From Rodentibacter trehalosifermentans (GTDB lineage: Bacteria > Pseudomonadota > Gammaproteobacteria > Enterobacterales > Pasteurellaceae), in the NCBI RefSeq assembly GCF_002000545.1, contig NZ_MLHL01000041.1, forward strand, positions 1 to 41,732: 41,732 bases of DNA, read 5' to 3'. This document shows, one piece after another, positions 1 to 41,732 of this stretch. Each line of letters starts with the position of its first letter. Position 1 is the stretch's first letter. The notes under the pieces are model-generated. The model saw only the letters and a list, made by a program, of their open reading frames with translations. It was not told the origin of the DNA and searched no databases. Made by a program: the position numbers and the translations under genes.

Positions 1-15
1 AATCTACGTCAGCCC

Positions 16-879
16 CTATTTTTTTATTGTGTTTTTGGATGGAGTAGGGCGTGCGCCTCGGTGTCGATTATCTAGCTTTGAGTATAGTCTGCTGTATGTA
101 GGCATTCTTCCATCATCAAGCAATTCGGGATCAATAATCAGGCTTATAAAATCCGCCAATTTATCGGCATTTGTGCTTTCAGGTAAATCGCCGTCATATT
201 CTAAAATAAGTTCAGAATCAACCGTACCTTGCGCCGCCTGTAATTGCTTTTCAAGCTCGGTGATTTTGGCTTGTAGTTCTTCTGTGGTTTTGTTTTTATC
301 ATTATTATCTTCTTGATTAGGAATGGCGATCAATTTCATCTCTGCCAGCTTTAAAATATCACTAGCCAAAATATAAGTATTACGAATAGGAATTTCTAAA
401 TTCTGATTAGGAAAAGAAAAATTTAAAATAAAATCTGTATTTATACAGCCAGATTCACTACCTAAAAATCTATATGAGGAATATTCATCTAGTAAAATTT
501 TCTGTTCGCTTTCGTTAATCACTCTACTAGGTATTTGAATAAAACCTTCAAATTGAATCATTTTAAAATTATCATTATCATGATAAATACTTCCCCCAAA
601 CTCTGTTTGTTGATGCTTGCCTATATCTACATTATAATCAGCCACACTGAAAAATTTATCGTAAGTTCTATCCTGTGAGTTACAGTTTATAAATCCACTT
701 AGATAAAAAACTTGGTTAAATTCAGTTTTTATTTCCGATAAAATCTTTTCTGCCCTGAAGTATAAATTTAAGTCACCATTTCTTGAAAAAGTAAAAATAT
801 TATCTATGTCTAAATTAAATCTTTTTAGCCGTTGAATATTTTTATCATTAAGAACCAAATAAGAGTTGCTAATACTCAT
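16..879 (-). CDS. Hypothetical accessory protein with a coiled coil
   Basis: A 287-aa protein I do not recognise. The first ~170 residues are rich in Phe, Tyr and Asn with no motif I can name. Residues ~190-220 are Glu/Lys/Gln-rich with heptad spacing (TEELQAKITELEKQLQAA) and should form a coiled coil. A basic tail (RHRGARPTPSKNTIKK) ends the protein. It lies on the same strand as the integrase and just downstream of it, so it is probably cargo of the element integrated at ssrA. It has a lower GC look than the core genes to the right. No function is proposed. Confidence 0.6.
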   Translation of the reverse strand: MSISNSYLVLNDKNIQRLKRFNLDIDNIFTFSRNGDLNLYFRAEKILSEIKTEFNQVFYLSGFINCNSQDRTYDKFFSVADYNVDIGKHQQTEFGGSIYHDNDNFKMIQFEGFIQIPSRVINESEQKILLDEYSSYRFLGSESGCINTDFILNFSFPNQNLEIPIRNTYILASDILKLAEMKLIAIPNQEDNNDKNKTTEELQAKITELEKQLQAAQGTVDSELILEYDGDLPESTNADKLADFISLIIDPELLDDGRMPTYSRLYSKLDNRHRGARPTPSKNTIKK

Positions 880-1106
880 AAAACGCCCCTATGCGCACCC
901 TATTCAGTGAGAACACGGCAAAGAATAAATAGGGTTATTCTCTTTCGGAGTGGGTAATTAAGCCACGCCTAGCCGTGTAAATTGGGTTGGATTTCGTTGG
1001 TCTGTATAATATCAGATTGGAATAGATTATAACCTGTTATTATATCCAGTCAAAAGAAAAAGTGCGGTGAAATTTAACCGAGTTCCATGTCAGGTTTTGA
1101 CAGGTT
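880..1106. other. Spacer between cargo gene and integrase, with one uptake signal
   Basis: About 230 bases without a credible gene. It contains a Hin-type DNA uptake signal (AAGTGCGGT, 1060-1068) and an interrupted inverted pair CACGGC...GCCGTG around 915-976. I see no clear promoter or terminator. Confidence 0.4.
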
Positions 1107-2357
1107 CTAAATCACGATTTGCAAATGATGTTTAGGCAATGCATCTTGAGAACATTCCTCTATAAAATCGCCCCATACCTGCAGTAATTTGAATCGTTGT
1201 TCTAATCGTTCGCCACGGTCATAAGCCGCTTTTATCCGGTCTGATTTCATATGCGATAATGCCACCTCAATTAATTCGCTATCGTAGCCTTGCTCATTAA
1301 GGTAGGTGCTGGCAATGGAGCGTAAACCGTGTGCCACCAGCTTTCCGGCATAACTCATTCGTTTGATAGCTGCATTTGCTGTTTGTGTGTTCACGTGGGT
1401 TTGAGGATTTTTCACGCTCGGGAATAAGTAAGTTTTACCGCCACTTAATTTCTTGATTTCTCGCAATAGGGCGATAGCTTGGCGTGATAGGGTAATTTTA
1501 TGAATGCGCCCTTTGTCGCTTTCTTTGATTCCCTTTTGAATGTAAATCGTCCATAGTCTTGTGGTTTCGTCAATGTCCTCATAGCGTGCCGTTGCCGCCT
1601 CATTTGGGCGTGTCATTGTGAGAAGTTGCCATAGGATTAAATAACGTGTCTGTAAGTGAATTTGAGCGTGATTTAGGGTGTAAATAAACTCGCTTAAATC
1701 TTCCGGCTTGATGGTTTTAAAGTGTTCGACTGTCGGACTATCAAATTCTTTTGAAATATTGGCGGTAGGGTTTGCCGATATGATGTCACGGTGTAACGCA
1801 TAGGTCATTATCTCGTTGTGTTTTTGAATCGTGCGTTTGAGTTTCTCTAATTTGCCTTCGTCTTGATATTGCTTAAAGGCTTTTAAGGCTAAAGGGGCGG
1901 TAATTTGAGAAATAGGCAAGTGTCCAAAGTGGGGGAGTAGATTCCGCTTAATTAGGCTTTCTATGTTTTTTTGATAATCAGGCGAAAAGTTCTTTTTGGT
2001 TTTGCGATACTCGAACCACGCCCAAGCAATAGATTCATAGGTGTTGATTAATTCTTTGTGTTTGATTTCTTCTTGCTGTTGGTGGTGGATTTGCGGATCG
2101 ACACCTTGAGAAAGCAAAGCTCTTAATTCTTCCCGTTTTTCCCTTGCTTGTGATAGTGAAACATCGGGATATTTTCCCAATCCAATTAAAGTCCGTTTTT
2201 TGGTCAATGGTTTGTAGTAATTAAACCGCCACAGTTTCGCACCGGTTGATTTAATCAATAAATAAAGCCCCAATCCATCAGATAGGGTGTAATCTTTATC
2301 TTTAGGCTTGGATTTGTCTATCTCTGTGTTTGTGAGTGGTTTAGTTATACGTGCCAA
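1107..2357 (-). CDS. P4-type tyrosine recombinase / integrase
   Basis: A 416-aa site-specific recombinase of the phage P4/CP4-57 class, which catalyses integration and excision of genetic elements at tRNA or tmRNA genes. The N-terminus (residues ~1-100) is the DUF4102-type arm-binding domain (YTLSDGLGLYLLIKSTGAKLW). Residues ~105-200 are the core-binding domain. The catalytic domain shows R250 (TMTRPNEA), the H343-x-x-R346 box (AHGLRS), H369 and the nucleophile Y379 (LSHMKSDRIKAAYDR). The set looks complete, so the enzyme should be active. The start is TTG (2355-2357) preceded at good spacing by AAGGCGG; no ATG fits the family N-terminus. The gene lies about 250 bp from the 3' end of ssrA, which fits ssrA as the attachment site. 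One of five CGTATAACTAA repeats overlaps the first codons, suggesting self-regulation. Confidence 0.93.
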   Translation of the reverse strand: MARITKPLTNTEIDKSKPKDKDYTLSDGLGLYLLIKSTGAKLWRFNYYKPLTKKRTLIGLGKYPDVSLSQAREKREELRALLSQGVDPQIHHQQQEEIKHKELINTYESIAWAWFEYRKTKKNFSPDYQKNIESLIKRNLLPHFGHLPISQITAPLALKAFKQYQDEGKLEKLKRTIQKHNEIMTYALHRDIISANPTANISKEFDSPTVEHFKTIKPEDLSEFIYTLNHAQIHLQTRYLILWQLLTMTRPNEAATARYEDIDETTRLWTIYIQKGIKESDKGRIHKITLSRQAIALLREIKKLSGGKTYLFPSVKNPQTHVNTQTANAAIKRMSYAGKLVAHGLRSIASTYLNEQGYDSELIEVALSHMKSDRIKAAYDRGERLEQRFKLLQVWGDFIEECSQDALPKHHLQIVI

Positions 2358-2490
2358 AATAACCGCCTTTTCTGCGTATAACTAACAAAAAATCTAATCA
2401 GCAATAAAGCCTTAAATATCAAGCCTTCGTGAGTTTTTAGTTATACGTGATTTATTGATTGATGAGCAGTATAACTAAACGTATAACTAA
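2341..2490. repeat. Five iterons (C/A)GTATAACTAA upstream of the integrase
   Basis: The 11-mer CGTATAACTAA, or AGTATAACTAA once, occurs at 2341-2351 (-), 2375-2385 (+), 2437-2447 (-), 2468-2478 (+) and 2480-2490 (+), i.e. five times in 150 bp in both orientations. The last two are 12 bp apart in direct orientation. The first overlaps integrase codons 3-6. Position between integrase and attachment site suggests binding sites for the integrase arm domain or for an excisionase/repressor. This is inference; the repeats themselves are directly visible. Confidence 0.75.
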
Positions 2491-2534
2491 AACTCAAGGA
2501 TTTAGTAATATCTCATTGGCTCGCATTGGATAAT

Positions 2535-2568
2535 AAAAAAGCCTTGAAGTGAGTGTTTTCAAGGCTTT
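2535..2568 (-). terminator. Rho-independent terminator downstream of ssrA
   Basis: An 11-bp stem (AAAGCCTTGAA at 2538-2548 with its complement at 2558-2568) and a 9-nt loop, followed on the - strand by a T run. It lies 35 bp beyond the tmRNA 3' end. Because an element is integrated at ssrA, this terminator may belong to the element rather than the original chromosome. Confidence 0.75.
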
Positions 2569-2589
2569 GTCGGTTCTTATTGGATTGGT

Positions 2590-2640
2590 TTGGATTTCAA
2601 TTTGGTGGAGCTGGCGGGAGTTGAACCCGCGTCCGAAATT
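2590..2640. other. Probable att site at the 3' end of ssrA
   Basis: The tmRNA acceptor/T-arm end (TGGTGGAGCTGGCGGGAGTT in + orientation from 2603) is a standard target of P4-type integrases, and an intact integrase lies directly beyond it. The second att copy, a repeat of the ssrA 3' end, is not found in the window and should lie to the left of position 1. The exact core is not visible from one junction. Confidence 0.55.
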
Positions 2641-2967
2641 ACTCTACCTTCAGCACTACACGTTTAGTCAGTCTTTAGTTTCACTTAAGCATGCGGACAG
2701 ACACGCTAAACTTAAATTAGTTTGATTTAATTTAATGCTTCGATCCTCAAACGGCGGCTTCCACACGATCTCGTTTTGGTTTGACTCCGCGTGCTCCCCG
2801 TCTTACGAGCGGAAGCTGGGGCGCGAAGGCTAAATGCAGGTTATTAAGCTGCTAAAGCGTATTGTTCGTCGTTTGCGACTATTTTTTTGCGGTTTATTTA
2901 CGAGGCCTACCGCACCTCGACGTGCACCTTGGGCTTCGCTAATCCCGTCGAATCCAGAATCAGCCCC
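2603..2967 (-). ncRNA. ssrA: tmRNA
   Basis: The tRNA/mRNA hybrid that rescues stalled ribosomes with SmpB and tags the nascent peptide for proteolysis. The 5' end reads GGGGCTGATTCTGGATTCGA (from 2967) and the 3' end gives the Ala-type T-arm and acceptor, ending in encoded CCA at 2603. The tag frame runs from 2876 to 2847 and reads ANDEQYALAA, followed by two tandem stop codons (2846-2841). About 365 nt, normal for one-piece gammaproteobacterial tmRNA. Its promoter lies to the right and its terminator at 2535-2568. Confidence 0.97.
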
Positions 2968-2980
2968 AAAATTGGGCGTA

Positions 2981-3008
2981 AGTTTAGCAAAAAAAAATGC
3001 GAAGTAAA
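2981..3008 (-). promoter_or_regulatory. Candidate ssrA promoter
   Basis: On the - strand, TTTACT (3008-3003) and TAAACT (2986-2981) are spaced by 16 bp and lie about 15 bp before the mature tmRNA 5' end. Both boxes match the sigma-70 consensus at four of six positions. Confidence 0.5.
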
Positions 3009-3076
3009 AGAATCTATTTATAAACCTATTGTATTGGGTTAGAATTTGCCCGCTTTTTATTGAAAGGAAAAATAGA

Positions 3077-3562
3077 ATGAAAAAGTTAAAGTCTCTTGTC
3101 ATTGTTTCGGTGAGTGCGTTATTTTTAGCCTTCAATACCTCCGCCGCCCCGGCTAAAAAAGCCACTTCAAAAAAAGAAAGTGCGGTTGAAATGGCATTGG
3201 TTTCACAAGCGGTTTCAATCAATGTTGAGAATCGTCAATTAAGCGTGGATAGCAATGGACAAGCCTTAGCCGTGTTTAAATACGTTGTCACAAATATCGG
3301 TAATAAGCCGATCTCCGCAGTTCAGTGGTTGAATGCCTATGTACATCAACGTGAGGTCATTCATAATCAAGATATGAATGTTGAACTCACATCACCGCTA
3401 ATGCCGGGTAATTCGCTCTCTATTAATTTACAAATTCCGTTTGTGCAGATCCAAGAAAAATTCAGACCGGTTTTTATGGATTCCCAATCTAAAATTGATG
3501 TTTATCCCATTGATCGGGTTATTCGTTTTAGTGATCAAAAAATGCTTTACGAACGTCAATAA
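3077..3562 (+). CDS. Exported protein of unknown function
   Basis: A 161-aa protein. I start it at the ATG at 3077, which has AAAGGAAAA in front and gives a clean signal peptide (MKKLKSLVIVSVSALFLAFN, cleavage likely near TSAAPA); an in-frame upstream start at 3029 would bury the signal behind 16 unlikely residues. The mature part begins with a Lys/Ser-rich stretch and continues as a soluble, probably beta-rich domain. It should be periplasmic. It contains an uptake signal in its coding region (3178-3186). I do not recognise a characterised family. It is transcribed away from ssrA and toward dinB. Confidence 0.75.
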   Translation: MKKLKSLVIVSVSALFLAFNTSAAPAKKATSKKESAVEMALVSQAVSINVENRQLSVDSNGQALAVFKYVVTNIGNKPISAVQWLNAYVHQREVIHNQDMNVELTSPLMPGNSLSINLQIPFVQIQEKFRPVFMDSQSKIDVYPIDRVIRFSDQKMLYERQ

Positions 3563-3672
3563 TTTCTCTCTTTCAAACCTGCCAATGTGCAGGTTTATTT
3601 ATCTGTATACTTGAACAGTGGTTTTCTTCCCGTTATACTAAAAGTCCGTATTTTTTAACCGCACTTTTATTC

Positions 3673-4740
3673 ATGGCTTTCACTCGTAAAATTATTCATA
3701 TTGATATGGATTGCTTTTATGCTTCGGTGGAGATTCGTGATAACCCCGCTTTACAAGGAAAACCGGTTGCCGTTGGTGGCAATTCCCGCCAACGTGGAGT
3801 ATTGACAACTTGTAATTATGAGGCTAGAAAATTTGGTTTGCATAGTGCGATGCCAACGGCACAAGCGGTGAAAAAATGCCCTAATCTTGTTCTTGTGCCG
3901 GTGAACATGCCGCTGTATAAACAGGTTTCCGCTCAAATTCATCAAATTTTCCGCCGTTATACGGATATTATCGAGCCCCTTTCCCTTGATGAAGCCTATT
4001 TAGATGTGACGAATTGTGAAAAATGTTCCGGTTCGGCAACTTGGATAGCAAAAGAAATCCGCCAAGCGATTTTTGATGAGTTAAAATTAACCGCATCCGC
4101 CGGTATTGCCCCTCTTAAATTCCTCGCAAAAGTGGCTTCCGATATGAATAAACCCAACGGACAATTTGTAATAAAGCCTGACGAGGTGGATGAATTTGTG
4201 AAAGCCTTACCGTTAAAGAAAATTCCTGGTGTGGGAAAAGTGACCTCACAACGTTTGCTGGAAATGGGCTTGGAACATTGTGCCGATGTGCAAAAATTGG
4301 AGCAACGGATATTGTTCAATCGTTTTGGCAAAATCGGCAAGCGGATTTGGGATTTTAGCCACGGCATTGACGAACGGGAAGTACACCCCCATCGGGAGAG
4401 AAAATCCGTGGGAGTAGAACGCACTTTAGCGGCAAATATTTATCATATCGAGCAGGGCATTGCTTTGTTGGATAATCTTTATGGGGAACTTATCCGTCGT
4501 ATTGAACGGAGCGTGCCGAATATACCCTTATCCGCTTTTCGTAAAATCGGAGTGAAACTCAAATTTGAGGATTTTCAAGTGACTACCCTCGAAAAAACAG
4601 GCTTGCCGCTGTCGTTGGAGGGATTTCAGCAATTATTAAGGCAAATTTGGCAACGAGGGCAGGGAAAATCCGTGCGTTTAGTCGGATTGCACGTTAATTT
4701 ACCCGAAGAAAATAAATACGAGCAAATGAGCCTTTGGTGA
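3673..4740 (+). CDS. dinB: DNA polymerase IV (translesion, Y family)
   Basis: Error-prone polymerase that extends past replication blocks. The 355-aa length is standard. The catalytic carboxylates are D11 (IIHIDMDCFYASVE) and D106/E107 (SLDEAYLDV). The helix-hairpin-helix thumb (LKKIPGVGKVTSQRL, ~170-190) and the little-finger domain follow. The C-terminal EQMSLW fits a beta-clamp binding peptide (QxxLW). An uptake signal lies at 3658-3666, just before the start. Confidence 0.97.
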   Translation: MAFTRKIIHIDMDCFYASVEIRDNPALQGKPVAVGGNSRQRGVLTTCNYEARKFGLHSAMPTAQAVKKCPNLVLVPVNMPLYKQVSAQIHQIFRRYTDIIEPLSLDEAYLDVTNCEKCSGSATWIAKEIRQAIFDELKLTASAGIAPLKFLAKVASDMNKPNGQFVIKPDEVDEFVKALPLKKIPGVGKVTSQRLLEMGLEHCADVQKLEQRILFNRFGKIGKRIWDFSHGIDEREVHPHRERKSVGVERTLAANIYHIEQGIALLDNLYGELIRRIERSVPNIPLSAFRKIGVKLKFEDFQVTTLEKTGLPLSLEGFQQLLRQIWQRGQGKSVRLVGLHVNLPEENKYEQMSLW

Positions 4741-4768
4741 TATAATTTTGCCCATTTGAGGGTTATCC

Positions 4769-5317
4769 ATGGGAGAAATGATGGAACACAAATTAGAAGA
4801 TATTATCGCTATTTTTAATCAATGTTTTGAACAAGAGTATAATACCCGCTTGGTAAAAGGGGGCGAAGAGCCTATTTATATTCCGGCAAATGAGACTGTG
4901 CCTTACAATGCCATTTATTTTGCGCGCGGTTTTTACAGCAGTGCATTACACGAAATTGCCCACTGGCTGGTGGCAGGCAAAGCACGCCGTCAATTGGAAG
5001 ATTTTGGCTATTGGTATGAGCCGGATGGGCGATCCGAAGAACGCCAGCGTGATTTTGAAAAAGTCGAAGTCAAACCTCAAGCCTTAGAATGGATTTTAGC
5101 CACTGCCGCCGGATTTCGTTATTTTGCCAGTGCCGATAACCTCAACGGCAATCCCGGGGATACCCGGCCTTTCAAGCAAGCGGTTTATGAGCAGGTCAAA
5201 ATCTATGCCGAAAAAGGATTACCTAAACGTGCCGAAACGCTACGCAAAGCCCTCGTTAAATTTTATGGCACGGAAGATAGCATTGATTTGAGCAAATTTG
5301 ATGTTACTCGAATTTAG
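4769..5317 (+). CDS. epmC: Elongation factor P hydroxylase
   Basis: EpmC (YfcM) hydroxylates the beta-lysylated lysine of EF-P, the last step after EpmA and EpmB. The 182-aa protein carries the metal-binding HEIAHW motif at residues 61-66 and the family block around RGFYSSALHE. The start at 4769 has GAGGG six bases upstream; the internal ATGs four and five codons later lack this. It is 28 bp downstream of dinB and may be co-transcribed. Identification rests on recognised family sequence. Confidence 0.88.
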   Translation: MGEMMEHKLEDIIAIFNQCFEQEYNTRLVKGGEEPIYIPANETVPYNAIYFARGFYSSALHEIAHWLVAGKARRQLEDFGYWYEPDGRSEERQRDFEKVEVKPQALEWILATAAGFRYFASADNLNGNPGDTRPFKQAVYEQVKIYAEKGLPKRAETLRKALVKFYGTEDSIDLSKFDVTRI

Positions 5318-5489
5318 CCCTTTTATCCCTCATCATTGAGGTGATAGTTGATGCTTCGCTATCGTTGCTAAAGCCAACCTTGAAAAAACACAACAAAAAC
5401 AGACCGCACTTTCTAAGCTGTCAATTTTCCCTAAAATCGGCTAGAATACGCCGGTTTTATTGGCGGTTTGAAGAGAAAAGAAAAAGAAG

Positions 5490-6572
5490 ATGAAAGAATC
5501 CATTATTGTAAAACTGGAAAGTTTAAAAGAACGTTATGAAGAATTAGAAGCCTTGCTTGGTGATGCTTCTGTGATTAGTGATCAAGATAAATTCCGTGCT
5601 TATTCTAAAGAATATGCCCAACTTGAGGATGTCGTAAAATGTTTTCATCGTTGGGCACAACTTAATAGCAACATTGAAGAGGCGCAAATGTTGCTTGATG
5701 ATCCGGAAATGAAAGAAATGGCACAAATGGAAATTGATGAATCCAAAACGGAAATTGAAGAGGTGGAACAACAGCTTCAAATTCTCTTACTGCCAAAAGA
5801 TCCCAATGATGAATACAACTGCTATTTAGAAATTCGTGCCGGCACAGGGGGGGATGAGGCTGGTATTTTTGCCGGTGATTTATTCCGTATGTATACACGT
5901 TATGCCGAAAGCAAACGCTGGCGTGTAGAAATGCTCAGTGCCAATGAAAGCGAGCAGGGCGGTTACAAAGAAGTGATCGTTAAAGTCAGCGGTGAAGGGG
6001 TATATGGTCAGTTAAAATTTGAATCGGGCGGTCATCGAGTTCAGCGTGTGCCAAAAACCGAATCGCAAGGGCGTATTCACACTTCGGCTTGTACCGTGGC
6101 GGTGATGCCGGAATTACCGGAATCGGAAATGCCGGAAATCAATCCTGCGGATTTGCGTATTGATACTTACCGTTCATCAGGTGCAGGGGGGCAGCACGTT
6201 AATACCACCGATTCGGCTGTGCGAATTACCCACATTCCAACAGGCATTGTAGTGGAATGTCAGGATGAACGCTCACAGCATAAAAACAAAGCCAAAGCAA
6301 TGTCTGTGCTTGCCTCACGTATTGTCCAAGCGGAGCAAGAACGCCAAGCGGCGGAACAAACGGATATGCGTCGTAATTTATTGGGTTCAGGCGATCGTTC
6401 CGATAAAATTCGCACCTATAATTATCCGCAAGGGCGGGTGACCGATCACCGTATTAATCTCACGATTTATCGTTTAGACGAAGTGATGAATGGTAAAATT
6501 GATGAGCTGATCCAGCCGATTATCACTGAATATCAAGCAGACCAATTGGCAGCGTTATCTGAAACGAATTAA
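5490..6572 (+). CDS. prfA: Peptide chain release factor 1
   Basis: Recognises UAA and UAG stop codons and triggers peptide release. The 360-aa protein has the RF1-type codon-recognition motif PxT (PKT, residues 188-190, within [16 protein letters not shown]) and the catalytic GGQ at 233-235 ([11 protein letters not shown]). The glutamine is methylated by PrmC, encoded two genes downstream. A strong terminator follows at once (6578-6604). A USS lies in the upstream spacer at 5403-5411. Confidence 0.98.
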
Positions 6573-6577
6573 TGAGT

Positions 6578-6604
6578 AGGGCATCTGTCTTAGATGCTCT
6601 TTTT
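6578..6604 (+). terminator. Terminator after prfA
   Basis: A 9-bp stem (6578-6586 with 6592-6600, one G-U pair) with loop GTCTT, followed by a T run. It lies between prfA and the next gene, which is why I do not start that gene at the ATG overlapping the prfA stop codon. Confidence 0.8.
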
Positions 6605-6622
6605 ACTTTTAGGGAAAATAAA

Positions 6623-7078
6623 ATGTTAGTTGAAAATCCAAAGGATAAAAAAATGCAAGATGCCGAATTTTCTTCATTTTCAGCGCCTTCGCAACCGGTG
6701 TTAGCAAGCCGTTTTAAACGCTGGCTTGCCAGTTTGATAAATAATGTCTTGTCATGGGCGATACTCGCCCTCGGGTTTATGTTTGGGGATTTTATCGGCC
6801 TATTGTCTCTTTTGCTGTGCTTAGGTCTGCAAATTTATTTCATGAAAACCTATGGACAAACTGTCGCAAAACGCTGGTTAGGGTTGCGTGTGTTGGATTA
6901 TCAAAGCCAACAACCTTTACCTTTCGCTAAATATATTGGTCGGGAAGCCATTGATTTTCTATTTGCTTGGACGAGTTTTTTACTCATTATCAGTGGCATT
7001 GTGGCACTTGTGCGTGATGATCGCCGTTCTTTAACGGATTTAATTATTGGCACACAGGTTGTTAAAGACACAAAATAA
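6623..7078 (+). CDS. RDD-family membrane protein
   Basis: A 151-aa inner-membrane protein of the RDD family, whose function is generally unknown. After a polar N-terminus come hydrophobic segments at ~35-75 and ~105-130, with the family-type sequence LASRFKRWLASLI before the first. The ATG at 6623 is preceded by AGGGAAAA. A longer frame opens at 6572, overlapping the prfA stop, but it would read through the terminator hairpin. The stop codon overlaps the prmC start (TAATG), so the two are translationally coupled. Confidence 0.85.
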   Translation: MLVENPKDKKMQDAEFSSFSAPSQPVLASRFKRWLASLINNVLSWAILALGFMFGDFIGLLSLLLCLGLQIYFMKTYGQTVAKRWLGLRVLDYQSQQPLPFAKYIGREAIDFLFAWTSFLLIISGIVALVRDDRRSLTDLIIGTQVVKDTK

Positions 7079-7965
7079 TGAATTATCAACAATGGTTGAT
7101 GCAAGCCTCAAATGCGTTAAATCAAGCCAACCCACAAGAAAATGGCAAAATCGATGCCTTGGTGTTATTACAATTTGCGAGCGGAAAATCTCGCGCACAA
7201 ATTTTAGCCTTTGGGGAAACAGAAATGGAAGAAAAAGTGCGGTCAAATTTAACCGCACTTTTGGCTCGTCGTTTAAAAGGGGAGCCCATTGCCTATATTT
7301 TGGGTGAAAAAGCATTTTGGTCATTATCATTAAATGTGGCGAAAAGCACCTTAATCCCTCGTCCGGATACGGAAATATTGGTTGAACAGGCACTAAGCAT
7401 CGCAAAAGAAAAGCTGCAAAAAAATCCACCGCACTTTCGCCTCTTAGATCTTGGCACGGGGACAGGCGCCATTGCTTTAGCCTTAGCATCAGAATTAACA
7501 CCAATTTGTGAAAAACAGCCTACCGAATTAACCATTATTGGCGTTGATGTCATCCCTAAAGCAGTGGAATTAGCCAAATCGAATGCTGAAAAAAATCAAC
7601 TCAATGTTGCTTTTTTTCAAAGTCAATGGTTTAAAAATGTAGAAGGACGGTTTGATCTCATTGTCAGCAACCCGCCTTATATTGATGAAAACGATGAACA
7701 TTTAAGCCAAGGCGATGTGCGTTTTGAACCCCGTTCTGCCTTGGTGGCGACAGAGCAAGGCTATGGTGATTTGCGTCATATTATTGAACAAGCCCCATTT
7801 TATTTGAATGAGGGCGGCGCATTGTTGTTGGAACACGGTTGGCAACAAGGCGAAAAAGTGCGGTCAATTTTTGCTCAAAATCATTGGGAAAAGATTGCAA
7901 CCCTGTGTGATTATGGAGACAATGAGCGGGTTACCTACGGTTTTTGGAAACATCATGAAATATAA
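7078..7965 (+). CDS. prmC: Release factor glutamine methyltransferase
   Basis: Methylates the GGQ glutamine of RF1 and RF2 using SAM, raising release activity. The 295-aa protein has the N-terminal helical domain, the SAM-binding motif LLDLGTGTGAIALALA (~residues 122-137) and the catalytic NPPY (in VSNPPYIDENDEHL). It follows prfA with one gene between. The coding sequence contains an inverted pair of uptake signals (7233-7262) plus further USS near 7429 and 7855, an unusual density. Confidence 0.96.
   Translation: MNYQQWLMQASNALNQANPQENGKIDALVLLQFASGKSRAQILAFGETEMEEKVRSNLTALLARRLKGEPIAYILGEKAFWSLSLNVAKSTLIPRPDTEILVEQALSIAKEKLQKNPPHFRLLDLGTGTGAIALALASELTPICEKQPTELTIIGVDVIPKAVELAKSNAEKNQLNVAFFQSQWFKNVEGRFDLIVSNPPYIDENDEHLSQGDVRFEPRSALVATEQGYGDLRHIIEQAPFYLNEGGALLLEHGWQQGEKVRSIFAQNHWEKIATLCDYGDNERVTYGFWKHHEI
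7233..7262. repeat. Inverted uptake-signal pair inside prmC
   Basis: AAAAGTGCGGT at 7233-7243 and its exact complement at 7252-7262 can form an 11-bp hairpin with an 8-nt loop. In Pasteurellaceae such pairs usually lie between genes as terminators; here the pair is in frame within prmC and encodes KVRSNLTALL. Confidence 0.85.
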
Positions 7966-8755
7966 TCGAAGAGCGTTATACGATCAATTTGTCAGTTTTT
8001 ATCATATTATTTCTGATGATGAGTGCTCAGAAGCACAATTGCGTGGCAAAATGGGGCATTTTGTTCGCAAAGCGCGTCGTGAAATTTCACCGGATTGGGC
8101 GGTGGAAGAGCGTATTCATCATTTATTGCAATTGATTTATGGCGATTGGGGATTTCATTGTGATCCGGAACGTTATTTTTATGCGAGAAACCTTTATTTG
8201 CCCTATGTCTTAGAATATCGAGAGGGAATGCCGGTCACCCTTGGTGCGATAGTTTTATATCTTGCCGAGGCGTTAAATTTACCCATTTACCCTGTCAATT
8301 TTCCCACTCAACTGATTTTGAGGGCAGAGGTGGGGGACAAGGTGGCATTTATCGACCCTTGGAATGGGCAATATATTTCTCAAGAAAAATTGCAACAACT
8401 TTATGAAGGTACATTTGGTTTCGGTGCTAAAATTCAGCCGGAAGAACTTGACCGAGCGGATCTTCAACTTCTTGAAACCCGTTTTGAACAACTTGCCAAA
8501 AATGCCCTCATTCGGGAAGAACATAATGAAATCGCCTTTCGTTACATTGAAAAATTGCTCTGCTATTCGGATGATCCTACTCATATTCGTGATCGCGGTA
8601 TTGTGCTGGCACAGATGGGAGCTTATCCGGCAGCATTAAAAGATTTAGAATATTTTGTCGATAAATGCCCGAACGATCCTACTGCTGCATTGATTCGGGT
8701 ACAGCTTTTAGAAATCAAGGGTGAGTTTGAACAAGCTCACGAACTTATTCATTAA
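7955..8755 (+). CDS. SirB1-type transglutaminase-like/TPR protein
   Basis: A 266-aa protein. An N-terminal transglutaminase-like SirB1 domain (~30-170, with YLPYVLEYREGMPVTLGAI and the segment around PTQLILRAE) is followed by tetratricopeptide-type helices near the C-terminus (GIVLAQMGAYPAALKDLEYF). The start at 7955 overlaps the prmC end by 11 bp, the arrangement expected for a coupled operon; an earlier in-frame start at 7808 would lie deep inside prmC. Family function is not established. Confidence 0.85.
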   Translation: MKYNRRALYDQFVSFYHIISDDECSEAQLRGKMGHFVRKARREISPDWAVEERIHHLLQLIYGDWGFHCDPERYFYARNLYLPYVLEYREGMPVTLGAIVLYLAEALNLPIYPVNFPTQLILRAEVGDKVAFIDPWNGQYISQEKLQQLYEGTFGFGAKIQPEELDRADLQLLETRFEQLAKNALIREEHNEIAFRYIEKLLCYSDDPTHIRDRGIVLAQMGAYPAALKDLEYFVDKCPNDPTAALIRVQLLEIKGEFEQAHELIH

Positions 8756-8758
8756 TAA

Positions 8759-9622
<864 letters not shown>

Positions 9623-9627
9623 TGGCA

Positions 9628-9667
9628 AAGTGCGGTTGAGAACTTGAACATTTTTGACCGCACTTTT
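9628..9667 (+). terminator. Uptake-signal-pair terminator after kdsA
   Basis: AAAGTGCGGT (9628-9637) pairs with ACCGCACTTT (9658-9667), followed by more T. A converging pair of DNA-uptake signals doubles as the intrinsic terminator, as is common in this family. Confidence 0.85.
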
Positions 9668-9689
9668 TTAAATAAAAAAGGAGAACATC

Positions 9690-10637
9690 ATGCAAATTGT
9701 ATTTTTAGACAGTACGGCTATTCCAAAACACATTCCTATCCCTCGCCCAAATTTTGCGCATGAATGGATTGAATATCCTTACACTTCTGCAGATCAAACC
9801 ATTGAACGGGCGAAAGATGCAGATATTGTGATCACCAGTAAAGTGATTTTTGATCGTCAAACCCTCGAACAATTACCTAAATTAAAATTAATTGCCATTA
9901 CCGCAACAGGAACCAATAACATTGACTTAGTAGCGGCAAAAGAATTAGGCATTGAAGTGAAAAATGTAACAGGGTATTCAAGCGTTACCGTGCCGGAGCA
10001 TGTGCTGGGGTTAATTTTCTCTTTAAAACACAGCCTTGCCGGTTGGTTGCGGGATCAAACATCAGCGAAATGGGGAGAGAGCCCACAGTTTTGTTATTTC
10101 GATTATCCGATTACCGATGTGAGAGGTTCTACCCTTGGCATCGTTGGAAAAGGTTGCTTAGGCTCGGAAGTGGGGCGTTTGGCTCAAGCTTTGGGAATGC
10201 ATGTGCTTTATGCAGAGCATAAAAATGCGCTCACTTGCCGAGAGGGATATACCCCTTTTAACGAAGTATTAAAGCAAGCGGATATTCTTACACTCCATTG
10301 TCCATTAACGCCGGATACTGAAAATCTCATCAATGAAGAAACCCTGTCACAAATGAAAAAAGGGGCATTTTTAATTAACACCGGACGTGGCCCTTTAGTG
10401 GATGAAAAGGCGTTATTAAAGGCATTAACCGGCGGTCATTTAGGGGGAGCGGCTTTAGATGTGATGGCAAAAGAGCCCCCTGAGAAAGACAACCCATTGA
10501 TCGTTGCGGCGAAAACCATGCCAAACTTAATTATCACCCCTCATATTGCTTGGGCAAGTGACGGTGCGGTGGCGACATTAGTGAAAAAAGTGACGCAAAA
10601 TATGGAAGCGTTTGTCGCACAATTAAACCGGAAGTAA
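9690..10637 (+). CDS. D-2-hydroxyacid dehydrogenase
   Basis: A 315-aa NAD(P)-dependent dehydrogenase of the D-isomer-specific family, annotated in relatives as glycerate dehydrogenase. The Rossmann motif is GIVGKGCLGSEVG. The catalytic trio is visible as Arg in the segment before NIDLVAAK/at the TATGTN region, Glu in LDVMAKEPPEKDNPL, and His in ITPHIAWAS. GAFLINTGRGPLVDEKAL is the diagnostic block. GAGAACATC precedes the ATG. The physiological substrate (hydroxypyruvate, glyoxylate or other) cannot be told from sequence. It ends 1 bp before lolC. Confidence 0.9.
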   Translation: MQIVFLDSTAIPKHIPIPRPNFAHEWIEYPYTSADQTIERAKDADIVITSKVIFDRQTLEQLPKLKLIAITATGTNNIDLVAAKELGIEVKNVTGYSSVTVPEHVLGLIFSLKHSLAGWLRDQTSAKWGESPQFCYFDYPITDVRGSTLGIVGKGCLGSEVGRLAQALGMHVLYAEHKNALTCREGYTPFNEVLKQADILTLHCPLTPDTENLINEETLSQMKKGAFLINTGRGPLVDEKALLKALTGGHLGGAALDVMAKEPPEKDNPLIVAAKTMPNLIITPHIAWASDGAVATLVKKVTQNMEAFVAQLNRK

Positions 10638-10638
10638 T

Positions 10639-11820
10639 ATGAAACTCCCCATTTCTCTTTATATCGCCCTACGCTATTGGCGGGCAAAAAGTGCCGATCG
10701 CTTTGGGCGATTAGTCACAAGCCTTGCCAGTTTAGGGATTGTTTTAGGTGTGATGGCATTGATTATTGTCCTTTCGGTGATGAACGGTTTGGAAGGCTAT
10801 CAAAAGCAACAGGTGCTTTCAGCTATTCCCCATGCCATTGTGAGCCAATCACAACCGATTTCCATAGAAAAAACCTTAGAAAATCGACCGCACTTTGTGC
10901 AAAAAGCCGTGCCGATTAACACTACTAATGTGATTTATCAAACCGCTAAAGGAGTGAGTGCAGGGCAAGTTATAGGCATACGCGCCTTTTCTGATGATCC
11001 GTTATTAGAAAGCCTTGATCAGGTGCCCTTTGATACTTTACTGCATGCCGGTGAATTTAAACTGGTGATAGGCAATCTGTTAGCGCAAAAACTGGGGGTC
11101 AATATTGGCGACAAAATTCGTTTGATGATAACGGAAAATAGCCAATATACCCCTTTTGGGCGAGTGCCTATGCAGCGGTTATTTACGGTAAGTGATATTT
11201 ATTTTGATCATAGTGAGGCCTCGGCTTACCAAGCCTTTGCCAATTTATCGGATATTGGACGATTAATGCGTATTCAGCCTGAACAGGCACAGGGCTATCG
11301 TTTATTTTTGACCGATCCTTTTTTAATCACCGAATTACCCGGCTATTTTCCTAACGATCAAATTACCGACTGGCGGGTACAAAAAGGCGAATTTTTCCAA
11401 GCGGTGCGTATGGAAAAAAATATGATGGGGTTATTAATTAGTCTGATTATCGTGGTGGCGGTGTCTAATATTGTTACCTCTTTAAGCCTCATGGTAGTGG
11501 ATAAACAAGGGGAAATTGCCATTTTGCAAACTCAAGGCTTAACAAAATCGAAAGTGCGTTCAGTATTTATTTATCAAGGTTTATTGGTGGGATTGGTTGG
11601 CACCTTGATTGGGGCGATATTAGGTATATTGATTACACTCAATTTAACGGAGATCATCAGTGTTCTCAATCCTAACGGTGTTTTCCTACCTACCGCATTA
11701 GCCGCTTGGCAAATTTGCGCAGTCATTGCCTTTTCTCTTTTATTATCTTTATTATCAACTATTTATCCTGCTTATCGTGCGGCAAAAACAGAACCGGCGG
11801 AAGCACTACGCTATGAGTAA
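10639..11820 (+). CDS. lolC: Lipoprotein-releasing ABC transporter permease LolC
   Basis: LolCDE extracts outer-membrane lipoproteins from the inner membrane and hands them to LolA. 393 aa: one N-terminal transmembrane helix (SLGIVLGVMALIIVLSVMNG), a periplasmic domain (~50-260), and three C-terminal helices of the FtsX/MacB permease fold (from LLISLIIVVAVSNIVTSLSL). The closing PAYRAAKTEPAEALRYE is typical of the family. Immediately followed by lolD and lolE. Confidence 0.95.
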   Translation: MKLPISLYIALRYWRAKSADRFGRLVTSLASLGIVLGVMALIIVLSVMNGLEGYQKQQVLSAIPHAIVSQSQPISIEKTLENRPHFVQKAVPINTTNVIYQTAKGVSAGQVIGIRAFSDDPLLESLDQVPFDTLLHAGEFKLVIGNLLAQKLGVNIGDKIRLMITENSQYTPFGRVPMQRLFTVSDIYFDHSEASAYQAFANLSDIGRLMRIQPEQAQGYRLFLTDPFLITELPGYFPNDQITDWRVQKGEFFQAVRMEKNMMGLLISLIIVVAVSNIVTSLSLMVVDKQGEIAILQTQGLTKSKVRSVFIYQGLLVGLVGTLIGAILGILITLNLTEIISVLNPNGVFLPTALAAWQICAVIAFSLLLSLLSTIYPAYRAAKTEPAEALRYE

Positions 11821-11823
11821 GCT

Positions 11824-12507
11824 ATGAGTCAATATCTATTACAGTGCGAAAATATCAATAAATTTTATCAAGAAGGCAACAACCAAACACAAGTGCTAAA
11901 AGGGGTGTCTTTTGCGATGCAACCGAATGAATTGGTTGCCATTGTGGGCAGTTCCGGTTCCGGCAAAAGTACGTTGCTGCATACACTAGGGGGCTTGGAT
12001 CAACCAAGCAGTGGGGAAGTGTTTATCAAAGGGCAATCACTGCAAAAAGCCTCGGAATCGGAATTGGCAAAGTTGCGAAATCAGCATTTAGGCTTTGTGT
12101 ATCAATTTCATCATTTAATGGCAGATTTTTCAGCTCTCGAAAATGTGATGATGCCTTTATTAATTGGTCAGCAAAATAAAACGGAAGCCAAAGATCGTGC
12201 TGAAAATATGCTTAATGCCGTGGGCTTAAGCCACCGTATTACCCATCGTCCGTCTGCGCTTTCCGGAGGCGAGCGTCAACGTGTCGCCATTGCCCGCGCC
12301 TTGGTTAATCATCCTGCTTTGGTGCTGGCAGACGAACCAACCGGCAATTTGGATCATAAAACCACAGAAAGCATTTTCGAGTTAATTCAAACCTTAAATC
12401 AGGAACAAAATATTGCTTTCTTGCTGGTTACTCATGATATGGCTTTAGCTGAAAAATTATCCCGCCGTCTGACAATGCAAGATGGCGTATTAAGGGAAGG
12501 CGCCTAA
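11824..12507 (+). CDS. lolD: Lipoprotein-releasing ABC transporter ATPase LolD
   Basis: 227-aa ATPase driving lipoprotein release. Walker [10 protein letters not shown] (~43-51), Q-loop [12 protein letters not shown], signature [15 protein letters not shown] and Walker [14 protein letters not shown] are all intact. The stop codon overlaps the lolE start (TAATG) and only 3 bp separate it from lolC, so the three genes are one operon. Confidence 0.97.
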
Positions 12508-13757
12508 TGAATACCCCATTTTTTATTAGCTGGCGTTATCAGCGTGGTAAGCAAAAAAATCCTTTGGTGGCGCTGATTGCCAAATTTTCAGCCATTGGTA
12601 TTGCCTTAGGGGTGGCAGTGCTGATTGTGGGGTTGAGTGCCATGAATGGCTTTGAGCGGGAATTAAACCAACGTATTTTAGCGGTGGTGCCTCATGTTGA
12701 GATTCTCGTGAGTGAAAACAGCGATGAGAAAACACTAAATCATTGGCAAACCCTTGCCACACGTTTAAAAGCAAATGAAAAAATCACCGCACTTTCCCCC
12801 TTTGTCAGCTTCACGGCACTCGTGGAAAACGGCAGTAAACTCAAAGTAGTGCAGGTAAAAGGCGTAGATAAAAGGGCACAAGATCAAGTGAGTTCATTAG
12901 GAAAATTTGTCGAGGGAAATGGCTGGCAAGAATTTGAAAAGGAGGGTGGGTTGGTGCTTGGCGCCGGTATTGCAAAAGATCTTGATGTCAAAGAGGGGGA
13001 TTGGGTTTCGCTTTTGATCTCACAATCAAATAAAGATGAACAGCTATCCCAGCCCCACCGTGAGCGTGTACAGGTGACGGGGATTTTGCGTTTAGATGGT
13101 CAGCTTGATCACAGTTATGCCTTACTTTCACTGCCACAAGCACAAGCCTTATTGGGCTATCGGGCAGATCAAATTACCGGTGTAGAGCTTCAAGTTACCG
13201 ATCCTTTTAAGGTTCAATCATTGACTTATTCTGAGCTGAACGATTATCCACAGTTGCTTTATGTGCAAAACTGGATTGCTAAATTCGGGTATATGTATCG
13301 TGATATTCAACTGATCCGCACTGTTATGTATATTGCGATGGTGCTTGTGATCGGGGTGGCTTGTTTCAATATCGTTTCCACATTGATTATGGCCGTCAAA
13401 GATAAACAAGGCGACATTGCCATTATGCGCACACTTGGCGCCAATAATGGATTTATTAAGCGTATTTTTATCTGGTACGGCTTGCAAGCAGGAATGAAAG
13501 GGTGTTTAATAGGTATCGTTCTTGGCATCATTTTAGCGTTGAATTTAACTTCGCTTATTCAAGGCTTAGAATATTTGACCGGAAAGCAATTGCTATCGGA
13601 TGGCATTTATTTTGTCGATTTTCTTCCTAGCGAGCTTCATTGGCAAGATGTTTTGTTAGTTTTAGTGGCTGCGTTAGTCTTAAGTCTCTTGGCGAGCCTT
13701 TATCCGGCAAGTCGAGCAGCCAAACTTCAACCGGCTCGAGTGTTGAGCAGTCATTAA
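12507..13757 (+). CDS. lolE: Lipoprotein-releasing ABC transporter permease LolE
   Basis: 416-aa partner of LolC in the heterodimeric permease. Same four-helix layout: N-terminal helix (IGIALGVAVLIVGLSAMNGF), long periplasmic domain, then three helices (VMYIAMVLVIGVACFNIVST and after) and the end SLYPASRAAKLQPARVL. In E. coli LolE binds the lipoprotein cargo. An uptake signal lies in frame near 12786. Confidence 0.95.
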   Translation: MNTPFFISWRYQRGKQKNPLVALIAKFSAIGIALGVAVLIVGLSAMNGFERELNQRILAVVPHVEILVSENSDEKTLNHWQTLATRLKANEKITALSPFVSFTALVENGSKLKVVQVKGVDKRAQDQVSSLGKFVEGNGWQEFEKEGGLVLGAGIAKDLDVKEGDWVSLLISQSNKDEQLSQPHRERVQVTGILRLDGQLDHSYALLSLPQAQALLGYRADQITGVELQVTDPFKVQSLTYSELNDYPQLLYVQNWIAKFGYMYRDIQLIRTVMYIAMVLVIGVACFNIVSTLIMAVKDKQGDIAIMRTLGANNGFIKRIFIWYGLQAGMKGCLIGIVLGIILALNLTSLIQGLEYLTGKQLLSDGIYFVDFLPSELHWQDVLLVLVAALVLSLLASLYPASRAAKLQPARVLSSH

Positions 13758-13780
13758 ACAAAAATAAATCATTTCATAAT

Positions 13781-13798
13781 GAACTAGTTTACTAGTAC
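13781..13798. promoter_or_regulatory. TrpR-type operator before aroG
   Basis: GAACTAGTTTACTAGTAC is nearly identical to the E. coli trp operator core GAACTAGTTAACTAGTAC, with one base different. It lies 66 bp upstream of the aroG start, next to a possible -10 (CATAAT, 13775-13780). This indicates tryptophan-dependent repression of DAHP synthase by TrpR, although the enzyme itself is of the AroG type. Confidence 0.85.
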
Positions 13799-13863
13799 AA
13801 GAAATAAGTGTAGAGTATTTGCAATTTTCAAACACAATATTTAAAACTATAAGAGAGTGATGT

Positions 13864-14949
13864 ATGACAAAAGAAAAAATTAAAATCGTTGTCGCAAATG
13901 ATGATATGCGTATCGAAAAAATTGATCAGGTGTTACCGCCAATCGCTTTATTAGAAAAATTTCCCGCCAGTGAAGAAGCGGCTGCATTAGTAAAACAAAC
14001 CCGCCAAGAAACACATAATATTATTCATGGCAAAGATGATCGATTATTAGTGATTATCGGACCATGTTCCATTCATGATCCTAAAGCGGCGCTTGAATAT
14101 GCCAATCGTTTGAAACCTTTACGCGAAAAATACAAAGACAGCCTAGAAATTATTATGCGTGTTTACTTTGAAAAACCACGCACCACAGTGGGTTGGAAAG
14201 GTTTAATCAATGATCCTTACTTGAATGATACTTATCGTTTGAATGACGGTTTACGCATTGCCCGTAAATTACTTTCTGATATTAATAATCTTGGCGTCCC
14301 TTCAGCCGGTGAATTTTTGGATATGATCACCCCACAATATGTCGCCGATTTTATGAGCTGGGGAGCGATTGGTGCACGCACTACCGAATCACAGGTTCAT
14401 CGTGAATTGGCTTCCGGTTTATCTTGTGCCGTCGGGTTCAAAAATGCCACAAATGGTGGTGTAAAAGTGGCATTAGATGCGGTGGGTTCGGCAGAAGCGC
14501 CTCATAATTTCTTATCGGTTACGAAATTTGGCCATTCTGCAATTGTTTCAACCAAAGGTAACGAAGACTGCCATATCATTTTACGAGGTGGGGATAAAGG
14601 GCCGAATTACAGTGCGGAAGATGTGGCAAAAGTCTGTGCTGAAATTGAAAAAACCGGTCGTATTCCTCATGTAATGGTAGATTTCAGCCATGCTAACAGC
14701 AGCAAACAATTCAAAAAACAAATGGAAGTTTGTGAAGATGTTTGCCAACAAATTGCAAGCGGTTCAAAACAAATCTTTGGCGTGATGGTTGAAAGCCATT
14801 TAGTGGAAGGCCGCCAAGATTTAGTCAATGGCAAAGCCGCTACTTATGGACAAAGCATCACCGATGCCTGTATCGGCTGGGAAGACACAGAAATCTTACT
14901 CAAACAATTATCTGATGCCGTGATTGCACGTCGCAAAGTCAACGCATAA
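13864..14949 (+). CDS. aroG: DAHP synthase (AroG type)
   Basis: 3-deoxy-7-phosphoheptulonate synthase: PEP plus erythrose-4-phosphate, first step of the shikimate pathway. The 361-aa protein carries GPCSIHDP, RVYFEKPRTTVGWKGLINDP, the SWGAIGARTTESQ block and DFSHANSSKQ, aligning best in memory with E. coli AroG (phenylalanine-sensitive). A GAGAGTGATGT stretch precedes the ATG. It has its own promoter region with a TrpR operator and an intrinsic terminator after it. Confidence 0.96.
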   Translation: MTKEKIKIVVANDDMRIEKIDQVLPPIALLEKFPASEEAAALVKQTRQETHNIIHGKDDRLLVIIGPCSIHDPKAALEYANRLKPLREKYKDSLEIIMRVYFEKPRTTVGWKGLINDPYLNDTYRLNDGLRIARKLLSDINNLGVPSAGEFLDMITPQYVADFMSWGAIGARTTESQVHRELASGLSCAVGFKNATNGGVKVALDAVGSAEAPHNFLSVTKFGHSAIVSTKGNEDCHIILRGGDKGPNYSAEDVAKVCAEIEKTGRIPHVMVDFSHANSSKQFKKQMEVCEDVCQQIASGSKQIFGVMVESHLVEGRQDLVNGKAATYGQSITDACIGWEDTEILLKQLSDAVIARRKVNA

Positions 14950-14971
14950 TTTTAGTTTCATTTCAGTCTAT

Positions 14972-14994
14972 AGGGGCAATTTCGCCCCTTTTTT
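14972..14994 (+). terminator. Terminator after aroG (left copy of a duplicated segment)
   Basis: AGGGGC (14972-14977), loop AATTTC, GCCCCT (14984-14989), then a T run. The same 18-base hairpin follows the sugar kinase at 22185-22202, and the similarity continues beyond it. Confidence 0.88.
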
Positions 14995-15060
14995 ATTTTG
15001 TGATTAATTCATCGGCAATTTCTTCTGCTTGTTTTAGGGCACATTCTATTGTGCTTTATC
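14993..15060 (-). pseudogene. Decayed 3' end of hsdR
   Basis: On the - strand this stretch reads QAEEIADELITK and a stop codon (14993-14995), against QAEEIADELTTE at the C-terminus of the intact hsdR ending at 22207. The DNA match, including the terminator, covers about 90 bases (14972-15060 versus 22185-22281) with substitutions and roughly 8-9 deleted bases upstream of QAEE. Nothing more of hsdR remains. It is a fossil left when the sugar cassette came to lie between aroG and hsdR. Confidence 0.85.
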
Positions 15061-15138
15061 AAGGCATTTTTTTATTGCGTTCAAAGTGCTGTTAGTTTTA
15101 AATGAGAAAATATTGGTGTATTAAGGAATCTCGTTTTT

Positions 15139-15996
15139 ATGAAATTTGATGAATTAGCGTTATCAGATAGCCAGACAACATTGGATTTAGTAGCAGGAAT
15201 TACCCAAATAGAAAAGGGAAATTATTTGGATTTTACTGTTGATCGTCCTGAGGGTATGAAAGGATATATGTTACAGCTTACGACTTTTGGACATGGAAAA
15301 GTGTTTGACGGTAAGCAGTTTTTTTCTGTTAAACGAGGACAGCTTGTATTGTTTTCACCGAATACGCTTCAGCATTATTATCGCCAACAGGAATGCCAAT
15401 ATTGGCATTATAAATGGATTTATTTTCATCCTAAACCGCACTGGCTAAAGTGGTTGAATTGGAGAAATTGCAGAGAAAATATTGGGCGTATTACCATCAA
15501 TGAGATACTTTCTTTCCAAGAAATTAGCCAACTTTTCAGTAAAATTGCACAAGAATCCGAGTCGAATGATTTGCTTAAGAAGGAAATGAGTTCTGGCTTG
15601 CTGGAATACCTACTGATGAAATGTATTTCAGTGGAAAATATCAAAGAGGCTTCGCCGATTGATAGCAGAATATTAAGGGTTTGTGATCTGATTCTAGAAA
15701 ATTTATCACAAAATTTTAGTGTTGAGTATTTTGCTAACCAAGTCTTTTTATCAGAATCTCGTCTTTCACATTTATTTAAACAATCTTTGGGAATTGGTTT
15801 AATCCAATGGCGCGAGCAGCAACGTATCAGTGAAGCGAAAAAATTACTTTATTTTTCCGGTTTATCAATAAATAAAATTGCGAAATCCTTAGGTTATGAA
15901 GATTCGCTCTACTTTTCAAAAATTTTTAAAAAACATACCGCACTTTCGCCTTCTCAGTTCCGTGTTGGTGAGCTGAGTGGCGAAATCAAAATGTGA
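15139..15996 (+). CDS. araC: Arabinose operon regulator AraC
   Basis: 285-aa transcription factor. The N-terminal cupin arm and sugar-binding domain match E. coli AraC block by block (DRPEGMKGYMLQLT; RGQLVLFSPN; the YWHYKWIYFHP segment; HWLKWLNWRN). The C-terminal double helix-turn-helix (~180-275) includes LSESRLSHLFKQSLGI and SLGYEDSLYFSKIFKKHT. This is much closer than general AraC-family similarity. It lies upstream of and codirectional with the transporter operon, whereas E. coli araC is divergent. Its stop codon overlaps the CRP site of the next promoter. A USS lies near the end (~15940). Confidence 0.88.
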   Translation: MKFDELALSDSQTTLDLVAGITQIEKGNYLDFTVDRPEGMKGYMLQLTTFGHGKVFDGKQFFSVKRGQLVLFSPNTLQHYYRQQECQYWHYKWIYFHPKPHWLKWLNWRNCRENIGRITINEILSFQEISQLFSKIAQESESNDLLKKEMSSGLLEYLLMKCISVENIKEASPIDSRILRVCDLILENLSQNFSVEYFANQVFLSESRLSHLFKQSLGIGLIQWREQQRISEAKKLLYFSGLSINKIAKSLGYEDSLYFSKIFKKHTALSPSQFRVGELSGEIKM

Positions 15997-16007
15997 TCCA
16001 CTTCTCA
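15992..16007 (+). promoter_or_regulatory. CRP binding site of the sugar operon
   Basis: TGTGATCCACTTCTCA matches TGTGA-N6-TCACA with one mismatch. It overlaps the araC stop codon. Its centre is about 90 bp before the predicted transcription start, close to the -93.5 position of the CRP site in E. coli pBAD. Confidence 0.75.
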
Positions 16008-16019
16008 GTTTATTTGCCA

Positions 16020-16057
16020 TAGCGGATTTTTCCATATATTTAACAGAAAGTTACCTA
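16020..16057 (+). promoter_or_regulatory. Tandem AraC half-sites (araI1/araI2-like)
   Basis: TAGCGGATTTTTCCATA (16020-16036) is an exact TAGC-N7-TCCATA, the E. coli araI1 pattern. A second, weaker site, TAACAGAAAGTTACCTA, starts 21 bp later at 16041, exactly the spacing of I1 and I2. The second overlaps the -35 region, as in pBAD. Confidence 0.85.
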
Positions 16058-16083
16058 TGTTTTTTGAATTAAGTCACTAAGAT
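16055..16083 (+). promoter_or_regulatory. Predicted AraC-dependent core promoter
   Basis: A poor -35 (CTATGT, 16055-16060) overlaps the distal AraC half-site and a -10 TAAGAT (16078-16083) follows after 17 bp. A weak -35 touched by the activator site is the expected design of an activator-dependent promoter. Confidence 0.65.
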
Positions 16084-16148
16084 GTTTGATAGCCTTAATT
16101 GCTGTTACAAAATTAAGGAATCATTATTCATTTTATGAGGACAATCTT

Positions 16149-17123
16149 ATGAAAAAGCCAACATTCAAACATTTGTTACTTTCCAGTCTCTTTAGTCTCG
16201 CTTGCTGTAGTTCGGTCATCGCAAGTGATGTAGTAAATATTTCCAAAATTGATGGTATGCCTTGGTTTAATCGTATGGCTGAAGGCGTTGTGCAAGCAGG
16301 TAAAGATAACAATATCAATGCTTATCAGGTCGGCCCATCAAATACCGATGCGCCTCAGCAGGTGAAATTAATTGAAGATTTAATTGCTAAAAAAGTGAGT
16401 GCGATTTCTATTGTGCCCAATGATGCCAGTGCGTTGGAACCGGTACTGAAAAAAGCTAAACAAAACGGTATTGTCATACTAACCAATGAATCGGTTGGTC
16501 AACCGAGTGCTGACTGGGATATTGAAATTATTGATAATGCCCAATTTGCAGCGGATTATGTTGAAGAAGTTGCAAAATCATTGGGTGGCAAAGGCGGTTA
16601 TGTGCTCTATGTTGGTAGTTTAACTGTACCGCAGCATAATCTTTGGGCAGATCTTTTTGTGAAGTACCAAAAAGAGCATTATCCGGATATGTTTGAGGTA
16701 ACTAGCAGGATGCCGGTTGCTGAAAACATTAATGATGCCCGTCGTACAACGATTGATTTAGTCAAAGCTCACCCTGATCTTAAAGCCGTCATTTCTTTCG
16801 GTTCGCAAGGCCCAATTGGTGCGGGGCTTGCTGTTAAAGAAAAACGATTAAAAGGTAAGTTAAATGTTTTCGGTATGATGATTCCTTCCCAAGCGGCTTC
16901 TTTAATTAAAAGCGGTAATATTACAATGGGAATTACCTATGATCCGGCGAGTGCAGGCTATGCTTTAGCGGCTGTGGCAGCAAAAGTATTGAAAGGAGAA
17001 AAAATTGAAGAGGGATTGGTCATTCCAAATGTTGGTCAAGCTAAAGTAGATCAAGAGAAAAAACTATTACAATTCCATAATGTATTAAAAGTGACCCAAG
17101 AAAATATAGATAAATTGTATTAA
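16149..17123 (+). CDS. Periplasmic sugar-binding protein of the ABC transporter
   Basis: 324-aa type-I periplasmic binding protein (LacI/RbsB fold, closest in style to LsrB/RhaS). I start at the ATG at 16149, with GAGGACA before it, giving a signal peptide (MKKPTFKHLLLSSLFSLACC..., cleavage near VIAS). The mature domain shows GMPWFNRMAEGVVQAGK, the hinge region ISIVPNDASALEPVLKKAK and IISF-type GSQGPIGAG. The ligand is inferred to be L-arabinose or a related pentose from the AraC-type control. E. coli AraF is not a close match. Databases may label it autoinducer-2 binding by similarity to LsrB; context does not support that. Confidence 0.85.
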   Translation: MKKPTFKHLLLSSLFSLACCSSVIASDVVNISKIDGMPWFNRMAEGVVQAGKDNNINAYQVGPSNTDAPQQVKLIEDLIAKKVSAISIVPNDASALEPVLKKAKQNGIVILTNESVGQPSADWDIEIIDNAQFAADYVEEVAKSLGGKGGYVLYVGSLTVPQHNLWADLFVKYQKEHYPDMFEVTSRMPVAENINDARRTTIDLVKAHPDLKAVISFGSQGPIGAGLAVKEKRLKGKLNVFGMMIPSQAASLIKSGNITMGITYDPASAGYALAAVAAKVLKGEKIEEGLVIPNVGQAKVDQEKKLLQFHNVLKVTQENIDKLY

Positions 17124-17133
17124 TCAACACGTT

Positions 17134-17159
17134 ACCGGGTTCATTTTGAACCCGGTTTT
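17134..17159 (+). terminator. Intra-operon hairpin after the binding-protein gene
   Basis: A perfect 10-bp stem (ACCGGGTTCA, 17134-17143, with TGAACCCGGT, 17147-17156), a 3-nt loop and a short T run, only 17 bp before the ATPase start. Such hairpins allow high expression of the binding protein over the membrane parts, by partial termination or by protecting the upstream mRNA from 3' exonucleases. Confidence 0.75.
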
Positions 17160-17175
17160 CGCCAAAGGAGATTGT

Positions 17176-18666
17176 ATGTCTTTTATTTCAATGCGTAATA
17201 TTAATAAAACTTTTAATGGTGTAAAAGCCTTAAATGAGATTGAATTATCATTAAATTATGGCGAAGCGCTTTGTTTGGCCGGGCAAAATGGCTGTGGTAA
17301 ATCGACACTCATTAAAATTTTATCAGGTGTTTATCAGCCGGATTCCGAGGCGGAGATCCAGATTGGGGCAAGTCAATACGATAAATTAACACCGGAAGAA
17401 TCTATCAACAAAGGTATTCAGGTTATCTATCAGGATTTGTCTCTTTTTCCTAATTTGAGTGTTGCAGAGAATATTGCAATGAATGCGTATCGCCAATTCG
17501 GTTGGGTAAGTTCTCAAAATATACGAGAGATCGCTCGCCAAGCAATTGATAGCATTAATGCAGATTTGAATTTAGATGACATTGTTGAAAATTTACCTAT
17601 TGCCAGACAACAATTGGTCGCGATTTGTCGAGCATTAGCGCAAAACGCCAAATTATTAATTATGGATGAGCCAACAGCTTCATTAACGGCAAAAGAAGTG
17701 AATCATCTGCTTGATGTGGTGATTAAGCTGAAAAGTAAAGGGATCAGTATTATTTTTGTTAGTCATCGATTAAAAGAGGTGATGACAGTATCAGACAGCG
17801 TATTAGTGCTGAAAGATGGCAACGTGGTGGGGAAGTATCCGATTAATGAGATAGATGAAAAGCGTTTGGCTTTTCTAATGAGTGGGGTAGAAATTAATAA
17901 AGTGCGGTTAAATTTACCCGATTTTTCGCACTCTCCAACTATACTTGATGTAAAAAATTTTATACTTGAACATCAATATCAAAATATTAATTTTTCCGTT
18001 AAAAAAGGAGAAATTGTTTCTTTCGTCGGACTGCTTGGTGCCGGAAGAACAGAACTTTGTTTGAGTCTATTCGGTATCACACAGCCAACGAGTGGAAAGT
18101 TATATTTAAACGGTGAATTAACAGAAATTCGTAATAACCGTGAAGCAATCGAAAAAGGAATTGTTTATGTTTCAGAAGATCGAATGAATACCGGCTTGAT
18201 TATGGCGGAATCTATTCATCACAATATTATTTCAACTATATTTAAACAGATTGCAAATCCTATCGGTATTATTCAAGAACATAAAGCTCGTCAATATACA
18301 AATCAGCTTATTCAATCATTAAACATTAAAGTATCTGATCCTGATCTTCCGGTTAATACATTATCGGGTGGTAATGCTCAGCGGGTTTCCATTGCTAAGT
18401 GGTTAGCAATCACTCCTCAAGTGATTATTTTAGACTCTCCTACTATTGGTGTGGATGTTGCTAATAAGGAAGGAATCTTCCAAATTATTCAATCCCTCTC
18501 AGAGCAAGGTATGAGTATTATTTTTGTGACAGATGAAATAGAAGAAGCTTATTATTATAGCCATCGTGTATTGGTAATGAGAAAAGGAGAAATTGTCGCT
18601 GAATTCATACCATCAAATTGTACTGAACAAGATATTGAGGAATTGGTTTATGAAAAATCCGCATAA
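17176..18666 (+). CDS. Sugar ABC transporter ATPase (two domains)
   Basis: 496-aa double ATPase of the CUT2 family (RbsA/AraG/LsrA type), energising pentose import. Domain 1 has Walker A GQNGCGKST and Walker B LLIMDEPTASL. Domain 2 has the usual degenerate Walker A GLLGAGRTEL, signature LSGGNAQRVSIAKWL and VIILDSPTIGVD. Start at 17176 with AAAGGAGA before it; an earlier in-frame ATG at 17146 lies inside the hairpin. Its last 17 bases overlap the next gene. One USS near 17900. Confidence 0.92.
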   Translation: MSFISMRNINKTFNGVKALNEIELSLNYGEALCLAGQNGCGKSTLIKILSGVYQPDSEAEIQIGASQYDKLTPEESINKGIQVIYQDLSLFPNLSVAENIAMNAYRQFGWVSSQNIREIARQAIDSINADLNLDDIVENLPIARQQLVAICRALAQNAKLLIMDEPTASLTAKEVNHLLDVVIKLKSKGISIIFVSHRLKEVMTVSDSVLVLKDGNVVGKYPINEIDEKRLAFLMSGVEINKVRLNLPDFSHSPTILDVKNFILEHQYQNINFSVKKGEIVSFVGLLGAGRTELCLSLFGITQPTSGKLYLNGELTEIRNNREAIEKGIVYVSEDRMNTGLIMAESIHHNIISTIFKQIANPIGIIQEHKARQYTNQLIQSLNIKVSDPDLPVNTLSGGNAQRVSIAKWLAITPQVIILDSPTIGVDVANKEGIFQIIQSLSEQGMSIIFVTDEIEEAYYYSHRVLVMRKGEIVAEFIPSNCTEQDIEELVYEKSA

Positions 18667-19600
18667 TAAGATTTTATTTATTACATTATTAATACTATGT
18701 ACATTACTAAGTCTATTTACCCAAGATTTTCTTTCAATTGAAAATATTTATGATGTAATAAATAACTACGCCATATTGATGATACTAGCTTGTGGCTTAT
18801 TTGTCGTACTTATTTCAGGAGGAATTGATATTTCATTTCCGGCAATGACGATTATAGCCCAATATATAATGATAAGCTTAATCCAGCACTATGATGTAGG
18901 ATTGTTAGGTGTGTTTGTTATTGCAAGTATAGTCGGTATTTTATTAGGATTAATTAATGGTGTTATTATTCATAAATTAAATGTACCTTCCATCATTATT
19001 ACTATTTCAACACTCAATATTTTTTATGGTGGATTGTTATATATTACCAAGGGCGTTTGGTTATATGATTTTCCAGAATGGTTTCAAAAAGAGCTAATAT
19101 TATTCAAACAAACTAGTACAGAGGGAAGTGAATACGGGTTATCTTTTCAAATCCTTGTTGCCGTATTTGCCATATTTCTGACAGCAATAATGACAAACAA
19201 ATTAACTTTAGGTCGTAAAATTTATGCCTTAGGTGGAAACAAAGAAGCCGCTTCTCGAATGGGGTTCAACTTGTTTTATCTACATTTAGTTGTTTATGGT
19301 TATATGGGATTAATGGCGGGGCTTGCAGGTGTCGTGCAATCTTATACCGTGCAATCCGTTGCGCCGGATTCATTGCTCGGCTATGAATTAACTGTATTAG
19401 CGGCAGTTGTGTTGGGAGGTGCGAGTTTATCAGGGGGAAAAGGAACACTATTAGGCACAATAATGGGCGTTATTCTATTAGCCGTTATTCAAAATGGCTT
19501 AAACTTATTAAATATTTCTTCCTATTGGCAAACCGTTATCACCGGTTGCATTATCATTTTAAGTGTGAGCGTTACCGCATTTACGCAACGGAAAAAATAA
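18650..19600 (+). CDS. Sugar ABC transporter permease 1
   Basis: 316-aa inner-membrane permease, RbsC/LsrC type, with about eight to ten hydrophobic segments. The family block is GGIDISFPAM near the N-terminus and VLGGASLSGGKGTLLGT near the C-terminus. Start at 18650 with GAGGAATT before it; a longer frame from 18593 lies inside the ATPase gene. Coupled to the ATPase by the overlap. Confidence 0.9.
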   Translation: MKNPHNKILFITLLILCTLLSLFTQDFLSIENIYDVINNYAILMILACGLFVVLISGGIDISFPAMTIIAQYIMISLIQHYDVGLLGVFVIASIVGILLGLINGVIIHKLNVPSIIITISTLNIFYGGLLYITKGVWLYDFPEWFQKELILFKQTSTEGSEYGLSFQILVAVFAIFLTAIMTNKLTLGRKIYALGGNKEAASRMGFNLFYLHLVVYGYMGLMAGLAGVVQSYTVQSVAPDSLLGYELTVLAAVVLGGASLSGGKGTLLGTIMGVILLAVIQNGLNLLNISSYWQTVITGCIIILSVSVTAFTQRKK

Positions 19601-19610
19601 GGAGAGTAGA

Positions 19611-20552
19611 ATGAAACTAAAATCGGATAATACCATTAAATATCTCTTTCTATTATTTATTATTGCTGTTTCAACATTTAGTATCTTAATTCCTGATATA
19701 TTTTGGTCAATCGCTAACTTTCAATCAATGGCTTCGCAAATTGCAGTATTGGGTATTTTAACTTTAGCAATGGCAATTCCTATGCTGACAAGCGGTATTA
19801 ACTTATCAATTATTGCAACAATGAATGCTTGTGCACTAATTATTGCTTATTTTATTACTAAACAAGATGGTATTAGTTATTTATTGATAGGATTATTGTT
19901 AAGTTTATTATGTGCTTTTATTATTGGTATGTTTAATGGAATATTAATTTCTCTTATTAGAGTATCACCAATTCTAGCCACTTTAGGGACAATGACCTTA
20001 ATTAATGGGTTAAATATTCTGATGACAGATGGGTCAACTATTGCTAATTTTCCATCAGGTTTTTTATCTATTAGTTCTACAACATTTTTTCTTATTCCCT
20101 TTCCATTAATTATATTTTTAATTTTAGCATTAATTGTTTGGTTTATATTGGAGAAGACAACAATTGGAAAATCAATTTATTTCATTGGGAATAATGAAAA
20201 GGCAACATTTTACTCAGGGATTAATACTCAAAAAGTTATTATGATTGTTTACGTTATCTCTGCTATTCTTTGTATCTTTGCTGCGATATTAATGATGTCA
20301 AAATTAAACTCAGCTAAAGCCTCCTATGGCGATTCTTATTTGTTAATTTCAATCTTAGCTTCTGTATTAGGTGGCGTTAATCCTGATGGGGGAAAAGGAA
20401 AATTAATTGGCATTTTAATTGCTTTAGTTTTATTACAAATCATAGAAAGTGGTTTGAATATGCTGGGAATAAGTAGTTATATCACGATGATATTATGGGG
20501 AGCTTTACTTATTTTATTTATTTTCTTACAAAAATATCGTTTATTTAAATAA
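19611..20552 (+). CDS. Sugar ABC transporter permease 2
   Basis: 313-aa second permease of the same fold, with SGINLSIIATMNA and VLGGVNPDGGKGKLIGIL blocks. Two different permeases point to a heterodimeric channel as in the Lsr, Rha and Ytf systems, unlike AraFGH with one permease. AAGGAGAGTAG precedes the start 10 bp after permease 1. This gene is noticeably more AT-rich than the neighbouring core genes. Confidence 0.9.
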   Translation: MKLKSDNTIKYLFLLFIIAVSTFSILIPDIFWSIANFQSMASQIAVLGILTLAMAIPMLTSGINLSIIATMNACALIIAYFITKQDGISYLLIGLLLSLLCAFIIGMFNGILISLIRVSPILATLGTMTLINGLNILMTDGSTIANFPSGFLSISSTTFFLIPFPLIIFLILALIVWFILEKTTIGKSIYFIGNNEKATFYSGINTQKVIMIVYVISAILCIFAAILMMSKLNSAKASYGDSYLLISILASVLGGVNPDGGKGKLIGILIALVLLQIIESGLNMLGISSYITMILWGALLILFIFLQKYRLFK

Positions 20553-20566
20553 AGTAGGGATAACAA

Positions 20567-22165
20567 ATGCAAAACGAGAAAACATTAATTGATACCGGTC
20601 ATGTCGTTATCGGTATAGAGTTGGGCTCAACCCGTGTCAAAGCAGTGTTAATTGATCAGACAGGAAGTATTTTAGCCACAGGTGGAGCAGATTGGGAAAA
20701 TCATTTAGTTAATAATATTTGGACTTACCATCAAGAAGAAATTTGGTCGACATTACAGTCCGCCTTTGAAGATTTACAAAATACGGTTAAAGAAAAATAT
20801 CGGACGGTAATTAAATCTGCCAAAGCGATAGGTATTAGTGCAATGATGCACGGTTATTTGCCTTTTGATAAAGAGGGGAATCAACTCGTTCCATTCCGGA
20901 CTTGGCGAAATAATATTACGTTTACCGCAGCCGGGAAATTAACCGAATTATTTGAATATCCAATTCCACAGAGATGGAGTATCGCTCATCTGTATCAAGC
21001 TATTTTGAACGAAGAGCCACACCTTGAAAAACTAGATTATTTGACCACGTTATCCGGTTATATTCACTGGCGGTTAACGGGAGAAAAATATCTTGGTATT
21101 GGTGATGCTTCAGGTATGTTTCCTATTGACACGGAAATCTCTGATTATAACAAAACAATGTTGAGCCAATTTAATCAACTCATTGAGGATAAAAATTATG
21201 ATTGGCACATTGAAGATATTTTACCGCAAGTCCAAATTGCCGGAAAAACAGCAGGAAAATTAACCGCACTTGGTGCAAAATTATTAGACCCTACCGGGGC
21301 TTTGCAGGCTGGTATTTCATTTTGTCCACCTGAGGGGGATGCCGGAACGGGAATGGTTGCGACCAATTGCATTAAAGAAAAAACGGGGAACATTTCTGCA
21401 GGTACATCAGCCTTTGCAATGATTGTATTAGAAAAAGCATTATCAAAAGTTTACGCCGAATTAGATATTGTTACGACACCGGCCGGCAAATTAGTGGCAA
21501 TGGCTCACGCACAAAATTGCACGACGGATATTAATGCTTGGGTTAATTTATTGGGCGAATGTTTACAAACATTTGGGATTAAAATTTGTACTGAAGAATT
21601 ATATGAGACTCTATTTCTCCATGCTTTGCAAGGCGATTCGGACTGCGGCGGGTTATTGTCTTACGGCTTTTATTCCGGCGAACATAATGTGGGATTAGAA
21701 AAAGGTTGTCCGCTATTTTTACATCCGACCAATGCTAAATTTAATTTAGCCAACTTTATGCGAGTGCATTTATATACGGCATTTGGTGCAATGAAATTAG
21801 GTATGGACATTTTATTACAGCAGGAAAATGTAATGATCACCCGTATTCTTGGGCACGGTGGTATTTTTAAAACGGAAAATGTTGCGCAACAAATATTGGC
21901 TTCTGCACTAAATATTCCTCTGGCAACAATGGAAACTGCTTCTAATGGCGGTGCTTGGGGTATTGCTTTATTAGCAAATTTTTTAAGTCGCTCAGAAACT
22001 TCTTCTTTGGAAGATTATTTGGATAACGATATTTTCAACCAAGTGGAAATCAGTTTAGTTTATCCGGAAAAGCAAATCACAGAAGGCTATCAACAATTTA
22101 TTGAGCGTTACAAACAAGGTATTCCAATTGTTCAAAGTGCGATAGAGCAGGATTTTATTGGATAG
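20567..22165 (+). CDS. FGGY carbohydrate kinase, AraK-like (probable L-ribulokinase)
   Basis: 532-aa sugar kinase of the FGGY family, ending the operon. The N-terminal phosphate loop is GIELGSTRVKAV. Conserved blocks include PFRTWRN, CPPEGDAGTGMVATN, GNISAGTSAFAM, AQNCTTDINAW and NGGAWGIALLA. As I recall, these resemble the kinase family found with arabinose genes in Clostridia (AraK), not E. coli AraB and not LsrK. With AraC control this suggests phosphorylation of L-ribulose or a related ketose. The enzymes before and after it (isomerase, epimerase) are not in the window. Confidence 0.78.
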   Translation: MQNEKTLIDTGHVVIGIELGSTRVKAVLIDQTGSILATGGADWENHLVNNIWTYHQEEIWSTLQSAFEDLQNTVKEKYRTVIKSAKAIGISAMMHGYLPFDKEGNQLVPFRTWRNNITFTAAGKLTELFEYPIPQRWSIAHLYQAILNEEPHLEKLDYLTTLSGYIHWRLTGEKYLGIGDASGMFPIDTEISDYNKTMLSQFNQLIEDKNYDWHIEDILPQVQIAGKTAGKLTALGAKLLDPTGALQAGISFCPPEGDAGTGMVATNCIKEKTGNISAGTSAFAMIVLEKALSKVYAELDIVTTPAGKLVAMAHAQNCTTDINAWVNLLGECLQTFGIKICTEELYETLFLHALQGDSDCGGLLSYGFYSGEHNVGLEKGCPLFLHPTNAKFNLANFMRVHLYTAFGAMKLGMDILLQQENVMITRILGHGGIFKTENVAQQILASALNIPLATMETASNGGAWGIALLANFLSRSETSSLEDYLDNDIFNQVEISLVYPEKQITEGYQQFIERYKQGIPIVQSAIEQDFIG

Positions 22166-22184
22166 AAAGAGATATTTATTTCAA

Positions 22185-22206
22185 AGGGGCAATTTCGCCC
22201 CTTTTT
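22185..22206 (+). terminator. Terminator after the sugar operon (right copy)
   Basis: AGGGGC (22185-22190), loop AATTTC, GCCCCT (22197-22202), then T. It serves the convergent kinase and hsdR genes and is the twin of 14972-14994. Confidence 0.85.
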
Positions 22207-25200
22207 CTATTCTGTGGTTAATTCATCAGCAATTTCTTCGGCTTGTTGTAGGACGAAGGTGATGGCCTCTTCTGCTTTATCCGGGGGATATTTATATTTT
22301 TGCAACGCTCGGCGAACAAGCAGTCGAATTCTTGCCCGCACGGCTTCTTTATGCTGCCAGTCTATACTCACCGATTTTCGCAGAATATCGGTGATCTCTT
22401 TTGCTAACGCAGAAAGGGTTTCATCTTGCATTAATTCCCTTGCACTTTCATTTTGGGCTAGAGCATCATAAAACGCCAATTCCGCCACACTTAAGCCTAA
22501 TTTTTCTCCACGCCCTAAACGTTCGGAGAAATCCCGCCCCATTTGCACTAGGGCATCGAGAATTTCAACCACTGTGAGATTGTGGTTGTGATATTGATTT
22601 AAGGCTTCTTGCAAACGTTGTTCAAAGTCTTTCTGTGCAGCAAGGTTTCGCCCAGCTTTGGCTTTGATTTCTTGCTTCAAGTAGCGTTCCATTGCCAATA
22701 CCCAAAGGCTTTTGGTTTCGCTATTTTTTATCGCCTGCAAAAATTCATCAGAAAGTAAATTGATTTGAGTTTGCTCTCTACCGAGTAGTTCAAACAAATC
22801 AATTGTTCCACTGGAAACAATACTTTGGTTGATTAAGGCTTTAAGTTGAATAAGCCGTTCTTGCGTGCCGGTGCCTTTTTGTTCACGTTTGGAAAGCACC
22901 GCACGCACCGCATCATAAAATGCAATTTCTTGATTATAGGGTTCTGCCTCTTTTAATGCACCACAGAGGGCATAGCCTTTTTTCAGGCTACTGACGGTTT
23001 TTAAAAAGAGTTTTTTGCGAGGCTCTGGATCGTCTGAATTTTTCCATTGCTGATGATGAACTTTGTTATCATCAGGTTGTTGATCAAGGGAGTTGATATG
23101 GTTTGCCGCAAGGGCAATGGCTTTAAGTAAACGTGAAGGATCACTTTCAGTAAGCGCCGATTGCACATCAAAAGCCTTCCCGTTAATTTGAGTAGCGAAC
23201 AACGTACGGATAAATTCCAACTGTTCTTGCATTTTAAAGAACACCGCATCGGTATCCTTTATAAAGCCAGTACTACCGCCTGCATTGGTATAATCTTCCA
23301 TTGCTTTTTTTAATTCATCGACTAACCCGATATAATCTACTACTAATCCACCATTTTCACGGCTTTTATTAGAAAAAACACGATTTACACGGGCAACCGC
23401 TTGCATTAAATTATGTCCTTTCATTGGCTTGTCGAGATACATTGTGTTACAACAAGGCACGTCAAAGCCTGTTAGCCACATATCACGCACAATCACGATT
23501 TTCAGCGAATCATTCGGATCTTTAAAACGGCGTTCCAGAGTTTGCTTTTCTTGCTTATTATAAATGTGCTTTTGCATTTCAGGGGGATCGCTCGCCTGTC
23601 CATCTCGTCCAGTTTTCCCTGTCATTACAATTTTTATTGTGCCTTGATTGATATCATCAGAATGCCATTCAGGGCGAAGTGTAACAAGTTCATTATACAA
23701 ATTGACACAAATCTGACGGCTGGAAACCACAATCATTGCTTTACCATCTTGTTGCTCATTACGTTTTTCAAAATGTTCAACAATGTCTTTTGCAAGCTCT
23801 TTTAAGCGGGAAGGGGCACCTAACAAACGTTCACGCAAATTGAGGCGAACACTCTCTTCCTTGTCTAAAATATCATCAATTTCATCAAATAATGCTTGAT
23901 GATCTGATTTATTCAAGTCAATTTGACGAGGAAAATAAGCTAATGGAACCGTTGTGCCATCATCAATGGCATTTACAAAATCATAAATAGAGACATACTG
24001 CCCAAATACTTCCTGTGTGTCTTTATCTTCAAGGCTAATCGGCGTTCCCGTAAAGCCGATAAAAGAGGCATTCGGTAGGGCATCCCGCAAATGGCGGGCG
24101 TAGCCCGCTTGATATTTGCCCTTATCTTTATGCAATTTTTGAGTAAAACTATATTGGCTGCGGTGTGCCTCATCGCTAATTACAATAATATTAGAACGAG
24201 CGTTCAACAGGGGGAATTGGCTTTCTGTTTCCTCTAAACCAAATTTTTGAATGGTGGTGAAAAACACTCCGCCGGATTCACGTTCACTTAATAATTGGCG
24301 AAGGGCTTCCCGATCTTCCACCTGTTGTGGCGTTTGTTTAATTAAATCTTTACCGCTACTAAAGGTTTGGAAAAGTTGTCCGTCTAAATCGTTGCGGTCG
24401 GTCACCACCACAATGGTTGGGTTTTTCAATTCAGGCTGGGAGAGTAGTTTGCCCGCATAAAAGAGCATGGAAATAGATTTGCCCGATCCTTGCGTATGCC
24501 ACATCACCCCAATGCGTTTATCGCCTTTTTCACTGGTGGCGAAAAGAGTGGATTCCACAGCCTCATTCACCCCGTAATATTGATGATAAGCGGCAATTTT
24601 TTTGATTAACGCCCCATTAGAAGCCCGTTCAAACAACACAAAATAACGCACATAATCCAACAATTTTTGCGGTGTAAGTAAGCCATTAAGCAAATTTTGC
24701 AATTCATCGCCAAAATCCAACCGCTGGCTTTGGTTTTTTTCATCCACCACTTTCCAAGGCGTAAACCGTTGGAAATCCGCTGAAAGCGATCCTAATCGAG
24801 CATTTAAACCATCACTGATAATCAAGGCTTGGTTATAAACAAACAGATCGGCAATTTCATCTTTATAGGTTTGCAACTGATTGAAGGCTTGTAATAAATC
24901 GGCGGATTCACGCAAGGGATTTTTCAACTCAAACACCACCAAGGGCAAGCCATTCACAAAACCGATAATATCGGGAATCCGTTTGCCCCCTTTACGGCTG
25001 CGAATTTCCAACTGATTGACCATCACAAAGCGGTTATTTTGCCAATGTTCAAAATCCACCAAACGAGCCACATCAAATTTCTGCTCACCGTTTTGTTGAT
25101 ATTCCACCTTCACGCCATCTCGTAGCATTTTATAAAACGTCTGATTTCGCCCGACCAATTCGCCAATATCGCCTTTAGTCACCAATTTCACCACAAAATC

Positions 25201-25395
25201 AACCGCACTTTCAGGCAGTTGCGGATTGAGTTTTTGCACCGCTTTTCGCAATATTCCCACAAATACCACGCCCCCCAAATCCCCGCGGGCAAATTCCCCT
25301 TCGGAAACCGGTAAATCTTTGCCAAAGCGATAGTCCCAACCAAGGTTTTGTAGGCGTTGGAGGGTGAGTTGTTCGATTGTGTTTTCGTTTATCAT
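22207..25395 (-). CDS. hsdR: Type I restriction enzyme, R (motor/nuclease) subunit
   Basis: About 1062 aa. With HsdM and HsdS it translocates and cuts DNA lacking the host methylation. The N-terminal nuclease domain shows PDIIGFVNG...VVFELKNP (D and E-x-K of the PD-ExK fold, ~150-175). The helicase domain has TQGSGKSISMLF (Walker A), VTDRNDLDGQLF, SDEAHRSQY (DEAH box) and FTGTPI. A long helical C-terminus ends QAEEIADELTTE. Of two ATGs (25401 and 25395) the second has GAGGG at proper spacing. It looks intact. It is separated from hsdS by an inserted RAYT and REP repeats. Confidence 0.95.
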   Translation of the reverse strand: MINENTIEQLTLQRLQNLGWDYRFGKDLPVSEGEFARGDLGGVVFVGILRKAVQKLNPQLPESAVDFVVKLVTKGDIGELVGRNQTFYKMLRDGVKVEYQQNGEQKFDVARLVDFEHWQNNRFVMVNQLEIRSRKGGKRIPDIIGFVNGLPLVVFELKNPLRESADLLQAFNQLQTYKDEIADLFVYNQALIISDGLNARLGSLSADFQRFTPWKVVDEKNQSQRLDFGDELQNLLNGLLTPQKLLDYVRYFVLFERASNGALIKKIAAYHQYYGVNEAVESTLFATSEKGDKRIGVMWHTQGSGKSISMLFYAGKLLSQPELKNPTIVVVTDRNDLDGQLFQTFSSGKDLIKQTPQQVEDREALRQLLSERESGGVFFTTIQKFGLEETESQFPLLNARSNIIVISDEAHRSQYSFTQKLHKDKGKYQAGYARHLRDALPNASFIGFTGTPISLEDKDTQEVFGQYVSIYDFVNAIDDGTTVPLAYFPRQIDLNKSDHQALFDEIDDILDKEESVRLNLRERLLGAPSRLKELAKDIVEHFEKRNEQQDGKAMIVVSSRQICVNLYNELVTLRPEWHSDDINQGTIKIVMTGKTGRDGQASDPPEMQKHIYNKQEKQTLERRFKDPNDSLKIVIVRDMWLTGFDVPCCNTMYLDKPMKGHNLMQAVARVNRVFSNKSRENGGLVVDYIGLVDELKKAMEDYTNAGGSTGFIKDTDAVFFKMQEQLEFIRTLFATQINGKAFDVQSALTESDPSRLLKAIALAANHINSLDQQPDDNKVHHQQWKNSDDPEPRKKLFLKTVSSLKKGYALCGALKEAEPYNQEIAFYDAVRAVLSKREQKGTGTQERLIQLKALINQSIVSSGTIDLFELLGREQTQINLLSDEFLQAIKNSETKSLWVLAMERYLKQEIKAKAGRNLAAQKDFEQRLQEALNQYHNHNLTVVEILDALVQMGRDFSERLGRGEKLGLSVAELAFYDALAQNESARELMQDETLSALAKEITDILRKSVSIDWQHKEAVRARIRLLVRRALQKYKYPPDKAEEAITFVLQQAEEIADELTTE

Positions 25396-25406
25396 GAGCA
25401 TCCCTC

Positions 25407-25437
25407 GTAGGGTGTGTGAACCGTAGGTTCACGCACA
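25407..25437 (+). repeat. REP a
   Basis: GTAGGGTGTGTGAACCGTAG then its arm: stem 25412-25422 with 25426-25436, 3-nt loop, one G-T pair. It touches the hsdR ribosome-binding site (the GAGGG on the - strand lies at its edge). Confidence 0.85.
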
Positions 25438-25460
25438 AATGAAATAATAAAACCATTATT

Positions 25461-25480
25461 TTTGCGATCACAATCGCAAA
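25461..25480. repeat. Perfect hairpin upstream of the RAYT gene
   Basis: TTTGCGAT, loop CACA, ATCGCAAA: an 8-bp perfect palindrome between hsdR and the RAYT gene. It differs from the REP family. It could affect transcripts in either direction. Confidence 0.6.
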
Positions 25481-25503
25481 TTCAATAAATTACATTTTGG
25501 TAA

Positions 25504-25532
25504 GCGTGTGAATTGGTTACAATCCATACACA
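25504..25532 (+). repeat. Degenerate REP copy
   Basis: GCGTGTGAATTGGTTACAAT followed by CCATACAC keeps the order of the REP palindrome with several mismatches in the stem and a missing TAGGG head. Probably an old REP at the left of the RAYT gene. Confidence 0.5.
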
Positions 25533-25594
25533 AAATAACTGATATTGTTATTCGTAAGTGAACCAGTGCTTCCCTCTACATTAATCAATATATT

Positions 25595-26089
25595 ATGTCT
25601 TTTTATCGCCGAAATTATATTAAAGGCGGCACATTTTTCTTTACCGTTAAACTTGCCGACCCAAAATCTCATTTGTTGATTGAACATATTGATTTATTGC
25701 GAGAAGCATATCAATTTGTTAAACAAAAATACCCGTTTAAAACCGAAGCGATTTGTATTTTACCCAATCATATTCATTGCATTTGGACATTGCCCGAAAA
25801 TGACAGCAATTATTCGTTACGTTTGCGGTTATTAAAAACGAGATTTTCATCACATTTTAAAGCCAAGAATAATTTATCCCCTAGCAAACAACGCCGAAAG
25901 GAAAAAGGCATTTGGCAACGCCGATTTTACGAGCATACTATTCGTGATGATAAAGATTTTGAAAATTGCGTTAATTATATTCATTACAACCCTGTCAAAC
26001 ACGGTTGGGTTGAAAAAGTAAAAGATTGGCAATTTTCAACATTTCATCAATACGTTAAAAATAAAATATATCCCGAAAATTGGGGATAG
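25595..26089 (+). CDS. REP-associated tyrosine transposase (RAYT)
   Basis: 164-aa single-domain Y1-type HUH transposase, the family thought to mobilise or maintain REP palindromes. The metal-binding HUH motif is HIH in LPNHIHCIWTLPE (~residues 58-60); the catalytic tyrosine is in the helix FENCVNYIHYNPVKHGW (~residues 130-140); WQRRFYEHTIRDD is also diagnostic. It appears complete. It lies antisense inside the hsd operon, between hsdR and the small ORF. Its stop codon TAG (26087-26089) is the TAG that begins the adjacent REP b. REP palindromes flank it on both sides. Confidence 0.93.
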   Translation: MSFYRRNYIKGGTFFFTVKLADPKSHLLIEHIDLLREAYQFVKQKYPFKTEAICILPNHIHCIWTLPENDSNYSLRLRLLKTRFSSHFKAKNNLSPSKQRRKEKGIWQRRFYEHTIRDDKDFENCVNYIHYNPVKHGWVEKVKDWQFSTFHQYVKNKIYPENWG

Positions 26090-26117
26090 GGTGTGTGAAT
26101 TGGAATAATTCACGCAC
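26087..26117 (+). repeat. REP b (overlaps the RAYT stop codon)
   Basis: TAGGGTGTGTGAATT, loop GGAAT, then the complementary arm: stem 26091-26101 with 26107-26117. Confidence 0.88.
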
Positions 26118-26166
26118 ACAACATTCGTTTTATCGAACAAGGATTTAATGTTATTTGATAATATTC

Positions 26167-26199
26167 GTGCGTGAACCTTACGGTTTACCAATCCGTAGG
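26167..26199 (-). repeat. REP c (inverted, decayed)
   Basis: Starts GTGCGTGAACCTTACGGTTT, but the last arm and the CCCTAC end are scrambled. Opposite orientation to REP b, 50 bp away, making a mosaic pair. Confidence 0.65.
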
Positions 26200-26226
26200 G
26201 TGTGTGAATTGGAACAATTCACGCAC
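26195..26226 (+). repeat. REP d
   Basis: TAGGGTGTGTGAATTGGAAC and its arm: stem 26200-26210 with 26216-26226. Confidence 0.88.
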
Positions 26227-26277
26227 GCAAATATTCATTTTAGCCAAACAAGAATTTAATGTTATTTGATAATATTC

Positions 26278-26309
26278 GTGCGTGAACCTTGCGGTTCACA
26301 CACCCTACG
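26278..26309 (-). repeat. REP e (supplies the stop of the 84-aa ORF)
   Basis: Stem GTGCGTGAACC (26278-26288) with GGTTCACACAC (26293-26303), then CCCTACG. Read on the - strand, its TAGGG head provides the in-frame TAG stop of the neighbouring ORF. Confidence 0.88.
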
Positions 26310-26559
26310 CACTAAAAATATTTTTTAATGTATTAAAACGCCCTTTATTATCAGTAATCTCTAAAATATTTTTTGCAATTAGAATATTTCTTTGCTTACG
26401 TTCTGTTTTCCAATTTTCAAAAACTTCTTTGTATGCTTCAGGATCAAGGGTGTGTAAGATTTCATCTCTGGAAAAACAAATATTACTGATATTTATTTCT
26501 CCTTCAGCATTAAGTTCTTCAATGAAAAGACGTTCTAAATAATCGGTAGTTCTATTCAT
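26305..26559 (-). CDS. 84-aa ORF in the hsd operon, probably truncated by a REP
   Basis: A protein I do not recognise: MNRTTDYLERLFIEELNAEG at the start, then a charged helical stretch with FENWKTERKQRN. The ATG at 26559 overlaps the hsdS end by 8 bp (AATGAATAG) with GGTGA as ribosome binding site, so it is a coupled member of the operon; a GTG at 26571 is less well placed. The last codons, Ser-Ala-stop, coincide with the start of REP e, so the original gene was probably longer and lost its 3' part to the REP/RAYT insertion. Confidence 0.6.
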   Translation of the reverse strand: MNRTTDYLERLFIEELNAEGEINISNICFSRDEILHTLDPEAYKEVFENWKTERKQRNILIAKNILEITDNKGRFNTLKNIFSA

Positions 26560-27874
26560 TGAATTCACCACTTAATAATCTAGGCAATAACAAATCTCTA
26601 ACACTAGCCAATTCTTCAGAATTTTGGCTATTTACTAAGATTTTCTCTAAAATAGCTTGAATTTTATTTTCAAATAAAATATGACATTCTTTGTTTGCCC
26701 TAATAATAGGGAATTTCAATAATTCTTTTGTACTGATATTCGCTTGTGCTGAACCTTTTGAATTCATCTCTGCAAATTCTTTAAATTGTTTCTGGCGTGC
26801 TAAACAATAAATGTAATTGTAGAAGTTATGGTTTTTATCTATTTCTTTAGGAAGAAATTTTGCGACTCGTTGATTTAGCATTGCAACTTTTCCTTGTGGA
26901 ATACGACCAACTTCGCCAACATAACCTGTTAATCCAACCAAAATATCACCACTGGTTAGTAGAAAATCGGGTCTTAGATTTTGATATTCATTGGATACAA
27001 AGCCATTACCTTCTACTTCAACAATTATCGGTTTTATCGAACCAATTTTAATTACAGGGATACCTCTTTCAGTCCAATCTGAACTTTTGAAAGCATAGCC
27101 ATTTTGCATTTCACAGATTTCTGAAAGTGTAGTTTTTTCCCACCCCCTCGGCACTTCCCCAAATCCCTCAACCTCCTCAAATTCACTTGGAAAGGCTTTG
27201 GCCATTTCTGCCAATTCTGCGTATTGGGCGGGGTGGGTTTGGGAAAGGGCGGTTAATTCTTCCGGTGTTTTTCCGCTGATGATTTGCTGAGCGGCAAGTT
27301 CGGCTTCTGCTTGGGTTTTGCCTTGTGCGAGGCTATCTGCTTTGGCTCGCACGGGGTCGAAATCCACAAACCAACTTTTAAAAATTGCTTGGGCGATTTG
27401 TTCTAAGGTTTGGTTGATTTGGGTGTTGAGTTGGATTTTTTTATCGAAAATAGATAATTTTCTTCCAATTTCACATCTATGTACTTTATCTTTTGGAATT
27501 CTAATTTTCAATGAATGTGCATTTTCTCTATTCAAACCTGGAACGGCAGAATCAGAATTCATTTCTGATAATCCCAATGTTTTTAATAAATAATAAGTAA
27601 ATTTTAATTCTTCAATATCATCATTTAGTACATAAAAAGCTGTGTCTATAACCCAAAATGGTTTTTCAGATAAATGAACAGCTCCAACACTTCCTTTTCT
27701 TCCGATAATTATTCCTGCACTATCAACACAGCTTGAATTGTGAAAATCTACAACTCCATTTGAGCCATAAACAGGTACATCACCAGAGATACGCTTTGAT
27801 TGCGGTAATGCTTTTCCATAAATGAAAGGGCAGTATTCTCCAACAGTCGTTTCGATCCATTCTATTTTACTCAT
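26552..27874 (-). CDS. hsdS: Type I restriction-modification specificity subunit
   Basis: 440 aa. Provides the DNA sequence recognised by the HsdMS methylase and HsdRMS nuclease. Two target-recognition domains are seen: residues ~1-150 (IEWIETTVGEYC... to the KKIQLNTQINQTLEQIAQA helix) and ~235-400 (GWEKTTLSEICEMQNGYAF...). They are separated by conserved helical spacers; the central one carries FKSWFVDFDPVRAKADSLAQ and an Ala/Glu-rich segment, and the end reads LLLPRLLSGEFNE. The start overlaps hsdM by 8 bp. It appears intact. Confidence 0.93.
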   Translation of the reverse strand: MSKIEWIETTVGEYCPFIYGKALPQSKRISGDVPVYGSNGVVDFHNSSCVDSAGIIIGRKGSVGAVHLSEKPFWVIDTAFYVLNDDIEELKFTYYLLKTLGLSEMNSDSAVPGLNRENAHSLKIRIPKDKVHRCEIGRKLSIFDKKIQLNTQINQTLEQIAQAIFKSWFVDFDPVRAKADSLAQGKTQAEAELAAQQIISGKTPEELTALSQTHPAQYAELAEMAKAFPSEFEEVEGFGEVPRGWEKTTLSEICEMQNGYAFKSSDWTERGIPVIKIGSIKPIIVEVEGNGFVSNEYQNLRPDFLLTSGDILVGLTGYVGEVGRIPQGKVAMLNQRVAKFLPKEIDKNHNFYNYIYCLARQKQFKEFAEMNSKGSAQANISTKELLKFPIIRANKECHILFENKIQAILEKILVNSQNSEELASVRDLLLPRLLSGEFNE

Positions 27875-29539
27875 ACCCCAACCCTCCCAAATTTTTCTTA
27901 ATCTCTGCTTCTAATTCTGCACTTTGTTTAAACTGTTCTTTCAAAAGTGCGGTCAGTTTTTGCATTTTTTCGGCAAAGGGGATGCCGTCGTCTTCTTGTT
28001 CGGCGGTGCCGACATAACGGCCTGGGGTGAGGACGTAATCGTTTTTTGCAATGTCCTCTAAGGTGGCTGATTTACAGAAGGCAGGTTGATCTTCATAGCC
28101 TTGTGATTTTTGCCAAGCGTGGAAGGTGTCGGCGATTTTGGCGATGTCTTCATGGGTGAAATCGCGCAGTACCCTAGTTTTCATATAACCGATTTGGCGG
28201 GCATCAATAAATAGCACCTCATTTTTACGGGTTTTGTTACGATTTAAAAACCAAATACAGGCAGGAATTTGGACATTGGTAAAAAGTTGTGAAGGCAAAG
28301 CGACCATAGCTTCCACAAGATCCGCTTGCACAATGGCTTTGCGGATTTCCCCTTCGTTGTTGGTTTGGCTAGTCATGGATCCGTTGGACATCACCATCGC
28401 TATTTTTCCTCTAGGGGAAAGATGATAAATCATATGTTGTAGCCAAGCAAAGTTGGTGTTGCCTTTGGGCGGTGTGCCGTATATCCAGCGGGGGTCGTTT
28501 GTGAGGCTTTTATGAACCTCTTCCGTGAATGTGAGGTTAAAAGGTGGGTTCGCCATAATAAAATCCATCTTTTGTTCAAGATGTAATGGCTGGCTGAACG
28601 TATCAGCATAATAGTCGCCGAAATCATAGGGAATACCACGAATTGCCATATTCATAATGGCGAGCTTTCGGGTGGTTGGGTTGAATTCTTGCCCGTAGAT
28701 GGACACTTGGTTGATATTGCCTTGATGGGCTTGAATAAAGCGTTCCGTTTGTACGAAAAAGCCGCCGCTTCCCATTGCCGGGTCATAAACCCGTCCAAAG
28801 TAGGGTTCGATCATTTCGACAATGAGAGATACGATGGATTTAGGGGTGAAATATTCTCCGCCCCGTTTACCTTCCGCCTCGGCGAATTGTCCGAGGAAAT
28901 ATTCATAAACGTGCCCTAAAATATCTTTTGCGCCTAGATGAATGGGTTCACCGTTGTAAGAGGCTTGGGTGAAGTTCGTATCAGAAAAGAGATTAATGAG
29001 ACCACGCAAGGTATTTTCATGGACTTCGTAGCGGCTGACACGTTCTAATGCACCTTTGAGTTTTTCGTTATCTTTTTCTATGGAATCAAAGGCATCATCA
29101 ATCAGGCGTGCGACACCGGCGAATTTGCCACCCCAAGGTAATTCCGTGCCGGTATTAAAAAGGGCGACAGATTGTAAGGCTTGCCAACGGGCGGAAGGTG
29201 GCACCCAGAAGAGATTATCCGCAATATAGTAATCACGATTTTCCAATTCGGCGGTGAGGGCTGCTTGATAGTCTTCATCGGAATCGTAAAAAGTGCGGTC
29301 AAGATAAAGGGGATTTTCAGGATCGGCAAGCTCCGCAAGGATTTTTTCCTGATGGGCGGTGAAACTGTCGGAGACGTATTTTAAGAAAATTAAGCCGAGA
29401 ACAATGTGTTTATAATCGGAGGCGTTGAGTTGTTGGCGAAGATGGTCAGCAGCAGACCAAAGTTTTTTATCTAATTCATTAAGAAAGGCTTGCTGTGTTA
29501 GCGTTTCATTGACACAATCTTGGTGGCTTGGCTTGGCAT
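27867..29539 (-). pseudogene. hsdM: Type I methyltransferase, frameshifted near the 5' end
   Basis: N6-adenine methyltransferase subunit. The frame from 27867 to about 29500 encodes a full HsdM: N-terminal LTQQAFLNELDKKLWSAADH, SAM motif VYDPAMGSGGFFVQ and catalytic ANPPFNL. In that frame no ATG, GTG or TTG occurs before a weak TTG at 29246, which would remove ~100 residues of the N-terminal domain. A proper start, ATG at 29537-29539 with AAAGGAT before it, opens one frame away and meets a stop right after ATG AAA CGC (29509-29501). Adding one A to the AAA at 29504-29506 would join the two frames into 557 aa. So there is a one-base loss, real or a sequencing error. Confidence 0.85.
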
Positions 29540-29598
29540 AAAAATTATCCTTTGTAAAGTAAAAAATGGGATTTTTTCGACATTATGTTATTAAAATG

Positions 29599-29629
29599 TA
29601 GGGTGTGTGGATTGGCACAATCCACGCAC
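29599..29629 (+). repeat. REP f
   Basis: TAGGGTGTGTGGATTGGCAC and arm: stem 29603-29613 with 29619-29629. Differs from REP b/d by compensated changes in the stem (GGATT/AATCC), so base pairing is conserved. Confidence 0.88.
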
Positions 29630-29652
29630 GTTCTGTTTGTTTGATATGATTC

Positions 29653-29682
29653 GTGCGTGAATCTTCGATTCACACACCCTAC
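29653..29682 (-). repeat. REP g (inverted)
   Basis: Stem GTGCGTGAATC (29653-29663) with GATTCACACAC (29667-29677), then CCTAC. Forms an inverted pair with REP f. Confidence 0.88.
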
Positions 29683-29831
29683 ACAATACCGATTTCGTTG
29701 AAAAAGAGCGGTTATTTTAACGAAGGTTTTTATGATGGGCAATGGCAAAAGAAAGGCTTTTCCCGTAATTGCACATCAAGCCCTTTCCCCGTAAAATACG
29801 CAAATCTTTTGATATGATGTCGCAAATACCG

Positions 29832-29862
29832 TAGGGTGTGTGGATTGGTACAATCCACGCAC
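29832..29862 (+). repeat. REP h (single)
   Basis: TAGGGTGTGTGGATTGGTAC and arm: stem 29836-29846 with 29852-29862. Lies 95 bp before pyrD. Confidence 0.88.
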
Positions 29863-29893
29863 ATTTTCTCTGCGATACCATATCAGCTATGCC

Positions 29894-29923
29894 AAAAGTG
29901 CGGTCAATTTTAACCGCACTTTT
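29894..29923. terminator. Uptake-signal-pair hairpin before pyrD
   Basis: AAAAGTGCGGT (29894-29904) and ACCGCACTTTT (29913-29923) form an 11-bp stem followed by T. In + direction it would end transcription just 33 bp before pyrD, so the pyrD promoter should lie after it or transcription passes through. Confidence 0.75.
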
Positions 29924-29956
29924 TTTACAGTCAACTATCCTGAGAGATAAACGAGT

Positions 29957-30976
29957 ATGTATAAATTATTCCGTCAATGTATTTTTCAAATGGATGCGGA
30001 AACCGCCCATAATTTCACCCTTCAATGTTTAAAACTTGCCGGTCATCCGTTGTTGCAGCCGCTATTGAGATCCGTTATTGGCACGCCAAAAGGTTTGGCG
30101 AAAACCGTCATGGGCGTGCGTTTTCCAAACCCTATTGGCTTGGCGGCGGGGGCGGATAAAAATGGTGATGCCATTGATGGTTTTGGCGCATTGGGATTCG
30201 GTTTTGTGGAAGTGGGCACGGTGACCCCTCTAGCTCAAGACGGCAATGCGAAGCCCCGCCAGTTTCGTTTAATTGAAGCGCAAGGCATTATTAATCGCAA
30301 TGGGTTTAACAATAACGGCATTGATTATTTGATCGAAAATGTGAAAAAGGCACGTTATCGTGGGGTGATTGGTATCAATATCGGTAAAAATAAGCAAACT
30401 CCATTAGAACAGGGCAAAGACGATTATATTTTCTGTTTGAACAAAGCTTACAATTATGCCGGTTATATCACGGTGAATATTTCATCGCCGAATACGCCGG
30501 ATTTACGCCAGTTGCAATACGGCGATTATTTTGATGATTTGTTGCAAAGCCTTAAGGCACGTCAAGCGATTTTGGCGGATCAATACAATAAATATGTGCC
30601 TATTGCGGTGAAAATTGCGCCGGATTTATCGGAGGCGGAGCTGGTGCAAATTGCAGATAGTTTGGTTCGTCATAAAATGGACGGGGTGATCGCCACCAAC
30701 ACCACCATTTCCCGTGATAATGTGGCGGGCTTGAAAAATGCCGAAGAGCAGGGTGGGTTGAGCGGTAAACCCTTGCAACAAAAAAGCACGGCGATCATTA
30801 AACGATTAAATGAAGAATTAAAAGGGCAAATCCCGATTATTGGCAGTGGCGGCATTGACAGTGTGCAACATGCCCAAGAAAAAATGGCTGCCGGTGCCGA
30901 ATTATTGCAAGTGTATTCCGGCTTGATTTATCAGGGGCCGAAATTAGTAAAAGAATTGGTGAAAGCGATTAAATAA
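29957..30976 (+). CDS. pyrD: Dihydroorotate dehydrogenase (quinone), class 2
   Basis: Oxidises dihydroorotate to orotate, passing electrons to membrane quinones, in pyrimidine synthesis. 339 aa. The N-terminal membrane-associating helices ([20 protein letters not shown]) mark class 2. FMN and substrate blocks include [22 protein letters not shown], the catalytic serine loop in [14 protein letters not shown], and IGSGGI near the end. Its stop codon is shared with the start of the next gene (TAATG). Confidence 0.97.
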
Positions 30977-31800
30977 TGACAAAAATTTATGATTTACATT
31001 GCCATAGCACGGCATCGGATGGTGTATTAAGCCCTACAGAGCTGGTGCAACGGGCAGCAGAGCAAACTGTGAATGTGTTGGCAATATGCGATCATGATAC
31101 GGTTTGCGGCATTGATGAAGCCCGCTTGGCAGCAAAATCCGTGGGGATTGAATTGATTACCGGTGTGGAAATTTCCACCACTTGGGAAGGTCGCGGCATT
31201 CATATTGTCGGACTGAATTTTGACAAAACTCACCCGAAAATGACCGCACTTTTGGCAAATCAAAAAGCCTTGCGTGAGAAAAGAGCGGTAGAAATTGGGA
31301 TTAAATTAGAAAAAGCCGGTATTCCCAACGCCTATGAAGGGGCGAAAGCCTTGGCGAATGGAGAAGTGACACGGGCGCACTATGCACGCTATTTAGTGCA
31401 AATTGGCAAAGTTACCAATGATGGACAAGCATTCAAACGCTATTTAGGACAAGGAAAATCGGCTTTTGTTAAAGCGGAATGGGTGGATATTCCTACTGCC
31501 ATTGAAACTATTCATTCAGCAGGTGGTATTGCTGTGATCGCCCATCCGTTACGTTATAACCTAACAGGAAAATGGATTCGCAGATTAATGGCGGATTTCA
31601 AAACTTGGGGCGGCGATGCCATGGAAATTTCCGGTTACGGACAAACTAAAGACCAACGCCAAATGCTAGCTCGTTGGGCGAATGAGTTTGGTTTGCTCGG
31701 TTCGGTAGGGTCAGATTTTCATTTTCCTTGCGGCTGGGTGGAGTTGGGGAAAAATCTTGAACTCCCTGAAGGGGTAGAGCCGGTTTGGGAAAGGTTCTAA
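30976..31800 (+). CDS. rnm: PHP-domain 5'-3' exoribonuclease (RNase AM / YciV)
   Basis: 274-aa phosphoesterase of the PHP family; the E. coli homologue (YciV, formerly TrpH) trims the 5' ends of rRNAs and degrades short RNAs. Metal-binding motifs: DLHCHSTASDG, ICDHDT, an IAHPLRY histidine and GSDFHFP. Coupled to pyrD by a 1-bp overlap. Confidence 0.9.
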   Translation: MTKIYDLHCHSTASDGVLSPTELVQRAAEQTVNVLAICDHDTVCGIDEARLAAKSVGIELITGVEISTTWEGRGIHIVGLNFDKTHPKMTALLANQKALREKRAVEIGIKLEKAGIPNAYEGAKALANGEVTRAHYARYLVQIGKVTNDGQAFKRYLGQGKSAFVKAEWVDIPTAIETIHSAGGIAVIAHPLRYNLTGKWIRRLMADFKTWGGDAMEISGYGQTKDQRQMLARWANEFGLLGSVGSDFHFPCGWVELGKNLELPEGVEPVWERF

Positions 31801-31838
31801 CAGTTCCCCCCTTTTATAAAGAGGGGCTAGGAGAGATT

Positions 31839-32465
31839 TTACAAATGCCCCGCATCATTCACTTTTTCAACGCTAAAGCCTTTTTCGCTATCATAATGCA
31901 CAACGCTGATGGCGGTATTGAGCAGGGAAACGGATTTGCCTTCTTCTCGGTGGTTTTGCCAAGTGGCGCCGCCGAGTAGGGCGATGAGTAAGCGTAATGT
32001 ATGACCGTGAGAAACCACCAAAATATTGCCTTTATCATGGATTTGAATAATATCCTGTATCGCTTTCATTGCTCGAGCAGCCAGTTGTTCAAAGGTTTCA
32101 CCACCGTTTGTTTCGGCTTTGTAATTTGCCGGATCGCTTAACATTTGTTTAAATTCAGCCTGTTCACGCAAGGTTTCAACCCATTGACCTTCCCACTTTC
32201 CAAAAAATTGTTCGTTTAGTCCTTTATGTTGGAAAAGCGGAATATTGCGTTCGCCAATAATGTATTCTGCCGTATCAATGGTGCGTTTTAAAATGCTGGA
32301 ATAAGCTGCGACAAAGGGGATAGACTGTAATGCTTTTCCTGCTTTTTGTGCGCCTAAAATGCCTTGTTCCGTGAGGGGCGAGTCGCCATGTCCTTGCATT
32401 AAACCCTGTTCATTCCAAAGGGTTCTGCCATGACGGATAAAATAAAAAGTCAGTTGTTTTTTCAT
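31839..32465 (-). CDS. Histidine phosphatase family protein
   Basis: 208 aa, phosphoglycerate-mutase-like fold. Catalytic RHG at residues 11-13 (FIRHGRTLWNEQG), second-Arg region in SSILKRTIDTAE and a late VVSHGHTLR with the second histidine. Such proteins are cofactor-dependent mutase-like phosphatases; substrate is not predictable here. It lies convergent to rnm and 55 bp after the efflux lipoprotein gene. Confidence 0.88.
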   Translation of the reverse strand: MKKQLTFYFIRHGRTLWNEQGLMQGHGDSPLTEQGILGAQKAGKALQSIPFVAAYSSILKRTIDTAEYIIGERNIPLFQHKGLNEQFFGKWEGQWVETLREQAEFKQMLSDPANYKAETNGGETFEQLAARAMKAIQDIIQIHDKGNILVVSHGHTLRLLIALLGGATWQNHREEGKSVSLLNTAISVVHYDSEKGFSVEKVNDAGHL

Positions 32466-32520
32466 CTTTCATAAACCGAGTAAAAAAATAAGGAAGCCGA
32501 AACTTCCTTATCAACCATTA

Positions 32521-33912
32521 TTAACGGGAATAATAACCCGCCATTGAACTATATACGGCGTTTTCTGCCTGAATTAAGCTATATTTTGCTTGTAAAATAG
32601 CAAGTTGTGAGGTTTTTTCGGTATTTGCCGCATTTAACCACTCACGCAATTCGGACACCCCGGCATTGTAGCGATTACGATAATATTGGGTGATACGCTT
32701 ATTGTAGTTAAAGGTTTTTTGCTGGTTGGCAAAGGCACTTTGTGCTTGAGTGAAAGCAAAATAGTTGGTATCCACATCATTGAGTGCGGTGGTGATGCTT
32801 TGCTCATAATTTAAACGTGCTGTTTCATAATCCGCTTCAGAAATTTTCACATTCCATTTCACCGTGTTCCAGTTGAGGAAAGGTAAACTAATTCCTAAGG
32901 TGCCGGCTGCAACAGGGCTATGGAGCGCATTGCCCACTTTGCTGCCCTTTGAGCTTAAACTGCCGCCCAAAGTGATTTCTGGGAACCAACTTTTTTGTGT
33001 CGCTTTGGCGTTTTTAAAGGCACTGCTTAAACGGTATTGGTTACCTTTCACATCAGGACGATTGGCGATCACAGAAACCGGTACATTCAAATTCACCCCC
33101 ACATTTTTTACATTAAGAATATGTGGGAAAGTGATATTAAGCGCTTCTTCCGGTTTTAAATTCAATAAATTACGCAGGGTTTGTTCTGCGGTTTTGCGTT
33201 GGGTTTGGAAGTTAATTAAATTATTGCGAGCCGTTAAAACCGATTGTTGGGCTTGATCCACGCTTGCTGCATCGGCAACACCTTGGCTTAGGCGGCGTTG
33301 CATAATGTTACTGATATCGTTGTAATATTTGATGCTTTCTTCCGTTGTGCTGATGGCATCATTTAAATAAGCGATTTGATAATAGGTGGTGACCACCGAG
33401 TTGATTAAGGAGAGTTTTGTCGCTTCTAAATCTTGTGCAGTGGCCTTGTGTGTCCATTCTGCGGCATCGGCGGAATCTGCTAAACGACGCCATAAATCAA
33501 GGGTATAAGCCACATTGAGTGAACCGCCGTGTGAAACGGTTGAAGTAGATGTTGAGGAAGCTGTCATCCCTGCACTCGTATCAATACGACGTTGTGCACC
33601 GGATGAGGTGGAACCGCTAAAATTCGGCACTAATTTGGCACCGACCAGGTTTGCATTATAAAGGGCACGATTTACGGCAACGGCAGCTTTGGCAAGATCT
33701 TTATTATTTAATAAAGCTTGTTCCACCACACGGTTAAGTTGTGCATCATTATAGAGTGCCCACCAATTTTCTTTCACATTGAATTGTTTTGTGATTTCTT
33801 CATAGTTTTGATAATCCGCTTGGCTGGCTTGGTAAGAATCGCCAATATTGGCACAGCCGGCAAGGGTGGTTGCCATGACAATAGCAATGGTCAATTTTTT
33901 CATTTTTAACAT
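32521..33912 (-). CDS. Outer-membrane efflux lipoprotein (NodT/TolC family)
   Basis: 463-aa outer-membrane channel subunit. A lipobox (TTLAGCAN) predicts a lipidated cysteine near residue 19, as in NodT-type factors, unlike E. coli TolC. Long helical repeats with LDLWRRLADSADAAEW and, in the second half, ARLNYEQSITTALNDVDTNY are the coiled-coil helices of the tunnel. It follows macA-macB in the same direction and should be the exit duct. AAGGAAAAAAAC precedes the ATG at 33912. Confidence 0.9.
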   Translation of the reverse strand: MLKMKKLTIAIVMATTLAGCANIGDSYQASQADYQNYEEITKQFNVKENWWALYNDAQLNRVVEQALLNNKDLAKAAVAVNRALYNANLVGAKLVPNFSGSTSSGAQRRIDTSAGMTASSTSTSTVSHGGSLNVAYTLDLWRRLADSADAAEWTHKATAQDLEATKLSLINSVVTTYYQIAYLNDAISTTEESIKYYNDISNIMQRRLSQGVADAASVDQAQQSVLTARNNLINFQTQRKTAEQTLRNLLNLKPEEALNITFPHILNVKNVGVNLNVPVSVIANRPDVKGNQYRLSSAFKNAKATQKSWFPEITLGGSLSSKGSKVGNALHSPVAAGTLGISLPFLNWNTVKWNVKISEADYETARLNYEQSITTALNDVDTNYFAFTQAQSAFANQQKTFNYNKRITQYYRNRYNAGVSELREWLNAANTEKTSQLAILQAKYSLIQAENAVYSSMAGYYSR

Positions 33913-33937
33913 TGTTTTTTTCCTTCATTAAATCGTG

Positions 33938-33968
33938 AAAAAAGTGCGGCTGATTTTAACCGCATTTT
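33938..33968. repeat. Degenerate uptake-signal pair between macB and the OM lipoprotein gene
   Basis: AAAAGTGCGGC and ACCGCATTTT face each other across a short loop. The mismatches (GGC for GGT, CATT for CACTT) weaken the stem, so the hairpin may let transcription continue to the third gene of the operon. Confidence 0.6.
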
Positions 33969-33989
33969 AGGGTTTTACAAAATCTATTT

Positions 33990-35921
33990 CTATTCTCGGG
34001 CGAGGGCGGTGATTGGGTTCAGTTGTGCCGCACGTTTTGCCGGCATATAACCAAATATCACTCCAATGAGCGTTGAAAATAACACGGCAGTGATAATAGA
34101 AGCAGTGGAAAATGCCATAGTGAAATCCTTCATAAATAGATTAAATAGCAATCCGATGAAACCGGAAAGTAAAATGCCGGTAATGCCGCCTATTAAACAA
34201 ATTAATACCGCTTCAATTAAAAATTGCTGCAAAATATTGGTTTGACGGGCGCCAATCGCCATTCGTACGCCAATTTCTTTGGTGCGTTCCGTGACGGAAA
34301 CCAGCATAATATTCATCACACCAATGCCACCGACAATCAGCGAAATAAAGGCAATGGAGGAAATCAATAGTTTCATTGTGCCGGTGGTGCTTTCAATGGT
34401 TTGTTTAATGGTGTCGCTGTTCATCACGAAAAAATCTTTTTTGCCGTGACGTAGGGTAAGCAGTTCGGTAATGCCTTTTTCCGCTACGGTGGAATTGACA
34501 TTATCAGCGATTTTCACCGTAATCGAGCTGATTTTTTTGCTACCTGAAATGCGGTTCATCACCGTAGTGTAAGGGGCATAAACATTTAACGAACTGCTTG
34601 CACCGCCCATTTGTCGGTCGGATACCACTCCAATAATCCGCAAGGGGCGTTTGTTAAACATCACCACTTTACCAAGGGCGGATTCCTTTGGAAAAATCGC
34701 CTTTTTCGCACTTTCATCAATTAAAGCGACTTGGTTATTTTCCAACACATCTTGGGCGGAGAACAAATTGCCTTGCTTAAGGGTTAGTCCTTCCACATCA
34801 AAATATTGCTCCCCCACACCTTTTAGGTTGGTGGAGGAGAAGGTTTGATTACCATACACCAATGTGCCACTAGAGGAACTATTCGGTGTGACGCTTTGCA
34901 CATAGCTTTGTTGATTGAGTGCATTGGCATCATTGACCGTGAGATTTTGCATTTGCTCGGCACGGCGGTCGCCAAAACCGGTTCCGTTAAAAAGGGTCAT
35001 GGTGCTGGTGCCGATGCCTTTAATATTTTCTAAGATTTTCTGCTGTGAACCGTTTCCTAATGCCACCACGGACACCACCGAGGTGATCCCGATAATGATC
35101 CCAAGCATGGTGAGCAACGAACGCATTTTATGGGCGACAATAGCACTGACGGACATCCGAAACGCCTCAACGAGCTGATCTTTACTCAAGCCAAAGTGCG
35201 GTTTCATTTTGGCTTGATTTTCAAGTGCACTTTTTACCGTCTCTTTTTGACTATCCGCAATGATTTCGCCGTCTTTAATTTCAATTACTCGGTTTGCACT
35301 GGCGGCAATTTCACGGTCGTGGGTGACCATAATAATAGTATGTCCTTCATGGTGGAGCTGACGCAGAATTTCCATCACATTTTGTCCGCTGTGGGAATCT
35401 AATGCTCCGGTGGGTTCGTCGGCTAAAATAATTTCACCGCCATTCATTAATGCTCGGGCGATACTCACTCGTTGTTGCTGACCGCCGGAAAGTTGGTTGG
35501 GTTTATTTTGCCATTTATCACCTAAGCCTAATTTTTCGAGCAATTGTTTTGCCCGCTCAAGGCGTTGTGCTTGGGGCTGACCGGCATAAATGGCGGGTAG
35601 GGCAACATTTTCCGCCGCCGTGAGGCTGGAAAGCAAATTATAACGTTGGAAAATAAAGCCGAATTTTTGGCTTCGCAAATCGGAGAGTTGATCCGCCGAA
35701 AGTTGGCTGATTTCTTTGCCGTCAATTTTGTAAGAACCGCTGGTTGGCGTATCTAAACAGCCAATGATATTCATCAAAGTCGATTTGCCCGAACCGGATT
35801 GCCCGATAATCGCTACAAAATCGCCTTTCTCAATATTCAGGGAAACATTTTTGAGAATGTGGACACGATTTTCGCCTTCGCCAAAGTAGCGGTTGAGTTG
35901 ATTAATTTCAATAATATTCAT
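33990..35921 (-). CDS. macB: Macrolide-type efflux ABC transporter MacB
   Basis: 643-aa fused ATPase and permease that powers tripartite export of macrolides, lipopeptides or toxins from the periplasm. ATPase at the N-terminus: GQSGSGKST, FIFQRYNLLSSL, LSGGQQQRVSIARAL, ILADEPTGALD. Then one TM helix (~270-295: MRSLLTMLGIIIGITSVVSV), a periplasmic domain, and three C-terminal helices with the FtsX signature GVRMAIGARQ. Length is normal for MacB. 16 bp after macA. Confidence 0.95.
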   Translation of the reverse strand: MNIIEINQLNRYFGEGENRVHILKNVSLNIEKGDFVAIIGQSGSGKSTLMNIIGCLDTPTSGSYKIDGKEISQLSADQLSDLRSQKFGFIFQRYNLLSSLTAAENVALPAIYAGQPQAQRLERAKQLLEKLGLGDKWQNKPNQLSGGQQQRVSIARALMNGGEIILADEPTGALDSHSGQNVMEILRQLHHEGHTIIMVTHDREIAASANRVIEIKDGEIIADSQKETVKSALENQAKMKPHFGLSKDQLVEAFRMSVSAIVAHKMRSLLTMLGIIIGITSVVSVVALGNGSQQKILENIKGIGTSTMTLFNGTGFGDRRAEQMQNLTVNDANALNQQSYVQSVTPNSSSSGTLVYGNQTFSSTNLKGVGEQYFDVEGLTLKQGNLFSAQDVLENNQVALIDESAKKAIFPKESALGKVVMFNKRPLRIIGVVSDRQMGGASSSLNVYAPYTTVMNRISGSKKISSITVKIADNVNSTVAEKGITELLTLRHGKKDFFVMNSDTIKQTIESTTGTMKLLISSIAFISLIVGGIGVMNIMLVSVTERTKEIGVRMAIGARQTNILQQFLIEAVLICLIGGITGILLSGFIGLLFNLFMKDFTMAFSTASIITAVLFSTLIGVIFGYMPAKRAAQLNPITALARE

Positions 35922-35937
35922 TAAATTTTACCGCACT

Positions 35938-37113
35938 TTAGAACATTCTCGGCCCACGAGGACTACTGCCCACCTGCTCGCCGGCGGCAACTTGTGAAAC
36001 GATCACCTTTTCACCTTCCGTTAAACCGGCTTTGATTTCTGTTTGAAAATCATTTTGTACGCCAGTTTCCACTTCACGTATTTCAGGTTGATTTTTCTCA
36101 TTCAAAATATTAACGAAGGTTTTTCCCTCTCTTTTTTGAATCGCCATATTGGAGACTAACAACACATTTTGCGCATCGGCAATTTTGATATTGTTCTCTG
36201 TTGTCATTCCAATACGCAAAGTGCGGTCAGGATTATCCACAATTAAATTGGCGTAATAATAGACCGCACTTGTACTACTTGATGTGCTTGAACTACTTGA
36301 TGAGGTGGAAGTGTTATCACTTTTTGTGGTGGTTGCAGGGTCAACGGAGGAAATCACGCTTTTATAGTGCGTGTTGGGATCGGATAAAATCGTGAAACTC
36401 ACGGCTTGTCCGGCTTTTACTTTGGTGATATCGCCTTCGGAAATTTCCGGTTTCACCAACATTTTGTTTAAATCTGCTACGGTGACGATAGTCGGGGTAG
36501 TTTGTGCCGAGTTGACGGTTTGCCCTTCAGAAATCGGCGTGGAAATGATTGTCCCGTCAATCGGTGAGGTGATTTTTGTATAGCCTACGTTGGTTTCTGC
36601 CGTGTTCACTTCAATTTCTGCTTGTTTAATGGATTCTTTCAACGCTTCCACTTCGGATTTTGCCGCATCAAAGGTATTTTTCGCATTGTTTAGTTCATCA
36701 AGAGAGGTGGCTTTTTGCCCATATAATTTTGAATAACGGGCATAGGCAGATTGCGCTACCGTCAGTGCGGTTTCTTTGGCTTTTAATTGGGCTTGATAGC
36801 TGGCAAGGGCGGCTTTTTTGGTATTGAGTGTATTAATTTGTGTAGTGGAATCAATATCTGCAATTAAATCGCCTTTTTTCACCTCTTGCCCGAGGCTGAC
36901 ATAAAGCTTGGTAATTTTTCCGGAAACCTGCGCACCGACATCCACCTCATTAATACTACTAATAGAACCGGAGGCCACCACGGTTTTTTCAATATTTCCA
37001 CGGGTGACGCTTTCGGTAAGATAAGTCGATGGTTGATGGCTATTGCCTGCAAAAAAATAGTAGGCAATGCCGCTTATAACTAAAAGTCCGAGTATAACGA
37101 AAATTTTTTTCAT
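35938..37113 (-). CDS. macA: Periplasmic adaptor protein MacA
   Basis: 391-aa membrane-fusion protein. N-terminal anchor helix (~5-22: FVILGLLVISGIAYYFFAG), lipoyl halves, helical hairpin (~95-175) and beta-barrel. It joins MacB to the outer-membrane channel. Oddity: residues ~265-285 form a Ser/Thr run (SDNTSTSSSSSSTSSSTS) encoded by an imperfect tandem repeat and flanked by two uptake signals, in the beta-barrel region. Its TAA stop is part of a USS (35930-35938). Confidence 0.93.
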   Translation of the reverse strand: MKKIFVILGLLVISGIAYYFFAGNSHQPSTYLTESVTRGNIEKTVVASGSISSINEVDVGAQVSGKITKLYVSLGQEVKKGDLIADIDSTTQINTLNTKKAALASYQAQLKAKETALTVAQSAYARYSKLYGQKATSLDELNNAKNTFDAAKSEVEALKESIKQAEIEVNTAETNVGYTKITSPIDGTIISTPISEGQTVNSAQTTPTIVTVADLNKMLVKPEISEGDITKVKAGQAVSFTILSDPNTHYKSVISSVDPATTTKSDNTSTSSSSSSTSSSTSAVYYYANLIVDNPDRTLRIGMTTENNIKIADAQNVLLVSNMAIQKREGKTFVNILNEKNQPEIREVETGVQNDFQTEIKAGLTEGEKVIVSQVAAGEQVGSSPRGPRMF

Positions 37114-37147
37114 TGAGATTTCATTCCAATAATCAAATTTTAATTAA

Positions 37148-37161
37148 TGAACGTTTGTTCA
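37148..37161. promoter_or_regulatory. Palindromic operator candidate before macA
   Basis: TGAACGTTTGTTCA, an inverted repeat TGAAC-N4-GTTCA, 35 bp before the macA start. Sites of this type are typical of TetR-family repressors of efflux operons. No such regulator is encoded in the window. Confidence 0.5.
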
Positions 37162-37371
37162 GTTTGTGTATTTTAATGATAAATCAGATGCTTTGCACGA
37201 GAAATTTGGGAATAAGACACGCCATTTTGCAATAGGTTTGCCTTGGTTGTGAAATTTTACAGAATAAAATTAGCTGAAAATTAGGAAAAGTAAGGTCTAT
37301 CCTGATAGCTCGCTTTTTAACTGCAAAACGTATAAAATAGCCGATTATTTTTCTATTGATTTGAGAACGTT

Positions 37372-39045
37372 ATGAGTAATACAGAACATCTTTTAGACAA
37401 TGCGGAAAATACACGTCCGCATAATTTTATTACCCAAATTATTGATGAAGATTTAGCAGAAGGAAAACATCAATCGGTTTACACCCGTTTTCCACCTGAG
37501 CCTAACGGTTATTTACATATCGGGCATGCTAAATCCATTTGCTTAAATTTTGGCATTGCAAAAGATTATAACGGTTTATGTAATTTACGTTTTGATGATA
37601 CCAACCCTTTAAAAGAAGACGTGGAATATGTGGATTCCATTAAAGAAGATGTGGAATGGTTAGGCTTCAAATGGGCAGGTAAGGTGCATTATGCCTCGGA
37701 TTATTTTGATACGCTCTATGATTATGCTATTGAATTAATCAAAAAAGGCTTGGCTTATGTGGACGAGCTTTCTCCAGAAGAAATGCGTGAATATCGTGGC
37801 ACGCTAACAGAGCCGGGTAAAAACAGCCCTTACCGTGATCGCACTGTTGAGGAAAACTTAGCCTTATTTGAAAAAATGAAAAACGGTGAGTTTGCGGAGG
37901 GAAAAGCCAGTTTACGGGCGAAAATTGATATGGCTTCACCATTTATGGTAATGCGTGATCCGGTGCTTTACCGCATTAAATTTGCCAACCACCACCAAAC
38001 CGGTGATAAATGGTGCATTTACCCAATGTACGATTTCACCCATTGTATTTCCGATGCTCTTGAACGCATTACCCATTCATTATGCACATTAGAGTTCCAA
38101 GATAACCGCCGTTTGTATGATTGGGTATTGGATAATATTTCTATTGAACGTCCATTACCGCATCAATATGAATTTTCACGGTTAAATCTAGAAGGGACGC
38201 TTACTTCTAAACGTAAATTATTGAAATTGGTGGAAGATGGTATTGTGGACGGTTGGAACGATCCCCGTATGCCGACCATTTCAGGTTTACGCCGTAGAGG
38301 TTATACACCGGCATCTATCCGTGAGTTTTGTCGCCGTATTGGGGTTACCAAACAAGATAATGTGGTGGAATACAGTGCATTAGAAGCCTGTATTCGTGAT
38401 GATCTCAACCACAATGCGTGCCGTGCTATGGCGGTGATTGACCCGGTGAAAGTGGTGATCGAAAACCTTACAGCTGAAGAGATATTGACTGCACCAAATC
38501 ATCCGAACCGCCCGGAATTAGGCGAACGTCAACTGCCTTTCACTAAAGAAATTTATATTGATCGTGCGGATTTCCGTGAAGAAGCCAACAAGCAATATAA
38601 ACGTCTTGTGCTGGGCAAAGAGGTGCGTTTACGCAATGCTTATGTGATTAAAGCAGAGCGGGTAGAAAAGGATGCCAACGGTGAAATCACCACCATCTTT
38701 TGTACCTACGATCCGGATACATTAGGCAAAAATCCGGCAGATGGCCGCAAAGTGAAAGGGGTTATCCATTGGGTTTCTGCGGTGCATAATCATCCGGCAG
38801 AATTCCGCCTTTACGACAAACTCTTTACCGTTTCCAACCCGGGGGCAGAAGAAGATATTTGTTCAGTGGTTAATCCAAATTCACTCGTGGTAAAACAGGG
38901 TTTTGTGGAACAAAGCCTTGGCAATGCGGTGGCAGAAAAAGGCTATCAATTTGAACGTGAAGGCTATTTCTGTGCAGACAGCAAAGACAGCCGCCCTGAA
39001 CACTTAGTGTTTAATTTAACGGTGAGTTTGAAAGAAGGATTTTAG
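37372..39045 (+). CDS. glnS: Glutaminyl-tRNA synthetase
   Basis: 557-aa class I synthetase. The HIGH box is HIGH in [13 protein letters not shown] (~residues 45-48); the KMSKS-type loop is TSKRK in [15 protein letters not shown]. The C-terminal anticodon-binding barrels are complete. A plausible -10 (TATAAA, 37331-37336) lies upstream; the -35 is poor. A USS near 39057 and a strong hairpin follow the gene. Confidence 0.97.
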
Positions 39046-39134
39046 TTTAAACAAATAAAGTGCGGTCAAAAATAAGATTGTTTTTCGGTATTATGTAGCA
39101 ACTGCACAAAGATTTAACCGATTAAAAGTCTTAC

Positions 39135-39170
39135 AATCCCCATTGAAATTTTAACTCAATGGGGATTTTA
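39135..39170 (+). terminator. glnS terminator that also covers the next gene's RBS
   Basis: 12-bp stem (39135-39146 with 39156-39167) and 9-nt loop, then T-rich sequence. The 3' arm contains GGGGA (39161-39165), the only ribosome-binding-like sequence for the ATG at 39173. Confidence 0.8.
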
Positions 39171-39172
39171 TT

Positions 39173-39688
39173 ATGTCAGAAACCTACCTTGTTTCGCAAA
39201 TGGTGAAGTTAATTGAGCAATGCTATAAGGAAAATGCGATTATTTCTTATAAGCTCAAAGAGCTTGCCGAACGAGAAAGACTATTAAATGCGCAGATTAG
39301 TAGCTTTACGACATCTTTGGGCTATATCGATCCTGATTTTGATGTGAGGACGATTAAGAAAGATTATGATGCGACGAAATTACTTCGTCAAAAGCCTTTT
39401 AATAAGAATTTATCCTATCTGATTTCTCAAGTATTCAAACAAAATAATCATTGGAGAAATTTATATTCGATTACGCTTGAAGCAATAAAAATAGACAGAG
39501 AACTGTTATCGACTTCTCGTGTTGAAGCCACAATGCAGCATCAATGTGCTATCGGAAATGCCCTGCGTAAGCTATATAAACAAGGGATTATTGAGCGGCA
39601 AGAAAAGTATTTACACTACAAGATTAAGAAAAGAGGAATATTTGATACGTCTGAATGGCGGTTAAAACAGATAGAGAACGAAGGATAG
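39173..39688 (+). CDS. Coiled-coil / winged-helix-like protein A
   Basis: 171 aa, family unknown to me. Residues ~1-50 are helical with heptads (KLKELAERERLLNAQISSF). After a variable middle, the C-terminal half (~115-170) looks like a winged helix: TMQHQCAIGNALRKLYKQGI as recognition-type helix and a basic wing ending EWRLK. The same plan, and several aligned residues, occur in the convergent gene at 39711-40133. Its ribosome-binding site is inside the glnS terminator stem. Probably DNA-binding; function not known. Confidence 0.6.
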   Translation: MSETYLVSQMVKLIEQCYKENAIISYKLKELAERERLLNAQISSFTTSLGYIDPDFDVRTIKKDYDATKLLRQKPFNKNLSYLISQVFKQNNHWRNLYSITLEAIKIDRELLSTSRVEATMQHQCAIGNALRKLYKQGIIERQEKYLHYKIKKRGIFDTSEWRLKQIENEG

Positions 39689-39690
39689 TA

Positions 39691-39717
39691 AAAATAGCGG
39701 TGCAATACCGCTATTTT
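39691..39717. terminator. Bidirectional terminator between convergent genes
   Basis: Perfect 11-bp stem AAAATAGCGGT (39691-39701) with ACCGCTATTTT (39707-39717), loop GCAAT, with A/T runs on each side. It includes the stop codon of the - strand gene. Confidence 0.85.
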
Positions 39718-40133
39718 AATTTCCATTGCCAAAGCACCTCTCTACGGCTGATTTGTGTTCGGGTAATCCAATCCCTTTGGTAAAATTCGTTGAGCTGTTT
39801 ACGAACAGAATCAAGGTGTTTTTCGGTAGGTGTCGCTTGATTTTGTTCAATCTCAAAAATTCGTTGGGTGAGGTCGGCGATGGTAAAGCCTTTGTTGGGT
39901 TCATTGCGTAGGATTTGAACAAGGTATTTGCGGATTTTGCCTTTGAATAACTTAAATTTACGGCGATAAACAAAGTTTTGCGTGTTGTAAAGCGTAATAT
40001 CGTTTTCCTGCTGCATTAAATCAATGGCACACTTGAGTGTCGCAATGTTGGCATCAAGCAAGGCTAAGTGGTGTAAAACCTGCTTACGCTCAAACTCAAA
40101 TTCTTTAATCTTCTTTTCTAAATTGTATGCCAT
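39711..40133 (-). CDS. Coiled-coil / winged-helix-like protein B, behind the transposase
   Basis: 140 aa. Residues ~1-40 form a coiled coil (LEKKIKEFEFERKQVLHHLA); ~65-140 resemble a winged helix (RKYLVQILRNEPNKGFTIAD, then DSVRKQLNEFYQRDWITRTQ and the end WQWKLK). It starts 10 bp after the stop of the IS1595-type transposase on the same strand, so it is likely translated from the same message and could be a passenger of that element. It shares architecture and C-terminal pattern with protein A. Confidence 0.65.
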   Translation of the reverse strand: MAYNLEKKIKEFEFERKQVLHHLALLDANIATLKCAIDLMQQENDITLYNTQNFVYRRKFKLFKGKIRKYLVQILRNEPNKGFTIADLTQRIFEIEQNQATPTEKHLDSVRKQLNEFYQRDWITRTQISRREVLWQWKLK

Positions 40134-40143
40134 CAGCTTTTTC

Positions 40144-41181
40144 CTACTGCCAAATCACTTCTTGATGAATGATTTTACGTTGCCAATAACCGCACCATTC
40201 GTTGTTTTCGTTGGTGGTTTTTAAGCATCGACTGAGTACATCAATAAACTGGGTTTTATTGGATTGACGGCGGTTATCCTCGCGGTAGGCGATTTCGTTG
40301 GCATAGTTGAGCAAATATTCGTTACTGATGCGGTGAACCTGCCCGTAGTACATTCGCTTGAATCGACTGAATAGACTTTCCGCCTGATTATTCGTTACGC
40401 CTAAATCGTTTCGATATTCCTCTTTATGGTTGACAGTGCGTAAATCATAATACGGCAGCAAGACATCATAGGCATTGCTTTCATCGGTATTAATTCGCGC
40501 ATTAGGCTTAATGAATTTGTCAGCAAAGCTTTTTACTACGGATTGTGATTCACTATGAGCCACGAAAACAAGTGAACGTTTTGCCCCATAGTGTAAAACA
40601 TTGTTGGCTTTTTCGTCCGCAGAATAATGCTCACGAGCGACCATCACACAACGCTTATTTGGATTTTGATGTTCTTTTAAACGATAATCCAAGCGGTCAG
40701 ATTTTTTGTTTGCTTTGCGTGGTGCGGGATGAACGTAAGTCCCGTCCATATCAATTTCACCGGAAAGCGGCTGCATATCACGGCTTTCCAGCAAGGCTTT
40801 ACGGAATTTATAGGATAACACAAAGGCAGTGCGAGGGTTTAATTTGGCGTTACGCGCCAGTTGGAGTGAAGATAAGCCTTTCACAGCATTGACCCATTCC
40901 ATCAAGGCATAAAGATAGACTTTAATCGGTTTCTTACGATTGGCAAAAATTGTGCCGGACGTTACGCTAAAAGTATGCTGACAATGTTTACAACGCCATT
41001 GATTGCGTGTTTTGATACGGTAGGCGATATGTTGAACACCGCACTTCGGGCAAACCACATTCTCTTTATTTCCCCATCGAAGCTCGCAAAGCAAATCGAA
41101 CGCTTGTTCGTCTGAGAGTTGAGCTATCTCATAGGACGAAAGCGTGCGAGCTTTGCTTGAGAGGAGGAAATGTTGGGCCAT
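40144..41181 (-). CDS. IS1595-family transposase
   Basis: About 345 aa. N-terminal zinc ribbon (CPKCGVQHIAYR ... CKHCQHTF), then the ISXO2-like DDE-type catalytic domain (GEIDMDGTYV, INTDESNAYDVL, and the NNQAESLFSRFKR block with H/N and E). I start at 41181 (MAQHFLLSSKARTLSSYEIA), the usual beginning of the family; 20 further in-frame residues upstream (to 41241) do not resemble it. I could not find clear terminal inverted repeats or a target duplication in the flanks, so the element's ends are undefined. Confidence 0.9.
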   Translation of the reverse strand: MAQHFLLSSKARTLSSYEIAQLSDEQAFDLLCELRWGNKENVVCPKCGVQHIAYRIKTRNQWRCKHCQHTFSVTSGTIFANRKKPIKVYLYALMEWVNAVKGLSSLQLARNAKLNPRTAFVLSYKFRKALLESRDMQPLSGEIDMDGTYVHPAPRKANKKSDRLDYRLKEHQNPNKRCVMVAREHYSADEKANNVLHYGAKRSLVFVAHSESQSVVKSFADKFIKPNARINTDESNAYDVLLPYYDLRTVNHKEEYRNDLGVTNNQAESLFSRFKRMYYGQVHRISNEYLLNYANEIAYREDNRRQSNKTQFIDVLSRCLKTTNENNEWCGYWQRKIIHQEVIWQ

Positions 41182-41217
41182 AATCAGTTTACAGTTTGTG
41201 CGAAAAATAGTTATAAT

Positions 41218-41235
41218 AATGCTCAAATAGGCATT
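41218..41235. promoter_or_regulatory. Palindrome upstream of the XRE gene
   Basis: AATGCTCAAATAGGCATT is an AATGC-N8-GCATT inverted repeat. Its AATGCTCAA half recurs inverted as TTGAGCATT at 41291-41299, over the XRE start codon. Candidate operator pair for the repressor; inference only. Confidence 0.4.
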
Positions 41236-41290
41236 TTTCATTCTTTAATGATGCCATAAATTTCCCTGAAAGTCAATAAGGAATGCAAAA

Positions 41291-41641
41291 TTGAGCATTA
41301 AAGAACAATTACGCTTTAGATTGCGCTCTGTCATTGAGAGCAGTAACACATCAATCAAAGCCTTTTCCGAACAAACTGGAATACCGTTAAGAACACTATA
41401 TAATTATTTAAGTGGTGAGCGTGAACCGAGTGTAGAAAATATAATAAAAGTTGCGAGTGAATTTAATATTAACTTGAATTGGCTTTTATTAGGTAAAAAT
41501 GAAATGTATTTAAATGATTCACTAGAATTGACACTAAATTCAAGCGAGTTAGAACTATTAAATAAGTATAGATTGACAAATGATTCAGGAAAAATAATTT
41601 TACAAAAAACAAGTGAAATTATTTTAAATGAATTAAAATAA
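41291..41641 (+). CDS. XRE-family helix-turn-helix regulator
   Basis: 116 aa. Helix-turn-helix at ~18-65 (AFSEQTGIPLRTLYNYLSGE, then PSVENIIKVASEFNINLNWL), as in phage CI-like repressors, plus a short C-terminal helical region that may dimerise. The start is TTG at 41291, with AAGGA nine bases upstream; the ATG near it is out of frame and stops after three codons. It lies 30 bp before a probable phase-variable gene, which it may control. Confidence 0.8.
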   Translation: MSIKEQLRFRLRSVIESSNTSIKAFSEQTGIPLRTLYNYLSGEREPSVENIIKVASEFNINLNWLLLGKNEMYLNDSLELTLNSSELELLNKYRLTNDSGKIILQKTSEIILNELK

Positions 41642-41671
41642 ATAGTTGACAAATAAAATAAAGGACGCAAA

Positions 41672-41732
41672 ATGAGCCTACAAGCCTACAAGCCTACAAG
41701 CCTACAAGCCTACAAGCCTACAAGCCTACAAG
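41672..41732 (+). CDS. 5' end of a phase-variable gene with an octanucleotide repeat (partial)
   Basis: ATG at 41672 with AAAGGACG before it, then AG followed by at least seven perfect copies of GCCTACAA to the window end. In the frame of this ATG the tract encodes a repeating SLQAYKPT (three octamers = eight codons). Because 8 is not a multiple of 3, gain or loss of a unit shifts the frame, so the downstream gene would switch on and off. A TTGACA (41646-41651) lies just upstream. The product is outside the window. Confidence 0.75.
   Translation, partial: MSLQAYKPTSLQAYKPTSLQ
41676..41731 (+). repeat. Octanucleotide simple-sequence repeat (GCCTACAA)7+
   Basis: Seven uninterrupted copies at 41676-41731, the eighth beginning at 41732, so the true number is unknown. 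Typical of slipped-strand contingency loci in Haemophilus and relatives, where tetramers are the most common and octamers rarer. Confidence 0.95.

Follow-up and report, generated by a model that had tools for sequence, protein, structure and literature searches.

What does a promoter of the E. coli pBAD type control when it stands in front of a transporter and kinase operon, and which sugar is sensed by the AraC regulator encoded beside it? The question is raised by a locus of Rodentibacter trehalosifermentans, a rodent-associated member of the Pasteurellaceae, on contig NZ_MLHL01000041.1, of which 41,732 nucleotides were analysed (hereafter the window); the genome comprises 2.59 Mb in 122 contigs. 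An aroG-like gene, assigned by eye, is followed by araC, the promoter, and genes for a binding protein, an ABC ATPase, two permeases and an FGGY kinase (Table 1). The initial annotation had described a pBAD-like promoter outside the araBAD context and proposed that L-arabinose controls it. We think it fairly probable that a pBAD-type promoter has here been re-used for uptake of a ketopentose, probably D-ribulose, under an adjacent AraC whose effector has probably changed.

Table 1. Features of the araC-transporter-kinase locus, with positions in the window
Feature	Position	Strand	Basis
AraC regulator, 285 aa	15139..15996	+	NCBIfam AraC equivalog, 354.7 bits; E. coli AraC structures matched by sequence; residue comparison
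CRP-like site TGTGATCCACTTCTCA	15992-16007	+	9/10 positions of TGTGA-N6-TCACA
AraC half-site I1 TAGCGGATTTTTCCATA	16020-16036	+	10/10 to TAGC-N7-TCCATA
AraC half-site I2 TAACAGAAAGTTACCTA	16041-16057	+	exactly 21 bp after I1; 7/10
Weak -35 CTATGT	16055-16060	+	overlapped by I2
-10 TAAGAT	16078-16083	+	17-bp spacing from -35
Probable ribosome-binding site GAGGA	16137..16141	+	by eye
AauA-like sugar-binding protein, 324 aa	16149..17123	+	PDB 9I1M (EHEC AauA), 497.5 bits; 6/6 D-ribulose contacts the same
Sugar ABC transporter ATPase	17176..18666	+	profile/sequence match
ABC permease 1	18593..19600	+	start uncertain: TTG listed, overlap with ATPase gene
ABC permease 2	19611..20552	+	sequence match
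FGGY-family ketose kinase, 532 aa	20567..22165	+	sequence matches and kinase tree

Beyond the kinase gene, type I restriction-like genes (by eye R, S and M) occupy 22207-29246 on the minus strand, and between R and S lies a small ORF resembling a transposase (25595-26089). An IS1595-type transposase-like ORF, also recognized by eye, is found at 40144-41241.

The promoter elements named in the initial annotation are all present: a CRP site with one mismatch to the consensus TGTGA-N6-TCACA, an exact AraC half-site, a second half-site exactly 21 bp on, and a weak -35 and -10 separated by 17 bp. The CRP-like site overlaps the araC stop codon. Its claim of pBAD-like distances also stands, with I2 lying over the -35 and the CRP site centred near -90 if transcription starts at about 16090 (assumed to be 7 bp after the -10). 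The start of the CRP site precedes I1 by 28 bp in the window versus 29 bp in E. coli pBAD. I2 begins 37 bp before the -10, and the E. coli I2 begins at the same distance from TACTGT, which we take to be the -10 of pBAD (the E. coli distance was counted by eye; the script chose another hexamer). Even the weakness of I2 is shared, since E. coli araI2 also scores 7/10. With a CRP site directly upstream of a direct half-site pair that keeps the 21-bp step and whose second member overlaps the -35, the promoter at 15992-16083 almost certainly belongs to the pBAD class, and it stands before a transporter and kinase operon rather than araBAD.

There are also differences from the E. coli arrangement. 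The araC gene of the window lies upstream in tandem rather than divergently, the operon encodes a transporter and a kinase, the AraC sugar pocket is altered (see below), and a clear araO2-like site is lacking. The last point had been made from the window sequence, and a search from -1400 to +700 around I1 in 24 loci likewise gives no convincing site for a repression loop: besides I1 nothing matches at 10/10, and the only two matches at 9/10 (in L029 and L031) are minus-strand sites at -300. Five further loci, the window included (about 15720), carry an 8/10 match at the same place. This minus-strand site falls within the araC coding stretch and may reflect either coding conservation or a looping site. 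Another half-site-like sequence is found near +500 to +560 in most of the 24 loci, in coding DNA of the binding-protein gene. Both were put aside as araO2 candidates on account of their coding position, although either may have a function.

Conservation of the half-sites in relatives carrying the same genes had been proposed as a test of the promoter. Among 140 Pasteurellaceae genomes surveyed, 50 encode a relative of AraC with an E value of at most 1e-40. From these, 22 loci (the window and L016-L036) are grouped here as type III: their AraC proteins are 60-100% identical to that of the window, araC directly precedes an aauA-like gene, and no araA adjoins. The operon is broken by a contig end or scattered over contigs in two cases (G044 and G121). 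The test is passed in every locus, as I1 and I2 are 21 bp apart in 22/22; I1 is exact (10/10) in 19 loci and one position short (9/10) in three, and I2 scores 6-8 throughout. The CRP site is likewise fixed at 28 bp before I1 in all 22 (9/10 in 21 of them, 8/10 in one), and predicted control of the promoter by CRP is well supported by this conservation. In 20 loci, of which 15 were found by script and five by eye (L016-L019 and L028), I2 begins 37-38 bp before a TAAGAT hexamer; L030 has TAAAAT in its place and L035 is without TAAGAT. Rodentibacter, Muribacter muris, Mannheimia, Nicoletella, Histophilus and Necropsobacter are represented among the 13 named type III loci. The gene order from araC through binding protein, ATPase and permeases to kinase is complete in 11 of these, and the remaining two stop at a contig end. 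The nearest named loci are all from Rodentibacter (R. mrazii, R. rarus, R. caecimuris and two genomospecies), with AraC identities of 87-93%.

Similar half-site pairs occur more widely. Other Pasteurellaceae araC genes, mostly in an araC-kinase-araA arrangement, have a pair scoring at least 14 downstream in 25 of 29 rows; three of the exceptions (L125, L147 and L149) have no pair at that score and the fourth (L150) is unscored. The next relatives of type III, G010 and G012 (L038 and L037), which carry araA in the cluster, score 0 at +21, and by eye the spacing to their second half-site is about 22 bp. Outside the family, the pair before the aau genes scores 15/20 in E. coli and 14 and 16 at two Klebsiella loci, while a Pantoea locus with the gene make-up of Rbl, the D-ribulose locus of Citrobacter rodentium, has no half-site pair upstream (score 11). 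One Klebsiella locus (L162, pair score 14/20) is on a plasmid, where the aau-like genes lie beside predicted arsenic-resistance genes.

On its DNA side, the regulator of the window is a conventional AraC. It exceeds the NCBIfam cut-off for the arabinose-regulator family (208 bits). As a canonical reference we used E. coli AraC together with 34 AraC proteins of Pasteurellaceae (35 in all), calling positions near-invariant when common to at least 95% of them, and the window protein keeps 24 of the 25 such positions in its DNA-binding domain. Its sugar pocket departs from this pattern. Relative to E. coli AraC, whose numbering is used throughout, it carries H80Q, H93Y and I46M and has no equivalent of P8. 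T24, R38, Y82 and W95 are retained, so that three (P8, H80 and H93) of the seven arabinose-pocket positions considered (P8, T24, R38, H80, Y82, H93 and W95) are changed. R38 and W95, together with I46, are presumably pocket residues.

The same positions stand out across type III. H93 is replaced in all 22 regulators, P8 and I46 in 21 each, H80 in 17, R38 in nine and T24 in five; Y82 and W95 are replaced in none. P8, H80 and H93 are present in all 35 other AraC proteins, that of E. coli among them. Of 42 near-invariant positions of the ligand domain, P8, I46 and H93 are the only ones altered in 90% or more of type III regulators, with the proviso that the arm containing P8 is divergent and of uncertain alignment. 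Changes extend beyond the chosen pocket list to Y13 (17 of 22), I26 (13), L10 (11) and V20 (10). The excess of changes in the pocket is weak for the window protein taken by itself (3/7 versus 4/35; Fisher p=0.077); over the 22 rows it reaches p=0.02, where the rows are related and not independent. The 22 regulators form one clade (support 86, unstarred), so their pocket changes amount to little more than a single event rather than 22 independent ones. The sister group consists of two regulators from aau-araA loci with canonical pockets. Within the clade the Necropsobacter protein (L035) branches first, and H93 is the only one of its seven pocket positions that is changed. Changes at P8, T24, H80, Y82 and H93 yield an engineered AraC that responds to salicylate, according to the available part of PMC6350385, and our search of the open-access literature returned no further direct data on the AraC pocket.

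The genome itself offers no match to L-arabinose isomerase (araA), and L-arabinose catabolism was accordingly rejected for this organism. The araA gene has no match in 14 of the 22 type III genomes, is present only as fragments in three (G091, G094 and G095), and is full in five. Each of these five also has a second AraC match. They are G044, G117, G126, G128 and G131, where two AraC proteins, one per pocket type, are accompanied by similar half-sites at their promoters, and cross-talk between them is possible. The three genomes with araA fragments also have a window-type araC and aau genes, as if L-arabinose use had been lost and the other operon kept. The consulted portion of PMC9430855 gives R. 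pneumotropicus as without genes for L-arabinose use and R. heylii as having them, the latter being a synonym of R. caecimuris (PMC12802175, in the part available). The R. caecimuris locus matches L020, from G131, and the presence of araA in G131 agrees with that report.

Other arrangements occur in the family. Three clusters (L151, L138 and L152, from G010, G039 and G012) join araC, aauABCD, a kinase gene and araA, with several genes of the G012 copy broken into pieces. Two genomes, G035 and G036 (L153 and L154), combine aau genes with a canonical-pocket AraC and a kinase of the E. coli AraB type (60-61% identity), and have no araA match. A lack of araA thus does not force a change of pocket, and the change was rejected as a strict indicator that araA has been lost.

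The transporter points to a substrate. The binding protein of the window is matched to AauA through PDB 9I1M, because the E. coli protein at L124 equals the 9I1M chain save at one position. AauA of enterohaemorrhagic E. coli (EHEC) binds D-ribulose with a Kd of 1.98 uM versus 598 uM for L-arabinose, a preference of more than 200-fold, by way of K37, W43, E118, H167, E196 and S223 in chain numbering, which is one above that of the gene (Cottam et al. 2025; PMC12307932, part of the text). All six contacts have the same residue in the window protein (K33, W39, E114, H163, E192 and S219). They are also the same in 30 of 31 rows compared, a set that takes in E. coli, the window and part of the type III loci and counts some genomes twice; the exception is a distant protein from G114 with D at one contact. 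The operon therefore likely imports a ketopentose, with D-ribulose as the predicted substrate. L-ribulose is a possible substrate too, since an araD-family gene scores above cut-off elsewhere in the genome.

The kinase is less easily placed. It is 63-69% identical to Pasteurellaceae kinases encoded next to araA and 69-73% identical to three relatives whose genes do not adjoin araA. A tree that includes 12 of the 22 type III kinases groups 11 with these three relatives (SH-aLRT 94, below the mark of 95), apart from the araA-linked kinases. The twelfth, from Necropsobacter, sits among the araA-linked kinases. Assignment as AraB was rejected (weak similarity, 22% over 139 aa), as was assignment to the Rbl type, for which the kinase of the Pantoea Rbl-like locus served as a stand-in for C. 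rodentium RblK and gave no blastp match at E 1e-3. XylB is the best NCBIfam match, far below the cut-off (120.3 versus 380.25 bits). The kinase probably also lies outside the known D-ribulokinase group RbtK, because the consulted part of a 2011 survey (PMC3245297) confines that group to Alphaproteobacteria. Of two relatives of the window kinase that lack a neighbouring araA, one (L157, 4472-7101) follows an aldolase-like gene of the dihydrodipicolinate-synthase type and the other (L158, 5724-8474) a transaldolase-like gene, both named by eye.

Several known systems resemble parts of this locus. Like EHEC Aau, an accessory system for L-arabinose and D-ribulose uptake, it has a homologous binding protein with the same ribulose contacts, the order binding protein-ATPase-two permeases, and an upstream AraC half-site pair, which is the stronger of the two. 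Unlike Aau, which needs the core-genome AraC (PMC11127945, in part) and relies on AraB (PMC12307932, in part), the operon of the window comes with an FGGY kinase and with a dedicated AraC encoded next to it. Rbl shares with it a related transporter and a dedicated kinase gene, but an isomerase gene is missing after the window kinase. Rbl is described without a cognate regulator gene in the portion of PMC12307932 available. The araC-kinase-araA operons of Pasteurellaceae have homologous AraC and kinase proteins and a similar half-site pair, but they include araA and keep the canonical arabinose pocket. No description of the locus was found in titles and abstract openings of the open-access literature on Aau, D-ribulose, AraC in Pasteurellaceae or arabinose in Rodentibacter, nor in the available part of PMC13076348.

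The mechanism that best unites these observations would operate as follows. The promoter is predicted to be occupied by CRP, near -90, and by an AraC dimer bound across I1 and I2 (I2 overlapping the -35), which would recruit RNA polymerase, the adjacent araC supplying the activator of the operon. The AauABCD-like transporter would import a ketopentose, most likely D-ribulose, and the FGGY kinase would phosphorylate it for entry into the pentose phosphate pathway. AraC would have retained its reading of DNA while its sugar pocket was remodelled in a lineage with an araA-less operon. Because of this remodelling, the inducer is probably the substrate that the operon itself takes up, or a sugar closely related to it, rather than L-arabinose. 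For the change of effector by itself, we put the chances at about even or better. A fuller reading, to which we would give even chances, is that the effector of a naturally occurring AraC has changed, D-ribulose (or a close ketopentose) taking the place of L-arabinose, while the protein's DNA code and the entire pBAD promoter were kept, and that the change followed a traceable path. That path would lead from aau-araA clusters with a canonical pocket (G010 and G012), through Necropsobacter with H93 alone of the seven pocket positions changed and a kinase that falls among the araA-linked ones, to the fuller remodelling and different kinase branch of Rodentibacter, Mannheimia, Histophilus and others.

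The control by L-arabinose proposed in the initial annotation is not supported. No araA was found in the genome, the binding protein resembles AauA, for which D-ribulose preference is reported (PMC12307932, in part), and several pocket positions of AraC are changed. Still, the same promoter could serve an AraC that senses L-arabinose as an outside cue, a gratuitous inducer for ribulose uptake. EHEC sets the precedent: in the parts available of PMC12307932 and PMC11127945, aau is induced through AraC by L-arabinose, and not by D-ribulose, even though AauA prefers the latter. The window protein still scores as an arabinose regulator and retains T24 and R38, Y82 and W95 are kept in 22/22 type III regulators, and G035 and G036, with a canonical pocket and no araA, resemble such logic compressed into one operon. 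For type III, however, we judge this reading unlikely, as H93 is replaced in every regulator, H80 in most and R38 in nine, whereas 34 other Pasteurellaceae AraC proteins, about 37-57% identical to that of the window, keep all three.

It is similarly doubtful that AraC senses the phosphorylated product, another pentose or a pentitol, or that the transporter carries L-ribulose or a different ketose. Induction of C. rodentium Rbl by D-ribulose is lost without the kinase, so that in that system the signal may be a metabolite (PMC12307932, in the part available), and the araD-family gene of the genome would suit L-ribulose; the identity of all six D-ribulose contacts in the binding protein argues the other way.

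A chance origin of the half-sites in AT-rich DNA is a negligible possibility and was rejected: exact half-sites alone are not rare (seven in the genome versus two for the reversed pattern) and I2 is weak, but no dinucleotide shuffle of the 164-bp stretch in 20,000 reaches the pair score of 17 (10+7), only I1 among the seven has a good partner, and the register is kept in all type III loci. Any exact half-site at all appears in just three of the 20,000 shuffles. The score of 17 is unique on both strands of the window, where three other pairs reach 14, and the six other exact half-sites of the genome lie inside stop-free frames of 161-710 codons with a best 21-bp partner of 5/10.

AraC and pBAD form a textbook sugar switch whose pocket has already been engineered by hand for new inducers. 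The AraC of the window is a candidate direct regulator of D-ribulose uptake; the available part of the Rbl study (PMC12307932) found no such regulator for Rbl, and Aau uses L-arabinose as its signal instead. In the five genomes that encode both pocket types of AraC, cross-talk is testable. If the effector switch is real, nature would have re-engineered the AraC pocket while the DNA side was held constant, and an apparent intermediate would survive in the family.
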